Positions 1-64,000 of a stretch of DNA of 64,000 nt are shown one piece after another. The stretch is taken from positions 29,710-93,709 of IMG/VR virus record IMGVR_UViG_3300027777_001718; one strand, given 5' to 3'. The stretch is from a virus. Both the position numbers and the translations under genes were made by a program. Every line of letters starts with the position of its first letter. Position 1 is the stretch's first letter. A model generated the notes under the pieces. That model was not told the origin of the DNA and made no database searches. It saw nothing but the letters and a program-made list of their open reading frames with translations.

Positions 1-120
1 GCGACCTAGCTGAACAGGAAAAGCTCGGTTGCCTAGCTTTTCGTCGGAAGCTGTAAATTCAGCTTCTAAGCTGCTTGTGCCGGGCTCGATAACAACGGGG
101 ACATTTCGTACTGAAAACAT
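1..120 (-). CDS. Partial CDS, N-terminal 40 residues of an unknown protein
   Basis: An open frame begins with ATG at 120 and runs off the left edge, so only the first 40 residues (MFSVRNVPVVIEPG...) are visible. An AGGCGG ribosome site lies about 5 bases upstream of the start. It is the next gene downstream of the 299-residue gene on the same strand, with a gap of about 10 bases, so it probably belongs to the same operon. The function cannot be judged from so short a piece. Confidence 0.6.
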   Translation of the reverse strand, partial: MFSVRNVPVVIEPGTSSLEAEFTASDEKLGNRAFPVQLGR

Positions 121-129
121 GGAAACCGC

Positions 130-1029
130 CTATCGTGTAATGTCGGAATGAGCTTTACGAGCCTTCTGCCGCGGTGCTTCGTCTTCACCGGCAGCGTCAT
201 CGTCTTCCTCACGACTTTCCAGCTCACTACGAACTTTCGCGCACATTGCTTCGTGATCCGACACGATGTCCGAAAGTTTTTGGAAATTCTCTATAACTTC
301 ATTGAGATACCCACGCACTGTCTCGTCCAGCTTTGTGGGCGACGAATTGACAATGTCGTCGTAGATATTGTCTTTGTTTTCTGTCAGCCACAAACTTTCT
401 GAGCGGGTAATAAATCGCCGCTGATGTTGTAACAAATCGTAGATCTGCTGCTTCAGGCCCTTGGGCGACTGATGCGTCCGGCCACTGTTCTTCTGTTTGC
501 CGCGAATCTCTTGCAGCTCCGTAGCCAATGCCCGCGCCGTGTACGCTTCTTCTGCGCACTTTTCCTCAAGCACAGCCCGCTGACCATCATCGGGCACCTG
601 CGCAAGCAGCTGCACGTGGGACGTCGTCAGGCGCCAGCGTGGCCGATCAGGACACCGCATGCCAAGCAAGCGCGTAATCTCGCCCTCGCTTGGGTACTTC
701 TCAAAAAAGTTCACGGCGCCGCGCAGCTGATCAATGGTGTACACGGGTGCAAAGATCGACATGAGCAGTGACGCCCCATCAATGTGAGCTGTCTGCTGTT
801 CTGCCGTCAGATACCGTGCGGGGTCGTCACGGACTTCTGTAATCAACCGACCAACGCGCCAAAACGCCGTCATGTTTGCAATCTGAATGTCACCAAACAG
901 ATTGTCAATCTCTGACACTACGTCTTGTAACGCCGGCGTCAAATTGGTCTGGGCAGTTAGCAACGGAGAATTGCGTGACTCCACAATTTCCGCCTGTATT
1001 GCTAACTCCGATTTAGACTTGCGCCCCAT
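130..1029 (-). CDS. Unknown protein, possible DUF1016-N-like fold, acidic C-terminal tail
   Basis: This is a 299-residue soluble protein. Residues 35-75 include FWRVGRLITE, and residues 130-175 combine TSHVQLLAQVPDD with ALATELQEIRG. That arrangement resembles the N-terminal DUF1016 (YhcG-type) pattern of a helix with W-x-I-G-R followed by a SHY..LL...R and L..QI segment. The resemblance is judged by eye and is weak. The C-terminal 35 residues are very acidic and then basic (EEDDDAAGEDEAP). No catalytic motif is visible. It lies upstream of the gene cut by the window edge and downstream of the DUF932-like gene, on the same strand. Confidence 0.8.
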   Translation of the reverse strand: MGRKSKSELAIQAEIVESRNSPLLTAQTNLTPALQDVVSEIDNLFGDIQIANMTAFWRVGRLITEVRDDPARYLTAEQQTAHIDGASLLMSIFAPVYTIDQLRGAVNFFEKYPSEGEITRLLGMRCPDRPRWRLTTSHVQLLAQVPDDGQRAVLEEKCAEEAYTARALATELQEIRGKQKNSGRTHQSPKGLKQQIYDLLQHQRRFITRSESLWLTENKDNIYDDIVNSSPTKLDETVRGYLNEVIENFQKLSDIVSDHEAMCAKVRSELESREEDDDAAGEDEAPRQKARKAHSDITR

Positions 1030-1059
1030 AATTCCTCCTTAATGAATAAACAACAAAAC

Positions 1060-2214
1060 CTACTTGCGTTTTTGCTTTTTGGTATCCGGTATCAACATGT
1101 GCATAGCCGCTGCCTGAAGCACATCACGCTGAACGTGGTATTGATTCTTGGCGTACCGCAAAACCGAACAAAACAAGTCATACGCGGTTCTTTCCCGCAA
1201 CGCTTCTTTTGTATAAACCTCTAAAGCTCCGCGCGGTTCTATATCTGCTCCCGCTAGCGCGGCGTTCTTGACAATATTGCGCGACTCATCCCGCGGAATC
1301 TTGAACTTTGACAGATACGTCACCAGACTGTTTGTGACGGCGTCCATGGTCGTTTTGTCGTCAGAGAAATTGAGCGGAACACTGCACAACGCAGCGACCT
1401 GTTTCGCCACTACGTCCATGTCGATCTCTTGCTCAACCGTCCGCGACACAAGCAACTGCGTACGCCCTGTCAGATCAGCGCCAGTATGATTTACGCGTGA
1501 CTTAGGGCCAGACGGCGTCACCGCCACGCCAAACTTGGTGTACAGGCACGTCGCCGCCCGAATGGCCAGCCCCGTATCTTCGCGGTTAGAGAAATACCAG
1601 CCAGCCGCAAAAGTGTGCCGCGGGTTGGTATAGATATCATTACGCCGGGATTTTGGGTTGATGAAATACAACCGCAGCTCCCGGCCAATAATCTCAGCCC
1701 GCGAAAACTGTGCGTCTGGTTGTTTCTCCTGCAGCTCGTTGCAGATGATGTCCAGAAACGCACCGTTGTCGAGCATTCTATGATCAAGGCCCAGAAAGCC
1801 GTCGACCGTTTGCTCCCGGTGGTTTACAAGCAAATTGCGCTCGCGCAAAGCTTCAAACCGTACGCGCAGCACCACGTTGTAAATACCAACCGCGGCAGCA
1901 ACATCACATTCACGCGCGGATAACTTTAAAAAACGGCTATTTTCGCCCGACAACTCGTTAAACAACGCGTTCAATCCGTGCGCCAACGCCGTCGCCAATG
2001 CCCCGAAACCAAGCGCGTTATATCGATAGCCACTCTCAGTCAGCCGGCCGTCGGCGTTCATGACTAGTTGGGCTTCGTCTACAACTGGGACGCACTCTGT
2101 GCTTGCCGTACGCGTCGCTAGAAAATTGCGACAGTCATCCAGCTGGGCCGCCGAAAAAGAGAACGCGGCTACAGGAGCAAAAATGCTTTTTACGCCCGCG
2201 TTGGTAGAAGACAT
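1060..2214 (-). CDS. DUF932-like phage/plasmid protein
   Basis: This protein of about 384 residues resembles the DUF932 family of phage and plasmid proteins of unknown function. The supporting segments are VDGFLGLDHRMLDNGAFLD near residues 138-156, matching the 'FLS..Y+.lDN' motif of that family, and a later block AGWYFSNREDTGLAIRAAT followed by a Cys-containing segment and RVNHTG, matching the family's 'G..isNSEtG...l.v...C.NG...r..H.g' core. A GTG codon two codons upstream is an alternative start. Many phages carry a DUF932 gene near replication genes, as here. Molecular role unknown. Confidence 0.75.
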   Translation of the reverse strand: MSSTNAGVKSIFAPVAAFSFSAAQLDDCRNFLATRTASTECVPVVDEAQLVMNADGRLTESGYRYNALGFGALATALAHGLNALFNELSGENSRFLKLSARECDVAAAVGIYNVVLRVRFEALRERNLLVNHREQTVDGFLGLDHRMLDNGAFLDIICNELQEKQPDAQFSRAEIIGRELRLYFINPKSRRNDIYTNPRHTFAAGWYFSNREDTGLAIRAATCLYTKFGVAVTPSGPKSRVNHTGADLTGRTQLLVSRTVEQEIDMDVVAKQVAALCSVPLNFSDDKTTMDAVTNSLVTYLSKFKIPRDESRNIVKNAALAGADIEPRGALEVYTKEALRERTAYDLFCSVLRYAKNQYHVQRDVLQAAAMHMLIPDTKKQKRK

Positions 2215-2244
2215 TCTCACCGCGACACCCCATGCCTGCGATTG

Positions 2245-2790
2245 TTACGTCGCCCATTCCGCGCCAATAAGCGGAAACAACGTACTGGTCAACTCAACGG
2301 TCATCGGCATCTTGTCAAACTGCAAGTTCCACGTCACACGCGGAATATCGCCGGCATCTGTATTCAAGTTATGCGCACAAAACATTGTCCGCACAACCGG
2401 AAATACAAAGATGAAGTTACTGCCAGTATCCACTTCTTGCCGGCGCAAGTTTTTCGATATAGCCTGACAAAGCCTGTTTCTACCCGCTGTGGGATTCTTG
2501 AACAAGTCGCTGATCGTAAGTTCGTGCAACTTCGGAATCCGGCGGCCGCACAAAACTGCCGGGAAATGAAGGTAGGCGCTGTTAAACCAATTAAAGTTCA
2601 ACTTGTCGTGCCCTGTCATATCCCGGCACTCATTTGCCAGCTTACCCCACCCAAGCCGTTTGATACCGCACTCATTGAAGACACGCTTAATAATGCGCTC
2701 TTCAAACGCCAGTTGCCGTTGAAGCCGGACAGCGTCGGCGTTTTCGCTATTTTCGTTAAACAGATTGCCAAAGAATTGATCGCGGTCCAT
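2245..2790 (-). CDS. Unknown protein, 181 aa
   Basis: A mixed alpha/beta protein with no motif I recognise. It is rich in aromatic residues and asparagine and has no signal peptide or membrane segment. It ends about 30 bases before the DUF932-like gene and starts 4 bases after the 70-residue gene stops, so it is likely co-transcribed with both. The codon pattern matches its neighbours. Function unknown. Confidence 0.75.
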   Translation of the reverse strand: MDRDQFFGNLFNENSENADAVRLQRQLAFEERIIKRVFNECGIKRLGWGKLANECRDMTGHDKLNFNWFNSAYLHFPAVLCGRRIPKLHELTISDLFKNPTAGRNRLCQAISKNLRRQEVDTGSNFIFVFPVVRTMFCAHNLNTDAGDIPRVTWNLQFDKMPMTVELTSTLFPLIGAEWAT

Positions 2791-2793
2791 GAT

Positions 2794-3006
2794 TTACTCA
2801 ATCGTGATGCCGTGTGAGTTACGAATTATGTCGCGTATTTCTTGTAAGTGCCTGTCGATCTCTTCGGGCAGATTGCCGTGTTTGATCAGTCCGCGGCAAT
2901 GCTGGTCAATATCCCAGATCAAATTGCGGGCAGCTGCGCCTTCAACGGCTGCCGTAAACTCTGACTGCTCTTCGGGAAGGTCAAAAGATAGCGTGGCTTT
3001 CGGCAT
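2794..3006 (-). CDS. Small conserved phage protein, 70 aa
   Basis: The sequence starts MPKATLSFDLPEEQSEF and continues with a helical part containing WDIDQHCRGLIKHGN. Small phage proteins of the form 'KATL.FdLPeE..ef..A......~..l+.~D..lR..iK.' are common and uncharacterised, and this fits that pattern by eye. It is packed between its neighbours with gaps of 3 bases. Function unknown. Confidence 0.75.
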   Translation of the reverse strand: MPKATLSFDLPEEQSEFTAAVEGAAARNLIWDIDQHCRGLIKHGNLPEEIDRHLQEIRDIIRNSHGITIE

Positions 3007-3009
3007 GGT

Positions 3010-3384
3010 TCACCCTGTTTGCGGGAAATCTGGCGCCTTGTCTGCCGTCATTTCAAACTTGGTGTAATCAGCGGCATCTTCTGGCATCACACCGCGATAC
3101 GTGAACGCCGTAAGCGACCGGTTAGCCACTTCAGGATCAGGATAAGTCAGCGCGACATACCAATGGCAAACATCTTCGTCGCGCGCGTTGGTCACCTTTT
3201 GGTAGAACCCGATACCGTGCTCGTAGTAAAGGTCGCGTAATAAAGATCTGAGCGGACAATAAATGTCTGGGTATGACTCCGCTGTGATTTCTTCGTCTGG
3301 CTCTTCGGCTGGCACGTTTTGCCCGTGCAATGGGCCGCCAAAACACGCCATCATCGGCACAAACTCTTTCTCTTCATGACTCAT
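3010..3384 (-). CDS. Unknown protein with FGGPLHGQ motif, 124 aa
   Basis: The N-terminus contains MMACFGGPLHGQNVP, a motif seen in many small actinobacterial and phage proteins of unknown function ('GG..HG..v'). The rest is a beta-rich soluble domain (CHWYVALTYPDPE, LTAFTYRG). Its start overlaps the stop of the upstream 81-residue gene by 11 bases, so translation is probably coupled. No enzymatic motif was found. Confidence 0.75.
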   Translation of the reverse strand: MSHEEKEFVPMMACFGGPLHGQNVPAEEPDEEITAESYPDIYCPLRSLLRDLYYEHGIGFYQKVTNARDEDVCHWYVALTYPDPEVANRSLTAFTYRGVMPEDAADYTKFEMTADKAPDFPQTG

Positions 3385-3619
3385 CGGTTATTGGCTCCGG
3401 CGGAACTCGTGTAAAATCTGCGTCGTGTCTAAATTCGCCGCACCAATCGCTACGCCTAACTTCAGGCCAAACACCGATTAAAATGGCTGCGTCTTTGGCC
3501 GCACGCGCTGCTGGTGCATGGCGCCTACAAAACCCATGCGCGTTGTTGTTTTCGGGGTGGTCGTAAAAGAAACAGTTAAAACAAACAACAGCTTCCGCGT
3601 CATTCTTTAAATTACTCAT
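3374..3619 (-). CDS. Small cysteine-motif (probable metal-binding) protein, 81 aa
   Basis: Four cysteines are arranged as CFNCFFYD, then GFCRRHAP, then RSDWCGEF. This C-x2-C...C-x-R-x-x-P...W-C-G-E-F pattern recurs in small uncharacterised bacterial and phage proteins and suggests a metal or Fe-S ligand set. It starts in a 4-base ATGA overlap with the stop codon of the recombinase gene at 3619, so translation is likely coupled. Actual metal and role are unknown. Confidence 0.75.
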   Translation of the reverse strand: MSNLKNDAEAVVCFNCFFYDHPENNNAHGFCRRHAPAARAAKDAAILIGVWPEVRRSDWCGEFRHDADFTRVPPEPITDES

Positions 3620-4992
3620 CAGTCAACTTGGCCTAGTGGGTCAAAATCGGTCGGGATAATATCGCTAACAGCACTCGACGCGGCCATTAGCTCAGGAATG
3701 TCCGTCATTTCCTTAGTCTTAAGCTCGGCCATAACTTGCTCACGGAACTTACGGGCTGGATCGCAGATTGGGTAGTCATTCACGCCCAGAATGCCGTGCA
3801 AGAGCCCCATGACCTTTTTGTTGCTCTCCAGCGCCATCGAGGCCTCAACCTCTGACAGCGCGTCCTGCTTGGAGATACCCAGCGCATTAGAAAACACAAG
3901 CGGCACATCAGCGTTCTTGGTGCCGTGCTTGTATTCCAGATCGCACACTTGTCTAAGAAGCGCCGGCAGTTTGGGATCCGTGCCCGGCTGCGGTTTCTTG
4001 TCGGCAGCCTGCAAATCCATCAACAGCCTGATAGTTGCGGTATGCCAGTCCCAGTAATGGTACTGCTTGTTGGTATACGACTCGTTCCCTTCAGCATCGC
4101 GGCCAGCAACAATGTCGTTGTACCACATGAGGTTAACAACGATCTTCCGGCCGGGAGCGCCAAGGTTATTCTTGGTCGCGGCGATACGCACAGACTGCCC
4201 CTCGTACCGCCCGCCGGTGATATTCTTTTGCGATGCCTTGGACATATCCAAAATCAGCGTCGGGTAATAGTCCAGAGAAGCGCCGCCGGGAGCATACTTC
4301 TTGGGCGGGCCAAATCCCATAGAGTTGATTTCCTCCTTGAGATGGTTCGTGGCTACCAGCGCAATTGGATAGTGCCGCAGCGTGGGCACCAGCGCCGTCC
4401 GCATAAAGTCAGACAGGTTCCGGGCCAGATATGGATGCCCAGCAGCCGCATGACCCTCGTCAGCCACCTTCTCAACGCGCCGGTCAACCTCGACAGCCGA
4501 GATAGAGTCCACGCCGATACAAATAGGAATAACCCGGTCAGGGGCATTCTCGGCGTCGATCTGCTTGTGGATCGCTTGGCAAAAGCCCATGTACTTCTTC
4601 TGCCACTCTTCCACGCTCGCCGCCGTCGTGACTTTGGTACGGGCCATATACTGCGGATTGTGCCCGAAGAGGCCAGACATCATCGTCGGGCTGCCCTTGT
4701 TTTCAGTGTCGATCATAATCGCGCCGCCGCCATATACGTGGAACCAGCGCATGATCTCAATCAAAAACGCAGACTTGCCGGCGCTGAACTCACCGCGAAG
4801 CTGGATAAACCGGCTCAGCGGAAAGATATTCGCCTGCAACAGATATCGTGCCGCCAGTGACGGCAGCGGCAGGCCGATCAGCGGATCATTATCCTCTGCC
4901 GTGGCCTTGAGCACTTCCGTAAACATCGGGTGCTCGCCATTGCGGGCTTGGATATCAACTGATTCGTTTTCTTCCTTGCGTTTCCTGCCCAT
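3619..4992 (-). CDS. RecA/UvsX-like recombinase
   Basis: This 457-residue protein has a RecA-type ATPase core. The Walker A motif is GEFSAGKS near residue 70, a second conserved acid-containing strand reads AIMIDTENKGS, and the Walker B strand is ICIGVDSISA. Later come ALVATNHLKEE and APGGASLDYYPTLILD, matching the RecA/UvsX loop region and glycine-rich segment. It probably catalyses strand exchange in recombination-dependent replication and repair, and it belongs to the replication module. I place the start at ATG 4992 (MGRKRKEENES), preceded by AAGAAAG, rather than 20 codons upstream, because the upstream extension is basic and poorly constrained. The C-terminal 100 residues are unlike RecA and may be phage-specific. 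Confidence 0.88.
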   Translation of the reverse strand: MGRKRKEENESVDIQARNGEHPMFTEVLKATAEDNDPLIGLPLPSLAARYLLQANIFPLSRFIQLRGEFSAGKSAFLIEIMRWFHVYGGGAIMIDTENKGSPTMMSGLFGHNPQYMARTKVTTAASVEEWQKKYMGFCQAIHKQIDAENAPDRVIPICIGVDSISAVEVDRRVEKVADEGHAAAGHPYLARNLSDFMRTALVPTLRHYPIALVATNHLKEEINSMGFGPPKKYAPGGASLDYYPTLILDMSKASQKNITGGRYEGQSVRIAATKNNLGAPGRKIVVNLMWYNDIVAGRDAEGNESYTNKQYHYWDWHTATIRLLMDLQAADKKPQPGTDPKLPALLRQVCDLEYKHGTKNADVPLVFSNALGISKQDALSEVEASMALESNKKVMGLLHGILGVNDYPICDPARKFREQVMAELKTKEMTDIPELMAASSAVSDIIPTDFDPLGQVD

Positions 4993-5027
4993 TTCAATCT
5001 TTCTTGTTTTGATATTAATTCGTGCCG

Positions 5028-5061
5028 CCCCGGGCGGTAGCGACATTGCCACCGCCCGGGG
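5028..5061 (-). terminator. GC-rich stem-loop after the ParB-like gene
   Basis: An 11-bp perfect stem (CCCCGGGCGGT with ACCGCCCGGGG) encloses a 12-base loop, 17 bases past the stop of the ParB-like gene and upstream of the recombinase start. The sequence after the stem on the minus strand (AATTAATATCAAAAC) is not a clean U-run. It may act as a weak terminator, an RNA-stabilising hairpin, or an attenuator of the recombinase gene. Confidence 0.5.
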
Positions 5062-5077
5062 TAAACACTATTTACCG

Positions 5078-6358
5078 TTACCGCGTACGCAGTGACCGCG
5101 CATTATCTGTGATATGCGACGGAAAAAACCCCGACGTGCTATCTGGAATCACCCAGATATGTGCAAGATCAGGGGCCAGATCTGCAAGCTTATTGTGATA
5201 GAACTCAACGCGATCCCGCTTGTACGCGGGCAGCTTCTTCTCGTGCCAGATGTCGAGAAGCGCCTTCAGCTGGGTAGCGCCCTGCGTTTTGTCCCGTGCC
5301 ATACTCTTGACACGGCTAATGTACAGCGCCAGAAACGTTGTACACAACGACAAATGCCGGAAATACTGAGATTCATCAGACTTCAACGTAATGTGAAGCA
5401 GCTTTTCGACTGTTCCTTTCGTGTTCTCCGTGTCAAGCACAATACTCGGCGTGCAATGATGAAACATCTGCTCGACAACAGTCGAGTTCGCAAAACCGGC
5501 GGCCTCAAACTTTTCGATAAACATGGCCACACTGCGCAACATGTCACCGCCAATACTTTCAGCGCACCGCCAATGCGCAGAAGTTTGCGACACAAGAAAT
5601 AGCACCCGCTCAAGCACGCCTTTGCCGTACTTGTCGTAGATCTCTTCCAGCGCATACGGCACCTTGATGTTTGGATACGCAGCGCGGCCGCGGCTATCCG
5701 TAGACATCTCAAGCCCAGCAGCCTGAACAATCTCCAAAATTTCATCAATCTTCGGGTCGCTCGACGCCTTACGCGCTTTATAAATATCAAGCTGTGCGTG
5801 CGGCCGCGTTCTGTAATTGCACGTCGAGTAAATCGTGGCTTCGTCTTCCACGGCATCGACAATTGTCACCTCACACAACACAGCCGGCTCACCGTTCTCA
5901 ATCGATGCCAACACACGATGTGCGCCATCAGCTACACGCGCAAACACCGCAATTACAACGCCCTGCTCGTTGACTACTCTACGCATTGTAATCAGTGGCA
6001 TGCGCCGCGCCTTGCGCACAGGGAAACAAATCATTTCCGCAACGTGCGGATAATCGCAACGCTTATTGCGACACCACTCGTCATCTAACGTCATCGCAGT
6101 TGTTGGAATGGCCATAATTGCCCTGCCGTCAGGAACAATGTTTTCTCGGCGGCAGTAGTCATCTGTCGTCGCGATGTTAAGCTCGGCCTGCTGATAGAGC
6201 GCGATCATCTGCTCTAACGACAACGACGCAGTCTGCAGAATTTCATCATTTGCAGTACGCGGCAGATTCTTGAATGTGTACTCGACCTCTTTATTAAACT
6301 TGCAACGCACTGTAAACGGCTTTTCAACCTTCGGCACAACCGCATTTGAATTAGGCAT
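5078..6358 (-). CDS. ParB/Srx-fold-like protein in the replication module
   Basis: This 426-residue protein starts at ATG 6358, preceded by AAGGA. The segment VFARVADGAHRVLASIENGE near residue 150-170 matches the 'v.DG.HR..Aa...G' signature of ParB/sulfiredoxin-fold proteins. The segment after it (CNYRTRPHAQLDIYKARKA) resembles the linker before the helix-turn-helix in ParB-like proteins. The C-terminal half is helical. Members of this superfamily bind DNA and hydrolyse CTP or nick DNA, but which activity this one has cannot be read from the sequence. It lies between the recombinase gene and the 461-residue gene. Confidence 0.65.
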   Translation of the reverse strand: MPNSNAVVPKVEKPFTVRCKFNKEVEYTFKNLPRTANDEILQTASLSLEQMIALYQQAELNIATTDDYCRRENIVPDGRAIMAIPTTAMTLDDEWCRNKRCDYPHVAEMICFPVRKARRMPLITMRRVVNEQGVVIAVFARVADGAHRVLASIENGEPAVLCEVTIVDAVEDEATIYSTCNYRTRPHAQLDIYKARKASSDPKIDEILEIVQAAGLEMSTDSRGRAAYPNIKVPYALEEIYDKYGKGVLERVLFLVSQTSAHWRCAESIGGDMLRSVAMFIEKFEAAGFANSTVVEQMFHHCTPSIVLDTENTKGTVEKLLHITLKSDESQYFRHLSLCTTFLALYISRVKSMARDKTQGATQLKALLDIWHEKKLPAYKRDRVEFYHNKLADLAPDLAHIWVIPDSTSGFFPSHITDNARSLRTR

Positions 6359-6412
6359 AAATTTCGCTGTCCTTACGTGTAGGGGTAACAAAAAGAATGA
6401 AAAAGAAAGAAA

Positions 6413-6476
6413 CCTCGCCGCGGAGCCCTCGTAACCGCTTGCGACGATTACGCAGGAAGTGGGCCCCGCGGTGAGG
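6413..6476 (-). terminator. Rho-independent terminator of the 461-residue gene
   Basis: A 16-bp stem with one mismatch and one G-U pair joins 6413-6428 and 6461-6476, starting 8 bases after the stop codon at 6484. The loop contains a smaller internal stem. On the minus strand the stem is followed by TTTCTTTCTTTTTC. This is a convincing intrinsic terminator and separates the polymerase-side genes from the ParB-like and recombinase genes. Confidence 0.8.
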
Positions 6477-6483
6477 AGATCAA

Positions 6484-7869
6484 CTACTTCTTGCCGGCAG
6501 CGCGAGCGCGAGCCTTGGCAAGAATGTCCGCAGAGTCCCGCTTGACAGCGGGCGCAGCTGCCTGCGGCGCGACAATAGGCGGCGGAATAGCCGCAACGTC
6601 AGAAAACATGCCAGCCACGCCAGCTTCTTCCTCTGCAGAAAGTTCAGCCGTCGGCGGATCCCACGGCGCCGGAGGATCCATGCTAACAGGCGCCTGTCGG
6701 GCTGTTGACGCGGCAGGACGAGTTACCGTCTTCTGGTAATGCGTCTCGTCCAGCTCTTCTACAGACACGCTAGCCCCGGAGAACGTCGCCGTGCCCTTGG
6801 GCAATGCACGCATGTACTCGGGGTACTCACGCCATGCAAAGTCCAGCGCTTCACGCGGGAACACAGGCGCCAGCATTTCAGCCTGTTCTTCGTACGTTGG
6901 CAGGCGCAGATAATCGTCCCACGAACCAGTCTCCGCTACGATGCGGTCGGCATACGGCTCAAGGGAGATTTCCTGCCCGTTGAACGTGTCGTGAAGAATG
7001 CCAAAGTGCGTGTAATCACTACGCGAATTCGGATATCCCACCACATACTTGGCCGACGCAGGACCACGGGCAAACTTCGGGCACTGGAACGCAGCTACGC
7101 CTTCCGGGCCAGTCGCTGCCAGATTTGAGCCACCGCTCTTGAACGACTCGGGAAGAATCGTAAACAGCTTTGCAGCCCCGAACGACAACATGTCACCGCT
7201 CAAGTGTTCGCCGGTGCTTTCGTCGCGCACCTTGAGCGCTGACAGCATGGCCTCGCCAGCGCTGGTTTTTAAGCCGATGATACGGGCGTTACGCTTGTTG
7301 TCGTCCGAGAACGCACCAAGCGTGATCTTTCCGTGATCGTCAACAAACACAACACTCGCCGAAACAAGCAACGTTTTCTCAGGCTTCTTAAGCGAGCCGA
7401 TGTGAGAATTACGCACAAACTCTTTCGACAGCAGCTCGCTGAACAGCCGGCCCAGCGTCGGATGCGGGTTGTCCTTGGAATTATCGTAAGCCACTTTGCG
7501 CAAAACGTGCAGAGGGCTTTCGTACAGATTCAAGTCCGGGTTGCCATTGTGAACAATGAAACAGATACCCGGATTGCCGACCCAGTGAGCACAGGTAACA
7601 AGTCGCTGCCAGTCACCGTAAGAAACGTTGTCCCGACCTTCACGGAAATTGGCAAATTGCCGATCTCCGCCGTTGCTTTCTTCATACATGGGAAGAAGCC
7701 GAAGGCAAAGACCGTTTGCCATCAGTTCACCGCCAGATGCAATCAGAATGTTATTCTGTTTGCCGTACGCGTAGCGGGATTTGCTATTTGAACCGCCTGT
7801 GCCAATGTTGTTGGCTTTGCGGTAATCAGGATCAAGCGCAGCTAAATTTGCCGCGTTATAGCGAGGCAT
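6484..7869 (-). CDS. Replication-module protein, candidate ssDNA-binding protein
   Basis: A 461-residue protein without a motif I can name. The N-terminal 150 residues include a well-conserved-looking block (WVGNPGICFIVHNGNP, PLHVLRKVAYDN). The C-terminal 120 residues are low-complexity, rich in Pro, Ala and Ser, and end in a basic stretch. A structured N-terminal core with a flexible tail, and a strong individual terminator suggesting abundant expression, would suit a single-stranded DNA-binding protein, which is otherwise missing from this module. That role is inference from position and shape only. An AGAAGG ribosome site precedes the start. Confidence 0.6.
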   Translation of the reverse strand: MPRYNAANLAALDPDYRKANNIGTGGSNSKSRYAYGKQNNILIASGGELMANGLCLRLLPMYEESNGGDRQFANFREGRDNVSYGDWQRLVTCAHWVGNPGICFIVHNGNPDLNLYESPLHVLRKVAYDNSKDNPHPTLGRLFSELLSKEFVRNSHIGSLKKPEKTLLVSASVVFVDDHGKITLGAFSDDNKRNARIIGLKTSAGEAMLSALKVRDESTGEHLSGDMLSFGAAKLFTILPESFKSGGSNLAATGPEGVAAFQCPKFARGPASAKYVVGYPNSRSDYTHFGILHDTFNGQEISLEPYADRIVAETGSWDDYLRLPTYEEQAEMLAPVFPREALDFAWREYPEYMRALPKGTATFSGASVSVEELDETHYQKTVTRPAASTARQAPVSMDPPAPWDPPTAELSAEEEAGVAGMFSDVAAIPPPIVAPQAAAPAVKRDSADILAKARARAAGKK

Positions 7870-7957
7870 ATCAACCTTCTCTTTCTTTGTAATTAAGGGC
7901 CCTATTGCCCTGTGTTATCTGCCCGCAGTTTAGCGCGCAGAATCGAAAAGTCCAGAC

Positions 7958-10900
7958 CTACTCAGAAAAAAGCCAATCCAAGCCAAAAGTCCTTGCGGCA
8001 TCAGGCTTTAGCTTCTCCCCCCAGTGCACAAAAACGTCCCTGTCCATGCCGAAATGGTACGGCCCAGCGCCCTTGATCAAGGTGCCGTCCAACCGCCGCG
8101 GCCAGAACTCAACGTCATCAATCATGCATTTGGGAATCACTTCCTTGTAAACACGCTCGGCGTGCTCAAAAGGCACTATCAACACAATCGCGTCATGGAT
8201 CTGCAGCGCGATCTTATAATCAATGTCAGGGTGCTCATTCCGGTACTTACAGAAGTTTGCCAACGCAATAGAAACGGCATCAGCAACGCCACCTTGAATA
8301 GGGAAGTTCTGCGCCTGCCTTTCCTGCTCGCCCTGCACAGAGCGCTCGTTAGACTCTACGAACCGCCGGAACCGACCATACGGCCCTACAAGCCAACCGG
8401 GGGACTGCGACCGTGACCGGCATTCAGCCAGAAAAGCTTTCGTGCCGGGATAAGCTTTGAAATAGGCGTCGATCATCCGCTGGCAATCATCAGCGCTAAC
8501 GTCAACGCCCTCTTCTTTGCACTGCCGCGCAATGGCTTCTGACCCGCGACCGTATGGAATACCAAAGTTCACGTTTTTGGCCGCAATACGCAAACCTTTC
8601 TTGCCGGCCGCTACCAACCCGCTTTTTGTGGGCTCGACGCCTTGGAGATTGAACGTCTTGACTGCCTGCTGACTGTGGATGTCGTAGTGATTGGGATCGC
8701 TCTCCGGCAGAAGATTCCGCCGGACGTGTTCAATCATATCTTTATCCTGCGACAACCACGCCAGCACAGCCAACTCAGCGCCCGTCAAGTCAGTCTCAAT
8801 TCCAACGTGGCCCTCGGGTACACGAAGAATCGACCGTACAGGATGTTTGTAGTGTTCCTTGCCAATTATTCTTTTATAGTCGTCTTCTCGGCGGCTACTG
8901 AGGTTTTGCAAGGGCGGGCGGGAACTAGAGGCGCGGCCGGTTTCCTTCGTCTGGAATAAGTGCGTGCGCACTTTGCCGTCGGAGTGTACGCACCCGACGA
9001 GGCCTTTTTCGTAAGCAAAGTTTCCGTTTTCGTCTGTTTCAAAATCACCCGTTTCATTTTCAGACGGTTTGCGTAATACCGACTGCAGCACCTGACTGGC
9101 GAACTTGTAATCGCGAATCTTGGCTGCTGTTGCGTTGTCGTGGCCGAGAATACCGAGACTTTCCTTGTCTGTGCTGGGCGTCGCTGTCTTTGGATCCACG
9201 CCCTTCCACGTCATGTCGGCCCACAATACTGGCCGTTTACCAGTTGTCTTGATCGGCCGCAGGTTGAGTACTCGCGCGTCTTCTGGCACAGCCGGGGCGT
9301 TGGTATACCGACTAGCAAACGCCCGCCCAAAAAGCGCCACAGATAACTGCGGTTGCGACTTGGGGTTGAACGCCGGCCAATTTAGCTCTGCCCGAATTTC
9401 TGCCAACAACCGGTCTTGTGTCTGCATGAACAGGGTTGTTAACTCGTCGGCCCTATTTCTATCAATAACCATGCCGGTCATTTCCATCTCTAGAAACGCC
9501 AGCGACGCGGTATGCGCTGTCCAGTAGGGCAGCCAGCAGTCGTTGCCGTACATATCATGCCGCAACATGCCGTCTGCCCCGTTCGTGCCATAGAACCGCA
9601 TGGCAATTCTGCGCGTCACGTCAGCGTCATAGGACGCATACGGGTGCAGTACGTAAGCTGGGCATTCGCCGTAGCCGCCAACTTCACTGGCTTTAAGTTT
9701 GTTTTCAGCCCGGTACTTCTTTTTCCACTTGTCAAGCGGTTCCCAATAAGTCGGCGCCGTCGTGAATTTCATCGAGCATTCGTCAAGGCCGTAGCGGGCG
9801 CACTCATTGACAGCATGGTACATCAAGCTCGTGTCCCAGCCGCCGTGACACCGGTCGTCTGGGTCGCTAGCCGGAGCATACTCATCACGGCAGTCCACGC
9901 CGAACGCCAGTAGCCACGGAAGGTCAGCGCGGAGGAAATGCCCGCCAACCCGTACGCGCCTGTCTGGCGTGCTTTTAAGCAGCCGGAGTAGCTCACGCCG
10001 CACAACTTCAAGGCCCGGTTTAAACGCAACAGCGCCACCCTGATGCCGTAAAACAATAGTCCGGGCCCATTTGTCTTTGTTTGACACCTGAACAGTCCGC
10101 AGATACGCGCCGGCTTCTGTGGGATACTCACCGTGCCACTCACAGTCCACTGCAATGATATTTGCGTTGGGTTCTGGATCAGCAATCATCGAATCAACCA
10201 ACTCAACCAGCGCGGCTTCTGTATAGATATCTGCGTGGTCGACCTGCTCTGCCGTATAAATCTGGTCATCTAGCAGCGACTTGAAACGCGCAATCTGGCC
10301 CTCAAAGTCACCAGTCGCGTCAGGCTTGCGCACCACATAAGCCGGATGCATCACCGACATGACTTTGATTTCACGTGGATTACCCGCGGCGTCAAAAGAG
10401 GCTAAGGGTAATACACGGCCAGTTAACCCGGTCACATTCCCGGCCGTACGCATGACAGCTTTAGCCGCGTCATTGCCAAGGCACAAAATGTAGTCAGGCT
10501 CAACGAGTCTGATTTCCTGTTCTAGCAAAATGGCACAGTCTTTAATCCACGCCGCAGGAACAGCTGTAATCTCTTCTCGACCAGCTGTAAATTTGCACGC
10601 CGCAGTGACGTACCAACTGCAGTAAGTTTCGGGACTAATACCTGCGGCTTCCATCGTATCAGCCAGCAGCAACATGCCTGTGCTACCGATATAATTCTGA
10701 TGGCTTAACTCAAACGCGCTGGGAATTTTGCCAACAACCATGACTTTAGCTTTATGGAATGGCCCGAAGATTGCGGCCGGTTGAAGCGCGTCTTCAGTTC
10801 CCCAGATGTGGCCGGGCAAAAACTCAGCTTCCACCTGCTGCGTCTTGAGCATCACAGGCATTGGGAATTGGGGCTTGTAAAGCGCATCCCTATACAGCTT

Positions 10901-11122
10901 GACCAGCTGCTCACCTACCGGAATGACTTTCTTCTTTTTAACCTCATTGATATCAATTGCGTCGCCCAAAACGTTGGCGTGCGCAATGAAATCGGCGCCA
11001 GCCGCGGGCATACCGGGCGCTGTCAAGTCAATGAGAGGATACATATCCTCTGTCAGCTTATCCCCCGTATTGTCGTAGAGCGCGCGGGTCAGCCGATGCG
11101 TCAACTGTACCTCAGATGCCAT
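7958..11122 (-). CDS. polA: DNA polymerase I family replicase with N-terminal uracil-DNA-glycosylase-like domain
   Basis: This 1054-residue protein has three domains. Residues 125-290 look like a UDG superfamily domain (VMVVGKIPSAFE, NYIGSTGMLL, YILCLGNDAAKAV, SVMHPAYVVR). Residues 320-510 are a 3'-5' exonuclease with VDCEWHG (D326, E328), GGHFLRADLPWL and SYDADVTRR. Residues 520-1054 are the family A polymerase, with motif A around D778 (IETDLTGAE), motif B RIAAKNVNFGIPYG with R845 and K849, and motif C QIHDAIV (H986, D987). The HDE glutamate is replaced by alanine, and the UDG catalytic motif reads GKIPS instead of GEAPG. It is very probably the phage replicase. The UDG domain could scan for uracil or be a structural relic. 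The gene lies 6 bases after the primase stop. Confidence 0.92.
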   Translation of the reverse strand: MASEVQLTHRLTRALYDNTGDKLTEDMYPLIDLTAPGMPAAGADFIAHANVLGDAIDINEVKKKKVIPVGEQLVKLYRDALYKPQFPMPVMLKTQQVEAEFLPGHIWGTEDALQPAAIFGPFHKAKVMVVGKIPSAFELSHQNYIGSTGMLLLADTMEAAGISPETYCSWYVTAACKFTAGREEITAVPAAWIKDCAILLEQEIRLVEPDYILCLGNDAAKAVMRTAGNVTGLTGRVLPLASFDAAGNPREIKVMSVMHPAYVVRKPDATGDFEGQIARFKSLLDDQIYTAEQVDHADIYTEAALVELVDSMIADPEPNANIIAVDCEWHGEYPTEAGAYLRTVQVSNKDKWARTIVLRHQGGAVAFKPGLEVVRRELLRLLKSTPDRRVRVGGHFLRADLPWLLAFGVDCRDEYAPASDPDDRCHGGWDTSLMYHAVNECARYGLDECSMKFTTAPTYWEPLDKWKKKYRAENKLKASEVGGYGECPAYVLHPYASYDADVTRRIAMRFYGTNGADGMLRHDMYGNDCWLPYWTAHTASLAFLEMEMTGMVIDRNRADELTTLFMQTQDRLLAEIRAELNWPAFNPKSQPQLSVALFGRAFASRYTNAPAVPEDARVLNLRPIKTTGKRPVLWADMTWKGVDPKTATPSTDKESLGILGHDNATAAKIRDYKFASQVLQSVLRKPSENETGDFETDENGNFAYEKGLVGCVHSDGKVRTHLFQTKETGRASSSRPPLQNLSSRREDDYKRIIGKEHYKHPVRSILRVPEGHVGIETDLTGAELAVLAWLSQDKDMIEHVRRNLLPESDPNHYDIHSQQAVKTFNLQGVEPTKSGLVAAGKKGLRIAAKNVNFGIPYGRGSEAIARQCKEEGVDVSADDCQRMIDAYFKAYPGTKAFLAECRSRSQSPGWLVGPYGRFRRFVESNERSVQGEQERQAQNFPIQGGVADAVSIALANFCKYRNEHPDIDYKIALQIHDAIVLIVPFEHAERVYKEVIPKCMIDDVEFWPRRLDGTLIKGAGPYHFGMDRDVFVHWGEKLKPDAARTFGLDWLFSE

Positions 11123-11128
11123 AAAACC

Positions 11129-12199
11129 TCACTGTAAAAAAGACAAATCAGCTTTGACGTCGACAGCATCGGCCGCCGCTGAAAGCAGGTCAAATAACTC
11201 AGCGCGTGTATAGTCCGCCGGATCGCGTACGTCTGGAAGAATAACAGGCACGACGCTCATGTTTCTGTCGCACAGCCGCTGCGTAGTCTTTTCAAGCTCG
11301 TCTTGCGCGTCGTTGTCGAGCACAATGAAAATCGGCTTGTCTGCCCACGTTGTAGCCAATGCTGTCTCCTGCCACAAGGATAAAGATTTCCCGAAACAAC
11401 AGACGGCCGCCGGCCACATTCGCCATACGCTCGGAGCGCCTTCGACCAAAATCACAACTGGCTGCTCGCGGGCAGCGTCGTAGTTGTAGAGCATCTGGCT
11501 TTTGCGCCCTTGGGTGAAGTACTTCACCGTCATAGTGCGATTGCCAACAATTCGCCCCTGCCACGCAACCAGCTTGCTGTCAGCGTACGCCGGGATATAA
11601 ATCCTCCCGCGCATCAGTTTGTATGCGTCCAGTGCCGGAGTAGTGCAAACACCGATATCGAACCGCTCTGCCAGTTCTTTGATATCAAAGTTCCGCGCCG
11701 CCAGATACTCAACCGCCGGGTGGTAATCCGGCAGCGTGTCAATCCTGACAATCTCCCCCGGCGGCTCAATGTCCTTCAGAACGTAGTCGCTCGTCGGCGG
11801 GCGAATAACAGCTTTAGTTTGAAACTGGCGGCCTCCGCCGAAAATTAAGTCAGCCAGCTGCTCTAGCCGCCCTTCTTGCTTCAGACACCCGTCGTTGTAG
11901 CAAACAGCCAAATGCGTATCCATGCGCCGGCCGTCAATAAAGTCAGCTCCGTACGTATGGTTAATCCACAGCCGGTGCCGATCTTCTTTACAAAACGGAC
12001 AGCAAACACGGTAATACTCGCCCCAGCTCTGGGCGCGCTTAATGAACTTGCCGGGGCGCAACGGATCTTTGAACCGCTGAACTTGCGCCGACGCCCCGGC
12101 ATTGGCAATCAGCACGGAACTGAATTTGTGCTCAAGTAGCGAATACAAGAGCGGATTCATCGGATTAATTGTTGGTGCCTCGGGCGCAGCCATCGTCAT
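11129..12199 (-). CDS. DnaG-type primase with zinc motif and Toprim domain
   Basis: A 356-residue primase. The zinc motif lies at residues 66-105 (CCPFC, then a Cys pair in HLAVCYNDGC). The Toprim domain is seen at 248-258 (VVILVEGAPSVWR, with the catalytic Glu) and 291-298 (FIVLDNDA, with the Asp pair). It should make RNA primers for the adjacent polymerase. It is shorter than cellular DnaG and lacks the C-terminal helicase-binding region. The start has an AAAGGAG site. It is transcribed with the helicase gene, which ends 12 bases upstream. Confidence 0.88.
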   Translation of the reverse strand: MTMAAPEAPTINPMNPLLYSLLEHKFSSVLIANAGASAQVQRFKDPLRPGKFIKRAQSWGEYYRVCCPFCKEDRHRLWINHTYGADFIDGRRMDTHLAVCYNDGCLKQEGRLEQLADLIFGGGRQFQTKAVIRPPTSDYVLKDIEPPGEIVRIDTLPDYHPAVEYLAARNFDIKELAERFDIGVCTTPALDAYKLMRGRIYIPAYADSKLVAWQGRIVGNRTMTVKYFTQGRKSQMLYNYDAAREQPVVILVEGAPSVWRMWPAAVCCFGKSLSLWQETALATTWADKPIFIVLDNDAQDELEKTTQRLCDRNMSVVPVILPDVRDPADYTRAELFDLLSAAADAVDVKADLSFLQ

Positions 12200-12210
12200 A
12201 CAAACTCCTT

Positions 12211-13857
12211 TCAGGCAAGACCGTTGTCTTCAGCAAACCGGTCAACCGGCATAATGCGCCGGCGTGGTTCTCTTGCTGCGGCAGGCGCAAGTGGCGCAAT
12301 GTCGCCGCGGCGCAGAATCTTGCGGGCTGTTTCAGACGCTGTGTACTCATCATTTACCAAATGCACGTCCAAGATGTTATCGTCGATACGCACAAGCCCG
12401 CGTCGGCTAGCCGGCACACCAGACCTGATCTTAGAGTAATGAATCGTAGAAACGCGTGTTTCATCGCAGCGCTTGTTCACGCACAAACAAGCGTGTAGAA
12501 ACTCAGCGAACGATTTTGAACCCGCTGCGTCGGTATGTGACGTGTACTTATACGGCGGTTTCTTCTCATATTGACCCGGCGCCAATTGATGCGCCAGCAT
12601 GACAGTTGCGCCGTACGGGACAGCAATTTTTGTGCGTAAATCGTCCGCCACGTTTTTGATCGGCCGGGCAAGGCTTTCTACGTATCGACCGCGCTTATCA
12701 TTTGACATTTCACGCTCAACAAGCGCGCTGGCATGGTCCACGAACAGCGCGCCAATATCCATGTTGCGCGTTTCGGCAACCTTCTCAATAACCGCCACAA
12801 TTTCAGAAACGCCGCCGTCACCGTGATTGCCGGTTTTGATGTTCTTCGAAAAATCCAAGAACATGAAATGTTTGTTGAACCATTCCATCATGGCAACCCA
12901 GCGGTCACGCTCACACAGCATGATTTCACCGTTACGATTTTCGGGCAGTTCGCGCTCGTACGATTTCAACGTGTCACGCGTTGAGAAGTCATTCCAAAAA
13001 TTAGGGTTGTCCACAAACAAATTTCGGTCGATATGAGAAGCCGCGGACCAGAATAACGGATTCATCTTATCCGCCCCGTCTTCGTAACAGACGTATACAG
13101 AAAGCTTGTTATTCCCACGTACGAAAAACTGCTGCGCTATGCGGACCGCAGCAGCTGCCATCATTGTCGTCTTACCGCCTTCAAACGGCCCTAAAAGGCC
13201 AATCATGTCACCTCTGCGGAAACCGCCCAGATACTGGTCAATCCACGGAATAGTCGTCGGCTCAGGTGCCGGCGCCAACACAATCTCAGCGCCAAATTCT
13301 GGGGCATGTGCGGCATTGACAATTTCGCTGCCAAGATATTGAACAGCTTTGGCTTTCTGTGCAAACGCTTGCAACCGAGCTTCAAAATCAACAACAACCG
13401 TATCTTTTGCTGAGTTAATGGTGTGCTGCAATTCCGGTTTCAGAATTCGTACATTTACAAATCGCCGCAGAATTGTTTCCTGATACTGCCGATCTGCGCG
13501 CCTGTCGTCGTTTACGCGGGCCTGCGGCTCAAAAGCGTCTGTTATGAGAACGATCAAATCTTCAAGCTCTTCCGCCCGAATAGACATCGTTCCGCCGTCG
13601 TACCACGCGCGCAACTGTGCTACTAATGCGCGCTCCGGTACGGCGTTGAATTGCTCGTACAGGCCAATTGCTGCGGCATACAGATAAATAAACGGCGATT
13701 CTTTGCCGCCGCCTAAGAAATGCCCCGGCGTCACGCCAACATTGTGGGCATCTTTTAACAACCCGGGATTACACAGAAATCCACGGACCATTTCTTTGAT
13801 TTCATCATACTGCAACACTTCTTCGTGAGTCTCGCGCGCTCCGTCGCTACTAGCCAT
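12211..13857 (-). CDS. DnaB-type replicative helicase
   Basis: This 548-residue protein has an N-terminal helical domain (1-180) and a RecA-type motor. Walker A is GPFEGGKTT at 223-231, preceded by the DnaB-like LGGFRRGDMIGLL. Walker B is IGALFVDHASAL. Later it has ATVMLAHQLAP and a DnaB-like segment with DAAGSKSFAEFLHACLCVN. It is predicted to unwind the fork with the adjacent primase and polymerase. The C-terminal 50 residues are basic and proline-rich. The ATG at 13857 overlaps the end of the upstream gene by 8 bases. Confidence 0.88.
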   Translation of the reverse strand: MASSDGARETHEEVLQYDEIKEMVRGFLCNPGLLKDAHNVGVTPGHFLGGGKESPFIYLYAAAIGLYEQFNAVPERALVAQLRAWYDGGTMSIRAEELEDLIVLITDAFEPQARVNDDRRADRQYQETILRRFVNVRILKPELQHTINSAKDTVVVDFEARLQAFAQKAKAVQYLGSEIVNAAHAPEFGAEIVLAPAPEPTTIPWIDQYLGGFRRGDMIGLLGPFEGGKTTMMAAAAVRIAQQFFVRGNNKLSVYVCYEDGADKMNPLFWSAASHIDRNLFVDNPNFWNDFSTRDTLKSYERELPENRNGEIMLCERDRWVAMMEWFNKHFMFLDFSKNIKTGNHGDGGVSEIVAVIEKVAETRNMDIGALFVDHASALVEREMSNDKRGRYVESLARPIKNVADDLRTKIAVPYGATVMLAHQLAPGQYEKKPPYKYTSHTDAAGSKSFAEFLHACLCVNKRCDETRVSTIHYSKIRSGVPASRRGLVRIDDNILDVHLVNDEYTASETARKILRRGDIAPLAPAAAREPRRRIMPVDRFAEDNGLA

Positions 13858-14611
13858 TGTATGTCCTCCAATGATCGCGAATTAAGCGGACAGCGGCGCG
13901 TAATTCATCAGTGACCCACCATGCTGTGTCTTCGTTTTTAATAACCTCGTCGTACGCTGGTTGATTTGCTTCGTAATCTAATGCTGCTCGCCACAGATAA
14001 CGCTCAATAGCGCTGTCGCAATTTGCCAGCGCAGCCCACGCGTGTCTAAAAAATGGCGTCGCTGAAACATAGCCCTCATCGCAAAGCACGTACAGCGTTT
14101 GATTTTCTTTCGAGAACTTAAAAATGTTTGTGCTTTTGTAGCGTGATTGAATCGTGTGCCCAGCGACGTGCGCTTTTAGCGAAATAGCTTTCGGTAAATC
14201 TTCGCAATACCGGTCGTATAATTTTTGCGATGACGCGCCGTACAGCATCGTCGGGCGCATGGTTGGCATCTTGTCTAACCCGCCGGCTAATGTGACCTCC
14301 GCGGCTGGCGAGAAATGCGCATAAACCCACATACCGGGGTTTGCGCCGACAGATGCTACAGCGCGCGCTGCTTTGGCCCACGCAGACGTGTGGCGCACGC
14401 CAAAGTTATCTTTACCGCCGTCCCAAATAGGCCGCCGCAACGTATGTGCGGAATCATCCCAATCCACTGCGGCGTCGTTTAAATAAATAAACTGATACCG
14501 CAAATACGCGGCTAGCTGCTCTGTCGTCAGCTGGGAATACCAGCCATGCGCTAATATCGCGTCATGTGGCCCCGCCGCCTCCACCGTTGCGCCAACTACG
14601 TTGTGCGTCAT
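13850..14611 (-). CDS. Unknown protein in the replication operon, 253 aa
   Basis: An aromatic-rich soluble protein with no family I recognise. It lies between the SF2 helicase and DnaB-type helicase genes and overlaps both by short stretches, so it is translated from the replication transcript. The first ATG is at 14611; a TTG seven codons upstream is possible. Its position between two helicases makes a replication accessory role (for example a helicase loader) conceivable, but no AAA+ or loader motif is visible. Confidence 0.7.
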   Translation of the reverse strand: MTHNVVGATVEAAGPHDAILAHGWYSQLTTEQLAAYLRYQFIYLNDAAVDWDDSAHTLRRPIWDGGKDNFGVRHTSAWAKAARAVASVGANPGMWVYAHFSPAAEVTLAGGLDKMPTMRPTMLYGASSQKLYDRYCEDLPKAISLKAHVAGHTIQSRYKSTNIFKFSKENQTLYVLCDEGYVSATPFFRHAWAALANCDSAIERYLWRAALDYEANQPAYDEVIKNEDTAWWVTDELRAAVRLIRDHWRTYNG

Positions 14612-16100
14612 GCCAGTTTTGTTCCCATCCAAGAAGTTTGTAACTATTACGCCGACCTAAGCTCTTGCGATAAAAAGTTGGATCAAATGTGTCCATGCAA
14701 TCCAAAACTTCGCCAAAATCCTTTTTCGTGCCGTCAGGTGCTGTGTAAATACGACTCACGCGGCCCGGGCCCTGTACGTCGACAATGTCGCTGTCCCGGT
14801 CATCTGCGCGCACCAGTACGCTCAGCTGCTCAAAGTCTACGCCCGTCGACCAGACGTCTGTAGCAATGACGCGCTTTAACGCGCCAGACTCAAACGCTGC
14901 CCGCATATCATGTTTCTGAAACTCGTTCAGCGGCTTGTAGTCCTCCGGTAACAGCTTTTTCTTTCTGTACGCCGCGCAGTCATACGGCGTCATGTTGCCG
15001 TATACAAGACTGAACTCCGGCAACAACGAACCAAGGTGAACCGCGTGCTCAATGGTTTCTACAAGTATCAAAATCTGATGCGATTCCGGGTACTCGCGGA
15101 CGGCGTCGGCTATGATGCCGTTTCGCTCTCGGTTTGTCCAGATGCCGTACCGTTTTCTCGCAACGCGGTTTCCGTAGCGCTCTGCGGGGTTCGAACGCAG
15201 ACGCATTGGCAGCCAGTTCACCTTCACCGGCACGACTAGCCCAAGGTCCACAGCGTTCTGGTAGGTCAGCTCAAAGACCATTGGACCAAATAGCGGCTCA
15301 AGCACAGCATGCGCATTGTCCATGCGCGCATATGGCGTGGCACTCATGCCATAGTTCCTACTGTGCCTATACCGCGCAGCCAACGCTGTCGAAAAGTTGA
15401 CCGTGGCCAGCTGATGCACTTCGTCAGCGAACAAAAAGTCTGCGTCGCCATCTGAGTGCGCCAGACTGCCGGCAGTGATCACCGTCACCCGCTCCCACTG
15501 CTTCCAGCCGTCACCGACACGGCCGACTTTCGGCAACAAGCGCTTCAAACTGCGCACAATGCGCTCGGCTACGTCTACGCTCTTTGTAACAACGTGGATT
15601 TTGGCTTCAGGAAACAAAAGCGCTGCTGCGCCGATCAGTGTTGTTTTCCCGAAGCCGGTCACGGCTTTGATAATCCCGCAGGGCGTTCTGGCAATCGTCT
15701 GCAGGCATTCTTCTTGCCGCGGGCGAAACTCAATTCGACCAGCAAGATTTTCCCACTGCGGCACGTAGCAGTTGGGGCGCTTACGCTCGACAGTGTTCTC
15801 GGGCAAAATCGGCGTGCAGCCCAGCTTTCGCAGCCGGTTGATCATGCGGGCTAAATACCCGCTCAGCACAATCACGTGCCCGTTTTCAACACGGTACAGC
15901 TTGTATTCTTTCGTCTGAAAGAACATGCGCTGCCCCGTAATTGGATCTCGCCGCGCCTGCCCCTGCACCTGCTCGATATGCGAATACCGCAAATCGTGCG
16001 TAAGTTTTTTGATCAACTCATCCGGCAACGGCGCGTTAGCCGGCCCCGTAAGCGTGAGAACGTTGCCGCTACGGTTGATAACGACAGATTGCGCAACCAT
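14562..16100 (-). CDS. Superfamily 2 DEAD/DEAH-type helicase (UvsW-like)
   Basis: A 512-residue helicase. Motif I is AVTGFGKTT, motif II is FADEVHQ (DEVH), motif III is GMSATPYARMD, and motif V/VI are DVWSTGVDFEQL and QGPGRVSR. The layout is like phage UvsW or RapA-type translocases acting on branched DNA, which would suit a recombination-dependent replication mode. I choose ATG 16100, 12 bases after a GGAG site and just past the stop of the upstream gene at 16102, because a longer version would overlap that gene by 107 bases. It overlaps the following gene by 50 bases. Confidence 0.85.
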   Translation of the reverse strand: MVAQSVVINRSGNVLTLTGPANAPLPDELIKKLTHDLRYSHIEQVQGQARRDPITGQRMFFQTKEYKLYRVENGHVIVLSGYLARMINRLRKLGCTPILPENTVERKRPNCYVPQWENLAGRIEFRPRQEECLQTIARTPCGIIKAVTGFGKTTLIGAAALLFPEAKIHVVTKSVDVAERIVRSLKRLLPKVGRVGDGWKQWERVTVITAGSLAHSDGDADFLFADEVHQLATVNFSTALAARYRHSRNYGMSATPYARMDNAHAVLEPLFGPMVFELTYQNAVDLGLVVPVKVNWLPMRLRSNPAERYGNRVARKRYGIWTNRERNGIIADAVREYPESHQILILVETIEHAVHLGSLLPEFSLVYGNMTPYDCAAYRKKKLLPEDYKPLNEFQKHDMRAAFESGALKRVIATDVWSTGVDFEQLSVLVRADDRDSDIVDVQGPGRVSRIYTAPDGTKKDFGEVLDCMDTFDPTFYRKSLGRRNSYKLLGWEQNWHDAQRSWRNGGGGGAT

Positions 16101-16101
16101 G

Positions 16102-16596
16102 CTAGTTGTCGTCTCCGGGACCAGCAGCGGGTTCGACGGAAATGACTTCAAATGTCCCATATTTTTCCTGCGAGTTGTTGAACGGGGAAAACCCGCGATA
16201 TTTGCCAACGAGCGTCAGCAGATGCACAAAGTCCGATAATGATATCTCATCCGGCAGCACTGCCGACAAGACCACCGTGTCTCCCGGCCGAAAAGCCTCA
16301 TGGAGCGCAAAATGCCCGCGGGTATTTTCACTCTGCGGCTGTGATACCGTTCGGCGCCAATCGTTCCGTGGCTCGCCGACGACTACCGGGCACCAGTCGA
16401 TCTTCTTGACTTCAGTGTGGTGCTTGTTTGCTATCTTTGCGGCGTACCGCATACACGATAGCCACGCTGACGGCAGGAACATGACGCGATAGCTTGGGTC
16501 GCGGTCAAAGCAAAATATAACCTGCCCGTGTTTGCGCTTTTTTGCCGCGCCTAGACACACGCGGTTGAAACGAAGAGTAACCGTAATCTCTTGCAT
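16102..16596 (-). CDS. Unknown protein of the replication cluster, 164 aa
   Basis: A beta-rich protein with DWCPVVVGEPRNDW in the middle and a C-terminal VGKYRGFSPFNNSQEKYGTF segment. The segment 'GkyRGiSPf....yG.F.v' recurs, as I remember it, in uncharacterised phage proteins encoded beside replication genes. No catalytic residues can be assigned. The stop lies 2 bases upstream of the SF2 helicase start, consistent with coupled translation. Confidence 0.75.
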   Translation of the reverse strand: MQEITVTLRFNRVCLGAAKKRKHGQVIFCFDRDPSYRVMFLPSAWLSCMRYAAKIANKHHTEVKKIDWCPVVVGEPRNDWRRTVSQPQSENTRGHFALHEAFRPGDTVVLSAVLPDEISLSDFVHLLTLVGKYRGFSPFNNSQEKYGTFEVISVEPAAGPGDDN

Positions 16597-16602
16597 ACAA
16601 CA

Positions 16603-17544
16603 CTATTTTTTGCCAGTACTCATGTAGTCAGTATAAGAAGCGCATTCTGCAGGTGTTTTAAAAAACATCTTTGGCACAAACAACCCGTCTTTTACGCCGA
16701 GCCGTGTTTCCAACGCTGATAGCCAGTTGTATCGTAAATACCGCACAAAAGCTTGCGAGGCTCGCAAGTCGCCTTTGGCGTTGCCGCCGACAGCATTGTG
16801 GATGCGGTACAAAAAATTAGCCGGGTCTTGAATATCTACGGCATCGGCTGGTTTGGTTTTCCAAGCCGACAACACAGTCTGACAACGAAACTCCCGTGTT
16901 TTTATAAGCAGATGTTCGGGCCGCGACACACAAGCTTGCGTCTGTGGCGTAAGGCCCAAATACAACTCAAGTTTTGCCGCACGATCTGGCGCCCGCCGAT
17001 CCACGTACCACCGCGGATCAATTATGATTGTCAAAAGTTTTGCAACGTTCGGCTCAGAAATTGTCGGAATAAACAGCAAAGCTTTACGAACCGGATGAAT
17101 ATGGAAATACGTCTCCGCCGCCTCGTCAAAAACGAACTTGTTCCGCAACATACGCGACAGCATGGCGTACGTGGGATAATCGTGTAACGACAATTTGTGC
17201 CAACCCCCCGCTGCCGGCGCAATATCAACGCTGCGCATACGCGACAACACAATACTTGGGTCATTTAACTCTGCCGGTTCATGCAGAATGTTTGGACCGG
17301 CAATCTCAACGCCGCGCATCTCTTTGTTATTGCTCTTTAAATACAGCGCGCTAATTAACTCAGCGTTCTGCGCAATACCAATAATACGAGCAATCGTGCT
17401 TATGCCGACCAACACGGGCGTTAACAAAAACTCATCTACCAGTTGGTTAGAGTTAACGGGCGGCCCAATGCCAACTGAATACCACACCCGCTTATCAGGG
17501 GCAGTATACAGTTTAATGATATTTTCATCGGGTGTGGTGACCAT
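16603..17544 (-). CDS. Unknown protein, 313 aa
   Basis: A soluble protein with no recognised family. The start is placed at ATG 17544 (MVTTPDENII), because a GGAG site sits 7 bases upstream, rather than at the upstream in-frame codon. The start lies within the 3' end of the SbcC-like gene (20-base overlap). The last 60 residues (FVRYLRYNWLSALETRLG) are helical. Its place between the SbcC-like gene and the helicase suggests a DNA-metabolism role, without direct evidence. Confidence 0.72.
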   Translation of the reverse strand: MVTTPDENIIKLYTAPDKRVWYSVGIGPPVNSNQLVDEFLLTPVLVGISTIARIIGIAQNAELISALYLKSNNKEMRGVEIAGPNILHEPAELNDPSIVLSRMRSVDIAPAAGGWHKLSLHDYPTYAMLSRMLRNKFVFDEAAETYFHIHPVRKALLFIPTISEPNVAKLLTIIIDPRWYVDRRAPDRAAKLELYLGLTPQTQACVSRPEHLLIKTREFRCQTVLSAWKTKPADAVDIQDPANFLYRIHNAVGGNAKGDLRASQAFVRYLRYNWLSALETRLGVKDGLFVPKMFFKTPAECASYTDYMSTGKK

Positions 17545-19687
17545 GTCGCATCTCCGGCGCTTCAAGTTGTATAGTCGATTCGAACAAATGCGACAAGTTT
17601 GACGCGTGCGTGACTAATAAACACTGTAGTCCCTTCGCTGTAGACAAGTCACGCAATTTCTCAAGGACGGGCGCTAGCGCTTGAATACGCGGCTGATCCA
17701 AAGACGCAGTCGGCTCGTCCAATGCAAGCAAACCGATTTCTTCTGCAAACATTGCATTGACGGCGACTCGAAACGCAAGAGCCAAGACGGTTTTTTGCCC
17801 AATTGATAAACGCTGGGCGACTTGTCGTCGTCCGTCAAAGAACTCTGCAATAAACGTAGGTGATCCATCTGTAGCCACCTTTACAACAAAATTTACGCAA
17901 AAAATCTGCAACAACTCGTTAATAGCCGACTCAAGCCGTTGAAGGTTTCGCTGCGCTACAAGCCGCGGTGCGTTCTTGAGCGCTTCTCTAGCCGACTCAG
18001 CAAGACCTGACCATTTACGTAGTTGTGCTGCGGTTTGCTCCTGCTGCTGGGCAAGATCCCGCTGCTCCTCGACACGCTTCATCTCAAATAACAACTGTGT
18101 CCGTTGCTCTGACAGCTCGTTACGGGTCTTCAACAGTTGCTGCCTGTGCTGCAGGTTTGTCTGGGCAAGATGCGCATCTGCCTGCGTAACCACAGCTGCG
18201 TTAATACTTTCTTCCAACTGCGCCCGGCGGTCGCGCATACCTGACAACATGCCGGCCAACTTAGCCTTGGTTTCCCGCGCTTGCTGCGCCAGCGGCATAA
18301 TTTCCTGTTTTACTTGCTGGAATTGCTCGTAGTCGCCAACGGTTTGCTGCAGCTCGTCTTCTGTTGAGGCTGGCGCCGGAATCGCCTGTAGACTTTGTTC
18401 CGCGGCATCAAGCTTCTGCTCATGTTTCAGGCGGTCTTTCTCACGATTCTCCCAGTCTTTCCAGAAATTCTCGATCTTGAGTTCCCCATGCCACGCCATG
18501 GTCAGCCCTTCAACCTCTTTGACCAACTTTGTCAGCTCGGCTTTGTGCGCCGTAACCTGCTCTGTTAGTCGTGTTGACGGCGTATGACACGTCGGGCACT
18601 CGGCCACGCCGTGCTCATCAAACATCCGAATAAACTCTTTGATCTCCCGGATGCGCTTTTCACGAGAACTAGCTTCTTTCGCCAAGTCGACTGAGGATAA
18701 TGGCCCCGGCTTATCTGGCTCTGGATCTCTGGCCCGGGCGGTTTCAACTGCCTGCCGCGTCTCCTGTATCGTTTCGCGGGATTTGGCAACGCGCTTATAG
18801 CTCTCCCAGTGCCCCAGAGCTGTCCGCGCCGCAGCGTAGGTTTCTTCCTGTCCGTTAGCTGCGTCTGTCAACGCAGTTAGGTCATCTTCATACTGCTTGC
18901 CAGCGGCAGCTGCCGCGTCGAGCTGCGTCTGTGCGTCGGCTTCCTGCTGCGCGAGCTTAGCCAGTTCTTGGCCAGCCTTCTCGCGCTCCTCCCACTGCCG
19001 AATCGTTACTTGGTCGGCCTGCATGCTGGCCAAGAAATCATCTAGCGTAGGCAGCTTTGCTATCTGCGCCGCTAGCTTTGACGCATCAAAATGCAGCTGC
19101 TCTAGCTGCGCTTGAAGCACACCCGGCGTCTGCACGACCTCCGGTATTGATATCTTTGCCAGCGCCTTGCCAATCACGTCCTGACATTTGTCTGCCTTGG
19201 CTGTGTTGAACAGCCGCTGGAAAAACTTGTCTGTGTCAGTCTGATTGTCGTCGATGAACGAAAAGATATCCGTCTGGCCAACAATGATAAACCGACTGAT
19301 AAACTTGGAGTCAACGCCCAAGAGTTTCTCAATGCCGGCGGTGACGGACTTGTCGCCGCGGCCGGCTTCTTTGCCGTCTACAGTCAGAATCGACTGCTCC
19401 TTCTCGGGGAGCAGATGGCGCGTCACAACAGCCATGTGGCCGTTGTGCTCAAACTCTAAAATGGCGTACGACGGCTCGCCCTCTTTGGCGTACTGGGACA
19501 CATTGTCCGACTTTACGCCGTAGTTGGGGTTCTCGCCCGTTAGCAACCAACGAATGGCGCCGAATAAACTGCTTTTTCCAGAGCCGTTTTCACCAAGAAT
19601 AGCTACGAGCCCGCGAGTAAACTCACATACTCGATACCTGTGGTGCACCCAGTTCTTCACTTCCAGCCGCAAGAGCTGCATCTTCAA
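17525..19687 (-). CDS. sbcC: SbcC/Rad50-like ATPase (T4 gp46-type)
   Basis: This 720-residue SMC-type protein has an N-terminal ATPase half with Walker A GENGSGKSS at 32-40 and a Q-loop VGQTD near 136. Long coiled coils follow at 185-345 and 375-590, interrupted by a zinc hook CPTCHTP with cysteines at 364 and 367. The C-terminal half has the ABC signature LSIGQK, Walker B LLALDEPTASLD and a His switch LLVTHAS. Together with the preceding SbcD-like nuclease it should form an end-processing complex that feeds the recombinase. It overlaps the SbcD-like gene by about 60 bases; the start could also be the ATG two codons in. Confidence 0.92.
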   Translation of the reverse strand: MKMQLLRLEVKNWVHHRYRVCEFTRGLVAILGENGSGKSSLFGAIRWLLTGENPNYGVKSDNVSQYAKEGEPSYAILEFEHNGHMAVVTRHLLPEKEQSILTVDGKEAGRGDKSVTAGIEKLLGVDSKFISRFIIVGQTDIFSFIDDNQTDTDKFFQRLFNTAKADKCQDVIGKALAKISIPEVVQTPGVLQAQLEQLHFDASKLAAQIAKLPTLDDFLASMQADQVTIRQWEEREKAGQELAKLAQQEADAQTQLDAAAAAGKQYEDDLTALTDAANGQEETYAAARTALGHWESYKRVAKSRETIQETRQAVETARARDPEPDKPGPLSSVDLAKEASSREKRIREIKEFIRMFDEHGVAECPTCHTPSTRLTEQVTAHKAELTKLVKEVEGLTMAWHGELKIENFWKDWENREKDRLKHEQKLDAAEQSLQAIPAPASTEDELQQTVGDYEQFQQVKQEIMPLAQQARETKAKLAGMLSGMRDRRAQLEESINAAVVTQADAHLAQTNLQHRQQLLKTRNELSEQRTQLLFEMKRVEEQRDLAQQQEQTAAQLRKWSGLAESAREALKNAPRLVAQRNLQRLESAINELLQIFCVNFVVKVATDGSPTFIAEFFDGRRQVAQRLSIGQKTVLALAFRVAVNAMFAEEIGLLALDEPTASLDQPRIQALAPVLEKLRDLSTAKGLQCLLVTHASNLSHLFESTIQLEAPEMRHGHHTR

Positions 19688-20795
19688 GTTCTCCCGTCAT
19701 GTACTTAGAAAACTGTACATCAAGCTCTTTACCCGAATCTTCCGCGACCAACAAGGCCGCGGCTAGTTTATACGCATCTGAATCCTCGGGGATTAAGTCA
19801 GCCAAAGCGCTCAGTAGGTCGTTCTTAGCGCTGTCCCGAGTTGTTGTTTTGTCGGTACTGTATTTCTCGTTAATTGCTTCACACGCAATATGCGCGAAAT
19901 CGCCTACCGCCGTGATCAGCCGTAAATACGCGTCTGGCAGCTGCTTATCAAACTTAATCCGAACCAGCGGCTTATTGATGTTTGCCGGCAGCGTGTCGTC
20001 TAGCTGGGCGTTGATATCTTTAAGCAACTGGCCAGCGCACAACGAGTCCAGCGTGTCTTGGTCTTTCACGACATAGTTCAGGAACCTGCGCGTCTTGAGC
20101 GGCACTGGCGTGAAAGTAATCGCATTGGTTGTTGGAACGCGCTCAATTACGAAAAAGAACTTGTCCGGGCTCTCGCTCATGTCTTGCATGCAGGTCGAGC
20201 CGGGAGACAGCATCGTAACTGTTTTTCCTTGCGCGTTCGTGTTTGTAACTGTTTTGGTGACGTGAAAATCGCCGTTCAGAATAGTCTGCACGTGGTAAAC
20301 GTCTGTAAGCTCGCAATCTGTGCGGCCGAGATTCCCCATGAAGTCTTTCCAGACCTGATGGGTGATTAAGATATCTGTGTTCTGCGGCACGCGCTTGAAC
20401 GCTTCTTGAATCTCGCCGCGGGGCAACCAATCAAAGCCAGCGACCTTGACGCCATTGATATCAAAACGGGCCTCGTGCATGTGAATGGGCCAGTCGTGGG
20501 CGCTCAGCCACGGAGCGTTACGGTCAAACTCGTGGTTACCCTGAATGTAGTACACGGGCACGCCGGCATCCCGCATTCGCGACAAGCCTTCGAAGAGCTT
20601 GGCGATAGGGCGCGCAGAGTTGCTCTTTTTTTCCAATACGTCGCCGCCTAATACGAGGGGCAGTTTGTGTTCAATACAGTAATCGACAATTTGCTCAAAG
20701 CTGTAGTACGCGTCGCCGTAGATCCCCGGCCGACTCGACCACGCGCCGTCCTCTAAGTGCAGGTCGGCGCAGAATACAAACAAAGGGGTCGACAC
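19623..20795 (-). CDS. sbcD: SbcD/Mre11-like nuclease (T4 gp47-type)
   Basis: A 390-residue calcineurin-type metallophosphoesterase. The metal motifs are in order: ADLHLED (D-x-H) at 10-14, LGGDVLE (GD), IQGNHEFDR (GNHE), ILITHQ and LNGDFHVTK (GD-x-H). All are intact, so the nuclease is predicted active on double-strand ends with manganese. The C-terminal 120 residues presumably bind the SbcC-like partner encoded immediately downstream, with overlapping reading frames. Confidence 0.92.
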   Translation of the reverse strand: MSTPLFVFCADLHLEDGAWSSRPGIYGDAYYSFEQIVDYCIEHKLPLVLGGDVLEKKSNSARPIAKLFEGLSRMRDAGVPVYYIQGNHEFDRNAPWLSAHDWPIHMHEARFDINGVKVAGFDWLPRGEIQEAFKRVPQNTDILITHQVWKDFMGNLGRTDCELTDVYHVQTILNGDFHVTKTVTNTNAQGKTVTMLSPGSTCMQDMSESPDKFFFVIERVPTTNAITFTPVPLKTRRFLNYVVKDQDTLDSLCAGQLLKDINAQLDDTLPANINKPLVRIKFDKQLPDAYLRLITAVGDFAHIACEAINEKYSTDKTTTRDSAKNDLLSALADLIPEDSDAYKLAAALLVAEDSGKELDVQFSKYMTGELEDAALAAGSEELGAPQVSSM

Positions 20796-20804
20796 AAATA
20801 GCTC

Positions 20805-21455
20805 CTAGTCCTCGTCGTCATCGTTGCCGTAAAACCAATTTAAAAAATCGTCCTCGTCGTCTTCATCGTCGTACGCATTCAACTCGTCGGCATACTGCCC
20901 GTCTAATGACTGCGTGAAATAATCAGCAAAATCTTCTTTGTCATTAGGCGGTTGCCAAAACTTGTTTTTGATATCAAGCGTTGTTTCATTCGACAACAGT
21001 TTTTTCAGCGATTGCAAATACGCCGATAACACTTTTGGCAACGCGCCGTGATTGACATTGAACGCGCTTTTTATCGTTTTACCCCATGCATTAGGCTCGC
21101 CGCTAAACCAACCGTCGTCTTTTTTGGTTTGCCCTGCGCCGCCTGTCTTGATGATCTTGAAAAACGACAGCGTGAACAAATCTGCAAGATCATCGAGGTT
21201 TGGTACTGGCGGCAGTGGCTTTTCCCGGAATTTATGCGTGCGCGCCAACTCATGCAACGTTCGGTCAAATTCTGCATGCATTTCGCGCAAACTGCGCGCC
21301 ATCTTTGCCGCAGTCACAACTGATTTGACACTAGTCGCAGACGGCGCCATCAAGTGAAAAATTGATTGAAGCATGTCGTAGTCGCGGTGCATTGCGGCTA
21401 CGTAAAAGCGAATGAATTGCTTTTCAACCGGTGTCATAGTGCTCGGATCAAGCAT
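20805..21455 (-). CDS. Unknown protein with very acidic C-terminus, 216 aa
   Basis: The N-terminal 130 residues are helical. The last 30 residues are almost all Asp, Glu and aromatic residues (AYDDEDDEDDFLNWFYGN). The gene ends 9 bases before the SbcD-like gene and has an AAGGA site upstream of ATG 21455. Acidic tails of this type occur in proteins that bind basic partners or mimic DNA, but there is no further support for either. Function unknown. Confidence 0.75.
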   Translation of the reverse strand: MLDPSTMTPVEKQFIRFYVAAMHRDYDMLQSIFHLMAPSATSVKSVVTAAKMARSLREMHAEFDRTLHELARTHKFREKPLPPVPNLDDLADLFTLSFFKIIKTGGAGQTKKDDGWFSGEPNAWGKTIKSAFNVNHGALPKVLSAYLQSLKKLLSNETTLDIKNKFWQPPNDKEDFADYFTQSLDGQYADELNAYDDEDDEDDFLNWFYGNDDDED

Positions 21456-21490
21456 AGCGGCGTCCTTGCCTGTTATTGTACCGTATTAGT

Positions 21491-21901
21491 TTATTTAGCT
21501 AGTTGCTGTTTTGCGATTGTGTTGTCTGTTTTTACACGTAACACACACTTATTTATTAAATCAACTAACGGCGTATCTTGCTCGTAATTTTTTGCCATGT
21601 ATTTGTTGTTATTTGACGCCTGCGGTTCATCTTGACCAGCGCCGTGATTTGGATACAGCCCGTGCGTCAAAATAGCGCGAACAACGGCAGCGTATCGTCG
21701 CTCATCGACGTGGTTGACGCGCATGTAATGATCTGGTTTGCAATATTGCGACGTTTGATACTCTTCGTATTTCAGCGACAGCAAACGATCTATTGGCGTA
21801 TTTTGTTGTTCTTGTTTTTCAGACAAATACATACCGCAAACGCCAAAAACCCACCCGGTTGGTGTTAAATGCCAAATGGTAGTGTTTCGATCTACTGACA
21901 T
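21491..21901 (-). CDS. Unknown protein, 136 aa
   Basis: A soluble protein rich in Asn, Gln and Tyr (NNNKYMAKNYEQD), with a lower GC content than the replication genes. An AAAGAGGG site precedes ATG 21901. No domain is recognised. It is divergent from the HNH gene, and the 138 bases between them must hold the promoters of both. Confidence 0.65.
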   Translation of the reverse strand: MSVDRNTTIWHLTPTGWVFGVCGMYLSEKQEQQNTPIDRLLSLKYEEYQTSQYCKPDHYMRVNHVDERRYAAVVRAILTHGLYPNHGAGQDEPQASNNNKYMAKNYEQDTPLVDLINKCVLRVKTDNTIAKQQLAK

Positions 21902-21974
21902 GAATACCCTCTTTAAATTAAAAACAAATGACCAATGCCCGACTAGGATTTGCGATTAAACAAAAACAATGCAG

Positions 21975-22003
21975 TTGTGTTAATGGTAGTATATATGTAA
22001 AAT
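21975..22003 (+). promoter_or_regulatory. Sigma-70-like promoter for the HNH gene
   Basis: TTGTGT and TAAAAT are separated by exactly 17 bases, and the region is AT-rich. The start site would lie near 22010, 30 bases before the HNH ATG at 22040, which has an AAGGAGG ribosome site. The solitary HNH gene is opposite in strand to all neighbours and would need its own promoter. Confidence 0.5.
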
Positions 22004-22039
22004 TTATAGCGTTCTACCGTTACGTGCAAGGAGGCACAA

Positions 22040-22540
22040 ATGACAGTGCGCAAAAAACGCAGCGTTATATGGCAAATGCCGTCGAAAAATTTTTTGTTGC
22101 TCGTCAAAAATGCAACTAGTGTGGGTCAAATTCTTAAGCATTTCAACTTGAGAAACAAAGGCGGCAACCACAACACAGTGCGCCGGCGTATTGCAGCAGA
22201 AGGTTTAGATATTTCGCACATGCCCATGGGCCGCGGAAGCAATAAAAATCGCACGTTTGGGCCGAGAAAACGCCTCGCCCAAATACTGGTTAAAAATTCA
22301 GACTATCGCGGAAGCCACCTCAAAAAAAGACTCATTCGCGAAAAAATTATTCCGCATGTCTGTAACGATTGCGGCCTTGGTAGTGAGTGGCACGGAAAAC
22401 CATTAGTTCTGCAACTAGAACATAAAAACGGAGACAGTACAGATAACAGGCTTAAAAATTTGTGTTTTCTTTGCCCAAACTGTCACAGTCAAACACCTAC
22501 ATTTGCAGGAAGAAATTCGAGGGCTAGGATTCGAACCTAG
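22040..22540 (+). CDS. HNH homing-type endonuclease
   Basis: A 166-residue protein with a basic N-terminal half (residues 1-90, with GNHNTVRRRI, a likely DNA-binding segment) and a C-terminal HNH nuclease. The zinc and active-site residues are CNDCGLG, LQLEHKNGDSTDNRL, NLCFLCPNCHSQT and a final GRN. The AAGGAGG site, own promoter, lower GC and opposite strand all fit a recently acquired free-standing homing endonuclease. The 3' end of its reading frame overlaps the 3' end of the tRNA-Gln gene on the other strand by 25 bases. Confidence 0.88.
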   Translation: MTVRKKRSVIWQMPSKNFLLLVKNATSVGQILKHFNLRNKGGNHNTVRRRIAAEGLDISHMPMGRGSNKNRTFGPRKRLAQILVKNSDYRGSHLKKRLIREKIIPHVCNDCGLGSEWHGKPLVLQLEHKNGDSTDNRLKNLCFLCPNCHSQTPTFAGRNSRARIRT

Positions 22541-22586
22541 AATAACCCGTCCAAAGCGGGTTGTGATGCCGTTTCACTACCCTCGA
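22516..22586 (-). tRNA. tRNA-Gln (anticodon UUG)
   Basis: The minus strand folds into a full cloverleaf. The acceptor stem TCGAGGG pairs with CCCTCGA, the D-arm is GTGA...TCAC, the anticodon arm is ACCCG-CTTTGGA-CGGGT with anticodon TTG, and the T-arm is CTAGG-TTCGAAT-CCTAG. CCA is not encoded. It lies between a plus-strand HNH gene and the exonuclease gene and probably reads CAA codons. Confidence 0.92.
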
Positions 22587-22783
22587 TCGCGCGTTGAATC
22601 CATTCAAACACGACTTCCAGCACACAGAGTGAAAGGAGAACTTCTTGTTTACCGTTGCTGGCTTCGTTGTTATATCCCCACTAACGACTCGGGTGTCGGA
22701 CCGCATAAAGTGAAAAAGCGGCTTTTGGAGTCCGGGAACAAGGGCGCCGACACGCCCAGCGTGAACTAACTTTGACCTGTTGA
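22587..22783. other. Spacer beside tRNA-Gln with a hairpin and a possible mini-ORF
   Basis: This 197-base spacer has a 7-bp stem, GTGTCGG (22693-22699) with CCGACAC (22747-22753), enclosing a second small stem CCGC/GCGG. It does not fold into a standard tRNA on either strand. A plus-strand frame from GTG 22629 to a stop at 22769 encodes 46 residues with GC-rich third positions (VKKRLLESGNKGADTPSVN), but it lacks a good ribosome site, so I do not call it a gene. Confidence 0.35.
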
Positions 22784-23347
22784 CTACACCAGCGACACAA
22801 ATTTTTTGGCAAGCGCAATGGATGCAAGGTTATCGTTCTCGGCGTTGTGCGCTACGCCTGTTTCGATATTAAATGCCTTGCGTAAATTGTCGAGGCCGCA
22901 GCCGCCCTGAAACCTGTTGGCGGCGGCAAACAGCCGAGCAGATGCGCAGGTGTCTAATGCTGGGTTGGTGAAATAATCACCCCATTTTTCTTCCGGCAGC
23001 AAGTAGTGCTGCAGGAATTTTACGTCAAAGGGCACATTGTGCCCCGCAGGTACAAGACGCCGATGGCCTGTGACCGTCAGCGCCTCTTTGATGAACAGCG
23101 TAAAAAGCTCAGCTGTTTCTTGAACTGAAAAGCCGTTGGCGTCGTTATCTGCCAAGTCAATCTTGTTGACTTCCATGGCTTTTGGGTGGACCGTGTAGTT
23201 TGCGTGCTTTACCTTGACGTACATGCCCGGATCAAACTCGTGGACCCGAATGATATCAAAATGCCTGTCGGTCAAAATAGCCGACACGGTGAGCAAACTG
23301 TATTGCGGTGTTAGTCCGCCCGTTTCAGTGTCAAAAAACAAGTACAC
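22784..23347 (-). CDS. DnaQ-type DEDDh 3'-5' exonuclease
   Basis: A 187-residue stand-alone exonuclease. Exo I is FFDTETGGL, Exo II is AGHNVPFDVKFL, the next acid is in LDTCASARLF, and Exo III is HNAENDNLAS, giving the DEDDh set. It could act as a proofreading subunit, in repair, or in RNA turnover (RNase T or oligoribonuclease-like roles use the same fold). The start is GTG at 23347, just after the stop of the upstream 87-residue gene. Confidence 0.88.
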   Translation of the reverse strand: MYLFFDTETGGLTPQYSLLTVSAILTDRHFDIIRVHEFDPGMYVKVKHANYTVHPKAMEVNKIDLADNDANGFSVQETAELFTLFIKEALTVTGHRRLVPAGHNVPFDVKFLQHYLLPEEKWGDYFTNPALDTCASARLFAAANRFQGGCGLDNLRKAFNIETGVAHNAENDNLASIALAKKFVSLV

Positions 23348-23350
23348 GAT

Positions 23351-23614
23351 TTAAACGTCCGTGGTTGTGTCGTGAAAGCTGACAAATTCACCGCCGTCTT
23401 CACTGAACAAGATTCCGGGTCTTCCGCCGTTTTCAGCGACAGTCTCGTTTGCAATCTTGTCGAGCATTTCGTAGATCCGTTTGCCCTGTGTTCTGCCAAG
23501 CTTCAGCTCTAGCAGCGCGCGGACAGACAAGTACTCTTCAAACCCATGCTCTGTCTCAAAATCCGGGTTATCGTCGTCGATAAATCCACCAAAATCGAAG
23601 TTGTTTGTTGCCAT
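23351..23614 (-). CDS. Unknown small acidic protein, 87 aa
   Basis: The N-terminus is acidic (FGGFIDDDNPDFETEHGFEE). A helical middle (LSVRALLELKLGRTQGKRIYEMLDKIA) follows, and the C-terminus is beta-rich. No family recognised. The stop lies 1 base before the GTG of the exonuclease gene, so the two are probably translated together. Confidence 0.7.
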   Translation of the reverse strand: MATNNFDFGGFIDDDNPDFETEHGFEEYLSVRALLELKLGRTQGKRIYEMLDKIANETVAENGGRPGILFSEDGGEFVSFHDTTTDV

Positions 23615-23617
23615 AAG

Positions 23618-24697
23618 TTAATACATTACAGTGAGGGATACAGCGCAATCGGGCAGCGGGAAAAAGTACACGCCGCGCGCTGAGAAATATCGGGGGTGGT
23701 CCAACCGCATAAGCGTGGTTTCGCCGCGCACAAGCCGCGCAACAACGTATGGGCCAGTTTGGGACGGCAACGCATCAAGAACCACCGTCATATCTGTGCC
23801 GGGCACCGCAAAACGCACGGTTGCGCCAAGCGGGCCCGTAGTGTCAGGCGTAATATGGTCTTTATCGCGAGCGTAGTCAAGCACTTGCGCCAGCGATTTG
23901 ACGTTTTCTTTGTCCGCACGCAACTTGTGTACAGTTTGCGTATACACACCCAACGCGTTGCCTTGCGTTATTTGCTGCTCTAATTCTTCAGATAACACGC
24001 CAGCCCATTTCAACTCTTCTGCTACACGCAGCGTATATAGCAAAAGCGCTGGGCACACATTAGCATAATCATCGGCGTCTTCTGTGACTTTGAGCTTGAA
24101 CGTCTCGTCGCTCTTGGGAATTGATATGTATTCCCCGGTTTCGAGAATCGTCGACCACGTGCTAATGCCGCTGTCAAAAGCCAATCCGCGAATTGCCGGC
24201 CCAATCTCGCCAGAAGACAGCGTGCCACGAACCGTCACCAAGCCAGCACCAAAAGTGCTAGCTAGCTTGCTGGAAAACACCGCAGGCTTGAACACGCGGC
24301 CAAGCATGCGCTCTGTGTAAATCTCGGCGACGGTTACAGCCTGCTTTGGCTGCCGCGCCTCAATCTCTTCAAGAATACTGTCCAGCAGCACCTCAGAAGC
24401 GTGCGCCGGATCACTCTCAACCAGCTCGGAAAACACCGTCAGGGCTTCTAGCGCAACTTCTGGGTTTTTGTACGCCAAAAGTTTTTTGGTAAACGAGAAA
24501 TCAACATTCTGCCATTCAACCTGCATAGCCGACTCAGCTATGTATTCCAACACGCTATACAGCATGTTGTCGCCAAGCTGGCTGAATATCCGCAGCGTTT
24601 CCAGTAGCGCAGCTGTTGCGCGCAGCTTGTCTTTGGTCGTTGTTTGTTTGGGAAACTTAGTTAGTAGTGTTGTAAAATCAACCTTGTTTGATGTCAT
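23618..24697 (-). CDS. Unknown protein, 359 aa
   Basis: A mostly helical N-terminal 150 residues (LRATAALLETLRIFSQLGD, VALEALTVFSEL) are followed by a beta-rich C-terminal part. I recognise no family. The ATG at 24697 lies inside the last codons of the DHS-like gene (20-base overlap). A longer reading to 24793 is unlikely, because it would overlap that gene by 116 bases. The protein lacks membrane and signal segments. It could be virion-associated or regulatory; nothing visible decides. Confidence 0.7.
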   Translation of the reverse strand: MTSNKVDFTTLLTKFPKQTTTKDKLRATAALLETLRIFSQLGDNMLYSVLEYIAESAMQVEWQNVDFSFTKKLLAYKNPEVALEALTVFSELVESDPAHASEVLLDSILEEIEARQPKQAVTVAEIYTERMLGRVFKPAVFSSKLASTFGAGLVTVRGTLSSGEIGPAIRGLAFDSGISTWSTILETGEYISIPKSDETFKLKVTEDADDYANVCPALLLYTLRVAEELKWAGVLSEELEQQITQGNALGVYTQTVHKLRADKENVKSLAQVLDYARDKDHITPDTTGPLGATVRFAVPGTDMTVVLDALPSQTGPYVVARLVRGETTLMRLDHPRYFSARGVYFFPLPDCAVSLTVMY

Positions 24698-25910
24698 GAA
24701 GCGTTTTTCCGCTAAATACTGCGTCGCAGTGTTCGATAAGTTTGTGTACAGTGCCGCGGTACAATCCGGGCAAAACGTGGTCGATGCGCCCACGTAAGCG
24801 CGAATCTTCGCACTCAGTGTCTGTCTTTATTTTTGAGCGTGTATCAATTGTGACTATTGTAGTCGTGCGCGGCATATCGTCGATTGACCACGCGTAGTAA
24901 GCCTGCAACAGCAAATTTGCTGCCCGATGGTGCACGTCGCCGGTGATAATGATCATGCCGCCGGCTTGCATACGCATTTCAAATATTGTGGCAACGAAGA
25001 GAAGAAAGTCCGCATACGTTGCGGCGCCAATAGCTGCACCAACTTCTGCGCCACGGACTTCTGGGCACAAGTGGTTGGGGATCTCACCAATCTCAACAAG
25101 CGCCATAGCCGGCACGTTAAGCGTATGCGCTTTGTGAAATAAACTGCGCGTGAGATCGCCGTCTTTTGGGTTAAACCCCCAGCGGCCAATAGCTTCGCCG
25201 TAACCAATGCCCTGTTTTGCGGCGAGTTTAGCCACGCGATTCAAATCTGTGTTTTGATCCGCCACGACCAGATCTAATGCCAGTCCAGCGCCTGTTGTCG
25301 CAACTGCTGTGACGTATTGCTTCTCTAGCATTTCGCCAACAAGAATGCCGGCGCCGGCAGTAAAAGCGTCGGGGCCAATGAAAAACAACACAGGTTGGTT
25401 GTTCATCCGGCACGCGTGCAACGCTGCCGCTACGCCAGCAAAGTTATCCGTAGCAATAGCAAATTCGCTTTTGCTTTTGTTCTTGCGGCGCTCCAGCGGA
25501 ATAAACTGCGACACGGCCCACTCCTTTGATATTTGTTGCACTTGCAACGGATCGAACAACAGAAAAGAACTTTGCAGCTTGTCCGGCAAAATAAGCGTGC
25601 CGGGTTTTTCGTCTGTAGGGTCGCCATAGTCAAGCATGGACCCGTGACCCCACAACAACCACTCAGTGCGTACGGATGATTTGTTTAAAATTTCCGCCGC
25701 AAACCTGACCGTGACACTCATTTCGCCAGCAAAGATTTGCCGGACACGCTTAGGTTCGACATTGAAATGCTTGCCAAACCGAATAATGTCGCCAGCGAAC
25801 AAATGGTCACACACAGCGCGCACTCGGGCGCGCAGCAGGTCATCAGAATAAGTCAGCCAACGCCGTTTGTTTCTACGCCGTTTTTTTGGCTGCTCTGGAA
25901 GCTCTGGCAT
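24678..25910 (-). CDS. Helix-turn-helix protein fused to a deoxyhypusine-synthase-like domain
   Basis: A 410-residue protein. Residues 35-95 read like a Cro/C1 helix-turn-helix with the frequent phage ending 'WLLwGhGsM' (FGKHFNVEPKRVRQIFAGEM). Residues 155-400 resemble the NAD-binding fold of deoxyhypusine synthase and its bacterial relatives: VLFFIGPDAFTAGAGILV, VTAVATTGAGLALDL, GYGEAIGRWGF, IPNHLCPEVRGAEVGAA, TYADFLLF and GGMIIITGDV. These parallel the family's 'GahvikcGl', 'NGAgaiHDfE', 'HmHP..dGaa.G..s..DF' and 'GGv.lNiGSA'. The active-site lysine region of true DHS is not evident. It may be an NAD-responsive regulator or a new enzyme. It overlaps neighbours by 20 and 38 bases. Confidence 0.7.
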   Translation of the reverse strand: MPELPEQPKKRRRNKRRWLTYSDDLLRARVRAVCDHLFAGDIIRFGKHFNVEPKRVRQIFAGEMSVTVRFAAEILNKSSVRTEWLLWGHGSMLDYGDPTDEKPGTLILPDKLQSSFLLFDPLQVQQISKEWAVSQFIPLERRKNKSKSEFAIATDNFAGVAAALHACRMNNQPVLFFIGPDAFTAGAGILVGEMLEKQYVTAVATTGAGLALDLVVADQNTDLNRVAKLAAKQGIGYGEAIGRWGFNPKDGDLTRSLFHKAHTLNVPAMALVEIGEIPNHLCPEVRGAEVGAAIGAATYADFLLFVATIFEMRMQAGGMIIITGDVHHRAANLLLQAYYAWSIDDMPRTTTIVTIDTRSKIKTDTECEDSRLRGRIDHVLPGLYRGTVHKLIEHCDAVFSGKTLHDIKQG

Positions 25911-26892
25911 CCGCGTCTTTCTGTTTGAAATACGCCCCTAATGACTGCCCAGTTTTACGGCACACGCCTGTTCCAGACAACAATCGCAGATCTTGCCGCG
26001 CGTGTAAATACGCTGCCGTAAATTCCGCGTATCCTGTCAAAAGTTCGCGCGGATATCTGTGGAACTCTGCCAGCATGAAAAAGAACTCTGAGCTGGTTTC
26101 TGGCTTGGCAAAGTCGTCCGCAAGCCGGCACGATTTCAAATACTGCACTTTTGCGCCCGGTAACCGCACAACCGGCAATTTAATCTTTGGCGCATGCACA
26201 AGAAACTGCCGTGTTTCAATACGCCACCCGGTTTTTTGCGGTATGACAACTGTGCGACACATCGAGCCTTTTGTTGTGCGCTGCAGCTGTTTAGCACATT
26301 TGTTGTACGCGTATTGATGCCGCTGCAACTCGCCACGCAGGATTTTTGTGTAGACAAGTATTTGGCTATCAGAGCATCCAAGCGTTGGATGAAAATCAGC
26401 TGCTGCAATAAACCGAGAAACAACGCGACAAGTCATAACCAGCTTCGTAGTTGGGTCTTGTGCGCCTATCGTACGCAGCGTCTTTTTTACGTGCCGATAT
26501 GACCACGCACATATGCGCGCAAAACAAAACGGACAAAATGCGTCACGCCGGCAAGGTCTAAAGACAGTTTCTTTTCGCCAGAAGTAATACAGATACGTTG
26601 GCCGGCAAAAAAAACACCGCCGAAACGTCAGTTCAAATTTGCGTTTGTCAAAATTATCAGTTTTGATATTTAATGCCCACAAATTGCGCCCGACAAGTTC
26701 TTGCAGCCGTTTTGTCCAAAGCCGGCGTATTGCCCGCGACAAAGACCTGACCTTGGTGTCTCGTTTGTCGGCAATTGCGCCTAGCACACAATATTGTGCA
26801 AACACCTGCGAAGCGCGGCTGCTAATTTTAACAATTTTCCATCTGTGCGGAATATACCGCTGAACACAAGCACCAAGATCAAAAGACACCAC
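25873..26892 (-). CDS. Unknown cysteine-motif protein, possibly Rep-like, 339 aa
   Basis: A very basic protein with RRCFFCRP and FRPCRRDAFCPFCFARI near residues 90-130, giving several Cys pairs likely to bind zinc. The block 'R.C....CPfC...r.~...k.~' followed by TKLVMTCRVV recalls the N-terminal zinc region of rolling-circle Rep and related proteins. However, no HUH motif and no clear catalytic tyrosine motif is present, so a nickase role is not supported. It starts at GTG 26892 after AAGGAT and is preceded by a terminator for the upstream gene. Candidate DNA- or RNA-binding protein. Confidence 0.65.
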   Translation of the reverse strand: MVSFDLGACVQRYIPHRWKIVKISSRASQVFAQYCVLGAIADKRDTKVRSLSRAIRRLWTKRLQELVGRNLWALNIKTDNFDKRKFELTFRRCFFCRPTYLYYFWRKETVFRPCRRDAFCPFCFARICAWSYRHVKKTLRTIGAQDPTTKLVMTCRVVSRFIAAADFHPTLGCSDSQILVYTKILRGELQRHQYAYNKCAKQLQRTTKGSMCRTVVIPQKTGWRIETRQFLVHAPKIKLPVVRLPGAKVQYLKSCRLADDFAKPETSSEFFFMLAEFHRYPRELLTGYAEFTAAYLHARQDLRLLSGTGVCRKTGQSLGAYFKQKDADARASRAAKKTA

Positions 26893-26916
26893 AACTACAT
26901 CCTTGTGGGGGTGTTA

Positions 26917-26942
26917 CAAAATGTCGGCTATTAAGGCCGACA
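26917..26942 (-). terminator. Intrinsic terminator after the 110-residue gene
   Basis: A perfect 7-bp stem (TGTCGGC with GCCGACA, 7-base loop) lies at 26922-26942 and is followed on the minus strand by TTTTGT. It sits between the stop at 26991 and the next gene start at 26892. This is the only clear operon break between 22.8 and 27.3 kb. Confidence 0.7.
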
Positions 26943-26990
26943 AGCGGATGTTTTGTCACATGCTATTTTTGTTGCAAATTAACAAACGCA

Positions 26991-27323
26991 TCAAGCCATG
27001 AACCCAGACATACGCGGAAGTTCAGGAAGTTCATGCCACAGCCAGCTCGGATCTGGTGTAATAACGTCGTAGCTGCCAATAACGTCGAACACGATGCCGG
27101 CAGTAGAGTCACGAACGTTGCAAATACGCGCCACGGCAATCCGACCATTTGTAGAACGCGTTACAGCTACAAAACTACCCGGCGTTGGCAACATTGCGCA
27201 GCAACATGTCCAGCCGAGTCGCGTCGGTTGCGCTACAGGAACGACCGGCGTGGCTGCGGCCGACGTAACGTCAGTTTCAACAGGAGCAGCCGTATTAGTA
27301 GTCGTAGTGCTTTCAGTCGTCAT
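26991..27323 (-). CDS. Unknown protein with Thr/Ala-rich N-terminus, 110 aa
   Basis: The first 35 residues are low-complexity (TTESTTTTNTAAPVETDV). The rest is a small beta-rich domain with TCCCAMLPTPGSF and IAVARICNVRD. An AAAGGAT site precedes the start, and the gene ends with its own terminator. No family is recognised. Confidence 0.7.
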   Translation of the reverse strand: MTTESTTTTNTAAPVETDVTSAAATPVVPVAQPTRLGWTCCCAMLPTPGSFVAVTRSTNGRIAVARICNVRDSTAGIVFDVIGSYDVITPDPSWLWHELPELPRMSGFMA

Positions 27324-27352
27324 AAGTCGAATCCTTTCTGTAGTTATTGAAC

Positions 27353-27685
27353 TTAATCAACATTGTCATTTTGCTTTATTTTGGCAGTATAAGTTTTAAT
27401 TGCTGCAACAGCCGCCGCGAGCTGGGGCATACGTTCTTCCTCGGCAAAAACACCGTCGCCAATCGTAGCTGCCTCGTAGACCGTCTCGCCGCCGCAGCAG
27501 GGCACGTCTGCCCGGAACCAGCCGTGACGCAAGCGCAGATACCCGATTTGCTCGCGAGTGGTGTCGTCAAACACTTCATACTGTTCCGGGCACGCAGAGC
27601 AAGTTAGAACCAGCCGGCAGCCGTCGATAATGATATCTTGGTCAGACGGCTCGTAGAGGTTGAACCGGTCATCGTCAGCGTTCAT
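27353..27685 (-). CDS. Small conserved Cys-containing protein, 110 aa
   Basis: The pattern LTCSACPEQYEVFD, then IGYLRLRHGWFRADVP, then GDGVFAEEERMPQLAAAVAAI matches by eye a recurrent small family in phages and diverse bacteria ('C..CPEQYdv....qvGYLRLRHG.fr'). Its function is unknown. It overlaps the stop of its downstream neighbour by 4 bases (ATGA), so it belongs to a tightly coupled string of four small genes ending at 28151. Confidence 0.8.
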   Translation of the reverse strand: MNADDDRFNLYEPSDQDIIIDGCRLVLTCSACPEQYEVFDDTTREQIGYLRLRHGWFRADVPCCGGETVYEAATIGDGVFAEEERMPQLAAAVAAIKTYTAKIKQNDNVD

Positions 27686-27894
27686 TTCAGTCGCTCCAGC
27701 AGCCCGCGAAGTACCTTAGTTATTTCCCTGCACCGCTCATTGCAACCATCGTCGTATGAATCAGCGGCTTCCTTAATCGCCTCCCGCTCCTCGTCGGTAA
27801 GCGTGGGCTCGCCTGCGGCGATTACGGCCCTTAATCGCCGCACCTCGGCAGCGAGGAGTTCTGGGTCACGGCACTCGTCGGGGTCAATTCTCAT
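27682..27894 (-). CDS. Small LTDEE-type protein, 70 aa
   Basis: A short helical protein. PTLTDEEREAIKEAADSYD is followed by a C-terminal ITKVLRGLLERLK. I recall many small genes of this shape ('LTdeEreAi.~A......a.tLRgLLeRl') in Planctomycetes genomes. It is a paralogue-like partner of the next gene upstream, which has the same LTDEE block and a matching LRKLLERTK end. Unknown function. Confidence 0.75.
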   Translation of the reverse strand: MRIDPDECRDPELLAAEVRRLRAVIAAGEPTLTDEEREAIKEAADSYDDGCNERCREITKVLRGLLERLK

Positions 27895-28151
27895 TTGGTT
27901 CTTTCCAGTAGCTTGCGGAGGGTGGCAACGTATTCTCCATCGTCAAAGCTGTTTAGCGGCTTTCGCACTTCCTCAAACCACTCAAGCGCCGCCAGCTCCT
28001 CGTCGGTGAGCGTGGCGTCTTGATCCGCGAGACGGCGTATCGCTTCGCGCAGGCTAACTATCTCGTCTGCGCCGTTTCGGATAACAACGGCGTCTGCGTC
28101 AAAATCAGCCAATGCAGCTACCGCGCGCAAGCGGTCAACAATGTCAGTCAT
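27891..28151 (-). CDS. Small LTDEE-type protein, 86 aa
   Basis: The N-terminal half is a coiled-coil-like heptad region (IVDRLRAVAALADFDADAVV, ADEIVSLREAIRRLA). The C-terminal half repeats the plan of the neighbouring 70-residue protein (TLTDEELAALEWFEEV, ATLRKLLERTK). The two are probably ancient duplicates. Start and stop overlap both neighbours by 4 bases. Function unknown. Confidence 0.75.
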   Translation of the reverse strand: MTDIVDRLRAVAALADFDADAVVIRNGADEIVSLREAIRRLADQDATLTDEELAALEWFEEVRKPLNSFDDGEYVATLRKLLERTK

Positions 28152-28537
28152 TCTGGCTCTTTCACAAAAATACCTTCAGGCGTCAGCGTACCCTTGCGGT
28201 CTTTGATAGTGTCGTAAGCCTTGGCTAGACATTCAGTGATATCAAAGCCGGACAGCGCGCAATAAAGAATCAGCGTTACAAGCACGTCGCCTACGCCGTC
28301 TACGCGGCCAGCGTCGTCGCCCTTGATTGTGGCGTCAGCTAACTCGCCCAGCTCCGACATAGTTTTCATAAGCTGCGACGTTGGATTGCTATTGGGAATA
28401 ATCTGCCGCGCTTCTGCCCAGTCTTCTACAGCCACGACCAGTTCTTCAAACGTTTTAATTACAGGCTCAGCAGCGTAGTCTGGGGGGATCTCAAATTTTT
28501 CCGTAAGCTTGTTGTTCACAAAGCTCAGGATATTCAT
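28148..28537 (-). CDS. MazG-like nucleotide pyrophosphohydrolase
   Basis: About 129 residues from ATG 28537. A TTG start 12 codons upstream would overlap the preceding gene. Residues 40-115 carry the all-alpha NTP pyrophosphatase pattern: QLMKTMSELGELADATIKGD (E-x2-E...E-type metal acids) and GVGDVLVTLILYCALSG (the D-x3-D helix). It probably hydrolyses non-canonical NTPs or alarmones. Phage MazG proteins are proposed to delay the starvation response or to clean nucleotide pools. Confidence 0.82.
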   Translation of the reverse strand: MNILSFVNNKLTEKFEIPPDYAAEPVIKTFEELVVAVEDWAEARQIIPNSNPTSQLMKTMSELGELADATIKGDDAGRVDGVGDVLVTLILYCALSGFDITECLAKAYDTIKDRKGTLTPEGIFVKEPE

Positions 28538-28547
28538 GCACCATTTG

Positions 28548-29045
28548 TTATTCAACACTCGTCGGTCCTTCAACTGAAGTTGGGGGTAAAATTTGTTCTT
28601 GTGTTTGTTCTTGGAGTTCTTGAGCTGCTAGTGCTTCGGCAATTCGCTCGCGCAATAGCTGCTCGGCTGTTTCTTGGTCGTCAATCTCGACGAACGGCAA
28701 CTGGTCTTGCAAGTGCGCCCACTTTGTTGGGCCCACAGCGCCAACATTGATATCGCCGGGCTCTTGCGTTGAAAACTCGGCAAGCATCGCAATAGCGTAA
28801 GCGTCGGCTTTGTTTTTGAAAACTAGCGCGCGATTGCTTTTATCAGCAAACAACGCCGTGCCGGTTCTGTTGCAGATAATCCAGCGCACAGCGGCTTCGC
28901 CAGAGTCGATGTAGCCCGGCGCGTAATTTGGCGCTGAGTTGTGCTGCGGCGCGTCCGGCGAACAACACCGTTTAAATTTTTTGTCGCTGCCACACGGGCA
29001 CTTGTCATTCCGCTTCATTAACCCTTCGCGCCGAATCGTACTCAT
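28548..29045 (-). CDS. SEC-C zinc motif protein
   Basis: A 165-residue protein starting at ATG 29045 after a strong AAGGAGG site. A SEC-C motif at residues 12-27 (NDKCPCGSDKKFKRCC) should bind zinc. The middle resembles a small alpha/beta domain, and the C-terminus is a helical, Gln/Glu-rich tail ending in a short duplication (TSVEGPTSVE). SEC-C modules occur on SecA and on many nucleic-acid or protein-interaction factors. No partner can be inferred here. Confidence 0.8.
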   Translation of the reverse strand: MSTIRREGLMKRNDKCPCGSDKKFKRCCSPDAPQHNSAPNYAPGYIDSGEAAVRWIICNRTGTALFADKSNRALVFKNKADAYAIAMLAEFSTQEPGDINVGAVGPTKWAHLQDQLPFVEIDDQETAEQLLRERIAEALAAQELQEQTQEQILPPTSVEGPTSVE

Positions 29046-29117
29046 CGAGCCTCCTTGCAAACACACAAAATAAGCCAGCTGCGTACTGCGCCGGCGCCAA
29101 AAATATCAAAATAGTGG

Positions 29118-29402
29118 TCAGTAAATTGACACCGCGGCTACAGTGCGAACGTACAGCTCTGTTTTGTGCTTAGGCGCGCGCAACAGCTGAGCATCATGCG
29201 CCGGCACATCGCCGTACGCCACGACAGACTCGCCGTGAATCACAACGCGGTCGCCGTAGTGCGTTACGTAACCGCACAGAACGCGTGTCTGCCGGGTTGT
29301 GGCGTCCCGGGCGATGATCTTAGGCTTTCCGGCCTCAAGAGTCACAGGCGGCCTGCCAGAGGCCTTAGAATGCGAAATTTGAACTGCGCCTGAAGACGCC
29401 AT
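29118..29402 (-). CDS. Unknown small beta-rich protein, 94 aa
   Basis: Starts at ATG 29402 after an ideal GGAGG site, so the longer upstream reading is rejected. The sequence is basic and beta-rich (VLCGYVTHYGDRVVIHGES). No family is recognised. It is the last gene before the hairpin-rich non-coding region and may have its own promoter there. Confidence 0.75.
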   Translation of the reverse strand: MASSGAVQISHSKASGRPPVTLEAGKPKIIARDATTRQTRVLCGYVTHYGDRVVIHGESVVAYGDVPAHDAQLLRAPKHKTELYVRTVAAVSIY

Positions 29403-29560
29403 GGTTTTCCTCCGTGAAAGCGATGCGCAGCATACTGCATTTTTGGAATTCAGCAAAGCCACCGGCGAACTTTTGAAAAGCTAGGGGGGTAAATCACAAT
29501 TTTTTGTGTCACAACTTGTTGGCACAATTAGAGTTAGCGCAAATCAAGCTCAAAATTCTT

Positions 29561-29628
29561 GTCCGCTTTAAACGGACCTAGTGTAGTTCCTACGGAACTA
29601 CGTCGGGGTAGGAATTATTCCTACCCCG
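29561..29628. other. Array of three tandem hairpins
   Basis: Three perfect inverted repeats follow each other: GTCCG/CGGAC (29561-29577, 7-base loop), GTAGTTCC/GGAACTAC (29583-29601, 3-base loop) and a 12-bp arm CGGGGTAGGAAT/ATTCCTACCCCG (29604-29628). Spacers are 5 and 2 bases. None is followed by a U-run, so they are probably not simple terminators. They could be a structured RNA, protein-binding sites or an origin-like element. Confidence 0.6.
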
Positions 29629-29722
29629 GGATACAACCAGAAAAAAGAAAAAACATTGGGGAGTCGGGGGATACTGCATTGCCTAAATAACCTATTTTGC
29701 GCATGCTAAAAAAGAGCAGAGC

Positions 29723-29750
29723 GTAGGGGCGGGTTTTACCCCGCCCCTAC
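29723..29750 (-). terminator. Intrinsic terminator of the 115-residue gene
   Basis: An 11-bp perfect GC-rich stem (GTAGGGGCGGG with CCCGCCCCTAC, 6-base loop) starts 17 bases after the stop at 29767. A TTTTTT run follows about 11 bases past the stem on the minus strand. It closes the long accessory operon that begins near 38 kb. Confidence 0.65.
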
Positions 29751-29766
29751 ACGTATGCTTGTGCGA

Positions 29767-30114
29767 TCACGTTGCAGTCGCTGGTTCTTTTTCTTTAGCT
29801 GCAGAATCGGTAGCTACGATCATTTCTTCTAGTTGCCGTTCTGGCAGTAGGTCATACAGGGCTGTTTCCATGTCCAGTATGAGTCGTCCATGCAGGCTGT
29901 CTGGACCGGTATAGATCATACAGCGCACATGCGGCTCTACAGCTTTGCCTGCAATATGCTCATGCAACATGACAAACGTCACGATGAAAAATTTATCTGC
30001 CGGCAACGCATCTATGACGTGTTGCGGAATAGTCCTGTTGAAGTGATAGATTCTTTCCGAGATGTCATTGATCTTGATCAGCACTTCTTTGTCGAGATAT
30101 TTAAATGTTTTCAC
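29767..30114 (-). CDS. Unknown protein, 115 aa
   Basis: A soluble protein with a helical N-terminus, then FFIVTFVMLHEHIAGKAV and RCMIYTGPDSLHGRLI, and a charged Ala/Glu/Lys tail. No family is recognised. It starts in a 4-base overlap with the stop of the upstream gene and ends with a strong terminator, so it is the last gene of its operon. Confidence 0.7.
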   Translation of the reverse strand: MKTFKYLDKEVLIKINDISERIYHFNRTIPQHVIDALPADKFFIVTFVMLHEHIAGKAVEPHVRCMIYTGPDSLHGRLILDMETALYDLLPERQLEEMIVATDSAAKEKEPATAT

Positions 30115-30479
30115 TGGATATTGTCCTCTGAAAAACTCATGGTTTGTCTATTAAAATCGTAACTAGGTATGGTCCATCGTTGCCGTTTGAGGCCGGTAAA
30201 TCTTCCGTTTGTTTCTTGTTCAGACCACCGTGCTTGCACTTCTTTTTTTCGCGCTTCGATTTCTAATATTTCTTCTGGCGTTGGTTCTGCACAAACATGC
30301 GGTGTATCACGTTTGCGCAACACTTTGGGGTATTTTTTGCGGGGCAATTTGTGGATACGCATAAGTAACCGCAATCTGGTGCGAGTAATACGTAACATGC
30401 CACAAATAACGTCAATAGTATTGTTACTATTTAACAGTTCTCGCAATTGATCAATGTCGACTGGATTAGGTTTTGTCAC
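30111..30479 (-). CDS. Helix-turn-helix-like DNA-binding candidate, 122 aa
   Basis: The N-terminal 50 residues form a plausible helix-turn-helix (IDQLRELLNSNNTIDVICGMLR, then ITRTRLRLLMRIHKLPRKK). The C-terminal half has TPEEILEIEARKKEVQARWS and a final RWTIPSYDF. I recall this 'TPeEI..Ra..vra.Ws..e...R.......w..P.y' block from small planctomycete and phage proteins. It is probably a small regulator or DNA-packaging accessory protein; the role is not resolved. Confidence 0.72.
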   Translation of the reverse strand: MTKPNPVDIDQLRELLNSNNTIDVICGMLRITRTRLRLLMRIHKLPRKKYPKVLRKRDTPHVCAEPTPEEILEIEARKKEVQARWSEQETNGRFTGLKRQRWTIPSYDFNRQTMSFSEDNIQ

Positions 30480-30511
30480 AGATCTCTCCGTAGATCGTTA
30501 GCTACGTTGTG

Positions 30512-30766
30512 TTACTTGTCTTTTACAACCGTCCAACCAATGAATTTGAACACGTGTTTAGTAGCGTTGTAGTCACCTTCGTCGTCGTTACCGGGCATAA
30601 TTAGCACAAGCTGTTTGTTCTTGTGGTCTACCCGAAATATGGTGCCGGACCTTGGAATACCCCAGACACCGCCGTCTTGGATAATTCTCACGCAGTTCCG
30701 GCACCACTCCAGAATGTGTTCTGGCGGGCGGTCACTATCAGTCGCATCTCTATTGAACGCTACCAT
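30512..30766 (-). CDS. Unknown protein, 84 aa
   Basis: A small beta-rich domain (RSGTIFRVDHKNKQLVLI, KFIGWTVVKD) with no recognised family. The start overlaps the end of the upstream gene by 17 bases. The third strand ends in Trp-Val, as in small SH3-like barrels, but this is only a shape argument. Confidence 0.68.
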   Translation of the reverse strand: MVAFNRDATDSDRPPEHILEWCRNCVRIIQDGGVWGIPRSGTIFRVDHKNKQLVLIMPGNDDEGDYNATKHVFKFIGWTVVKDK

Positions 30767-31223
30767 TGAGTTTCTCCCGTTCTATCAATGCCCGGGCGTA
30801 GTCCATAGATACCAATTCGTGGCCAACCTGAAACCGGGCTAGCTCAGCAAGCAGCTCGGGATCCCACGGCGCGTGCAACGGCAATGAGTCTGGCCAGTGC
30901 ATAGATTCGTTGGCGTACTCTTCACTTGCGCCGGCTTCTTTGTACGCCGCGACATAGGCGTCACGATAGCATTCTTCAGCCTTGTCGTTTTGCACGTCGA
31001 CAACGACAGTTTCCCAGCCGTCGTCGTTTTTTTCGTCTTCGCTTATGGCAGCCGCAATACGATACGCGTAATGCGCCCCAACAAGATGACTAATGATTTC
31101 GGTGCAGTCGCTATCCGAAAAGTCACACGAGGCAAAGCTGCGCCGAATCAGGCTGGCAATCGTCTCTTCAGTTACAGGATCACGATCGGCAATCAAGAAC
31201 TCTTCGCGAATGGTTTCCGGCAT
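30750..31223 (-). CDS. Unknown acidic protein, 157 aa
   Basis: A helical protein with acid clusters (CDFSDSDCTEIISHLVGAHY, EDEKNDDGWETV). No catalytic motif or family is recognised. The gene follows the stop of the 161-residue gene by 2 bases, so expression is coupled. Confidence 0.68.
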   Translation of the reverse strand: MPETIREEFLIADRDPVTEETIASLIRRSFASCDFSDSDCTEIISHLVGAHYAYRIAAAISEDEKNDDGWETVVVDVQNDKAEECYRDAYVAAYKEAGASEEYANESMHWPDSLPLHAPWDPELLAELARFQVGHELVSMDYARALIEREKLNGSVQ

Positions 31224-31225
31224 GG

Positions 31226-31711
31226 TCAGGTTTTCTGCTTTGTGGGATTAAACCGCTCTACGATCACACGCTGCCACTCTCGGGCTTGTGAGCCGCGGCC
31301 AAGGAAGTCGTGGTAGTTCAGCTTGAGCTGATGCACGATGTCAGCCAGCACGTCGAGGCCGTAGACGCCTTCCATAGACGCTACTGGCTTACCGGTTTTG
31401 TTATCAAAGATAGTGGCTTTGTAGTCGCTGAAATCGCTTTTGATAACATTGGTGTGCGCCTTGACCATGTCTTTGTGCAGGCCAAGCTTCAGGAACGCTT
31501 CGGGTTTCGTGATCGTGTGGCCGTCGCAGATATCCGCTACGGCAAGAATGACTTTGGCTGGGATATTCTCCCAGCGGGTCATGTCTTTATTCTTAGCTTT
31601 TGGTTTTGGCTTGTTTGTTTTTTCGAATGCCTTGCCCAGATGGGCGCGAGCTGACTTTATTTTGGGCTTTCCCTTTACGACTGCCTTTTTTGCTGCTTTC
31701 TTTTTTGCCAC
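31226..31711 (-). CDS. Lysine-rich-tailed unknown protein, 161 aa (start uncertain)
   Basis: From GTG 31711 the first 43 residues are lysine and alanine rich (MAKKKAAKKAVVKGKPKIKS...). The folded part begins MTRWENIPAKVILAVADICD. An ATG at 31582 would skip the basic tail and remove the 119-base overlap with the next gene, but neither start has a good ribosome site. The folded part (118 residues) has no recognised family. If the basic tail is real the protein probably binds nucleic acid. Confidence 0.6.
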   Translation of the reverse strand: MAKKKAAKKAVVKGKPKIKSARAHLGKAFEKTNKPKPKAKNKDMTRWENIPAKVILAVADICDGHTITKPEAFLKLGLHKDMVKAHTNVIKSDFSDYKATIFDNKTGKPVASMEGVYGLDVLADIVHQLKLNYHDFLGRGSQAREWQRVIVERFNPTKQKT

Positions 31712-32093
31712 GGGTTACTTTCTTTTTTTGCGGGAGGAGAATATCAGTCACAAACCGTCTGCGCCGTTTAAGGTCTTTCGCCTTGCCTACGTCTTTGAGT
31801 GTCTCAGCGTCGACCCAAATCCACGCCTGCACATATGCGCCGTACTCGGGCTCATCTGTTGACACCGCTGCGTTGTCGTCAACTTCGATATAGCCTTCTT
31901 CGGTGCATTCTTGGGCAGCAGCGACGTAGTTGTCATGGAACTTGGATTGGTGGTCATCAGCAGCAAGGTCTACTTTGACTGCTAACACGCTGTTCTTTTT
32001 GATATCTTGCAGGTCTTCGTAATGAATGGCTACCCAGCAGACGGTGTCAAACGGCCGTATATCTTTATCGAACCGAGCGTTTTTGTTTTTCAT
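31593..32093 (-). CDS. Unknown protein with lysine-rich C-terminal tail, 166 aa
   Basis: The folded N-terminal 115 residues (DTVCWVAIHYEDLQDI, EYGAYVQAWIWVDAETL) have no family I know. The last 50 residues are strongly basic (KKKVTRGKKESSKKGSRKGK), typical of a disordered nucleic-acid-binding tail. That tail overlaps, in a different frame, the basic N-terminus of the downstream gene. Confidence 0.68.
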   Translation of the reverse strand: MKNKNARFDKDIRPFDTVCWVAIHYEDLQDIKKNSVLAVKVDLAADDHQSKFHDNYVAAAQECTEEGYIEVDDNAAVSTDEPEYGAYVQAWIWVDAETLKDVGKAKDLKRRRRFVTDILLPQKKKVTRGKKESSKKGSRKGKAQNKVSSRPSGQGIRKNKQAKTKS

Positions 32094-32100
32094 GTTGGTT

Positions 32101-32781
32101 TTATCCGTCTTCTATACTTCTGATCATGTTGTCCCAACTATTGCTGGTGTCGGTTTCCCAACGACTTGGCGCCAACATGTGCACTATGCGCGGTCGGCGT
32201 TTTTGCACAATAACCGGCTCGTCTTGCAGGTTTCTGCCGCGGCTATGAATACGCCGCCGTAGAACTTTTTTGGCCTCACGACACTCGTCGCATGTTTTTG
32301 CTGCCATGGTTTTGTACGCGCCGCATGCGCAGTGCCGCAAGTCTGCTGCGGTTGTTAGTCCCCACAGGCGCTCTACATAGCGTTTCCGCCATTCAAACCA
32401 TCGACGAAACGCACGAATTACTCGGTCGACACGTTTAGGTTCTACAGGCTGGGAAAGCAACGCTTGCGCTTCGACCGAGTTGTGTATGGTTTTTGCGCGT
32501 TCTTCTTCTTTGCCTGAGCAGTCTACAACGCGACATTTTCTACATGTTGCAGCATGCAAACTTTTTACACCGCCGCAATATACGCATATATTGCCGCCGC
32601 CGCGTTGTAACAATTTAACAGTGTTGTTTAATCTGCGTCGTTGTTTTTCAAGTTCCCAAACCTCAGCTAGATTTCCAAGGCCGTTGCGCTCTCGATACGC
32701 GCGCAATTTTCCAGTAATTCCAGAAAGCTCGGCTAGCTTTTCTTTGAGCTTAGCTTGTGTTTTGGCCGCAAGCGTGGTCAT
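32101..32781 (-). CDS. Double zinc-ribbon-like protein, 226 aa
   Basis: Two CxxC-type clusters with similar spacing are visible: CVYCGGVKSLHAATCRKCR near residue 66 and CACGAYKTMAAKTCDECR near 152. Each has four Cys ligands and both share the 'A.tC..Cr' ending. The N-terminal 60 residues form a coiled coil, and the centre is rich in Trp and Arg. Many HNH or transcription-factor-like phage proteins have such clusters, but no nuclease residues are seen. Likely nucleic-acid binding. Confidence 0.72.
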   Translation of the reverse strand: MTTLAAKTQAKLKEKLAELSGITGKLRAYRERNGLGNLAEVWELEKQRRRLNNTVKLLQRGGGNICVYCGGVKSLHAATCRKCRVVDCSGKEEERAKTIHNSVEAQALLSQPVEPKRVDRVIRAFRRWFEWRKRYVERLWGLTTAADLRHCACGAYKTMAAKTCDECREAKKVLRRRIHSRGRNLQDEPVIVQKRRPRIVHMLAPSRWETDTSNSWDNMIRSIEDG

Positions 32782-32810
32782 GCGGGGCCCTTGTGTTTTC
32801 CGTTTAGATA

Positions 32811-33419
32811 TCAGTCCAGTACGCGTGTAACGGTGTTGTCTCGGGCTACGGTGCGCTGGTAGGTCACGCGGTACGAACCCGGGGGGAGAACCCAGTCTCC
32901 GTGCTCAGGATGCGTTACGGTGTTGGTTTCTGTCAAGGCGAAGATCGGGCCTGCGAACGCCAGCAGTTCCGCAGCCGCGTCAAAGCCAACAACGTTTGCC
33001 GGGCGGTCTTCGTTGCGATCTGCTGTGCGCATCAAAATCTGCCAGCCGGCTGCGGTTGTGTCGATGCCGTGCTGTTTAGCAATGAAAGCTTCAAGCTGCG
33101 TTCCGTTGAACTCCATTGGTGTGTATACCGTCACGCCGCGGCCATGCGCCAGACAATGACGGCTGCCTTTGGTGTTGCCGTCAGCAAGCTGCATTGGGAA
33201 CGACGGGCTCGCTGGTTCAAACAAGATTGGCGTGGACGTAACATCCTCGATCAGCTGGATATAGATGTCACCCTGCCGAACAGCGTCGCCAATACTGGCG
33301 GCTTCAGGAAAGTTCTGCGGATCGTCATTCTTGATCTTCTCAACCTGCGCCTGCGCCTCACGAAGCTGGCGGACGGCGGTGCTGTTATTGATATCAAAGC
33401 TGGTAGCAGTAGTTGTCAT
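32811..33419 (-). CDS. Conserved HPEHG-type protein paired with the DUF6745-like gene
   Basis: 202 residues, starting at ATG 33419 after a GGAG site. The C-terminal half has LADGNTKGSRHCLAHG and then TETNTVTHPEHGDWVLPPG with YRVTYQRTV and TRVLD. This matches a widespread uncharacterised bacterial family ('GDvl...v...p......lAeGE.TGH.H...........thpEH..i.lPpG.Y.v.rQRey......v.D'), usually about 100-150 residues. The phage version has a 60-residue N-terminal extension and an insert of about 45 residues. It lies 30 bases after the DUF6745-like gene. Unknown function. Confidence 0.75.
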   Translation of the reverse strand: MTTTATSFDINNSTAVRQLREAQAQVEKIKNDDPQNFPEAASIGDAVRQGDIYIQLIEDVTSTPILFEPASPSFPMQLADGNTKGSRHCLAHGRGVTVYTPMEFNGTQLEAFIAKQHGIDTTAAGWQILMRTADRNEDRPANVVGFDAAAELLAFAGPIFALTETNTVTHPEHGDWVLPPGSYRVTYQRTVARDNTVTRVLD

Positions 33420-33448
33420 GTGTAAACTCCAAGAAAAGGAACTAAAAC

Positions 33449-34915
33449 TCAAGAAGCGCCCAGCAAACGCATGGGCTTTGATGCATACGAGACGTTGCCT
33501 TCAATACGGACATTCGCCATCCAGTGCTGCGCAGCTTCGCAGGTTGTGACTTCACTGGGCACGCTCAAGAAATACCGCCGGCCTGTAGATCTGCAGAACA
33601 GAACCATGCGTTTTTGACCAGCGGGCCGCCATCTGCCAGCATCTGTGTTATCCCGCATTTCTGAGCGCGGCGGGCCTACCAACATCTCGACAGTGTTATC
33701 CACGTCGTTTGTGCGCCGGTCAAGCACAGGGCAGTCGGCTTCGACAATGAACTTGTCCCAGCCAAACTTTTCGATAGCCAGCCGGCGGGTTTCCTCGTTA
33801 CGGATCCGCAGGATATGGTCGGTCGAAAGCTTATTTGGCGTCTCGACGATGTACTTGCCGCCTTCTTCCATATAGTGACCGTTGTTGAACCACAGCCGCG
33901 TATTGTCAGCCCACGATACGGCGGGGCCCGTCGTGCTGTGCATTTCGCCTTCTTGGTCCGTGTGGATTGTTGGGCGGTCAGCCAGAATAACGCACGACTT
34001 CTGGAACGCCATAAACGCCGTGCAATGGTGAAATACTTCGTGCTCCCACGTCATTTCAGGCGCGTCGAGCTTTAGAATGCGGCACAGGATCTCAGAGTCA
34101 ATGGCTTTAGGCTGCGATCCAAGAAACACACTTTGCGCAACAAGTCCATTATCATCTGATTCTTCGGCTAGTAGATCTTCGATATCAACAGCGCGCCGCA
34201 ATTCGCCGATAGCGTACAGCGTGTTGTTGTTACCCCAGATTGCTGCTGATTGAATTTCACCAAGTTTTTTGCTGGTATTTGTTGTCGTTACAGGGCGTTT
34301 AGTGCCGTCCCAGCTGCAGACTTCTTGGGTAATGCTTGTCAGCGCATTTGCGTCGTTGAGCATAGACGTAACGATAGGCATTACGTTTTCAAGCGTATTT
34401 GTCCGGTACACGGTTTCGCGGTTTTCAGGGTTTCTGTCAAACCCGGGGCGCCAGTTCACGCGTCTGTGGCCAGTCGACTGGCTTAGCATTTTTTCACGCT
34501 CAAGATACTCGTTGTGAATAGCGCGCCGCCACGTACGGGCAAACTCTCGCTGCTCGTCCCACCACCGGGTACGGCCATGGTTCCACTGCGCCATTGAGTC
34601 GCGCCGCAGCGGTTTCAGAAATGCCGCGTCTAAGCCAAGCAATTTGCACAGCTCTTCTGCGTACTTTTTGTTCATGCGCCCGCGCACAACACTGCCGGCA
34701 ATCATGAACGCCACCGGAGAAGCAACGGTATAAAACGTAATGTCTTTGTTCTTGCTGTGGTCGCGGCGATACGAACCAATGCCGTTGGTATAAGCAGCCC
34801 GAATACACGTTTTTGCTTTTTCGAGATTTGGCGTGCCGGCAAACACAGTGTTTTGCCAGCGCTCAAACGTCTCTTTTACAATTGCCTTATGCGCCTTAGA
34901 GATAGCGGATTTCAT
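33449..34915 (-). CDS. DUF6745-like protein
   Basis: 488 residues from ATG 34915; the longer reading to 35056 is rejected because it would overlap the upstream gene. The C-terminal 200 residues carry the hallmarks I associate with DUF6745: HSTTGPAVSWADNTRLWFNN, a following P, then ILRIRNEETRRLAIEKFGWD, an acid-rich VLDRRTNDVDNT, LFCRSTGRRYFLSVP and a final CEAAQHWM. The N-terminal 280 residues are rich in Trp and Arg and include conserved-looking acids and His, of unknown type. The family is widely distributed and uncharacterised. It overlaps the upstream 119-residue gene by 20 bases. Confidence 0.72.
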   Translation of the reverse strand: MKSAISKAHKAIVKETFERWQNTVFAGTPNLEKAKTCIRAAYTNGIGSYRRDHSKNKDITFYTVASPVAFMIAGSVVRGRMNKKYAEELCKLLGLDAAFLKPLRRDSMAQWNHGRTRWWDEQREFARTWRRAIHNEYLEREKMLSQSTGHRRVNWRPGFDRNPENRETVYRTNTLENVMPIVTSMLNDANALTSITQEVCSWDGTKRPVTTTNTSKKLGEIQSAAIWGNNNTLYAIGELRRAVDIEDLLAEESDDNGLVAQSVFLGSQPKAIDSEILCRILKLDAPEMTWEHEVFHHCTAFMAFQKSCVILADRPTIHTDQEGEMHSTTGPAVSWADNTRLWFNNGHYMEEGGKYIVETPNKLSTDHILRIRNEETRRLAIEKFGWDKFIVEADCPVLDRRTNDVDNTVEMLVGPPRSEMRDNTDAGRWRPAGQKRMVLFCRSTGRRYFLSVPSEVTTCEAAQHWMANVRIEGNVSYASKPMRLLGAS

Positions 34916-35255
34916 GTGGTTGATTAGTTGTTTCAGGGTAAGGTGTGTACAGAGGGTGCTGATAAAGCACTTTGCCGCCGCGGGATATCTGAATCTTGAT
35001 AATGCAGTGGTCGAGAATAGACGGGCCACCGCGCGTGCGCTTGTTGTAGAGCACAATTGGGACTTTATATTGTCCGCAACTACGGCCTACGTAGCCGCAC
35101 ATATTTGCGCTATCGCCCCAGTCTTGGCCAGCTTGCGGGCCTGTGATGTTGCCGTACCGGAATTTGATACGCCTGTTATACAGCCGGCATGCTTCCAGTA
35201 TGTTGGCGACTTCTACAGGCGTTTCATCGTGATACCACGTCTCGTTGATCAGCAA
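34896..35255 (-). CDS. Conserved small protein with GYVGRS motif, 119 aa
   Basis: The sequence VANILEACRLYNRRIKFRYG, then GYVGRSCGQYKVPIVLYNK, then GGPSILDHCIIKIQ and VLYQHP matches by memory a recurrent uncharacterised family ('GyiGRStG..kvPLli.N.rS.GG.alldhcIv.i'). It is sandwiched between the DUF3085/alpha-CTD-like gene (32-base overlap) and the DUF6745-like gene (20-base overlap), so it is part of the same coupled unit. Function unknown. Confidence 0.72.
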   Translation of the reverse strand: MLINETWYHDETPVEVANILEACRLYNRRIKFRYGNITGPQAGQDWGDSANMCGYVGRSCGQYKVPIVLYNKRTRGGPSILDHCIIKIQISRGGKVLYQHPLYTPYPETTNQPHEIRYL

Positions 35256-35934
35256 GTGTTTCTCCCTTGAGCGTTAAATCGTGTCGCGCGAGCGCTTCAC
35301 GAATCTGTGTTAGGCTTGTAAGCCCAAACCCGCGGCACTCCATAAGATCGGCCGCGCTTAGGTTTATGATGCCAGCAACAGACGTAGCGCCAAGACTAAA
35401 CAGCGCTTTTTGTGCTCGGGGGCCTAAGCCTAGCCAGTGAACATGCTTTTGCAGAACGTCTGTCTCTTGCGCTGGTGGTGGCGCAGTTGGCCTTGGGTTG
35501 GCAAAACCGGAGAGCAGCAACGAGCCAGTAGCATCAATTTCAAACGTTTCAAAAGCGTCGCAATCTGTAAGCCAGTAGTCGGGGATTGGCAGGATCTCAA
35601 CAAAGTCATCGCCGCCGACTAGTTCACGGCTCATGCCGTACCAGTCATCAAACTCTCCAACACTTGGGTCGCAGCCTTTGGCGTAGATAACGTGATTAGA
35701 TGCGTCACCTTCTGTAAGCAAGCGCGGCTCGCCGTTGCTCATGAGGTAAACGCCCTGATCATGTACGAATAAGAGCGCGGGGCCTTTGGGCGTTCTGTTA
35801 GTGATCGGCGGCAAACCCGCTGCTGCGCATTCTTCATCTGTCATGTTCTCGTAGCCCATATCGAACTCAGTCGAAGCCATAGCGTGCTCAATGAGCGGCT
35901 TCAGTTCCGACGTCTTGAACCTGCAGATTCCCAT
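35224..35934 (-). CDS. DUF3085-like protein with RNA-polymerase-alpha-CTD-like domain
   Basis: A 236-residue two-domain protein. Residues 1-135 resemble DUF3085 (FKTSELKPLIEHAMAS, ALLFVHDQGVYLMSNGEPR, GGDDFVEILP). A proline-rich linker (NPRPTAPPPAQE) follows. Residues 165-222 (LGLGPRAQKALFSLGATSVA, INLSAADLMECRGFGLTSLT, QIREALARHDLTL) match the bacterial RNA polymerase alpha C-terminal domain, including the 'LgLs.R..N.L...gi.ti.dL......L......G..Sl.eI...L...gl.L' pattern. The module binds UP elements or activators in the host enzyme, and helix-hairpin-helix relatives bind DNA. A transcription role is plausible but unproven. Confidence 0.72.
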   Translation of the reverse strand: MGICRFKTSELKPLIEHAMASTEFDMGYENMTDEECAAAGLPPITNRTPKGPALLFVHDQGVYLMSNGEPRLLTEGDASNHVIYAKGCDPSVGEFDDWYGMSRELVGGDDFVEILPIPDYWLTDCDAFETFEIDATGSLLLSGFANPRPTAPPPAQETDVLQKHVHWLGLGPRAQKALFSLGATSVAGIINLSAADLMECRGFGLTSLTQIREALARHDLTLKGETLADQRDVVSR

Positions 35935-36280
35935 CTTCTAGTTCCCTTTCGAGATTTTTGCCGCGTCCGAGCATCCAGCCTTCGGTTTTGATATTTGAAA
36001 GCCAATCCGCCACGGTGGGGATTCGGCCTAGGTCTTCTTTGACGTGCTGCTCGCCGATATAGCGCACAGGAACGACTCTGCCGGCCGAATTCACAATCGT
36101 CACGCCGAAGATCCTCTCGGCCATGAAGATGCCCTCCGTGTGATGCCGGAGGGCTCTGTGGCGGAAATCAGCCATGTGCGCTTTGGACTCATCGAACCAG
36201 TCGTGGATCTTTTGGTAGTCCGCGGGTTCGCCACCCCACTTACGGGCTGACGATATCGCGTGGTGGTATGGGTGAGCCAT
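35888..36280 (-). CDS. DUF6915-like protein
   Basis: 130 residues from ATG 36280, which overlaps the upstream stop (TGATG) and follows GGAGG. MAHPYHHAISSARKWGGEPA, IHDWFDESKAHMADFRHRAL, TEGIFMAERIFG, VPVRYIGEQHVKEDLGRIPT and DWL form the known conserved domain found across bacteria and phages (DUF6915 as I recall). His and acid residues (HPYHH, RHRALRHHTEG) look like a metal site, as in HD-type proteins. Activity unknown. It overlaps the following gene by 47 bases. Confidence 0.8.
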   Translation of the reverse strand: MAHPYHHAISSARKWGGEPADYQKIHDWFDESKAHMADFRHRALRHHTEGIFMAERIFGVTIVNSAGRVVPVRYIGEQHVKEDLGRIPTVADWLSNIKTEGWMLGRGKNLERELEDGNLQVQDVGTEAAH

Positions 36281-36801
36281 CACGCCTCCGTTTGTTTTGC
36301 GGGTTCCGGCGGGCGCTTAAGTAACTCTTCTTTCCGCGCCTTTTTCGAAACAAGCGGTTCCAGTTTTGTAATAAACGGAATAATCTCGCTACAGCGCATT
36401 GTGTTGTATTCTTTCAAAAACTCAGAGTTTTTACTCTTTTTTGCGCGCTGCCACCACACTTTTACTCTGGCGTGCGGATAACTAACCGTTCCGCCTCTGC
36501 CGGGATGTTCCGGTGCGCTGATAATGCAAGTCTCCACCGTGTCAGACCACGTCACTTCGCACAAAAAATCTTTATTAGTTCGCCAATCGCCGGTAACGTA
36601 AACATCAAACGTATTTTCGTCATAATCGCTTTCCAAAATTGGAAAACGTTCAATTAGTTCACGCGTCCAGTACTCAACTTCGATTTCGGCCGCAGCAGAC
36701 ATCGCGGCGTCGGCTTCGTACTTTTTACGTACGGCCTCTTTTGCGATGGCGTCAATTTCTTGTTCTGTCCATTGTTTTCCGTGCCATATACTTGCCATCA
36801 T
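36280..36801 (-). CDS. Unknown protein, 173 aa
   Basis: The start has a strong AAAGGAGG site (the second ATG is equally possible). A helical N-terminus (AIAKEAVRKKYEADAAMSAAAE) precedes a mixed domain with SAPEHPGRGGTVSYPHARVK. No family is recognised. It shares ATGA-type overlaps with the genes on both sides. Confidence 0.72.
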   Translation of the reverse strand: MMASIWHGKQWTEQEIDAIAKEAVRKKYEADAAMSAAAEIEVEYWTRELIERFPILESDYDENTFDVYVTGDWRTNKDFLCEVTWSDTVETCIISAPEHPGRGGTVSYPHARVKVWWQRAKKSKNSEFLKEYNTMRCSEIIPFITKLEPLVSKKARKEELLKRPPEPAKQTEA

Positions 36802-37055
36802 TCCTCCTTTGTGCGTTTATTAGCCAGCCGCGGGACCATCCGGTCGTACGGCGGGTTGTCCTGTGGGCTCAAAGAAGCCAGCAGGTTTTCTAGCGTGTCA
36901 ATCTCTTCGTCGAATCCCGCGTCAGACAAATCCATTGCCGTCAATACTCGTTCTCGCGTCCTTGGCATATCTGTCACGACAACCCGGATAAACTCCAGCG
37001 CTGTCACAAGCGCTGACTGTAACCCAGCCGGTAATGGTTGCGGCTTTTTCATCAA
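36798..37055 (-). CDS. Unknown helical protein, 85 aa
   Basis: An all-helical sequence with no recognised family. Two likely helices are ALVTALEFIRVVVTDMPRTR and FDEEIDTLENLLASL. It overlaps both neighbours by 4 bases and is translated with them. Confidence 0.68.
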   Translation of the reverse strand: MMKKPQPLPAGLQSALVTALEFIRVVVTDMPRTRERVLTAMDLSDAGFDEEIDTLENLLASLSPQDNPPYDRMVPRLANKRTKEE

Positions 37056-37480
37056 AACTCTCGTTCGTATGTGTTTACTTCTGTATACCGCTGGTTATGT
37101 TCAAGCGTGATTTTTCCGTTTTCAACTGTAATATCAATTTCGCCGTAAGCGCCGTCGTTGTTTTCCCAGCCTTCAAAACTATCTGACACAAGCTTCCACA
37201 AAGCGTTTTCAAACGCGTCTGCTATTTTTTGTGTAAAAATCTGTTTGTTGGCTTCAACTTTGGTAATATGCTGCGTTAAAAAACTATTTAACGTCTGTGA
37301 GCTGTGTTCGCCTATTGGCAGTTTTGGGTTGCCGGATATAAACGTAAAATCGTTTATATCTCCAGAATCTCCGCTGCCGTCATAGGTACACGTCACTTGC
37401 GTGACACCCATTGTTTTGAGCAGCTTGCAGGTGTCTTTAAGTGTTTCAACGGCTGTTTTTTCTTTTTTGGTTTTTGCCAT
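37052..37480 (-). CDS. DUF6878-like protein
   Basis: 142 residues. GVTQVTCTYDGSGDSGDIND, an Asn/Pro loop, a helical middle and GWENNDGAYGEIDITVENGK match the widely distributed uncharacterised family I know as DUF6878 ('i..v.v.YdGsGDSGqI...GWEnNdGayGe..fdv....i.l.hn.r'). The D-G-S-G-D-S-G motif may bind a metal. Recurs in phages and plasmids. Confidence 0.78.
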   Translation of the reverse strand: MAKTKKEKTAVETLKDTCKLLKTMGVTQVTCTYDGSGDSGDINDFTFISGNPKLPIGEHSSQTLNSFLTQHITKVEANKQIFTQKIADAFENALWKLVSDSFEGWENNDGAYGEIDITVENGKITLEHNQRYTEVNTYEREF

Positions 37481-37483
37481 GTG

Positions 37484-38056
37484 TTAGTAGCTCGCATATA
37501 CAGTGCAGGGTTTGCCAGTCTCGCGCTCTCGGCGCTCGGCCAGCGCGACAAAGTCTCGAAAAGATTGCACGACATCTTCAGCGTGCTCTGAACCAGCTTC
37601 TGGGTACAAGCGCAGGCAGCGCTCGCGCGCGGCAGCTTCAACACTCATTGCAGGTGTGAGGCTGTCAGGTATCTCAAGCGCCGCGCTGTTTTCGTTGATC
37701 TCGGCCTGCAGTTTTGCCAGAAATTGGTTTGGGTCTTTGCTAATATCTTCGCCAGCCATAACGCCGCCGAGTAGCTTACTCATTAGGGCGGTCATGGCGT
37801 GGCCGCCGTTGCAGCCTTCTGCTGCTGGCGCTGCGTTTGTCAGGCGCTCGCGCATGACAGCCGCTGGAATCTCAGCGCGGCAGTCGTCTGACTCAAACGC
37901 CTCTTTGACCAAGATCTGCGTGGCATATGGCCCGCCGTGATACGCCTCGCGCAGGTAACCAACATGGCCAGATGTGGGAGAAAACCCGATAGACATCTGG
38001 TCGTCTTTTGCCTGCTTGTTTTTGCCTTCCCATTCCAAATAGATATCAATTCCCAC
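37484..38056 (-). CDS. Conserved GYLREAYHG-type protein, 190 aa
   Basis: The N-terminus MGIDIYLEWEG, then GYLREAYHGGPYATQILVKE and AEIPAAVMRERLTNA, matches a conserved uncharacterised family that I associate with Planctomycetes and plasmids ('GYlREaYHGgPYAt..Lv.EaF.......i.a..lr.Rl'). The C-terminal 100 residues are helical. It is the first gene of the operon after the terminator at 38081-38110. Confidence 0.72.
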   Translation of the reverse strand: MGIDIYLEWEGKNKQAKDDQMSIGFSPTSGHVGYLREAYHGGPYATQILVKEAFESDDCRAEIPAAVMRERLTNAAPAAEGCNGGHAMTALMSKLLGGVMAGEDISKDPNQFLAKLQAEINENSAALEIPDSLTPAMSVEAAARERCLRLYPEAGSEHAEDVVQSFRDFVALAERRERETGKPCTVYASY

Positions 38057-38080
38057 GGTTTAGTCCTCGGTAAAAAGAGA

Positions 38081-38110
38081 GAGGGCGCCGAGTACACACT
38101 CGACGCCCTC
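38081..38110 (-). terminator. Intrinsic terminator of the signal-peptide gene
   Basis: Stem GAGGGCG-C-CGAGT with ACTCG-A-CGCCCTC (7 bp, one mismatch, 5 bp, 4-base loop) is followed on the minus strand by TCTCTTTTTACC. It lies 30 bases after the stop at 38141. Confidence 0.75.
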
Positions 38111-38140
38111 CATGGCGTTCACTCGTAGCTGGGTCCGCAA

Positions 38141-38482
38141 TTAGCGGCGAACCGGCTTGTACACAGTACGGCTGTTTTTGCGCACAACCGCGCCGCCGAA
38201 CAGGCGGTTACGGCAGCTTTCCGAGTTGCACGTTTCCGCGTTGTAGAGCTTGGGCGCCGACTGGCAACGACCGTTTGCGCAAGGCGAAACGGCAGAAACC
38301 AGCTCGATCACCACCGGTTGCGGGGCAACTACCACGGTTGCCGGCTGCGTGACAACAATCGGCGCAGCCTGCTTGGTGGCAAGAATGCTTTGGGTGCCGT
38401 CAGCCAACGTGGGCTCACCGGCAACCGCAGCGGTTGCAACAAACGAAACACAAGCAACAAACAAAGCTGTAAAAGCCTTCAT
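38141..38482 (-). CDS. Secreted protein with N-terminal signal peptide, 113 aa
   Basis: Starts at ATG 38482 after an AAAGGAG site. MKAFTALFVACVSFVATAAVA is a textbook signal peptide with an AVA-GE cleavage site. The mature part has a Thr/Ala/Val-rich linker (VVTQPATVVVAPQPVVIELV) and a Cys-rich basic end (SPCANGRCQ, AETCNSESCRNRLFGGAVV) with four cysteines. This looks like a host periplasmic or surface protein. It has its own promoter candidate and terminator, so it is probably expressed separately, and it may be a moron-type gene. Confidence 0.78.
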   Translation of the reverse strand: MKAFTALFVACVSFVATAAVAGEPTLADGTQSILATKQAAPIVVTQPATVVVAPQPVVIELVSAVSPCANGRCQSAPKLYNAETCNSESCRNRLFGGAVVRKNSRTVYKPVRR

Positions 38483-38589
38483 TACGAACTCCTTTGAAAT
38501 CACCGAACCTTGCGACAACACGTACATGCGTTGTCGTCAACATAGCTGACTGGTTCCACCGGCGAGCTATGCTCATCAGCTACACCACA

Positions 38590-38617
38590 GGTATAGCAGT
38601 TGAATTTTCAAAATCAA
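38590..38617 (-). promoter_or_regulatory. Sigma-70-like promoter for the signal-peptide gene
   Basis: On the minus strand, TTGATT (38612-38617) and TATACC (38590-38595) are separated by 16 bases. The start would be near 38583, about 100 bases before ATG 38482. The leader contains an inverted repeat (CGACAAC/GTTGTCG near 38511-38536). The same TTGATT-N16-TATN3 plan is seen at 45285-45312. Confidence 0.45.
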
Positions 38618-38626
38618 GCCCATTTG

Positions 38627-38645
38627 CGCCTAGTGAAACTAGGCG
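38627..38645. terminator. Small hairpin after the 90-residue gene
   Basis: A perfect 7-bp stem (CGCCTAG, TGAAA, CTAGGCG) lies just past the stop at 38660. On the plus strand it is followed by TTTT. On the minus strand the following bases (CAAATGG) are not U-rich, so its function as a minus-strand terminator is uncertain. Confidence 0.45.
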
Positions 38646-38659
38646 TTTTGGACAAAAAA

Positions 38660-38932
38660 CTACATATGGTCGAACGGGCCACGGAGGTCGCGTGTTTCCA
38701 ATTTGTCGTCGAGCCATTTTGCTTCCGCGGCTAGAGCGTCGCCGCGGCTCTTGAATGGCCCGAGCGTTGGGCCGTCGACTGGCGATAAGTCAGCCAGCCA
38801 GTTGCCGGGGTTTGCCGGGTCTGGCTCAACATGGCTGGCCCTTTTGATATCAATAGCGCCAAGCGTTGCGAGATTGATGTTCTCGCTGTACAAGCACTGC
38901 GCATTACCGTTGGGTCGAATAAAGATGTTCAT
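38660..38932 (-). CDS. Small conserved protein, 90 aa
   Basis: MNIFIRPNGNAQCLYSENI is followed by the conserved-looking block ASHVEPDPANPGNWLADLSP, GPTLGPF, SRGDALAAEAKWLD. I recall this arrangement from small uncharacterised proteins in phages and in diverse bacteria ('+.sHVEP...g.W.AdlspvgGp.LGPF.~R..ALaaE..wL'). It overlaps the stop of the hexapeptide protein by 4 bases and closes that operon. Confidence 0.75.
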   Translation of the reverse strand: MNIFIRPNGNAQCLYSENINLATLGAIDIKRASHVEPDPANPGNWLADLSPVDGPTLGPFKSRGDALAAEAKWLDDKLETRDLRGPFDHM

Positions 38933-39936
38933 ACAGACGCTCCATCGGCACTCATAATCCGTCGGGCTGGCACAAGGGTGTCGAGATTCACGGGCATGCG
39001 CACACCGCTTTGTTGGCGGGCAGCAAAAGTATCAGCGGCAACCAAAGCAGCGCGAGCTGCTGGGGGCACGTTGTATCGCGTAAACATACTTGCGTCCCGG
39101 GCGGTAACTTTGACAAGTGCCGCTTGCGTATCTGTGGTTAATTTCACATATACGTTATTTGCGTCACTCTCCGGGCGAAAGTTTAAATTGCACCCAACAA
39201 TCATTGCATGCCCTACAAAATCAATCCACGCGTCGATGCGCTCACAACCTACAATTGTTACGTGGTCCGCGATATTAACGCAATTGGTGTCATGGTTAGA
39301 CGTAAAAGTGCGCTGGTGGTAAAGCTGACTGCCGGCAATCTTAGCGTAGCCACGCACGCTGATGAAACCCTGCAGCGTTGTGCAAACAAGGTGTGTGTGC
39401 CCACCGACCATTACGTCATACGATAACGACGAGTTAAACAATGTGGCGTAACCGTATACTGCGCAGCGATCCCCAATCTGCGAATTTATGATTGTGGCTT
39501 CGTCGCGCACGGTGGCCGAGCCGGTAATGACTGAAGTGCCCTGCACCGTGCCGCCCCACAGCTTGGCATTTTCTGATGCTCGTGCCGTGTCTGTCATGAT
39601 GGCATCGCCGCCAACAAAAGCATTCTGGTTTACGGTGGCGTTATCCATCAATTCAGCTGTGCCGCAAACGTGCGCTTTGTGCCTGACCTGCACTTTACCG
39701 ACAATTACAGCGTGGTGATACACCCGCGCTGTCTTGGCTACAAATACCGTGTCTGCTACCTTTGCTGTGTCTGCGACCCAACCTTCGCCATTTACGTGCC
39801 TATGGGCGAATACTCGCCCACGCCCATCTTGAAAATCATGTTTCGGCGCTCTTTTCTTTCGCACCTTGACTGGCGCGTCAGCATCGAGCTTTTTCATCTC
39901 TTCTAATTCCGCAAGTGGCGGAATCATTTCAGCCAT
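38929..39936 (-). CDS. Left-handed beta-helix (hexapeptide repeat) protein
   Basis: 335 residues. From residue 55 to about 255 there are many short-period repeats of the hexapeptide type (VADTAKVADTVFVAKTARVY, AVIVGKVQVRHKAHVCGTAEL). They are preceded by the family start HDFQDGRGRVFAHRHVNGEGWVADTA. Such proteins (YdcK and related acyltransferase-like folds) form trimers, but the acceptor-binding residues of true acyltransferases cannot be assigned. The basic N-terminal segment (KVRKKRAPKH) and helical C-terminus are extra. It belongs to the Ycf46-type cassette and may be a scaffold rather than an enzyme. Confidence 0.78.
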   Translation of the reverse strand: MAEMIPPLAELEEMKKLDADAPVKVRKKRAPKHDFQDGRGRVFAHRHVNGEGWVADTAKVADTVFVAKTARVYHHAVIVGKVQVRHKAHVCGTAELMDNATVNQNAFVGGDAIMTDTARASENAKLWGGTVQGTSVITGSATVRDEATIINSQIGDRCAVYGYATLFNSSLSYDVMVGGHTHLVCTTLQGFISVRGYAKIAGSQLYHQRTFTSNHDTNCVNIADHVTIVGCERIDAWIDFVGHAMIVGCNLNFRPESDANNVYVKLTTDTQAALVKVTARDASMFTRYNVPPAARAALVAADTFAARQQSGVRMPVNLDTLVPARRIMSADGASV

Positions 39937-39938
39937 TT

Positions 39939-40889
39939 TTACTCCATCGACATGATTCGGCGTCTAGGCGCTTCGGTGATGAGTGTGCTCAAGGTCGTCT
40001 GCAGTTCGCCCATTTGGTGGGTAAGATTTTGCCGCAGCGTCTTACTGTTGCGCACGTCCTTTGCTGTGACGCCGCTGACGAGGTTGTTGGCCTGCGAAAT
40101 CAGCGTTTCAAGCTGCGGATTTGACCGCACGTTCATGCGGCGGAAGTTCTCGTAGAACTCCTTAAAGTTATCAATAGCCGTAACCTTGAAGATCTTCGGC
40201 TGGCCGTCGGGCGCGTCTGTAAGCCGCTCGATCAAGTGGGACACCATCTCTGACAGCTGCTCAGCGAACGCGTCTTCAGCCAGCGCGACGGCGTTCTCAA
40301 ACCGCTGCTGGATTCGGGTCTGCTCTTGGGCGTACAGCTCGGGGTTAAAGTTCATGAGATAGCGCGGCGGCTCAATGGGCGGATACTCCCATGTGACCGA
40401 GAAAACACCCTCCAGCGTCGCCGGATAATCCGCCGGGTTGTACAGCTGGCCCAGCTTTTCCCGGGCTGCTAACTTGATCGACTCATACTCCAGCTGCAGG
40501 TTTGAAGAAGCAGCGGCCAGTTGGTCTTTAAACTCCCGCATCTTTTCTTCAAAGCCGACCACGTCCTGCTGGCGGATTAGCCGGATACCCTCCTGTGGGT
40601 ACGGCAGGGTCAGGCCGCGCCAATAACCCTGCGCTTGACTCTTGATTGCCGTTGCTGCCCGATATGCCGGGTGCGTAGTGTCAATCAGCCGCTTGGACGC
40701 CTTGACCAAATCTGTCGACGCGTCAAACGCATCTGCCGCCTGCTTGGTCTGCGCATCAGACAGTTTGCGCTGCGTACCCAGCCACGAGAACGACAGCTTG
40801 ACAGCGCCCATGTTCTGGCGCATCTCGTTTGCTGCTGTTGCGATGTCCTGCTGAACTGGGCTCTCAACCTGTTCGGTTTCTTCTGCCAT
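39939..40889 (-). CDS. Conserved helical protein of the Ycf46-type cassette, 316 aa
   Basis: A long helical, coiled-coil-like protein with LSFSWLGTQRKLSDAQTKQA, TDLVKASKRLIDTTHPAYRA, YWRGLTLPYPQEGIRLIR and EYPPIEPPRYLMNFNPELYA, then a helical C-terminus ending APRRRIMSME. I recall proteins of this form ('LP+...GiRlI', 'w..P.ieppryL..lnP.lYaqE..R') in Planctomycetes and phages, beside MoxR- or Ycf46-type AAA ATPases, similar in plan to DUF3150. It could be a partner or substrate adaptor of the ATPase at 41614. Unknown molecular role. Confidence 0.72.
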   Translation of the reverse strand: MAEETEQVESPVQQDIATAANEMRQNMGAVKLSFSWLGTQRKLSDAQTKQAADAFDASTDLVKASKRLIDTTHPAYRAATAIKSQAQGYWRGLTLPYPQEGIRLIRQQDVVGFEEKMREFKDQLAAASSNLQLEYESIKLAAREKLGQLYNPADYPATLEGVFSVTWEYPPIEPPRYLMNFNPELYAQEQTRIQQRFENAVALAEDAFAEQLSEMVSHLIERLTDAPDGQPKIFKVTAIDNFKEFYENFRRMNVRSNPQLETLISQANNLVSGVTAKDVRNSKTLRQNLTHQMGELQTTLSTLITEAPRRRIMSME

Positions 40890-40906
40890 TGACTTTGGTT
40901 CCTTTG

Positions 40907-41164
40907 CTATTCGAACGGCAATAGCCGCCGGCGAACGCCGTTTGTTGTGTATTCATTCTGGGTAATATTAGTGACAGGCTCTGGCCCGGTTAGCGGTTCA
41001 AGCCCCGGTATTTGCGCCGTGCTTGCGACTACGATAGCTTGCCCGCGTTGGTCGCCAATAAAAAGCACGCCGTCTGCAAAATTGTAAGCTAACTCGCCGT
41101 ACGCTAGGTTTGACGGCACACAGCCTGCAATTGCGCTGCGTTTAATTCGGACAGTGTATGACAT
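40907..41164 (-). CDS. Phage tail/tropism N-terminal-domain-like protein, 85 aa
   Basis: The sequence VRIKRSAIAGCVPSNLAYGE, LAYNFADGVLFIGDQRGQAI matches the short N-terminal domain of phage tail and tropism proteins (Mtd- and tail-fibre-type 'iqiKRs...G.vP..L..GELA.N..d..lf.Gd..G'). Here it stands alone without a receptor-binding part and sits between genes of the ATPase cassette. It could be a short virion component or a remnant. Confidence 0.72.
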   Translation of the reverse strand: MSYTVRIKRSAIAGCVPSNLAYGELAYNFADGVLFIGDQRGQAIVVASTAQIPGLEPLTGPEPVTNITQNEYTTNGVRRRLLPFE

Positions 41165-41169
41165 GTGTT

Positions 41170-41550
41170 TTACTCGACTACGACGTCTGGGTGCAGGTTG
41201 TCATAAAACTGCAGCGTAACGTCTTCCAGCGCAGACAACTTTTGAATGGCTTCTTTTGCTAGTTCGTAATTCTTTTGCACCCAATCGTGTGTGCGCATTG
41301 CTTGTTGAACTTGTTCGTGCAATTCGTAATCATCGCCCAAGAGCGATCTTTCTTGCCATTCAGTGATAAGTTTTTGCAACTCAACGTTCAGCTGGTTTGA
41401 AGACGCTACAACATTGAGAATAGTCAACATTTGTTCGTAATAATCAGGAAATATGTTGATAATGCCGGTGACTTGATTGTTGGCTTCGTCTAATTTGCCA
41501 ATGAGCGTAAAAAAGCGGTTTCGAATGTGATCAGGTAATTTTTCGTCCAT
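41170..41550 (-). CDS. Unknown helical protein, 126 aa
   Basis: An all-helical, acidic protein (FTLIGKLDEANNQVTGIINI, LQKLITEWQERSLLGDDYEL, NYELAKEAIQKLSALEDVTL). No family is recognised. It lies between the tail-domain gene and the AAA ATPase gene, with a 63-base gap to the ATPase stop. It may be a coiled-coil adaptor. Confidence 0.68.
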   Translation of the reverse strand: MDEKLPDHIRNRFFTLIGKLDEANNQVTGIINIFPDYYEQMLTILNVVASSNQLNVELQKLITEWQERSLLGDDYELHEQVQQAMRTHDWVQKNYELAKEAIQKLSALEDVTLQFYDNLHPDVVVE

Positions 41551-41613
41551 TGCACGTGTTTCTTTCTGTAGGCAATCGCGGCTTGCAACTACACAGTTGC
41601 TGGCCGCGAAAAA

Positions 41614-43134
41614 CTAGTTGACCGACGTGGCGTTGATGACCTTGCGGGGCTTCTGCGGTGCTACTGCAGTACGCGCCTTACCTACGCGGGAATACAGGCC
41701 AGCGGTATCAGCAGACAAGCAGCGACCTGTGGCCCAGCTACGCAGGTTTTCGATCTGTTCAGCCGACGTAACCGATACCGGCACGACGTTCTGCGCAGCT
41801 TCAAGCAATGTGACCTCAAGCAACGCAGCCAAGCGACAGCACGACTTGATCTCGGCGCCAGTCCAGTTGGAATCGTCTGGCTTTGCCTGCGACTTGTCGA
41901 TATCGAACTGACTTAGATAGATATCCCAGATCGTTGCGCGTTGCTCATCGCTCGGCAGATCCACGAAGAAGATGCCGTCGAAACGCTCGGCACGTGCAAA
42001 CGGCGCCGGCAGTTGGCTGGCGTCATTGCACGTACCGATGAAGAACACGTCGCTGGTGTGGTCGTTAAGCCACGTCAGCAGCGTGCCGAACAAGCGGGCG
42101 CCGACGCCGGAATCATTGGCGCCGGAGTTGCCCACACCAGCCAGACCCTTCTCAATTTCATCCACAAAAAGAACACAGGGTGCCATGGCGTCGACCTGCT
42201 TGAGGGCTCGGCGCATGTTGCCCTCGGATTCGCCGACAAACTTGCCCATGAGTGAGCCGAAGTCGAGCATCACCGTGGGGCGACCCACTTCGTTGCCAAG
42301 CGCTTTGGCGAACTGGGACTTGCCGCAGCCCGGGGGCGACAGCAAAAGCACGCCCTTGGGTCGCTTGTCGACGTTCGTTTCGCCCTGCCGCCGCATGGCA
42401 CGCAGGCAGAACTGTTTCAGGTTCTCAAGCCCGCCAAGGTTCTGGAAGTTGGCGTCGCCGCGATACAGAGTCATGGTGCCGCTCTTTTCGAGCGTCTGCG
42501 CCTTGATGTTCCAGATCACGTCAGACGACAGCTTTTTGTTTTGGACGAACGAGAGCGCATACGCATTCTCGGCCTCCTGCCGGGTTAGGCCGCGGGAAGC
42601 GTCTACAACAGCCTGCACCTCGGCTTCAGTCGGCTTGATGAACGCCGGGTTGTCGTTGACGTTGTCATTGATGAGATCGTTGCAGGTCTTGGTCAGCTGC
42701 GTGTTATTTGGCAACTCGTGGTGCACAACAGTAAACAGCTTCTCGATTTCGGGCTGAAGCTGCAGTACGGGCGACACGATTACGATAAACTGCCCGACGC
42801 CTTTGCCAAGCGCAGCCCGGTTTGCGAGCGTCTGCAAGACTTCTGGGTTTGCCAGAAACCGGTGGAAGTTTTTCAGCACCAGCACCACGGGCGGCGAGTT
42901 CGGCGGCGTGATTTCGGCCAGATCTGCTAGATATTTCAACGGGTGCAACGGGCTGGGCGCGGGCGTCACCTTAGAATAAAACTGGCGGTCGATGTCCCAC
43001 AGTTCCAAATTCCACTTTTTATCTTCCGTCATCTTGCGGATAGAGTCAATCGCGTCGTCGCATTCCAGCGTTTCCACCCAGATGCCGGAGAATCCAGCGC
43101 AGATCAGCTCATTGATATCTTTATCGAGTGCCAT
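41614..43134 (-). CDS. Ycf46-type AAA+ ATPase
   Basis: A 506-residue AAA+ ATPase. The N-terminal 230 residues have a Ycf46-like start (INELICAGFSGIWVETLECD) and VVLVLKNFHRFL. The ATPase core begins with FQNLGGLENLKQFCLRA. Walker A is SPPGCGKSQFAKAL, Walker B is CVLFVDEIEKGL, sensor 1 is FIGTCND, the arginine finger is in FARAERFDGIFFVDLP, and sensor 2 is GAEIKSCC. All catalytic motifs are intact. Ycf46 proteins are conserved in cyanobacteria, plastids and Planctomycetes with unclear function, possibly in CO2 or photosystem assembly. Here it is followed by DUF2997 and DUF1257 genes, a known association in host genomes. Confidence 0.85.
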   Translation of the reverse strand: MALDKDINELICAGFSGIWVETLECDDAIDSIRKMTEDKKWNLELWDIDRQFYSKVTPAPSPLHPLKYLADLAEITPPNSPPVVLVLKNFHRFLANPEVLQTLANRAALGKGVGQFIVIVSPVLQLQPEIEKLFTVVHHELPNNTQLTKTCNDLINDNVNDNPAFIKPTEAEVQAVVDASRGLTRQEAENAYALSFVQNKKLSSDVIWNIKAQTLEKSGTMTLYRGDANFQNLGGLENLKQFCLRAMRRQGETNVDKRPKGVLLLSPPGCGKSQFAKALGNEVGRPTVMLDFGSLMGKFVGESEGNMRRALKQVDAMAPCVLFVDEIEKGLAGVGNSGANDSGVGARLFGTLLTWLNDHTSDVFFIGTCNDASQLPAPFARAERFDGIFFVDLPSDEQRATIWDIYLSQFDIDKSQAKPDDSNWTGAEIKSCCRLAALLEVTLLEAAQNVVPVSVTSAEQIENLRSWATGRCLSADTAGLYSRVGKARTAVAPQKPRKVINATSVN

Positions 43135-43148
43135 GTGTTCCCTTCAGG

Positions 43149-43340
43149 TTAGTTCTGGATTTCGTTCGTCTGGTCGTTGGTCGCGGTGTAATACTCACCG
43201 GTAAACGTCTCACTGGTCGTGGCGCCCAGCGCGGCTTCAAGCGCGCGGGTGGCGTCTTTGCAGGCGCTGCCCGAGAAGCCAGTGGTTTCAATCTTTGTCT
43301 CGCCCTTGGGGCTGATAGTGATCTGAATAGTCTTTGACAT
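43149..43340 (-). CDS. DUF2997 protein
   Basis: 63 residues. SKTIQITISPKGETKIETTG, then FSGSACKDATRALEAALGAT and GEYY match the DUF2997 family ('I.itI.pdG.v..ev.G..G..C...t..lE..LG'). The family is small and uncharacterised and typically sits beside DUF1257 and Ycf46-type ATPase genes, as it does here (9 bases after the DUF1257 gene and 14 before the ATPase start). Confidence 0.85.
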   Translation of the reverse strand: MSKTIQITISPKGETKIETTGFSGSACKDATRALEAALGATTSETFTGEYYTATNDQTNEIQN

Positions 43341-43342
43341 GT

Positions 43343-43708
43343 TTAGAAACCCTCCACGCTGATGTTGAGCTTGATCGAACCGTCGTCCAGCGTCTCCTCG
43401 TACACCGAGTAGCCGCCCTTCTGGGCCTCATAGATGGCCTTTTCGACAGCGTACGCTTGCAGGAACCGGTCAAGCTCTTCCTGCTTGCCCCACGAGCCGT
43501 TGTAGTTGTCGTAATCCAGTGCGCCCGTGGTGGTGTTAATAACCACCGGATAGTTCCAGCCTTTCAACTTGACGCCCAACCCTTGACGCTGCACGCCGAA
43601 CACGTTGAACGTGTCGGCCGTAGCAGCCGCGATACCCAGCCGGCGGCAGGCAGCCTGCACGGCGTCAACGTCCTTAACCTCGGTCTTAATTTGTACGATG
43701 TGCGACAT
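43343..43708 (-). CDS. DUF1257 (Ycf35-family) protein
   Basis: 121 residues. MSHIVQIKTEVKDVDAVQAA, GLGVKLKGWNYPVVINTTTG, LDYDNYNGSWGKQEELDRFL and YAVEKAIYEAQKGGYSVYEE fit DUF1257 along its full length, with the conserved W-x-Y-P-V-V and D-N-Y-N-G-x-W-G blocks intact. Related to plastid Ycf35. No activity is known. Together with DUF2997 and the Ycf46-type ATPase it forms a three-gene core. Confidence 0.9.
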   Translation of the reverse strand: MSHIVQIKTEVKDVDAVQAACRRLGIAAATADTFNVFGVQRQGLGVKLKGWNYPVVINTTTGALDYDNYNGSWGKQEELDRFLQAYAVEKAIYEAQKGGYSVYEETLDDGSIKLNISVEGF

Positions 43709-43711
43709 GTG

Positions 43712-44023
43712 TTATTTCTTTCTTTCTTTGACGATTTCTGCGAGCGCGCAGTTGACAGTGAATTCAAATTGATCTGGCGCGATATAGTCAGTGCCAGCAA
43801 AAGCCTGTAGTACATCAACCGCAACATTACGGCTGTAGATAGTTTTGAATTGTTTTGGCCCGCTTATTGTGTCCACGCGATATTCAGTCACGTCGTGCAA
43901 CGTGACAACCTCTGGAATCACAAGCACGTCTTTGTACGCTTCACGCAGCGTGTTAATAGCATCTAGCGCGGTCAAAATGCGTTCTTTGTCGGCGTCGTGT
44001 TCTACTTCGCTGTATGGCTGCAT
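43712..44023 (-). CDS. Unknown protein, 103 aa
   Basis: Starts at ATG 44023 inside the end of the upstream gene (22-base overlap). A helical N-terminus (RILTALDAINTLREAYKDVL) is followed by strands (EYRVDTISGPKQFKTIYSRN) and a helical end. No family is recognised. The stop lies 3 bases from the DUF1257 start, so it is part of the cassette transcript. Confidence 0.68.
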   Translation of the reverse strand: MQPYSEVEHDADKERILTALDAINTLREAYKDVLVIPEVVTLHDVTEYRVDTISGPKQFKTIYSRNVAVDVLQAFAGTDYIAPDQFEFTVNCALAEIVKERKK

Positions 44024-44304
44024 GCGTGGCCTATGACTTCTGTTTTTGTTTCGATCCAAACGCGCGCGCCGCAATTCAGCGGTTTGTTAGGCGAATAAAT
44101 GACCGTTGACGGGCCCGTTATTTCGACTGTGGCAAACCGATACGATTTGCCGCGCCACTGAATTGTGGTAACCGGGTCTACCGCGCCTGTCTTCATATTG
44201 CTTCGAATGATGTGCATATTGACGTGAATGCGCTTGATTGTGCCTGCAGGGAAAACACGCGTTTGCGTTTCTGCTGGGTCAAGCGCGCAGGCGATTATCG
44301 CCAT
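44002..44304 (-). CDS. Conserved small protein, 100 aa
   Basis: MAIIACALDPAETQTRVFPA, GTIKRIHVNMHIIRSNMKTG, TIQWRGKSYRFATVEITGPS and CGARVWIETK match a family I recall from phages and Actinobacteria ('IKRIHVd+hiI..N.ktG..~pv.TvqwrGk......v.i.GpS.vvys...PL.CGA.vWiEt'), of unknown function. A clean AGGAG site precedes the start, and a GC-rich hairpin with CGCGCCC arms lies just upstream (44315-44335). Confidence 0.72.
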   Translation of the reverse strand: MAIIACALDPAETQTRVFPAGTIKRIHVNMHIIRSNMKTGAVDPVTTIQWRGKSYRFATVEITGPSTVIYSPNKPLNCGARVWIETKTEVIGHACSHTAK

Positions 44305-44349
44305 GGCGGCTCCTGTGCGCGCCCAACGGGGCGCGATAAAGATATCTAG

Positions 44350-44419
44350 CCCGCCGCCGCCCTCGGGGTATGCTTGCCGCTTTATCAGTGCGGGGCAGGA
44401 CCAAGGGCGGCTAGGCGGG
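44350..44419 (-). terminator. Large GC-rich stem-loop after the acidic protein gene
   Basis: A 14-bp stem with a 2-base bulge (CCCGCC-GCCGCCCT with AGGGCGGC-TA-GGCGGG) starts 20 bases after the stop at 44439. It encloses a 40-base loop with its own TGCCGC/GCGGGGCA stem. On the minus strand it is followed by TAGATATCTTTATC, a weak U-tract. Probably a terminator; it could also be a structured RNA element. Confidence 0.55.
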
Positions 44420-44438
44420 TAGACAAGAGAGTGTAAGC

Positions 44439-45227
44439 TTAGCGGCTCACGTCGTAGACACTGCCCAGCTGCTTGTGCGTCGACAGAATCTCTTCTGCCG
44501 TTGTGTAGCAGCCGTCACAGGCAGCCAAAAAAGCCGCGGCGGCTTTCAGCTGCGTCATCGGCAACACGGTTGACTTTCCAGTTGTCACGGCTGGGCGCTT
44601 GGGCAGCACACGCGCCGTTTCCGGCACCGTCACCTGCATCGTTTTCTTGCCCTTGGCCGCAACGCGGCTCTTAGCGTCAGCGTCGGTTTTCTTTGCACGC
44701 GGCGCGCCACCCATACCAGCTTTCTTCAACAGCTGACTGACCTGCGCCGGGCTGACTTCAATCTTACGCTTGGCCAACGCTGCAACGATATCGACGCCAC
44801 GCATCGAATCTCCAGCTGCCTTCCGCTTGTTAATTTCGTCACGGATGTGATCAGCACCGCTTTTCTTCTCGGACATAGCTGCGTTCCTGTTGTTTGCGCC
44901 AGTTGTACTAGGCGCGTCTTCTTCGTCGTCAGCCACAGTGGCTACGACTTCTTCATCATCATCCTCGGCGGCGGGCTCGTCGTCATCGGCCGTAGCTTCA
45001 TCTTCGACCAGCTCGTCGTCGTCGTTTTCATCGGCAAGATCCACTTCGGTATCTTCGCCTTCTTCCAGTTCAGCATCGACGTCCGAGTCGATATCGTCAT
45101 CCTGTTCTTCAGTCTGCATCCGTGTGACTTTCTTTTTTTCGTCGTCTGCCTTGCGCACTGACGACGCAAGCGGCTTTCCCCACATGCTTTCTGACATGAC
45201 AAAAGCGTCTGCGTTTTTCTTTGGCAT
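44439..45227 (-). CDS. Acidic protein with C-terminal basic DNA-binding-like domain
   Basis: 262 residues from ATG 45227 (GGAG 6 bases upstream); the longer reading is rejected. Residues 45-115 are almost purely acidic (DDDIDSDVDAELEEGEDTEV). Residues 125-190 (GADHIRDEINKRKAAGDSMR, GVDIVAALAKRKIEVSPAQV, SQLLKKAGMGG) form a helical DNA-binding-like region. I recall this 'a..IRe.l......~..~i..aL...gi.vs.~~Vs.~kkk' plan from Planctomycetes proteins. A basic segment and a C-terminal helix ending DVSR follow. Candidate nucleoid-associated or regulatory protein. Confidence 0.72.
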   Translation of the reverse strand: MPKKNADAFVMSESMWGKPLASSVRKADDEKKKVTRMQTEEQDDDIDSDVDAELEEGEDTEVDLADENDDDELVEDEATADDDEPAAEDDDEEVVATVADDEEDAPSTTGANNRNAAMSEKKSGADHIRDEINKRKAAGDSMRGVDIVAALAKRKIEVSPAQVSQLLKKAGMGGAPRAKKTDADAKSRVAAKGKKTMQVTVPETARVLPKRPAVTTGKSTVLPMTQLKAAAAFLAACDGCYTTAEEILSTHKQLGSVYDVSR

Positions 45228-45284
45228 CTTTCTCTCCAGTCTGCCACGCCCGAAAACGTTTCGGGGTTCCGTGCGGCTAAATAC

Positions 45285-45312
45285 ACAATATGCCGCAAAA
45301 ATCAAAAATCAA
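45285..45312 (-). promoter_or_regulatory. Sigma-70-like promoter for the acidic protein gene
   Basis: On the minus strand, TTGATT (45307-45312) and TATTGT (45285-45290) are separated by 16 bases in an AT-rich context. The start would be near 45278, about 50 bases upstream of ATG 45227. The gene is bounded by a stem-loop downstream, so it could be a single-gene transcript. Confidence 0.45.
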
Positions 45313-45359
45313 CACCCCGGCAAAAATTTACGCAAATAGCGCGTAAATGCGGGTGTAAA

Positions 45360-45677
45360 TTAGCCGCGGCAATCTTTCAGCAGCGGTTGAAACGCAAAAT
45401 AGAGTCTGGGCGCGTCAACAAACACTACCGTGCCGCGCACCGCGTCAACCTTGCGTATGACGTGGACATATGGTGGTTCAAAGTGCGAGACTTCGAAATT
45501 GTCTAGCAGCTCTTCGCTTGTCCATACATCGCGGCCATACGTGGTTTCTAGCAACGCCCGAACTTCGCCCGCGGCCATGTGCGCAAAACGATTGTGGAGG
45601 ACATGCGCTAGCGCTGTTCGATCTTCGCCAACAAGCTCAATATTGGTTGTTGGAATTTTTGCGCTAGGTTTGTTCAT
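45360..45677 (-). CDS. Conserved small protein, 105 aa
   Basis: The block VWTSEELLDNFEVSHFEPPY, VHVIRKVDAVRGTVVFVDAP, RLYFAFQP resembles a recurrent small family ('W.~eeL...FeV..F.aPfv.V.R+~D...G.l.f...pR.YF.F.p'). The ATG at 45677 overlaps the upstream gene by 14 bases. Function unknown. Confidence 0.72.
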   Translation of the reverse strand: MNKPSAKIPTTNIELVGEDRTALAHVLHNRFAHMAAGEVRALLETTYGRDVWTSEELLDNFEVSHFEPPYVHVIRKVDAVRGTVVFVDAPRLYFAFQPLLKDCRG

Positions 45678-46053
45678 CGGTTTGGGTGGCTGCAATTTGG
45701 TTCAATTCTTCTGTGTGTGCTTGAATCTTGTTGTTAAGCTCAATTGCGTAGTGTTGGTAAAATTTCAATTGCCCCACCAAATCTTTGTGCACCTCGCCGC
45801 TAAAATTGGCCAGTTGTCCCAAAAGCGTAATGAGGCTGATGTAGTAGGGAGGTTGCGTACTGCGTAATTGCAGCAAGCCTGCCGGCATTTTTTCTGGTTT
45901 ATTTTCCCACACCGGGATAATCGCAATTCCGTGGAGTTCTGGAATTGTCTGCAGGATGTTGACGCAAAAGCCTTCAGTTTTTTTGATGAATTCTGCGTCA
46001 AACGGCATTCGGGTGGTTGGGATGTCTGTCGGCACTTGTTCTTGCGCGTCCAT
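45664..46053 (-). CDS. Unknown protein, 129 aa
   Basis: Mixed sequence with IPELHGIAIIPVWENKPEKM, PAGLLQLRSTQPPYYISLIT and a C-terminal coiled-coil-like stretch (IELNNKIQAHTEELNQIAA). No family is recognised. It is translated with the next gene through a 14-base overlap. Confidence 0.7.
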   Translation of the reverse strand: MDAQEQVPTDIPTTRMPFDAEFIKKTEGFCVNILQTIPELHGIAIIPVWENKPEKMPAGLLQLRSTQPPYYISLITLLGQLANFSGEVHKDLVGQLKFYQHYAIELNNKIQAHTEELNQIAATQTDEQT

Positions 46054-46065
46054 GCTTTTCCTTAT

Positions 46066-46410
46066 CTATTGTGTGTACCGCATGCGCTCTGGCAGCAGCC
46101 CGTCAATGATATTCCCTAGTCTCGTTGCTGCAAGTCCGTAGATGACGAGCGTCAGCAGGCCGTCCAGAATACCACCGACCCAGTTTCCTGCCAAGAGTAG
46201 CAAAAACAGGTAGACAGGTATGTGGTATGACTTGCAAAACGGACACCCTAGCCACTCCAGCGCGTAGCCTTTGAGCGTATTATGTGGCGTAACGTCTTGC
46301 AGCGCTTGCGTATACGCCCGGGCTGCCGCAAAAAGCGACCCCTTGTGCCAAACTTCGATGACAGCGCCTGCGGCAAGCACAACAGCAAAGAAATCAAAAT
46401 AAGATATCAC
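46066..46410 (-). CDS. Small membrane protein, 114 aa
   Basis: Hydrophobic segments lie at residues 1-20 (FDFFAVVLAAGAVIEVW) and about 66-95 (IPVYLFLLLLAGNWVGGILD, LLTLVIYGLAATRLG). Between them sits EWLGCPFCKSYH, a CPxC-type motif, which resembles the 'CpfC...~W.~..' signature of DUF1360-type membrane proteins. Probably inner-membrane; could take part in lysis or superinfection exclusion, with no direct evidence. Confidence 0.7.
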   Translation of the reverse strand: MISYFDFFAVVLAAGAVIEVWHKGSLFAAARAYTQALQDVTPHNTLKGYALEWLGCPFCKSYHIPVYLFLLLLAGNWVGGILDGLLTLVIYGLAATRLGNIIDGLLPERMRYTQ

Positions 46411-46415
46411 GGCGT

Positions 46416-46661
46416 TTAATCTCTTCGGTTTCGGCGGAATTGTTTACAGCGTTGTTCTTCGGCTTCTTGTTCTTCGTTTTCTGCGGCTTCTATTTCGCCT
46501 TGTCTAAGTCCGTTTATGGCAATAGACATGCAATAAATAACAAAACCAGCAATGATAAAACTGCTGAGGCCGTACGCGCGACCTGTAATAACCGCACTAA
46601 TCAGTAGCGCGGCGGCTACACCCATAAAGACCGTATGCGTAGCATTGAATTCTGGCGACAT
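46416..46661 (-). CDS. Small membrane protein with charged tail, 81 aa
   Basis: Two hydrophobic segments (TVFMGVAAALLISAVITG and GLSSFIIAGFVIYCMSIAI) are followed by a highly charged cytoplasmic-looking tail (EIEAAENEEQEAEEQRCKQF, RRNRRD). The arrangement is holin-like in size and topology, but nothing more specific supports that. It lies next to another membrane protein gene and upstream of it on the transcript. Confidence 0.68.
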   Translation of the reverse strand: MSPEFNATHTVFMGVAAALLISAVITGRAYGLSSFIIAGFVIYCMSIAINGLRQGEIEAAENEEQEAEEQRCKQFRRNRRD

Positions 46662-46667
46662 TCATTT

Positions 46668-46898
46668 TCATTCTGCGTATTGATCACCAAACGGCCACAC
46701 GCGCGTTCTTCCAGTGTCTGCAGGTTCGCTACAGGTTTGTTGCGAAGTTTGTGCGTTGGCGTATGGCGGTTCTAGGTTTAAATGATTGACAGCGTTATCG
46801 GGCAGGTAAATACGCGGCCCGGGTCCGCGTAATGTGCTCTGGAAGATTGGCTGGCGCCGTTCTTGATACAACTTTGCGGATCGGCCAATTTGTGGCAT
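46668..46898 (-). CDS. Unknown small protein, 76 aa
   Basis: Starts at ATG 46898 after an ideal AAGGAG site, so the longer reading is rejected. The protein is basic at the N-terminus (QIGRSAKLYQERRQPIFQST) and otherwise loop-like, rich in Pro, Thr and Gln. No family is recognised. Confidence 0.68.
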   Translation of the reverse strand: MPQIGRSAKLYQERRQPIFQSTLRGPGPRIYLPDNAVNHLNLEPPYANAQTSQQTCSEPADTGRTRVWPFGDQYAE

Positions 46899-46961
46899 AA
46901 TTTGCTCCTTAAATGCAACGGTGCACCGTTTAGTATACCGTTGCCGTTCCACAGGGTGTAG

Positions 46962-47294
46962 CTACTGCGGCGGTAAAGCTTTCACAGTGATGTATGGCAG
47001 CTGCTTTTGCCGTTGCGCGGCAAATGGAATTGCCGGCCGCGGCATCTTGGCTAAAAACACCACAACGGTTTGCGGTGGTTTTACGGGTTGCCGCTTTATT
47101 GCCTTGCGGGCTTTAAACGCAGCAACGCCGAGCTGCAAAAGACCGAATGCGATTTGAAACAAACCGCAGACGATCATTTTGAGATATAACACTGTGTACT
47201 GGACCAAAATGCCGCAGCTGTTTTCCAGCCATTGCAGTTCCGGCTCATTTGCTTTCAAATATACGCGATTGCTCGCGTGCCCATACTTACGCAT
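46962..47294 (-). CDS. Unknown protein with one hydrophobic segment, 110 aa
   Basis: A hydrophobic stretch at residues 27-62 (ILVQYTVLYLKMIVCGLFQI, AFGLLQLGVAAF) is followed by a basic, proline-rich C-terminus. The ATG (minus) and the terminase ATG (plus) abut as CATATG. No good ribosome site precedes either start; an internal ATG at 47177 is an alternative start for this gene. Membrane localisation is plausible. Confidence 0.5.
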   Translation of the reverse strand: MRKYGHASNRVYLKANEPELQWLENSCGILVQYTVLYLKMIVCGLFQIAFGLLQLGVAAFKARKAIKRQPVKPPQTVVVFLAKMPRPAIPFAAQRQKQLPYITVKALPPQ

Positions 47295-49226
47295 ATGTCA
47301 CCAAAAATAGTGCAAGATCAAATCTTGCGGGATACAAAACGAGCGCTTGACATACCGACAGCCGGCATTCAAACGCTTATCGACGATCTTCTGACAATTG
47401 ACGCCACTGATCAGGCGTCTGTACACGCTAAAGCTGCCGTCTTGCGAGAGCTAGCGGGGCGGCACGCGTTTCCGTCCCTTGAGCCATTACTTCCACTTGT
47501 ACTGAATCTTAATGGACGCCCGTACACTATAAAAGACCATTTTGCTTTTTCGCCATTATTCCGCGTCCTGACACCAAAAAACCAAGTATGGTGTACGGGC
47601 CGTCAGGTATCAAAATCTACGTCTCTTGCGGCGCATGGCGTGGTGTTTGCCAACTCTGTACCATTTTTTAAAACACTGTATATTACTCCTCGGTTTGAAC
47701 AGATTCGAAGATTTAGTAACAATTACGTACGGCCGTTTGTTGACTTGTCTCCAATCAAATCGCAGTGGAGCGGAACGAGTACAGAAAATTCTGTGCTGCA
47801 GCGTTCGTTCAAAAACAACTCGATGATGTTGTTTAGTTTTGCGTTGCTCGATGCCGATCGGGTCCGCGGTGTTAGTGCAGACAGAGTATGTATCGACGAA
47901 GTTCAGGACATGGACCCGGACCACGTACCGATCATTCAAGAAACAATGTCGTATAGTCGTTGGGGGACCAGTTACTACACAGGAACTCCGAAGACCCTAG
48001 ACAATTTAATTTACGGGTTATACAAACGCTCGTCTCAAGCCGAGTGGTTTATACCGTGTGAGTCTTGTAAACACTGGAACATACCAGCGCTTGAACATGA
48101 TCTTGACGCCATGATTGGCGATTACAATATTCATATCAGCGAAAAACAGCCGGGCACTGTTTGCGCAAAGTGTCGCAAGCCTGTTAATCCGCGGCACGGT
48201 CGTTGGGTGCACAGATACCCAGAACGCCGGTGGCAGTTTGCTGGCTATCACGTCCCGCAGATCATTTTGCCGCTCCACTTTGCCGACCCTGAAAAGTGGT
48301 CGACTTTGTTATTAAAACGGGAAGGGTATGGCAACATGACCCAAGCCCAGTTTTACAACGAAGTCATGGGCGAAAGCGTAGACACCGGACAGAAACTTAT
48401 TAGCGCAACAGATCTGCAAGCTGCGTGTGTGTTAGACTGGGAAAACAAGAAAGAACCAGACCCCAAGTGCTACAAAAATTTAGCTGACTACAAGCACCGC
48501 ATTCTGGCTATTGACTGGGGTGGCGGCGGGGAAGCCGGGATTAGTTTTACCGTGCTCACCGCAATGGGTTTTCGCCCCGACGGCACAATCGATGTGCTTT
48601 GGTCCAAGCGGCTGCTTATTGGCGGTGACCATCTGGCTGAAGCTATCGAGTGCATGAAGTGGTCAAACTTTTTTAAGTGCGACTTTGTGACGCATGACTA
48701 TACCGGTGCCGGCACGGTTCGCGAGACAGTTATGGTTCAAGCCGGATTTAACCTTGACCGAGTTATGGCTATGCGCCTCGTTCGGTCGGCGGCGCAGGAT
48801 TTGTTGGTGTACAAACCGCCGACCGAGATTAATCACCGCGCGCATTACAGTATCGACAAGACCAGATCGCTGCTGTACACCTGCCAAGCTATCAAATTGA
48901 AACAAGTCCGGTTTTTCCAGTACGACTGGGCGTCGCAGGATATGCCGGGTTTGATCTCTGACTTTTTGGCGCTTGTCGAAAACAAAGCTGACTCGCGAAC
49001 CAGTAGTGATATTTATACCATTACCCGGAACACTCTGCTGACTGACGACTTTGCGCAGGCCGTCAATCTCGGCTGCGCTGCGCTTTGGCACATCAACGAC
49101 GCGTGGCCCAACTTTGCAGCGATTGCCGGCGTGGCTAAGATCACTGAGCGCCAAGCCGCTGCCGAACGAATAGAAGAAGACGACTGGGCCGATGACGCTA
49201 TTGGCAGCCGCTATATGGGTTACTAA
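47295..49226 (+). CDS. terL: Terminase large subunit
   Basis: A 643-residue packaging motor. The ATPase has VWCTGRQVSKSTSLAA (Walker A-like GRQ-S-KST), YITPRFEQIRR, and Walker B RVCIDEVQDMD, followed by YYTGTPKTLD. A zinc finger follows (CESCKHW and CAKCRKPVNP). The nuclease domain begins ILAIDWGGGGEAG with the first catalytic Asp; later acids include DYTGAGT. The size fits GpA-like TerL proteins. It is the only unmistakable packaging gene in the window, and no small terminase or portal is seen beside it. The start at ATG 47295 abuts the divergent gene; its stop overlaps the stop of the next minus-strand gene. Confidence 0.9.
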   Translation: MSPKIVQDQILRDTKRALDIPTAGIQTLIDDLLTIDATDQASVHAKAAVLRELAGRHAFPSLEPLLPLVLNLNGRPYTIKDHFAFSPLFRVLTPKNQVWCTGRQVSKSTSLAAHGVVFANSVPFFKTLYITPRFEQIRRFSNNYVRPFVDLSPIKSQWSGTSTENSVLQRSFKNNSMMLFSFALLDADRVRGVSADRVCIDEVQDMDPDHVPIIQETMSYSRWGTSYYTGTPKTLDNLIYGLYKRSSQAEWFIPCESCKHWNIPALEHDLDAMIGDYNIHISEKQPGTVCAKCRKPVNPRHGRWVHRYPERRWQFAGYHVPQIILPLHFADPEKWSTLLLKREGYGNMTQAQFYNEVMGESVDTGQKLISATDLQAACVLDWENKKEPDPKCYKNLADYKHRILAIDWGGGGEAGISFTVLTAMGFRPDGTIDVLWSKRLLIGGDHLAEAIECMKWSNFFKCDFVTHDYTGAGTVRETVMVQAGFNLDRVMAMRLVRSAAQDLLVYKPPTEINHRAHYSIDKTRSLLYTCQAIKLKQVRFFQYDWASQDMPGLISDFLALVENKADSRTSSDIYTITRNTLLTDDFAQAVNLGCAALWHINDAWPNFAAIAGVAKITERQAAAERIEEDDWADDAIGSRYMGY

Positions 49227-49549
49227 TAAATCCGCCAGCAGTAATTGCGCAAGTATTCTTTTACTATTGCAATATCGCGGATTGGTGTGGCTTCGATGTT
49301 TCGAACCACGACTAGCGCCGCGTCGTGCATAGCCTTTGCAGCTTCTGTGCAGTCCATGCTACTGTCGTATAAATCCCAGCCGGCGCCTGTCCTTGGGATT
49401 GCCGGGCCTTTACCGTGCACAGCAGCGTCAAGCAGGCTTTGAAATACGCCGTCTGGTTCAGTGTCATTTGCACCAAACGCGCGATACTTGCTTTGGATTT
49501 TTTCAAATTCTTTAATCCACGCTTTGATCGCTTCCAGCGGCACGGTCAT
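49223..49549 (-). CDS. Unknown protein, 108 aa
   Basis: Helical protein starting MTVPLEAIKAWIKEFEKIQS. The central part has GAGWDLYDSSMDCTEAAKAM and MHDAALVVVRNIEATPIRDI. No family is recognised. The ATG at 49549 lies within the upstream gene (38-base overlap), and its TAG stop overlaps the terminase stop on the other strand. Confidence 0.68.
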   Translation of the reverse strand: MTVPLEAIKAWIKEFEKIQSKYRAFGANDTEPDGVFQSLLDAAVHGKGPAIPRTGAGWDLYDSSMDCTEAAKAMHDAALVVVRNIEATPIRDIAIVKEYLRNYCWRIY

Positions 49550-49973
49550 TGCGGCTGATTTCGTCGAGGAGTTTTCCAAGGTTCTTGCCTTTGTCTGTAA
49601 TGGAGAACGCAAATGCACCTTTGTCGATGTCATACTCAGAGTCGAGTAACCCGCGTTTTACACCGCTGTGCAGCACATTTGACATGATGCGTTCGCCAAG
49701 CGCGTGCATCATTTTCATCATCTTTTGTTTGTATTCAGCTTCGTTGTCAGCGCCGATACCGAATTCGTCTTCTGTAAAAATATTACAGTGTTCTTTGATA
49801 ATATTAATCGTTTCCTGCGTAGACAAAAACTCTTGCATGTACTCGGTCATTTGCGGCAGTTTGTCTTCGCACATTTTTTCAAGAAATCGATGAAAAGCTT
49901 GTAACGCCATATTTCGGACGTCTTCTACACCAGTATGTGTGTGGTGCGCGTCATTGTTTTCAAAATCAGCCAT
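49512..49973 (-). CDS. Unknown helical protein, 153 aa
   Basis: Starts at ATG 49973 after AGGAG. It is mostly helical (MALQAFHRFLEKMCEDKLPQ, AEYKQKMMKMMHALGERIMS) with an N-terminal His-rich acidic piece (NNDAHHTHTGVED). The C-terminus has AFSITDKGKNLGKLLDEISR, a winged-helix-like 'LTdkGk.l..ll' segment. Function unknown. Confidence 0.7.
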   Translation of the reverse strand: MADFENNDAHHTHTGVEDVRNMALQAFHRFLEKMCEDKLPQMTEYMQEFLSTQETINIIKEHCNIFTEDEFGIGADNEAEYKQKMMKMMHALGERIMSNVLHSGVKRGLLDSEYDIDKGAFAFSITDKGKNLGKLLDEISRNDRAAGSDQSVD

Positions 49974-50280
49974 TGATGTTCTCCTGCAGTGTGGCCGCGA
50001 TGACCGCAGCGTCATATCGACCCTTGGCCAAAATACGGTCGCGGGCGGCGTTCCGCAACTTGGCGAGATGCGCGGCGTAGCCGTCGTCTGTGTGCACTAC
50101 AGCTTCGGCGCTGGAGAAGCTATGCGGCTTCCCTGTCAACTTGTTGTCGCCGCTGCCCATGATGTACTCGATGGCATTCAGCTTGACAACATGTCGCGTG
50201 TCTTCCATTTCCATTTCGTGGGTCACGGCGGCGGCAAGCGAGACTGCGGCTTGTTCGATCTTGTTTGCGTAATCGCTCAT
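49966..50280 (-). CDS. Conserved phage protein with NKLTGKPHSFSSAEA motif, 104 aa
   Basis: The central stretch DNKLTGKPHSFSSAEAVVHT and the adjacent YAAHLAKLRNAARDRILAKG form a pattern I remember from small uncharacterised proteins of tailed phages and prophages. The N-terminus is helical. It overlaps both neighbours slightly (8 and 4 bases). Function unknown. Confidence 0.72.
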   Translation of the reverse strand: MSDYANKIEQAAVSLAAAVTHEMEMEDTRHVVKLNAIEYIMGSGDNKLTGKPHSFSSAEAVVHTDDGYAAHLAKLRNAARDRILAKGRYDAAVIAATLQENING

Positions 50281-50564
50281 TGGTCTTCTTCCTTATCAAA
50301 TTTGTCGGCTAGTGCTGTAACAACTTGTTCTATATCAGAAACCGCCGTGTCAAAGCGGCGGATTACTTCGTCTGGGTCGCTGGCTTCGTCTTGCGCTTCA
50401 AATAACAAAAAGGCAAACAACGTGTCGCCGCAAGCGAGGATGACTTTGTTGCCACCCACGCGTTTTTTGTAGGCTTCAAAGGTTTCGTTTTCTTCGGGCG
50501 GTTCCAGCGCGAGCAAGTCCGACCCGGGATACGCGTCATAGATATCTTTAGGCGTGACTTTCAT
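50277..50564 (-). CDS. Unknown protein, 95 aa; paralogue of the 51339-51662 gene
   Basis: MKVTPKDIYDAYPGSDLLAL is followed by ETFEAYKKRVGGNKVILACG, DTLFAFLLFEAQDE and a helical end. The sequence aligns with the gene at 51339-51662 over its length (TP.-IYD, GSDLL/GLDLL, F..Y..RV, GD.LFAFLLFE, helical tail). The start ATG 50564 overlaps the upstream TGA, and an AGGAGGAG site lies upstream. A local duplication with divergence; function unknown. Confidence 0.75.
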   Translation of the reverse strand: MKVTPKDIYDAYPGSDLLALEPPEENETFEAYKKRVGGNKVILACGDTLFAFLLFEAQDEASDPDEVIRRFDTAVSDIEQVVTALADKFDKEEDQ

Positions 50565-51289
50565 TCGGCGCACACTCCTCCTACGAGCCATTGCTCGCCG
50601 TGGTCAACTGTTTTGGTGGCGTAGAGTTTCTCTGCGAATTTCGCGTCTACTGTTCGCAGTCGCAGGGCCGCCACGTCCGCGGCAGCCCGCAGCTTGTGCC
50701 GTTGATTGCCAAAAACCTTCAACGGCTTCAGCATCTCGGTTGTGATCGGCTCTTTCGCAGTGCCGACTGTGTTTAGCGCTTCGCGGAACTTTTTTTCCGC
50801 AGTAGCGGCGGCTTCATGCTTTTCCCGCCACGCCGCGTAAATTTTGTCAAACTGAATGCGCTGTGCCGGCGTGAGCTGATCGGCTGTAAGTAGCCGCCTG
50901 ACTCCCGGGGTTTGCATTACGCTGATTGCGCACCGCAACCCGTAAGAACAATCAGACGCGTCGGTAATTATAAAAGAGCAGTTGTGGTCTTTGCTTAGTT
51001 TGCCTTCAAACGTCGGCTCTTTCGTTTTTTCTTCGCGGCGGTCTTTGTACTTGACCGCGATAGCGTTGCCCCACTTCTCGCAAACAGTGTCAAGGTAATC
51101 TTCCGCTGAGCGCTGCGTTTCAAATACGCGAGTTTCGACATGCAAACCGCGGAGCGTAGAGAAAGTGCCGTTGTAAGCGTTACTGCCGTACTCATCTGTC
51201 AGCTCGTCTACACGGTTTTTATACCGCTGTTCTAATTCTTTCTGTGTAAATCTGCCGTCAAAGACTTCGGTGTGAAAACACGCACCCAT
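50561..51289 (-). CDS. Conserved MGACFHTEVFDG-type protein, 242 aa
   Basis: The N-terminal 90 residues (MGACFHTEVFDGRFTQKELE, YNGTFSTLRGLHVETRVFET, AEDYLDTVCEKWGNAIAVKY) match by memory a broad uncharacterised family of phages and bacteria ('mGa.fHtevf.G....el.~.y......~~~eyG...YnGtfs'). The C-terminal half is helical. It lies between two paralogous genes, so the duplication may have included its flanks. Confidence 0.75.
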   Translation of the reverse strand: MGACFHTEVFDGRFTQKELEQRYKNRVDELTDEYGSNAYNGTFSTLRGLHVETRVFETQRSAEDYLDTVCEKWGNAIAVKYKDRREEKTKEPTFEGKLSKDHNCSFIITDASDCSYGLRCAISVMQTPGVRRLLTADQLTPAQRIQFDKIYAAWREKHEAAATAEKKFREALNTVGTAKEPITTEMLKPLKVFGNQRHKLRAAADVAALRLRTVDAKFAEKLYATKTVDHGEQWLVGGVCAE

Positions 51290-51338
51290 TGTTACTCCGG
51301 GGTATCGAGATCATAGTTAGCTGTTGTTTACTGGTAAT

Positions 51339-51662
51339 TTACGGGCACGGCGGACCGTTGGGTTGCAGTTTGAGCAATTTAATTCGCACCTGCATCATAT
51401 TGCGGATTGCTACGTCAAGTAACCGGACTGCCGTGCTAATTGTCCCGTTTGCGCTGGACAATTCAAACAACAAAAAAGCAAACAGCACATCGCCGCAATT
51501 TAGAATAGCGCCGTCAGTTACGCGAGCGCGATATTCAGCAAAAGTTTCAGTTGTAGTTGGCGCCGGTAGCGCAACAGGATTAGAGCCGTCGGGCAACAAA
51601 TCTAAACCAGCCGTGTACCAGTCGTAGATTTCTCTCGGCGTAAATTGCTGTGTATCTGGCAT
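51339..51662 (-). CDS. Unknown protein, 107 aa; paralogue of the 50277-50564 gene
   Basis: Starts at ATG 51662 with a CGGAG site. TPREIYDWYTAGLDLLPDGS, FAEYRARVTDGAILNCGDVL and FAFLLFELSSANGT mirror the gene about 1 kb downstream. The C-terminus is helical and hydrophobic (NMMQVRIKLLKLQ). The two copies have diverged well beyond the level expected of a recent duplication. Function unknown. Confidence 0.75.
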   Translation of the reverse strand: MPDTQQFTPREIYDWYTAGLDLLPDGSNPVALPAPTTTETFAEYRARVTDGAILNCGDVLFAFLLFELSSANGTISTAVRLLDVAIRNMMQVRIKLLKLQPNGPPCP

Positions 51663-51664
51663 AA

Positions 51665-51910
51665 TCACTCCGGGTTATTGAGATACTGTATAGCCTGTTG
51701 TTCTTGGCGCGTCGGTTTGCGCTGTGGGAACTTGTCTGAGTGGCATACATAGCAGCGACTCTGGCGACAGCCCGAGCAGCGCCACGTTTTACGAAAACGA
51801 CCAACATCTGGGACGTATCTGTTGTCATCTGGGCCTAAACAGCCAGCCAGTTGCTTATACTGCTGTACACGTTTTGCAATGATGTGCTTTTCTTCGTGGT
51901 AGCGTTTCAT
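51665..51910 (-). CDS. Small zinc-motif protein, 81 aa
   Basis: Starts at ATG 51910, overlapping the stop of the acetyltransferase-like gene. The sequence has KTWRCSGCRQSRCYVCHSDK near the centre (C-x2-C...C-x2-C-H ligands), then RKPTRQEQQAIQYL. The 'C..C+..+C..CH..K....~.T+qE' pattern recurs in small phage and Actinobacterial proteins. Likely binds zinc and perhaps nucleic acid. Confidence 0.75.
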   Translation of the reverse strand: MKRYHEEKHIIAKRVQQYKQLAGCLGPDDNRYVPDVGRFRKTWRCSGCRQSRCYVCHSDKFPQRKPTRQEQQAIQYLNNPE

Positions 51911-52353
51911 TAAGTAACCTCGCAAAGTAAGACTGTCTTACATCCGCATTGTTTGGCAATGTTTACGACATTCGTTGCGTAAACCGATACTGGGTTTTCG
52001 CGTTTCAGGGCGCCCGCTGTAATTAGCGCCTGTAAACCTAGCCGCGCAAAACCTCGATTCCGAAGTTCTGGGTCGACAAAGCATTCTATGGTTTGAGCCA
52101 TAATTGTCTCGCCCTTGAATTTTTCAGGCCACAAACGCGTGCCGACCCAGCCGGCGAGCATGCTGTTGCACCAGATGAGCGCAATGGCCATCTCTGGATG
52201 CGGACCGGGTGTGGGCGTGACGTAGCGTTTTTCTAGCTCTTTTTGAATTGAGCTTTCGCTTTTGGAGTCGGGCCAAGACAGGCGCGTGTAGATAGCCGAA
52301 ACGTCGATGGTTCCGAGCTTATTGATATCTTTGACGAAGATGCGAAATTCCAT
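51910..52353 (-). CDS. GNAT-type acetyltransferase-like protein
   Basis: 147 residues from ATG 52353 (GGAG 7 bases upstream). The C-terminal half has TIECFVDPELRNRGFARLGL, QALITAGALKRENPVSVYAT and VNIAKQCGCK. This matches the GNAT beta4-alpha3 region: 'vdPe.RgrGiar.L......' with the acetyl-CoA pyrophosphate loop RNRGFA (consensus Q/RxxGxG/A), and a final 'a.~~y.k~GF' position. Substrate unknown. Phage GNATs can modify host proteins or toxins. Confidence 0.72.
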   Translation of the reverse strand: MEFRIFVKDINKLGTIDVSAIYTRLSWPDSKSESSIQKELEKRYVTPTPGPHPEMAIALIWCNSMLAGWVGTRLWPEKFKGETIMAQTIECFVDPELRNRGFARLGLQALITAGALKRENPVSVYATNVVNIAKQCGCKTVLLCEVT

Positions 52354-52389
52354 GGTAAGTTCTCCACGACTTACCACAAATTTTAACAA

Positions 52390-52462
52390 AGCCGGTGGCC
52401 GGGAACGATCCGGCGACATTTTGTTTACAAAACAAACGCTCTACCAACTGAGCTACACCGGC
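52390..52462 (-). tRNA. tRNA-Thr (anticodon UGU)
   Basis: The minus strand gives a cloverleaf: acceptor GCCGGTG/CACCGGC, a D-arm GCTC...GAGC with GTTGGTA loop, an anticodon arm TTTGT-TTTGTAA-ACAAA with anticodon TGT, and a 5-bp GC T-stem (GCCGG/CCGGC). The T-loop is ATCGTTC rather than TTCRANN, and the invariant A58 is replaced by T. CCA is not encoded. Reads ACA codons if functional. Confidence 0.85.
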
Positions 52463-52469
52463 AGTCTAT

Positions 52470-52931
52470 CTAAGTGAGCGCTGCAGCCTCCGGCCAGTAG
52501 TATGGCAGATCTACAGGCTCTTGCCATCCAAATTTTGAGTAGTGCGCGTAGTTTTTGCGCAGCAAATTGCTTCTGTGGGCAGCGTGGAATCTGCGGCTGC
52601 CAATCCACGGCGGATAGTGGTTGTGCACCACAAGCGGTCGCATCCGGGAATAGGCCGCCATGAACTCCGGGTGCAAGCTGTCGTTGAAACCGCGGGAAAT
52701 CCACTCACGGCAAACGACGGCAGAATAAACCACCAGTGCTAACTCATATCCGGTCCACATTTTCACAGCCGGATGGTTGCGCCAACGAGATACATAGGGC
52801 TCGTGCTGTCCGATACCCACGCCGAGCGCCAATAAGATTTGTTTGCATTCGACTCGTTGTTTGCCGAGTCTTTTGTTATCTAAACACCTTGCTGAAACTC
52901 GAAAACTCCTGCTCGGTAAGAACGTTTGCAT
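52470..52931 (-). CDS. Pyrimidine-dimer DNA glycosylase-like protein (MSMEG_6728 type)
   Basis: 153 residues. MQTFLPSRSFRVSARCLDNK, RLGKQRVECKQILLALGVGI, HPAVKMWTGYELALVVYSAV and AAHRSNLLRKNYAHYSKFGW match a conserved family related to T4 endonuclease V (Pyr_excise), called MSMEG_6728-type in bacteria. Residues RLGKQR and the H-x-S-N-L-R motif are intact. It may repair UV dimers in phage DNA. It follows the tRNA-Thr gene. Confidence 0.82.
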   Translation of the reverse strand: MQTFLPSRSFRVSARCLDNKRLGKQRVECKQILLALGVGIGQHEPYVSRWRNHPAVKMWTGYELALVVYSAVVCREWISRGFNDSLHPEFMAAYSRMRPLVVHNHYPPWIGSRRFHAAHRSNLLRKNYAHYSKFGWQEPVDLPYYWPEAAALT

Positions 52932-52939
52932 AGCTCCTT

Positions 52940-53254
52940 CTATTCGTTGTCTAGGACGTCATCTTCGGCATCTCCGGCGTAATCTTCGTCGTAGCTTGCG
53001 TCGTCGTCGATAAGCTCGTCGTCGTTATCGTCGTCAGCCCACTCTTCATCGTCTTCAACGTCGTCTAAGTTTTCGTCATCGTCGATATAAAAATTGACGT
53101 CTGGTTTGACCTCAATAAGCCCTGTGTCATCATCGTCATCATCGTCAACGTCGTTTACAAACTGCCACTCTTCTTCAATGAAATCGTCATCAAGACCGTC
53201 ATCATGACGATTACAGCTATTACTATTGAACAACATTAACGATGTTTGACACAT
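52940..53254 (-). CDS. Extremely acidic protein, 104 aa
   Basis: After a short N-terminal part (MCQTSLMLFNSNSCNRHDDG) the sequence is dominated by Asp and Glu (VDDDDDDDTGLIEVKPDVNF, DDEEWADDDNDDELIDDD). ATG 53254 overlaps the TAA of the upstream gene (TAATATG). It may be disordered or a DNA mimic. Only the general composition supports this. Confidence 0.65.
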   Translation of the reverse strand: MCQTSLMLFNSNSCNRHDDGLDDDFIEEEWQFVNDVDDDDDDDTGLIEVKPDVNFYIDDDENLDDVEDDEEWADDDNDDELIDDDASYDEDYAGDAEDDVLDNE

Positions 53255-53255
53255 A

Positions 53256-55883
53256 TTAGCCAGTCTCACGCGCAAGTGAATGATTCGTATCAACCCAAAA
53301 CCGATCACACCAGTTTGTGTTTACAAGAAGTCCGGGCGCGCCGTGTACAACGTCTTCGCCCGCAAATACGCCGGCAGCCGTAAATAAGTCTACAATTATT
53401 AGCCAGTTTGGTGCAGTAGTTTTTTCTGTATAAAAATACCGGTCGATAGCGCGTTTGCTAAGCCACCAGTTATCTTTGCGCCGGAGAATGTAATTTTGCG
53501 GCTGATCTTTACGTCTGGGCCGCGGGAGAATAGCTAGTTTTTCCGACTGTAAAGCATTATTTACGCTTTCCATCAGGGCAACGTGGGCGTCTTCCGGGGT
53601 GACTAGTTGATTTAGGGCGCATGACAGCTGAAAAGACGCCCCGTACGTTTGGGTCAACCATTCGTGGATATCGGACAGAACGGCTTGCGATAATGGCGCG
53701 CCGCTGGCCATAGCACGCATTCTGTGCCGAAGCGTACGCTGGATATACGCCGGTAGGACGTGCTGCAGGACCGAGAAATCTGTGGTCGCTGGCGGCGCAG
53801 TGCCAGTAATGACCTGCCAGTTATAGCCGGGCGCAATTGTGCTGCAGAGCGGTGTAAGTCGCGCAAACAGGGCCCGATTGTGGCACTTGGTTACTGATGA
53901 ATTAAACGTAGCATCATCAAAAGCGCTTGATGCAAACATGGGCCAATCGAGCGTGCTTGTGTATTCGCCCAGCTGCTTGCTTACGTGGTTTTTCTGGACG
54001 ATAGACAGGCGCACGTTCCGGCAACCTAGCGCTTCGCCAATTTTAGCCGCTGTCTCGAAATTAGCGCCGACTAGCCCGGTGGCAATGTTATCTTTACGCA
54101 AAATTGGCGCAATAAGGTTTGTAGCTACGGCGGCAAACACGTTCCAGACAAAAGCGTTCTCATAGCTTGGCGTCAAGAACTGTTTGATTGCCGGCGGGGC
54201 GACTTGCGCAGGTACCGGGAAAACAGCGCGATTTTTTTTAGCTATGCCGATTGGGGCTGGTACGATGCAACCCATAGTGTCGATAGCATAGTCTGCGAAT
54301 CTGAATGCCGAGCCTCGTTCGTCCCAGCCAATACTGCTCGATACGACAATTAATTCTGGTTGGTGGAGCTGAATAGCGAGGAGATGACTGCGCCTGTTCC
54401 ACGCCCTGTCAAAGACAATAAGCTTTCCGTAGGGTGCCGCTGTGGCCGCCGCGTATGCTAACAGTCCCATGTTTTCTATGATGGCGGCGCTGTCGGAGAA
54501 CTCAATAACATCGTCGCCAGCGTATATTTTGCCGATATAGTTTTTTTCGCCGTTGTCTGCTTGCACGATTTTTTCGATGATAATACGGGCAGAACAGACG
54601 TGATGCCCGATGTGGTTCCACCAGCCACTTTCCTTTTCTATTACAATCCAACGACGATGCGCTTTTGTTGGCGCAGCCGGTGCGACGTTCACGGCGGTCA
54701 ATACGCGTGAAACAAACCCGGGCGAAAACTTGGCAGTGTCTTTTTTGAAAAATTGGTTGAGTTTTTCGTGCGGAACAAGTAAACGCGACGCGAACGAATA
54801 CGCTGCGATTTCGCTCATACCGGCGAGAGTTTTTTGCAGGCTTGTCTGCCACGTTTCAGCGTGTTTGTGGATATCTGCCAGCTGCGCCATAATGGGATTG
54901 GGGCTTTTTGTTTTGTTAGTTAAATGGGTCACGCAAGCGTAACCCTTGGCGAGCGCTGCGCGGCTGATCAGCTCGGGGGTGACCGCGCTGCCCTGAAACA
55001 GGCGCGAGATTGGCGGAAACGCTTGCCAGCTCGATCCATAACTATTGGCTTCTGGGCCGCTGTAGCTTGCCATGATCGGAAGTAGCCCTAATCCCCGCTG
55101 GAGCTGCGTGCACTGCGCGCTAATGGCCCAGAAAGGGTCGTCTACGATAAACTGCGCGCCTTTTAAAATTGCTGGTGCGCTTGCGAGCGCGCTTTGCATT
55201 AAAAAATATCCGGCGTCTGGCCGCTGGCGCTTGTAGCTCGTTGTGGGGATAAACACTGACTTAGATTTAAACTCTTCGTCGTACTGCACCAGTAAAACAC
55301 CGGTAATCCGGCTCGGCAGATCGTAGAACGGCAGTACCAGCGTGGCGCCGTCTTCGCGCGCTTTTTTTGGCTTTGGGTGGCCCAGCGCGGCGCATAGCTT
55401 TGCGACTTGGTCTTTGTGGGCTACGCCAACGAGCCCGCGAGCGTTTATTTCGTGGTATACGCCTAATTCTCGTAACCGGCAGGCAATGATATCGTCGCTG
55501 TGGTTCCAGATCTGCGATTCGGCGTCAAACCAGAAGCTTTCAATAGCTTGTTGTTTGGCTAGCGCCCGCTCGTAATCACCGGCTAAATTGTCCTTTTCGC
55601 TGGAATTTACTAGGCCCAGCTCGGCAAATTTCTTTAACGTAGTAGGAAGGCTTGTATTCCATAACGCGGCACCAAACGTTATGATATCTCCATGGGCGGC
55701 GCACGCATTGCAGTGCAGCCAGATGCCGTCCGTGACAATATCGTCAAACAAATGTAACGTGTTTTGTTGACATAACGGACAGGAAACCACCGCCGGGAAA
55801 GACGGATTTTCCGGTGCTACGCCTAAAGCCGACAAGGCGCTGATGTGGTGATGTCGGCGGACTAAACAGGTAGGCAATCCCAT
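53256..55883 (-). CDS. Large protein with primase-type zinc motif (875 aa)
   Basis: Residues 30-70 hold a CHC2-like zinc motif (VVSCPLCQQNTLHLFDD, WLHCNACAAHGDIITFGA), as in DnaG primases. Residues 240-300 (AQFIVDDPFWAISAQCTQLQ, GLGLLPIMASYS) occupy the place of a Toprim or winged domain but lack its E...D-x-D acids. Residues 580-640 (NAFVWNVFAAVATNLIAPIL, ATGLVGANFETAAKIGE) recall DUF927/SF3-type helicase-like proteins but have no standard Walker A. The C-terminal 200 residues look like a winged-helix region. Probably a primase-helicase-like protein with a degenerate motor. It starts head to head with the plus-strand gene at 55882. Confidence 0.6.
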   Translation of the reverse strand: MGLPTCLVRRHHHISALSALGVAPENPSFPAVVSCPLCQQNTLHLFDDIVTDGIWLHCNACAAHGDIITFGAALWNTSLPTTLKKFAELGLVNSSEKDNLAGDYERALAKQQAIESFWFDAESQIWNHSDDIIACRLRELGVYHEINARGLVGVAHKDQVAKLCAALGHPKPKKAREDGATLVLPFYDLPSRITGVLLVQYDEEFKSKSVFIPTTSYKRQRPDAGYFLMQSALASAPAILKGAQFIVDDPFWAISAQCTQLQRGLGLLPIMASYSGPEANSYGSSWQAFPPISRLFQGSAVTPELISRAALAKGYACVTHLTNKTKSPNPIMAQLADIHKHAETWQTSLQKTLAGMSEIAAYSFASRLLVPHEKLNQFFKKDTAKFSPGFVSRVLTAVNVAPAAPTKAHRRWIVIEKESGWWNHIGHHVCSARIIIEKIVQADNGEKNYIGKIYAGDDVIEFSDSAAIIENMGLLAYAAATAAPYGKLIVFDRAWNRRSHLLAIQLHQPELIVVSSSIGWDERGSAFRFADYAIDTMGCIVPAPIGIAKKNRAVFPVPAQVAPPAIKQFLTPSYENAFVWNVFAAVATNLIAPILRKDNIATGLVGANFETAAKIGEALGCRNVRLSIVQKNHVSKQLGEYTSTLDWPMFASSAFDDATFNSSVTKCHNRALFARLTPLCSTIAPGYNWQVITGTAPPATTDFSVLQHVLPAYIQRTLRHRMRAMASGAPLSQAVLSDIHEWLTQTYGASFQLSCALNQLVTPEDAHVALMESVNNALQSEKLAILPRPRRKDQPQNYILRRKDNWWLSKRAIDRYFYTEKTTAPNWLIIVDLFTAAGVFAGEDVVHGAPGLLVNTNWCDRFWVDTNHSLARETG

Positions 55884-57054
55884 GACAGATATCCCGCTCG
55901 ATCAGGCACACGACGTCAGTGGTCGCGAGACACATCGGTTAACAACCTTGCACCCGAGCCCTGATTTCGTCAAAGCAGCTGCGCAGGATCGGCTGCAGGG
56001 TGACGAAACCCTGCCGCGCCATTTGTACGCTGATCAAAACAATAAACTTTACCCGTGCCATACTGCGGCTGCAACATGGATGTCGGCGTTGTTTTTCAAC
56101 GACAAACAAGCCCAGTTTAACAAAGTTGCATCGGAATACATTCGTACACGCATCCATCTGGCCGCGGAATATTTTGGGATTGCCGGGCTTGTGGGCGATC
56201 TGGAAGAGAAGATGGCCGCCGAAGTTGGGCAGAGTTTGGAGCAGCTACCTGACACTGAGTTTGCCATTGTCTGGGGCAGCGACACCGGCAAGGAACGCCA
56301 CTGGCCTCTGCGCAACGCTAACGAGGTCAAGTTCGCCGCGGCTAGCTTTAAGCAGTACCGGGACGAGTTTGTATTCGACGACCGGCATACGATTGCCAAT
56401 AAGATCCTTGAAAAAGCCGCTCAATATGGCGCCGACGTGAGTGACGCCGGCGGCACGCTGGAACTGGCGGCGGGCCAAGGTGCCTGCGCCGCCAAGGTTG
56501 CCAGCCAAATGCTTAAAGATCGCGTACGGCTTACCGCCCGCCAACACGGCGATCTGGCGGCTGAGTTGTCAAAGTTGGCCGAGATTGTTGACCAAAACCC
56601 GGATAAGGCCCGGGAGGTGGATACTCGACTGAAGTTGGCGAGCGCGGTCGACAACTTTGATAAGAATACCGGCCTGTACCGCATGTACGACGACGGCGGG
56701 TTGGCGCGGCCTGAAGAAGTCCTGTTCGCTATTACCGAGAAGGTAGCGCGGGACTTCCTTGACCAGAACGTCGAGACGACCACGGGTAACGTGTACGCGC
56801 TTGACGATCTGGAGAAGCTGGCCGTGGAAGACGTCCGCGAGTGGCTGGGCGACGACTTTGCCGACGCCGTCAGCGCCGGCGGCGTTTACATGGACCGCGA
56901 CAAGCTGGCCGAGATTGTGCCAACGCTTGATCGTGGTATGGCGTCCACGCTTGACCGACTTATGTCGGAGAAGACCGCCGGCGCTGTCGTGAAGTCAGCG
57001 GCTTTTGAGGGGCTGCTGCCGCTTGCTCGGCTTCACGAGCTTGCAAACGGTTAA
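55882..57054 (+). CDS. Unknown 390-aa protein, plus strand
   Basis: The ATG at 55882 overlaps the start of the divergent gene (CATG). The sequence THRLTTLHPSPDFVKAAAQD, LPRHLYADQNNKLYPCHTAA, ATWMSALFF and the helical C-terminal half (LASAVDNFDKNTGLYRMYDD, FEGLLPLARLHELANG) are reminiscent of phage proteins I have seen with 'ADp...~PCht.aatwlS..yf', but I cannot name a family. The C-terminal half is more GC-rich in codon choice than its neighbours. A virion or virion-assembly role would fit the plus-strand placement shared with the terminase; this is inference. Confidence 0.65.
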   Translation: MTDIPLDQAHDVSGRETHRLTTLHPSPDFVKAAAQDRLQGDETLPRHLYADQNNKLYPCHTAAATWMSALFFNDKQAQFNKVASEYIRTRIHLAAEYFGIAGLVGDLEEKMAAEVGQSLEQLPDTEFAIVWGSDTGKERHWPLRNANEVKFAAASFKQYRDEFVFDDRHTIANKILEKAAQYGADVSDAGGTLELAAGQGACAAKVASQMLKDRVRLTARQHGDLAAELSKLAEIVDQNPDKAREVDTRLKLASAVDNFDKNTGLYRMYDDGGLARPEEVLFAITEKVARDFLDQNVETTTGNVYALDDLEKLAVEDVREWLGDDFADAVSAGGVYMDRDKLAEIVPTLDRGMASTLDRLMSEKTAGAVVKSAAFEGLLPLARLHELANG

Positions 57055-57236
57055 TTGTCATCGTCGTTATCAGGCGCATCGGATTGAAGGTCATGGATGA
57101 CATGCCATCCAAGTTCTACACTGCGGTCTTCAACATGCTTGCGGCTAGCGCCGGCAAGTTCTTCCGGTGTCCAAATAATAACTGCGTAACCGCGACTTTG
57201 CAGTTCTGAGACGACCGCTTTCTCTTCTGGCGTCAT
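57051..57236 (-). CDS. Small conserved protein, 61 aa
   Basis: EEKAVVSELQSRGYAVIIWT, PEELAGASRKHVEDRSVELG, WHVIHDLQ and an acidic end match a recurring small family of phages and bacteria ('~l...GyaViiwtPEEl.g....~~ed..ie.g...I'). The stop overlaps the plus-strand stop (TTAA). The start overlaps the stop of the next gene. Function unknown. Confidence 0.72.
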   Translation of the reverse strand: MTPEEKAVVSELQSRGYAVIIWTPEELAGASRKHVEDRSVELGWHVIHDLQSDAPDNDDDN

Positions 57237-57490
57237 TGTTTTGTTCCTATAAACTTCGCTAGAAAACGATCTAGCGTTTCGCGCACTATGCTCGCGCGGC
57301 TGGGCGCGTCTACTGGCGTGTCTGTGTGTTCGCCCGGGTCAATGTTCTGGGAGCTAATTCCCGGGCTGTCTTTTGCTTGCGCGTCTAGCTCTGCGCGCAG
57401 TAACAGTTCGTGATGATACTCTTGCCAGTTTTCATAACTTTGTTGGTCTGGCAGATACGGGTCTTCAGGAAGTCTGTCGTTCCAGCCCAT
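57233..57490 (-). CDS. Unknown protein, 85 aa
   Basis: The N-terminus MGWNDRLPEDPYLPDQQSYE resembles small uncharacterised proteins that begin 'MGwnd.lpEdPY.p......~...Y'. The C-terminal part is loop-rich, ending IVRETLDRFLAKFIGTKQ. The start lies 26 bases inside the CsrA gene, out of frame, so expression may be coupled to CsrA. Confidence 0.68.
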   Translation of the reverse strand: MGWNDRLPEDPYLPDQQSYENWQEYHHELLLRAELDAQAKDSPGISSQNIDPGEHTDTPVDAPSRASIVRETLDRFLAKFIGTKQ

Positions 57491-57665
57491 TTTTACGTTT
57501 CTCTTTTTCGTTGGCGGCGACTATTTCACCGCGCATAATAGATACGGCCTCCGGTGCCGTAAATCCAAGCTTGACGCGATCCCCGCAAATTTCGAGGACG
57601 CGGACAACGACCACTTTGTCGCCAATGATTATTGCTTCTTCTTTTTTCCGCGATAACACCAGCAT
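57465..57665 (-). CDS. csrA: CsrA/RsmA carbon storage regulator homologue
   Basis: 66 residues covering the full CsrA domain. MLVLSRKKEEAIIIGDKVVV gives strand 1 and 2 with L4 and R6, VRVLEICGDRVKLGFTAPEA holds strands 3 and 4, and VSIMRGEI carries the conserved Arg of the C-terminal RNA-binding site. A C-terminal basic tail (AANEKEKRKNGLERQTS) follows. CsrA dimers bind GGA-containing mRNA leaders. The phage copy could rewire host translation or compete for host Csr small RNAs. Its last 26 bases overlap the next gene. Confidence 0.93.
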   Translation of the reverse strand: MLVLSRKKEEAIIIGDKVVVVRVLEICGDRVKLGFTAPEAVSIMRGEIVAANEKEKRKNGLERQTS

Positions 57666-57689
57666 GGCAGTCTTTCTTAGCGTAAAACG

Positions 57690-58358
57690 CTATTTATGCA
57701 CATTGTTTAACATCTCAACAACATTTTGTGTGTTGCCGTTTTTCAAATTCAGGGCGGCCATTTGCTCTGCTAACAACTTCGTTTTCATGCGAAGCGTGTT
57801 ATTGATATCTTCGGTCTTGCCGGCTTCCAGCTCGTAGACAGCGTTAAACATCTCGGGGTCGTCTGAGAAATCCGTGATGTTTTTTGACACTTTGTTATTG
57901 CGCATGGCGATCCGCAAGATGTCAGGCGGATTGATGATGCCTTCGCTATCCAGTACGGCGCCAATGTAGCTGCGGATTTCGTTTGTGAACGGATCCGGGT
58001 CGTTTTCGTCTGGCGGCTCGATCATCAGGGCTTCTGTAACGCCCCACGCAATCTCTTCAGCGTCAGCCGGGTCCCACATATCAGGGCGGTACGTGTCGTC
58101 ACCCAGTACGTTACAGAACGAGATGAAGTCGGGAAGATTCTTAAAGAACCTGTCCGTGGTCAGAATCTGGATACAGACGATGAGCTTGTCGAGCGAACCT
58201 TGACTCAGCTTGACGTTAAACTCTTCTTCGATCTCCAGCGCCATTGTGCTGGGGTCCCACTCAAGCCCTTCCATGCCGAAACGGTCAAGGAACAACGTCA
58301 GTAGCACGCTGCCAAACGTCTCCCGACTCGTCCACGCTGTTTGCATTATGTTTGACAT
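57690..58358 (-). CDS. Unknown phage protein, 222 aa
   Basis: A helical protein with SRETFGSVLLTLFLDRFGME, GLEWDPSTMALEIEEEFNVK and DRFFKNLPDFISFCNVLGDD, typical of large phage proteins annotated hypothetical near head or tail genes ('...gle.leWe.eTl..ei...'). A CAGGG site precedes ATG 58358. It overlaps the upstream gene by 74 bases. Confidence 0.7.
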   Translation of the reverse strand: MSNIMQTAWTSRETFGSVLLTLFLDRFGMEGLEWDPSTMALEIEEEFNVKLSQGSLDKLIVCIQILTTDRFFKNLPDFISFCNVLGDDTYRPDMWDPADAEEIAWGVTEALMIEPPDENDPDPFTNEIRSYIGAVLDSEGIINPPDILRIAMRNNKVSKNITDFSDDPEMFNAVYELEAGKTEDINNTLRMKTKLLAEQMAALNLKNGNTQNVVEMLNNVHK

Positions 58359-58818
58359 GCATCCCTGCTCGTTTCTCGATTTGCAGTACGCCCCGGCGGT
58401 ACAGTTCTCCTAGATTATACGCAATCGTCTCCATGGGCGGATGCGGAATCATCTCAAGTGCTTCCCCCGTAAGGAGATCGGTAAAACCGGTATGTCCGGT
58501 CCACGTGCAAAACTGGTTGTCTGCGAACACAAGCTGCTTCAGGCACGTCGGGCATTCTTCGCCCGCGTGGTCCGCAAATACCGGGGTGAGCTGGGTCAAG
58601 ATCAACACGCGCTGTTCAGCCTGTAAAAACCCAAGCCGCTGGAGCATGTCAGCCACAAGCAAGATAAAGATATCATTGGCGGCGAGTGCGGTATTTTCGC
58701 CGGGTAGCTCAACGCGCAAGATCGTGTTAAAAATAGACCGAATTTGCAGCTTGCTTAACGCTACCACGCGCATTACCATATTTAGCGTAATGCTCTTTTT
58801 TTCACCGGAGGTTTCCAT
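58285..58818 (-). CDS. Unknown protein with Cys pair, 177-181 aa
   Basis: The start is ATG 58818 (METSGEKKSITLNMVMRVVA) or ATG 58830, four codons earlier; both face the plus-strand gene at 58817. The protein is helical at first and contains GEECPTCLKQLVFADNQFCT and a later NLGELYRRGVLQIEKR. A CxxC and further Cys suggest a metal site. No family is recognised. The 74-base overlap with the downstream gene is long but both frames look coding. Confidence 0.65.
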   Translation of the reverse strand: METSGEKKSITLNMVMRVVALSKLQIRSIFNTILRVELPGENTALAANDIFILLVADMLQRLGFLQAEQRVLILTQLTPVFADHAGEECPTCLKQLVFADNQFCTWTGHTGFTDLLTGEALEMIPHPPMETIAYNLGELYRRGVLQIEKRAGMHVKHNANSVDESGDVWQRATDVVP

Positions 58819-59092
58819 GATTTCTATCATTGACTCGCTTTCTAATGTCTCTACTGGCCGGGCTGAATTTGTTGTCAGCGGTAATGGTATCGAAGAACTC
58901 ATGGCGGCTGCAACCTCAAACATGGTGTTGCAAAAGGCTGCCGAGCTTGGCCTGAACCGCCCCGGTGTTTCAAACGCTAGCGGCCCGTACCCGGTTGACG
59001 AGAATGGCAAGACCGACGACGAGCTGATGATGGGCAAGCGTGGCCCGGTTACTGGCTACCAGCGCGACTTTGTCATTCTGGCGTCGCTCTGA
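58817..59092 (+). CDS. Unknown conserved small protein, plus strand, 91 aa
   Basis: An ideal GGAGG site 6 bases before ATG 58817 settles the start. MISIIDSLSNVSTGRAEFVV, SGNGIEELMAAATSNMVLQK and DELMMGKRGPVTGYQRDFVI look highly constrained. No family is named. The TGA stop is directly adjacent to the stop of the convergent gene, and the start overlaps the divergent start. Codon choice is more GC-rich than in neighbours, which may indicate strong expression, for example a structural protein. Confidence 0.75.
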   Translation: MISIIDSLSNVSTGRAEFVVSGNGIEELMAAATSNMVLQKAAELGLNRPGVSNASGPYPVDENGKTDDELMMGKRGPVTGYQRDFVILASL

Positions 59093-59410
59093 TCAGCAGT
59101 AGTCGTCATCGCGGTCAATATCGCGAAAGTCTATAGCTTTGCCAGCTTCGAACTGCACGACTATAAAACAAACTGGCGTTGAGACTTCAAAACCCAAGCG
59201 CATAGCGGCTGCGCCGGCGGTGCGGCGGCTCATTGTCTTGGCAACCTTGAATGCCTCGGAGCTGTCGGCGAACAGTCCGACTGGTACGTCGTCCATGGTG
59301 TGGCGCCAGATAACGAGATAGCCCGTCATGCCCGACTTATGAGCCGCGCTACGTGTCTTACGCGGCGCGGCTTTCTTTTTGGTAATGGTCTTTTTGGTTT
59401 TAGTTTTCAT
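59093..59410 (-). CDS. Conserved small protein, 105 aa
   Basis: A lysine-rich N-terminal 30 residues precede MTGYLVIWRHTMDDVPVGLF, ADSSEAFKVAKTMSRRTAGA and STPVCFIVVQFEAGKAIDFR. I recall this 'yLviWrhtmddvPvGlFadr.eAm..A' pattern from small uncharacterised phage and Planctomycetes proteins. Unknown function; may bind nucleic acids through its tail. Confidence 0.75.
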   Translation of the reverse strand: MKTKTKKTITKKKAAPRKTRSAAHKSGMTGYLVIWRHTMDDVPVGLFADSSEAFKVAKTMSRRTAGAAAMRLGFEVSTPVCFIVVQFEAGKAIDFRDIDRDDDYC

Positions 59411-59762
59411 GGGTTTTCTTTGCTAGTTGGGCGCGGATGTGCGGGTGTTTAAGCGCGTGCGGCAGCAGCTCGGGCTGTTGCATGTGCTTTTTCCCTGTTT
59501 TGATATCTTCTACATGGATGCGCATTTTGTAACCTAACGCGTAGAACATCTTCGCGATGTCTTCTAGCGTTGGCGTGCCGCCCATAATAGCCTTGATGTG
59601 CTTGGGCGTTACGCGCATTTTTCTGGCCACAAGACTGTTGGGCATCTTGTGATTTAACTGCAGAGTGGCCAGCCATTCGGTAGCTAAGCCTTCCAAACTA
59701 ATTGCGTAAGCGCTGCCGTTTTCTGCGGGTGGCTTTGTTCGGCTAAATTTACTGACTGTCAT
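59400..59762 (-). CDS. XRE-type helix-turn-helix protein, 120 aa
   Basis: Starts at ATG 59762, overlapping the upstream stop by 14 bases. Residues 35-85 (NHKMPNSLVARKMRVTPKHI, KAIMGGTPTLEDIAKMFYAL, GYKMRIHVED) fit a Cro/C1-type DNA-binding domain, as in antitoxin-like regulators with 'LA..mgvt.~~is.i..g...~tl.tl.kia.aLg..l.i'. It lacks a toxin-like neighbour. A candidate regulator of phage genes. Confidence 0.72.
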   Translation of the reverse strand: MTVSKFSRTKPPAENGSAYAISLEGLATEWLATLQLNHKMPNSLVARKMRVTPKHIKAIMGGTPTLEDIAKMFYALGYKMRIHVEDIKTGKKHMQQPELLPHALKHPHIRAQLAKKTHEN

Positions 59763-60225
59763 TATCTGCTCCAAAAGTGTCGATATGCGCTAGGCGTGCT
59801 GCGTAAAATTCCGCCACGTCGCCCGCCACTGTTGTAAAACGTTTGACAATCTCAGGAACAATCTTGGTCGTGAATACAGCCAAAATTGTTTTTTGATATT
59901 TAGCCATGGCCTCTGGTGCGTATTTGGCGCGCCTAACTTTTTCCGCGCCGCTGCGTACGGTTGGGTCGCTGTCCAGCATGATTTGCACAAATGCCGGATT
60001 TACGAACTCAATGATGTGGCCGTATACCTGTTTGACTTCATACGGAACCGGGACTTCGAACATACACGCCCCGGGCCATACGTCTCCGGGTTTGGAGTCT
60101 TTTGAAAGATACCGCAGCTTTCCGAGCGACCAACCAAACGCTGCGGCGTCGTCATTTGGTTCGGCCATGACGAACGGCGGCTTGACCGTCTCTGGTTTTT
60201 TGTCGAGTTTTAGTTTGCGTTTCAT
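59749..60225 (-). CDS. Unknown protein, 158 aa
   Basis: An alpha/beta protein beginning with a basic stretch (MKRKLKLDKKPETVKPPFVM), then GWSLGKLRYLSKDSKPGDVW and a helical C-terminal 60 residues. No family is recognised. It follows the hairpin that ends the 130-residue gene's transcript and is thus the first gene of the short operon 59.1-60.2 kb. Confidence 0.68.
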   Translation of the reverse strand: MKRKLKLDKKPETVKPPFVMAEPNDDAAAFGWSLGKLRYLSKDSKPGDVWPGACMFEVPVPYEVKQVYGHIIEFVNPAFVQIMLDSDPTVRSGAEKVRRAKYAPEAMAKYQKTILAVFTTKIVPEIVKRFTTVAGDVAEFYAARLAHIDTFGADNDSQ

Positions 60226-60249
60226 TGATAGCTAAGGAAAATTGACCAC

Positions 60250-60306
60250 GCAGCTGGGATTACACATTACCGCCGGTTTAGGGTGGTAGATGTGTATCCC
60301 AGCTGC
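60250..60306 (-). terminator. Long hairpin after the 130-residue gene
   Basis: A 17-bp stem with a single bulge (GCAGCTGGGAT-TACACAT with ATGTGTA-TCCCAGCTGC) continues inward through TACCGCC/GGTGGTA, giving about 24 bp with a 7-base loop. On the minus strand CAATTTTCC follows. It lies 17 bases after the stop at 60324. This is a strong terminator or an RNA-stability element. Confidence 0.7.
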
Positions 60307-60323
60307 ACAGCTAGTGATACGGA

Positions 60324-60716
60324 TTATCGGTCAAGACTCGCAGAGCACGTCCGATAAGCGTGATACTGCGCCCGCGCCTCAGCGTGCGGGTCGGCCGACT
60401 TGAGGACCGTGTCCTCGCCGTCAGCGGCCATCATGCCCCTGAACATAGCCGCGGTGTACTCGTTGTACAGCCGGCTCATGTTTCCCCGCCGTGAATTGGC
60501 GGTGATGTCCAGAACTCGTTCCCGAACCAGCGCTGCCTTGCTCCAGAAGCCGTCGATCTTGGCGGCGTCATCGGCAGACTGCTCCATCACGTACTCGAAA
60601 AGCTTGATGGCTTTGTTCGGTACGATCTGGAAGCTGGGCGCGGCTTTGTAGAGCCGCTTGATCACGTTGGCCCGAAACTTCTCAACCACCGGCGACGAAA
60701 CAGTTGCAGCAACCAT
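60324..60716 (-). CDS. Unknown helical protein, 130 aa
   Basis: Starts at ATG 60716 (MVAATVSSPVVEKFRANVIK) after a GAGGGA site. The upstream longer reading is hydrophobic and unlikely. It is mostly helical (LFEYVMEQSADDAAKIDGFW, LVRERVLDITANSRRGNMSR). It is isolated by hairpins on both sides and is probably transcribed alone from the 124-base gap upstream. Confidence 0.7.
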   Translation of the reverse strand: MVAATVSSPVVEKFRANVIKRLYKAAPSFQIVPNKAIKLFEYVMEQSADDAAKIDGFWSKAALVRERVLDITANSRRGNMSRLYNEYTAAMFRGMMAADGEDTVLKSADPHAEARAQYHAYRTCSASLDR

Positions 60717-60805
60717 GGCAGAAATCCCTCGCGAGGACACGGTTATTGAGCCACTGATACAACACAGTAGCGTCAACTAATATGCCGCGTTATTGCGAGA
60801 AATTT

Positions 60806-60841
60806 AGCGTTTGTTCCACATTCCAGAATATGGAAAACGCT
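60806..60841 (-). terminator. Imperfect hairpin at the end of the 99-residue gene
   Basis: AGCGTTT-GTTCCA pairs with TGGAA-AACGCT around a 12-base loop, directly at the stop codon (60841-60843). On the minus strand AAATTTCT follows. A weak terminator candidate. Confidence 0.45.
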
Positions 60842-61140
60842 TAAAACGTCAGCTGTACTACTTGGTTGCCGGCGTTGACGTAAATGATGCGAACTTTCTC
60901 GGCATCGAGCAATTTTTTGAACTCCGCCTTTTTTTCGCCGCTCATGCCGGCTAAGCATGCTTTAATCTTAGCCATGTCACTGCGTTGCTTTTCTTGCCGC
61001 TTGCTTGCGCATGAACCGCAGCCCGCGCGTGAGGTTGTAAAAATATCGCGCTTATTGATGAAGCACGGAATGTCTGCAAACTTAGCGTCTTGCAGCATTG
61101 AGAAGATGGTGCTGTCTTCAATTACAACAAGTGCGGCCAT
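60841..61140 (-). CDS. Unknown protein with Cys motif, 99 aa
   Basis: The N-terminal part (ALVVIEDSTIFSMLQDAKFA) leads to a Cys cluster (PCFINKRD, AGCGSCASKRQE, then KACLAG). The C-terminus has KKAEFKKLLDAEKVRIIYVN and a beta strand. Small phage proteins with 'CG.C......~......k.Cl' plus a C-terminal hairpin are known to me but unassigned. Likely binds a metal. Confidence 0.7.
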   Translation of the reverse strand: MAALVVIEDSTIFSMLQDAKFADIPCFINKRDIFTTSRAGCGSCASKRQEKQRSDMAKIKACLAGMSGEKKAEFKKLLDAEKVRIIYVNAGNQVVQLTF

Positions 61141-61147
61141 AACAAAC

Positions 61148-61660
61148 TCACTCGGGCGGGTTGCCGACCCAAAGTTGGCCGCCGGGCAGTAATGTGTCTG
61201 TCAGATCTAACGTAGCCTTTAAGCGCTGTACGTCATCAGCTACGTCGCGGATAAACGCCTCTACTTCTGCGCGCGATCTTAAAAGCACGTCTACAAAATC
61301 AAGGCGAAACCATTCCGGGCGCGCATCTGGGATAGGCGCGTCTTCTGGGTACTCTTCCAAATCAGTCGGCGAGCAAATATGGTCAAATGCGCCAATGCGT
61401 TCCTCTTCACCCGGCTTGAGCGGCAACAACAAGTAGGCAAAGATCTTGGTCGGCATGAGCGCGGCGTTGCTCGCTGTGATGCGCACCCGGATGCCGTCAG
61501 TGGAGTGGTAGTTATACCGACTTACCTGCCATGTTAGCTTGACGCGCCGGCTACTGTTGGTGACAGCCATGGGCGCGATGTGCGGCGAGTAAAAGTCCAA
61601 CCCGATTGCGTCAGGGACTTTAATTTCGTCGTCTGGGTTTGACGCGCGGCAATCTGACAT
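61148..61660 (-). CDS. Unknown conserved protein, 170 aa
   Basis: A beta-rich protein with IGLDFYSPHIAPMAVTNSSR, IRVRITASNAALMPTKIFAY, LLPLKPGEEERIGAFDHICS and PEWFRLDFVDVLLRSRAEVE. The segment around 'FAYl..P..pge.~~~g.FdhvCspvDl.eyPed.P' resembles proteins I have met in phage tail regions. It could be a baseplate or tail accessory protein, because it lies next to the collagen-like genes; this is inference. Confidence 0.7.
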   Translation of the reverse strand: MSDCRASNPDDEIKVPDAIGLDFYSPHIAPMAVTNSSRRVKLTWQVSRYNYHSTDGIRVRITASNAALMPTKIFAYLLLPLKPGEEERIGAFDHICSPTDLEEYPEDAPIPDARPEWFRLDFVDVLLRSRAEVEAFIRDVADDVQRLKATLDLTDTLLPGGQLWVGNPPE

Positions 61661-61668
61661 CAGCGCCT

Positions 61669-62037
61669 CTACGGAAATAGATATCTTGTCGGAGTTGTCT
61701 CGTTTGGCTTGGCGTAGAATATTGTAACACCTGTCGATGCAATATCGTCTGTCTTGGCGACATATCGCACAAACTGCTGCACTGTCTCGGGGTTTGTCTG
61801 TTTTGCAGCTTCAAGCGTTTCTAGAAACTCTGAAACGCAGCCGGCAATAAGCGTAGTGTCAGCGCGGCAGCGGCAGCCAGCTCGTTTTGCTGAATATTCG
61901 AACGCGGCGTTACACGCGTCCATGGTTTCTTTCAACGGGCTCAAGCCCGGATTACGCTCAAAAAAATCCTGCGTTTTGACCAGCTGCAGGATATTGTCGC
62001 GATTGAGTGACATCATGCGAGTCATATTGTTCGCCAT
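61669..62037 (-). CDS. Unknown protein, 122 aa
   Basis: Starts at ATG 62037 after GGAG. The N-terminal part has SLNRDNILQLVKTQDFFERN, then a Cys-containing region (EYSAKRAGCRCRADTTLIAG) and a C-terminal helical part. No family is recognised. The gene is 8 bases upstream of the 170-residue gene and likely co-transcribed. Confidence 0.68.
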   Translation of the reverse strand: MANNMTRMMSLNRDNILQLVKTQDFFERNPGLSPLKETMDACNAAFEYSAKRAGCRCRADTTLIAGCVSEFLETLEAAKQTNPETVQQFVRYVAKTDDIASTGVTIFYAKPNETTPTRYLFP

Positions 62038-62112
62038 GTTTGCGCTCCGGGTATTAGCCCGCATTTTATCGTCCGCGCATTATTTGTGTAGCTATTCTTG
62101 GGCCTCAAAATT

Positions 62113-63555
62113 TTACGGGTTATTTACGGCGTCTCGGATAGCCGCGCGTAACACCGCGTTTGTTTGAATAGCGGCAATCAGCTGGCTAATTGTCAGGCCG
62201 CCATTTGGCCCTGTCGGCCCGGTAGCGCCAACTGGCCCAAATGGGCCAGTAGCCCCAAATGGCCCTAGCGGGCCTGTAGCTCCTGTTGCGCCGCGGCTAC
62301 CTGCGGGCCCGCTTGGACCCGTTGCGCCGGCAGGGCCAGTGGACCCAACTACGCCTGTTGGACCACTGGGACCAGTTGGGCCTGTTATACCCCGCGGGCC
62401 GGTAATTCCTGTAGGGCCGAGTGCGCCCGACGTGCCGATTGCGCCAGTAGGCCCTGTAACGCCCGCAGGGCCCGTTGGCCCGCTGGCACCTGTCATACCG
62501 CGCTCGCCCGGTGTACCGCACGGCCCGGTGGCTCCTGTGGCCCCTGTAACGCCGTGGGCGCCTGTTACGCCAACGCCAGTAGCTCCGCGTAAGCCAGTAG
62601 CACCAGTTGCGCCTTTTACGCCCGTGGCGCCCGTTGCGCCTGTTTGCCCCCGTTGCCCGCGTTGCCCAGTTGCGCCTAGAAATCCACGGGGGCCAATGAT
62701 GCCAGTTGCGCCCGGAACTCCTTGTTCGCCTTGATCGCCTTTGAAACCTCTTGGCCCTTGAATGCCGGTGGCGCCGATTAAACCTTGTGCGCCTGTAGCG
62801 CCAATTGCGCCAGACGCCCCCGGCTCGCCTTTAATTCCAGTGATACCGCGCGGGCCGGTTGTGCCCGTTGCGCCTTTACTGCCTGTCGCCCCCGTGGCGC
62901 CAGTAACGCCTTTCACGCCGGTAGCACCTCTAACGCCGATAGCGCCTGTGGCACCAGTAACACCTTTAACGCCTGTAGCGCCTGTAACACCAATAGCTCC
63001 TGTAGCGCCCGGAGTGCCGTTAATACCGCGTAAACCCGCCACGCCAGTTGCGCCGCGTAAACCGCTGATACCCTGCGGCCCGGCGCCGCCAGTAACGCCA
63101 GTGGCGCCAGTAATACCTCTAGGACCTACCGCTCCGGTAATGCCTGTAACTCCGGTAGCGCCGACGACTCCTGTTGCGCCTGTGACCCCTATTGCGCCCT
63201 TTGCGCCTGTGGCTCCGGTAACGCCGATTTCGCCTGTAACGCCCGTTGCGCCTGTATCGCCAGTTGCACCTTTGGCGCCAGTAACTCCTGTAAAACCTCT
63301 GGGGCCTACTGCGCCAGTAATACCTGTAACGCCAGTTTCGCCCTTGGCGCCGGTGGCGCCAGTAACACCAGTTAAACCTTGTGGGCCTGTGACGCCTGCA
63401 GGTCCCGGCGGCCCCTGTTCACCTTGTGGCCCGGGCGGGCCGGGCGGGCCGGCGGCCGAACCGCAACCTGCAGATGTTGCGCGCAAAACAGGCGCGTCAA
63501 CCGACTGCAGTATGATTTCTTCTTCGATCAGCTTGTCGGCGTTGTTGTCTGTCAT
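62113..63555 (-). CDS. Collagen-like protein, 480 aa
   Basis: After about 30 residues ([17 protein letters not shown]) nearly the whole chain consists of Gly-X-Y triplets, first PPGPPGPQG-type and then mainly G-A-T, G-V-T, G-I-T and G-P-T. The non-collagenous end reads [20 protein letters not shown]. Such domains form trimeric triple helices, and in phages they occur in tail fibres and head fibres that bind host surfaces. Thr-rich Y positions are typical of bacterial and viral collagens. A +-strand Pro-rich frame here is its shadow. Confidence 0.88.
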
Positions 63556-63562
63556 GATATTT

Positions 63563-64000
63563 TTATCCCAACAGTTCGAGTAGCAACGCGCGAAATTTCG
63601 CTCGTAGTGTCGGGTTTACAGGCTGTCCGCTGGAATTCAAACCTAGTTGCGTTATGAGCGCATTTGTAAAATTTGCGTCAGCGGCCAAATTTTGTGTGTT
63701 TAAACTCACAGTCGCGCCGACAACTGTGTTATCCACAATTGTAACATTGCCGGTAATGATATTTGGCCGCGACGATATAAAATTGCTGCCGCTAAGTGTT
63801 ACCTGCGGGCCTGTAGCACCCTGCGGCCCGGTTGGCCCCGTAGCGCCGCGGACGCCCGTGGGCCCTGTAATGCCGCGTAAGCCTGTCGCGCCCGCAGTGC
63901 CGCGCGGCCCGAGCACGCCAGTAGCTCCGGTAACACCCACCACACCAGTGGCGCCGATTTCACCCGCTGTGCCGCATGGCCCTGTTGCGCCTGTAATGCC
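63563..64000 (-). CDS. Collagen-like protein, 5' part beyond the window
   Basis: The frame stays open to the right edge, where the sequence is still Gly-X-Y ([16 protein letters not shown]). It contains about 25 triplets in the window and then a distinct C-terminal domain ([54 protein letters not shown]) of about 75 residues, probably the trimerisation or attachment part. The stop is 8 bases before the ATG of the neighbouring collagen-like gene, so both are probably made together as fibre components. Confidence 0.8.

Follow-up and report, generated by a model that had tools for sequence, protein, structure and literature searches.

A conserved five-gene AAA+ ATPase module of phages, plasmids and integrative elements with a C-terminal tail shared by the ATPase and several partners

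Cyanobacteria pair DUF2997 with Ycf35 in an operon, forming a DUF2997-Ycf35-fed7 gene cluster that was described in a paper on ferredoxins (PMC4284462). The phage module described here resembles the Ycf46, Ycf35 and DUF2997 set of cyanobacteria and plastids in its DUF2997 and DUF1257 (Ycf35) families, and a Geminocystis plasmid offers a further likeness, with an AAA ATPase gene adjoining DUF2997 and DUF1257 as in the phage. Unlike the cyanobacterial and plastid set, however, the phage module lacks a ferredoxin, adds a DUF3150-like protein, the small RASHVEP protein and a C-terminal tail, and is carried on mobile DNA. A second likeness is to the Cdc48/p97 remodellers and IetA, which have an AAA core similar to that of the phage ATPase (IetA E=2e-17), whereas the phage protein has one intact AAA domain, a unique N-terminal half and different partners; no IetS was seen with it. 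In ClpX-ssrA systems and among encapsulin cargo peptides, proteins of no kinship carry the same brief C-terminal tag. The phage module would be analogous to these in its working, through a tag on unrelated proteins, except that here the ATPase itself bears the tag. The tail common to the ATPase and several partners is new here. PRTRC and E1-like/Ub-like modules are neighbours at some loci and lie outside the core.

The 64,000-nucleotide stretch that was analysed (the window) comes from a tailed phage, probably one of planctomycetes. An earlier note described a phage-borne cassette on the minus strand at 38660-44304, and the phage origin is borne out by genes for a terminase large subunit (47232-49226), DNA polymerase, helicase, SbcC, a RecA-like protein and a collagen-like tail fibre. 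Within these limits the minus strand encodes AAA+ ATPase, DUF2997, DUF1257, hexapeptide beta-helix, 316-residue helical and tail-fibre-N-like proteins, and every named open reading frame was found at its coordinates:

44002-44304, minus strand: small unknown protein, phrog_8676; phage-specific, 28/28 close phages
43712-44074, minus strand: small unknown protein; phage-specific, 20/28 close phages
43343-43708, minus strand: DUF1257 (Ycf35) protein, 121 aa; core; PF06868 E=2e-5, over cut-off
43149-43340, minus strand: DUF2997 protein, 63 aa; core; PF11211 E=1e-17
41614-43134, minus strand: AAA+ ATPase, 506 aa, with unique N-terminal half; core, tail-bearing; PF00004 E=3e-27
41617-41649, minus strand: ATPase C-terminal tail, PRKVINATSVN
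41170-41550, minus strand: 126-aa ORF; rare insert outside the core, without tail
40907-41164, minus strand: 85-aa stand-alone tail-fibre N-terminal-like protein; rare, tail-bearing; phrog_1699 E=1e-3
40910-40936, minus strand: fibre-N-like protein C-terminal tail, VRRRLLPFE
39939-40889, minus strand: 316-aa protein, divergent DUF3150 superfamily by bridge sequences; core, tail-bearing
39942-39971, minus strand: DUF3150-like protein C-terminal tail, APRRRIMSME
38929-39936, minus strand: hexapeptide beta-helix protein, 335 aa; tail-bearing, specific to this phage group
38932-38970, minus strand: beta-helix protein C-terminal tail, PARRIMSADGASV
38660-38932, minus strand: 90-aa 'RASHVEP..ADLSPVGGP.LGPF' protein; core; no named family

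The real module consists of five of these genes. The order DUF1257-DUF2997-AAA-DUF3150-RASHVEP is kept in 28/28 close phages and at 29/35 planctomycete loci, and the DUF2997 gene adjoins DUF1257 across relatives. Nitrospirota elements and a Ca. Manganitrophus plasmid contain the same five genes, with the order rearranged in Nitrospirota elements and in plasmids, while siphophages and IncC plasmids carry most of the set. The proposal of a multi-protein system is thus strongly supported, at least five genes in order being common to dozens of genomes in the synteny comparison that the note had called for. Its list of parts needed revision: the ATPase, DUF2997, DUF1257 and 316-residue proteins are core and are joined there by the RASHVEP protein, but the beta-helix protein is lineage-specific and the 126- and 85-residue ORFs are rare. 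The 126-aa ORF occurs in just one of the 28 close phages and was rejected as a part of the module.

The identities proposed for the DUF2997 and DUF1257 proteins hold at curated Pfam cut-offs (63.9 bits to PF11211, cut-off 24.1; 25.3 bits to PF06868, cut-off 22.2), and in PHROGs the two fall in phrog_23133 and phrog_20456. DUF1257 is conserved in phages, hosts and plasmids; PF06868 misses several planctomycete DUF1257 proteins and is therefore unsuited to estimating prevalence. An AlphaFold model of the DUF1257 protein (pLDDT 86) matched nothing in the PDB at E<0.3 in a fold search, and a PII-like assignment was discarded, the sequence match reaching just E=0.27. The 316-residue protein has no direct match to DUF3150 (PF11348) at E<=1 and falls outside the Pfam family by that measure. 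Two sister-phage homologues match PF11348 at 12-15 bits (E=0.001-0.007), bridge sequences that exceed the PF11348 cut-off match the protein's own HMM at 1e-41 to 3e-44, and NCBI names a syntenic plasmid homologue DUF3150. Judged by bridging sequences and synteny, the protein is a divergent member of the DUF3150 superfamily. Its AlphaFold model (pLDDT 85) likewise retrieved nothing from the PDB at E<0.3 in a fold search, and the papers that were searched contain no mention of DUF3150, whereas three name DUF2997 or DUF1257. The RASHVEP protein is encoded in 28/28 close phages and at 32/35 planctomycete loci, with 46-67% identity across Planctomycetota, Nitrospirota and most aligned phages. It has no match in a sequence search of the PDB and none by tblastn in isolate phages, although HMM searches do find homologues. 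One conserved system of phages, plasmids and integrative elements, parts of whose core are found on the widespread IncC plasmids, thereby unites an orphan small protein with DUF1257/Ycf35, DUF2997 and DUF3150, all three of them domains of unknown function.

The ATPase belongs to the AAA family (95.9 bits to PF00004, cut-off 21.2) and to phrog_8638 (1e-82). The best NCBIfam match of its AAA core is CDC48, at 89 bits, far under that model's cut-off, and its PDB matches are to p97. No match to the N-terminal half was found in Pfam or NCBIfam, neither of which holds a Ycf46 model. The note had described intact Walker and sensor motifs; Walker B (VDEIEKG), sensor-1 (N370) and the arginine fingers (R381/R384) are indeed intact and conserved, but Walker A departs slightly, reading SPPGCGKS with its first glycine replaced by Ser. 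In a phylogenetic tree the phage protein is placed inside the planctomycete clade.

The ATPase and several non-homologous partners end in a common tail of the form R[RK]-hydrophobic. Among the 134 ORFs of the whole 93.7-kb phage record it occurs in four, namely those of the ATPase, DUF3150-like, beta-helix and fibre-N-like proteins, and the DUF1257, DUF2997 and RASHVEP proteins lack it. Across relatives the tail is found in 53/58 AAA and 41/47 DUF3150-like proteins, which are not independent tests since the motif was first noticed on these two, and in 33/35 beta-helix and 4/4 fibre-N-like proteins; 23 neighbouring families have 0-1 tail-bearing members each. At loci without a detected DUF3150, another protein adjoining the ATPase bears the tail (ARRAVKL, RNRKLKL, RKRRLRLS, RRGRKITI). 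With the motif already defined, an IncC plasmid was picked as a test, and four of its 34 CDS bear the tail: the ATPase and three others, which end in KRKIILD. The distant ATPases of the Geminocystis and Calditerrivibrio plasmids are without it. The tail looks like an address tag common to the motor and several partners, and it gives a direct way of finding the targets of the system.

Both tail-bearing proteins outside the core that the note had named were seen: the hexapeptide beta-helix protein (left-handed beta-helix PF25084 at E=8e-6 and 26.3 bits, which is under the cut-off of 54 and outside Pfam membership; phrog_5070 at 6e-19) and the stand-alone tail-N-terminal-like protein, a weak match to tail-fibre N-termini. 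The beta-helix protein is present in 28/28 close phages and has no match in hosts. A universal beta-helix scaffold is excluded by this confinement to one phage group and absence from host loci; what survives of the suggestion that it scaffolds a substrate is that the beta-helix and fibre-N-like proteins share the ATPase/DUF3150 tail, and they therefore look like tagged partners or clients.

From the components and tails observed, we infer that the product of the cassette is an AAA+ remodelling machine, directed by a tag, with which mobile DNA elements most likely look after their own DNA, a tentative reading to which we assign a probability of roughly 0.42. The tail would act as a docking tag, through which the ATPase ring would meet the DUF3150-like protein and the partners peculiar to each element (in this phage, the beta-helix and fibre-N-like proteins) on one receptor. 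The DUF1257-DUF2997 pair is the likely reader, by exclusion, because among the tailless partners these two are the most constant. Once assembled, the ATPase would thread or remodel the tagged partners or whatever they bind. Somewhat more doubtful is the full proposal of an undescribed AAA+/DUF1257/DUF2997/DUF3150/RASHVEP machine class, in which a DUF1257-DUF2997-read R[RK]-hydrophobic tag recruits the motor and a changing set of partners (beta-helix, fibre domain, membrane protein, DNA methylase). The role would most likely lie in replication, partition or protection of the element's own DNA, since the module is near replication genes (primase and UvrD; DnaB and PolA in siphophages) and near ParB or ParA in several elements, though this proximity could be mere general gene grouping. 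Through the shared tail, the long-open role of Ycf35 and DUF2997, which occur in plastids and cyanobacteria, becomes testable in laboratory E. coli.

Some observations would fit a conflict module, acting in defence of the element or host against competing phages or plasmids, or in counter-defence in the phage, which we consider unlikely. In hosts the module has a patchy distribution (9/118 Planctomycetota, 5/118 Nitrospirota), with its copies inside integrative or defence islands; 5/25 modules (14 genomes) have an upstream, divergent N6-methylase no more than 10 kb away, against ~0.2 expected; Piwi, DpnII-MboI and Schlafen/AlbA domains are near the Neorhodopirellula copy; and an Eco57I-like methylase of the Nitrospirota elements bears the tail. 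But PADLOC identified no defence system, returning only generic AAA-core matches to IetA and weak ZorA matches to the helical protein, restriction systems may be mere cargo of the same mobile elements, and the module is a stably retained part of phages and plasmids. Prophage status of the host copies was rejected, as ORFs scanned around two chromosomal copies contain no phage structural domains.

We consider it improbable that the module is a virion-assembly chaperone that helps to fold or place fibre and beta-helix proteins, in the manner of AAA+ ATPases from contractile injection systems. Tail-bearing partners do include fibre N-domain-like and beta-helix proteins, and a Treponema plasmid homologue sits among injection-system genes, but plasmids and integrative islands keep the module with no virion genes seen nearby, it adjoins replication genes in siphophages, and the tail is missing from a 439-aa fibre-like protein in a sister phage, to part of which the 85-aa protein is 49% identical. 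A redox or maturation system, with the tail as a modification site or the module handling Fe-S/radical-SAM partners, is about as improbable: the cyanobacterial fed7 cluster (PMC4284462) favors it, as do the single-cluster 4Fe-4S proteins adjoining the Treponema ATPase and the plasmid versions from Paenibacillus and Paenarthrobacter, but no such gene was seen next to the module in those phages and planctomycete loci that were inspected. A chance grouping of unrelated genes, to which the rare inserts at 41170-41550 and 40907-41164 might have pointed, is refuted almost beyond doubt by gene order kept across phyla and element types.

ThiF is encoded at ~16 planctomycete loci, some with a Ub-like protein, and the Manganitrophus plasmid has PRTRC A/B/C neighbours; a phage-borne ubiquitin-like system was rejected, since a search of nine phage records found no ThiF. 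Conserved genes are frequent sites of group I introns, and five relatives have such an intron in the Walker B region of their ATPase gene. A phage satellite carries a related ATPase.

All ten cassette open reading frames proposed in an earlier note are present, and its assignments of AAA ATPase, DUF2997 and DUF1257 were confirmed by Pfam and PHROGs, which also supported its left-handed beta-helix protein. For the suggested tail-N-terminal-like protein these databases gave a tail-fibre N-terminal match, but a weak one. The cassette genes are:

38660-38932, minus strand, 90-aa 'RASHVEP' protein (p90)
38929-39936, minus strand, beta-helix protein
39939-40889, minus strand, 316-aa protein
40907-41164, minus strand, 85-aa fibre-N-like protein
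41170-41550, minus strand, 126-aa ORF
41614-43134, minus strand, 506-aa AAA ATPase
43149-43340, minus strand, DUF2997
43343-43708, minus strand, DUF1257 (Ycf35)
43712-44304, minus strand, two small genes

The window covers 64 kb of a 93,709-base record whose terminase, DNA polymerase, helicase, SbcC-like, RecA-like and collagen-like fibre genes identify a tailed phage; contigs of about 200 kb are among its close relatives. Its host is likely a planctomycete, since in the ATPase tree the phage group (100/100 support) nests in a clade of planctomycete sequences plus one other phage. The window also encodes a fusion of DUF3085 with an RNA polymerase alpha C-terminal domain (35224-35934) and a 'MAHPYHHAISSA..' protein (35888-36283) with counterparts close to the module in planctomycete loci.

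The Pfam DUF3150 model did not directly match the 316-aa protein; it matches weakly at exactly this gene position in two sister phages. One planctomycete genome contains four ORFs above the DUF3150 cut-off (2e-21 to 4e-19), which the 316-aa HMM matches at 4e-41 to 3e-44 (6e-31 for a truncated one), and the syntenic gene of plasmid CP114559 carries the NCBI name 'DUF3150'. Given these bridging ORFs, sister-phage matches and syntenic name, we classify the protein as DUF3150-like. Its AlphaFold model (pLDDT 85) resembled nothing in a PDB fold comparison.

Viral, bacterial and isolate-phage loci were searched with HMMs derived from the phage proteins, and gene order was counted where flanks allow reading. 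The order DUF1257-DUF2997-AAA-316aa-p90 is found in 28/28 close phages and 29 of 35 planctomycete loci, and Nitrospirota elements have AAA-DUF1257-DUF2997-316aa-p90. More distant phages retain subsets (AAA-DUF1257-DUF2997-p90 in Rhizobium, Aeromonas and Pseudomonas phages and, with a weaker p90, Agrobacterium JP1), and Tunturiibacter phage Tunturi_3 has all five genes. p90, which matched no named family in Pfam or NCBIfam searches, has the signature RASHVEP..W.ADLSPVGGP.LGPF and is 46-67% conserved in most cross-phylum comparisons. The window's phage group alone has the beta-helix protein and the small-gene pair at 43712-44304; the inserted 126-aa and 85-aa ORFs are rare.

Both the ATPase and the DUF3150-like proteins carry an R[RK]-hydrophobic tail at the C-terminus, one form of which occurs in 58% and 75% of members, respectively, versus about 3% in internal windows. 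Testing all neighbouring families for R[RK][ILVM] or [RK]R.[ILVMF] within the last 14 residues recovered the tail in 53/58 ATPases, 41/47 DUF3150-like, 33/35 beta-helix and 4/4 fibre-N-like proteins, and in no more than one member of any of 23 further families, DUF1257, DUF2997 and p90 among them. Raw six-frame ORFs, which include many spurious ones, carry the motif at a rate of 11%, so within-family conservation is the proper measure. Across the whole 93.7-kb record, four of 134 non-overlapping ORFs bear the tail, namely these four cassette genes. Part of a tailless 439-aa protein from a sister phage shares 49% identity with the 85-aa protein, which reads as a fibre-type domain plus an added tail.

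Where DUF3150 went undetected in phages, a different ATPase-adjacent protein bears the tail, as does the protein adjoining the ATPase in a Streptococcus satellite. A Vibrio plasmid has it on the ATPase and two other proteins, both ending NKRKVILD. IncC plasmid pNDM-EcoGN568, inspected only after the motif had been fixed, has it in 4/34 CDS: the ATPase, with tail GRKLAIED, and three proteins with a KRKIILD terminus. These genes adjoin DUF1257 and DUF2997, and weak matches to the DUF3150-like protein (E=0.003) and to p90 (E=0.0015) lie beside them. The three KRKIILD proteins are part of the IncC backbone (L205:11942-15011), one having a signal-peptide-like N-terminus. An Eco57I-like protein of Nitrospirota elements also bears the tail (IRKIRQLSSAA). 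Geminocystis and Calditerrivibrio plasmid ATPases are exceptions that lack the tail; on the latter plasmid (L206:5526-7574) a parallel beta-helix protein, also tailless, adjoins the ATPase. Treponema pTRESU01 (L188) has an ATPase relative with tail VRKLEM, whose neighbours include contractile injection system genes and one for a 4Fe-4S protein.

The module's components are conserved together, and a common tail recurs on the ATPase and its neighbours. This tail would dock the ATPase and partner proteins onto one receptor, for which DUF1257-DUF2997, nearly constant and untagged, are the best candidates; the tagged partners would then be remodelled by the ATPase. The DUF2997-Ycf35 pairing is already known in cyanobacteria (PMC4284462). 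Neither the five-part module nor the tail was found described in the literature searched, which covers few subscription journals. Tail recognition, if true, would make this a new class, beyond a variant of AAA+ remodelling systems.

Host copies, often multiple, occur in 9/118 Planctomycetota and 5/118 Nitrospirota genomes and are accessory. Serine recombinases lie near the module in 15 planctomycete loci, primase/UvrD helicase genes near Nitrospirota copies and PRTRC genes near the Manganitrophus copy; in siphophages, lysis or tail genes flank the module on one side and a DnaB/PolA block on the other. Divergent N6-methylases fall within 10 kb of 5/25 modules; the 37 methylase matches across 94 Mb would predict about 0.2. 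Roles in element upkeep and in conflict could both apply, as they are not mutually exclusive. An E1-like ThiF lies downstream in about 16 planctomycete loci, some also with a Ub-like protein. Two such elements (L098:10946-12237 and 12772-13482; L114:10196-12717) encode Ub-like, cysteine-rich and ThiF proteins downstream; the cysteine-rich protein (about 345 aa, THPHV..SLCEG motif) is perhaps E2/RING-like.

In seven ATPase relatives (L057, L059, L072, L157, L160, L161 and L162) the Walker B segment precedes Walker A by 38-43 residues, whereas in the other 132 it follows by 55-60. They form one sub-clade (100/100 support for the three placed in the tree) and have a rearranged AAA+ core encoded in single open frames, for which we know of no precedent. 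In five other relatives (L038, L040, L042, L046 and L052) the ATPase gene is split at the Walker B codons (DEI^EKG) by a group I intron (RF00028) that contains an HNH-type ORF.
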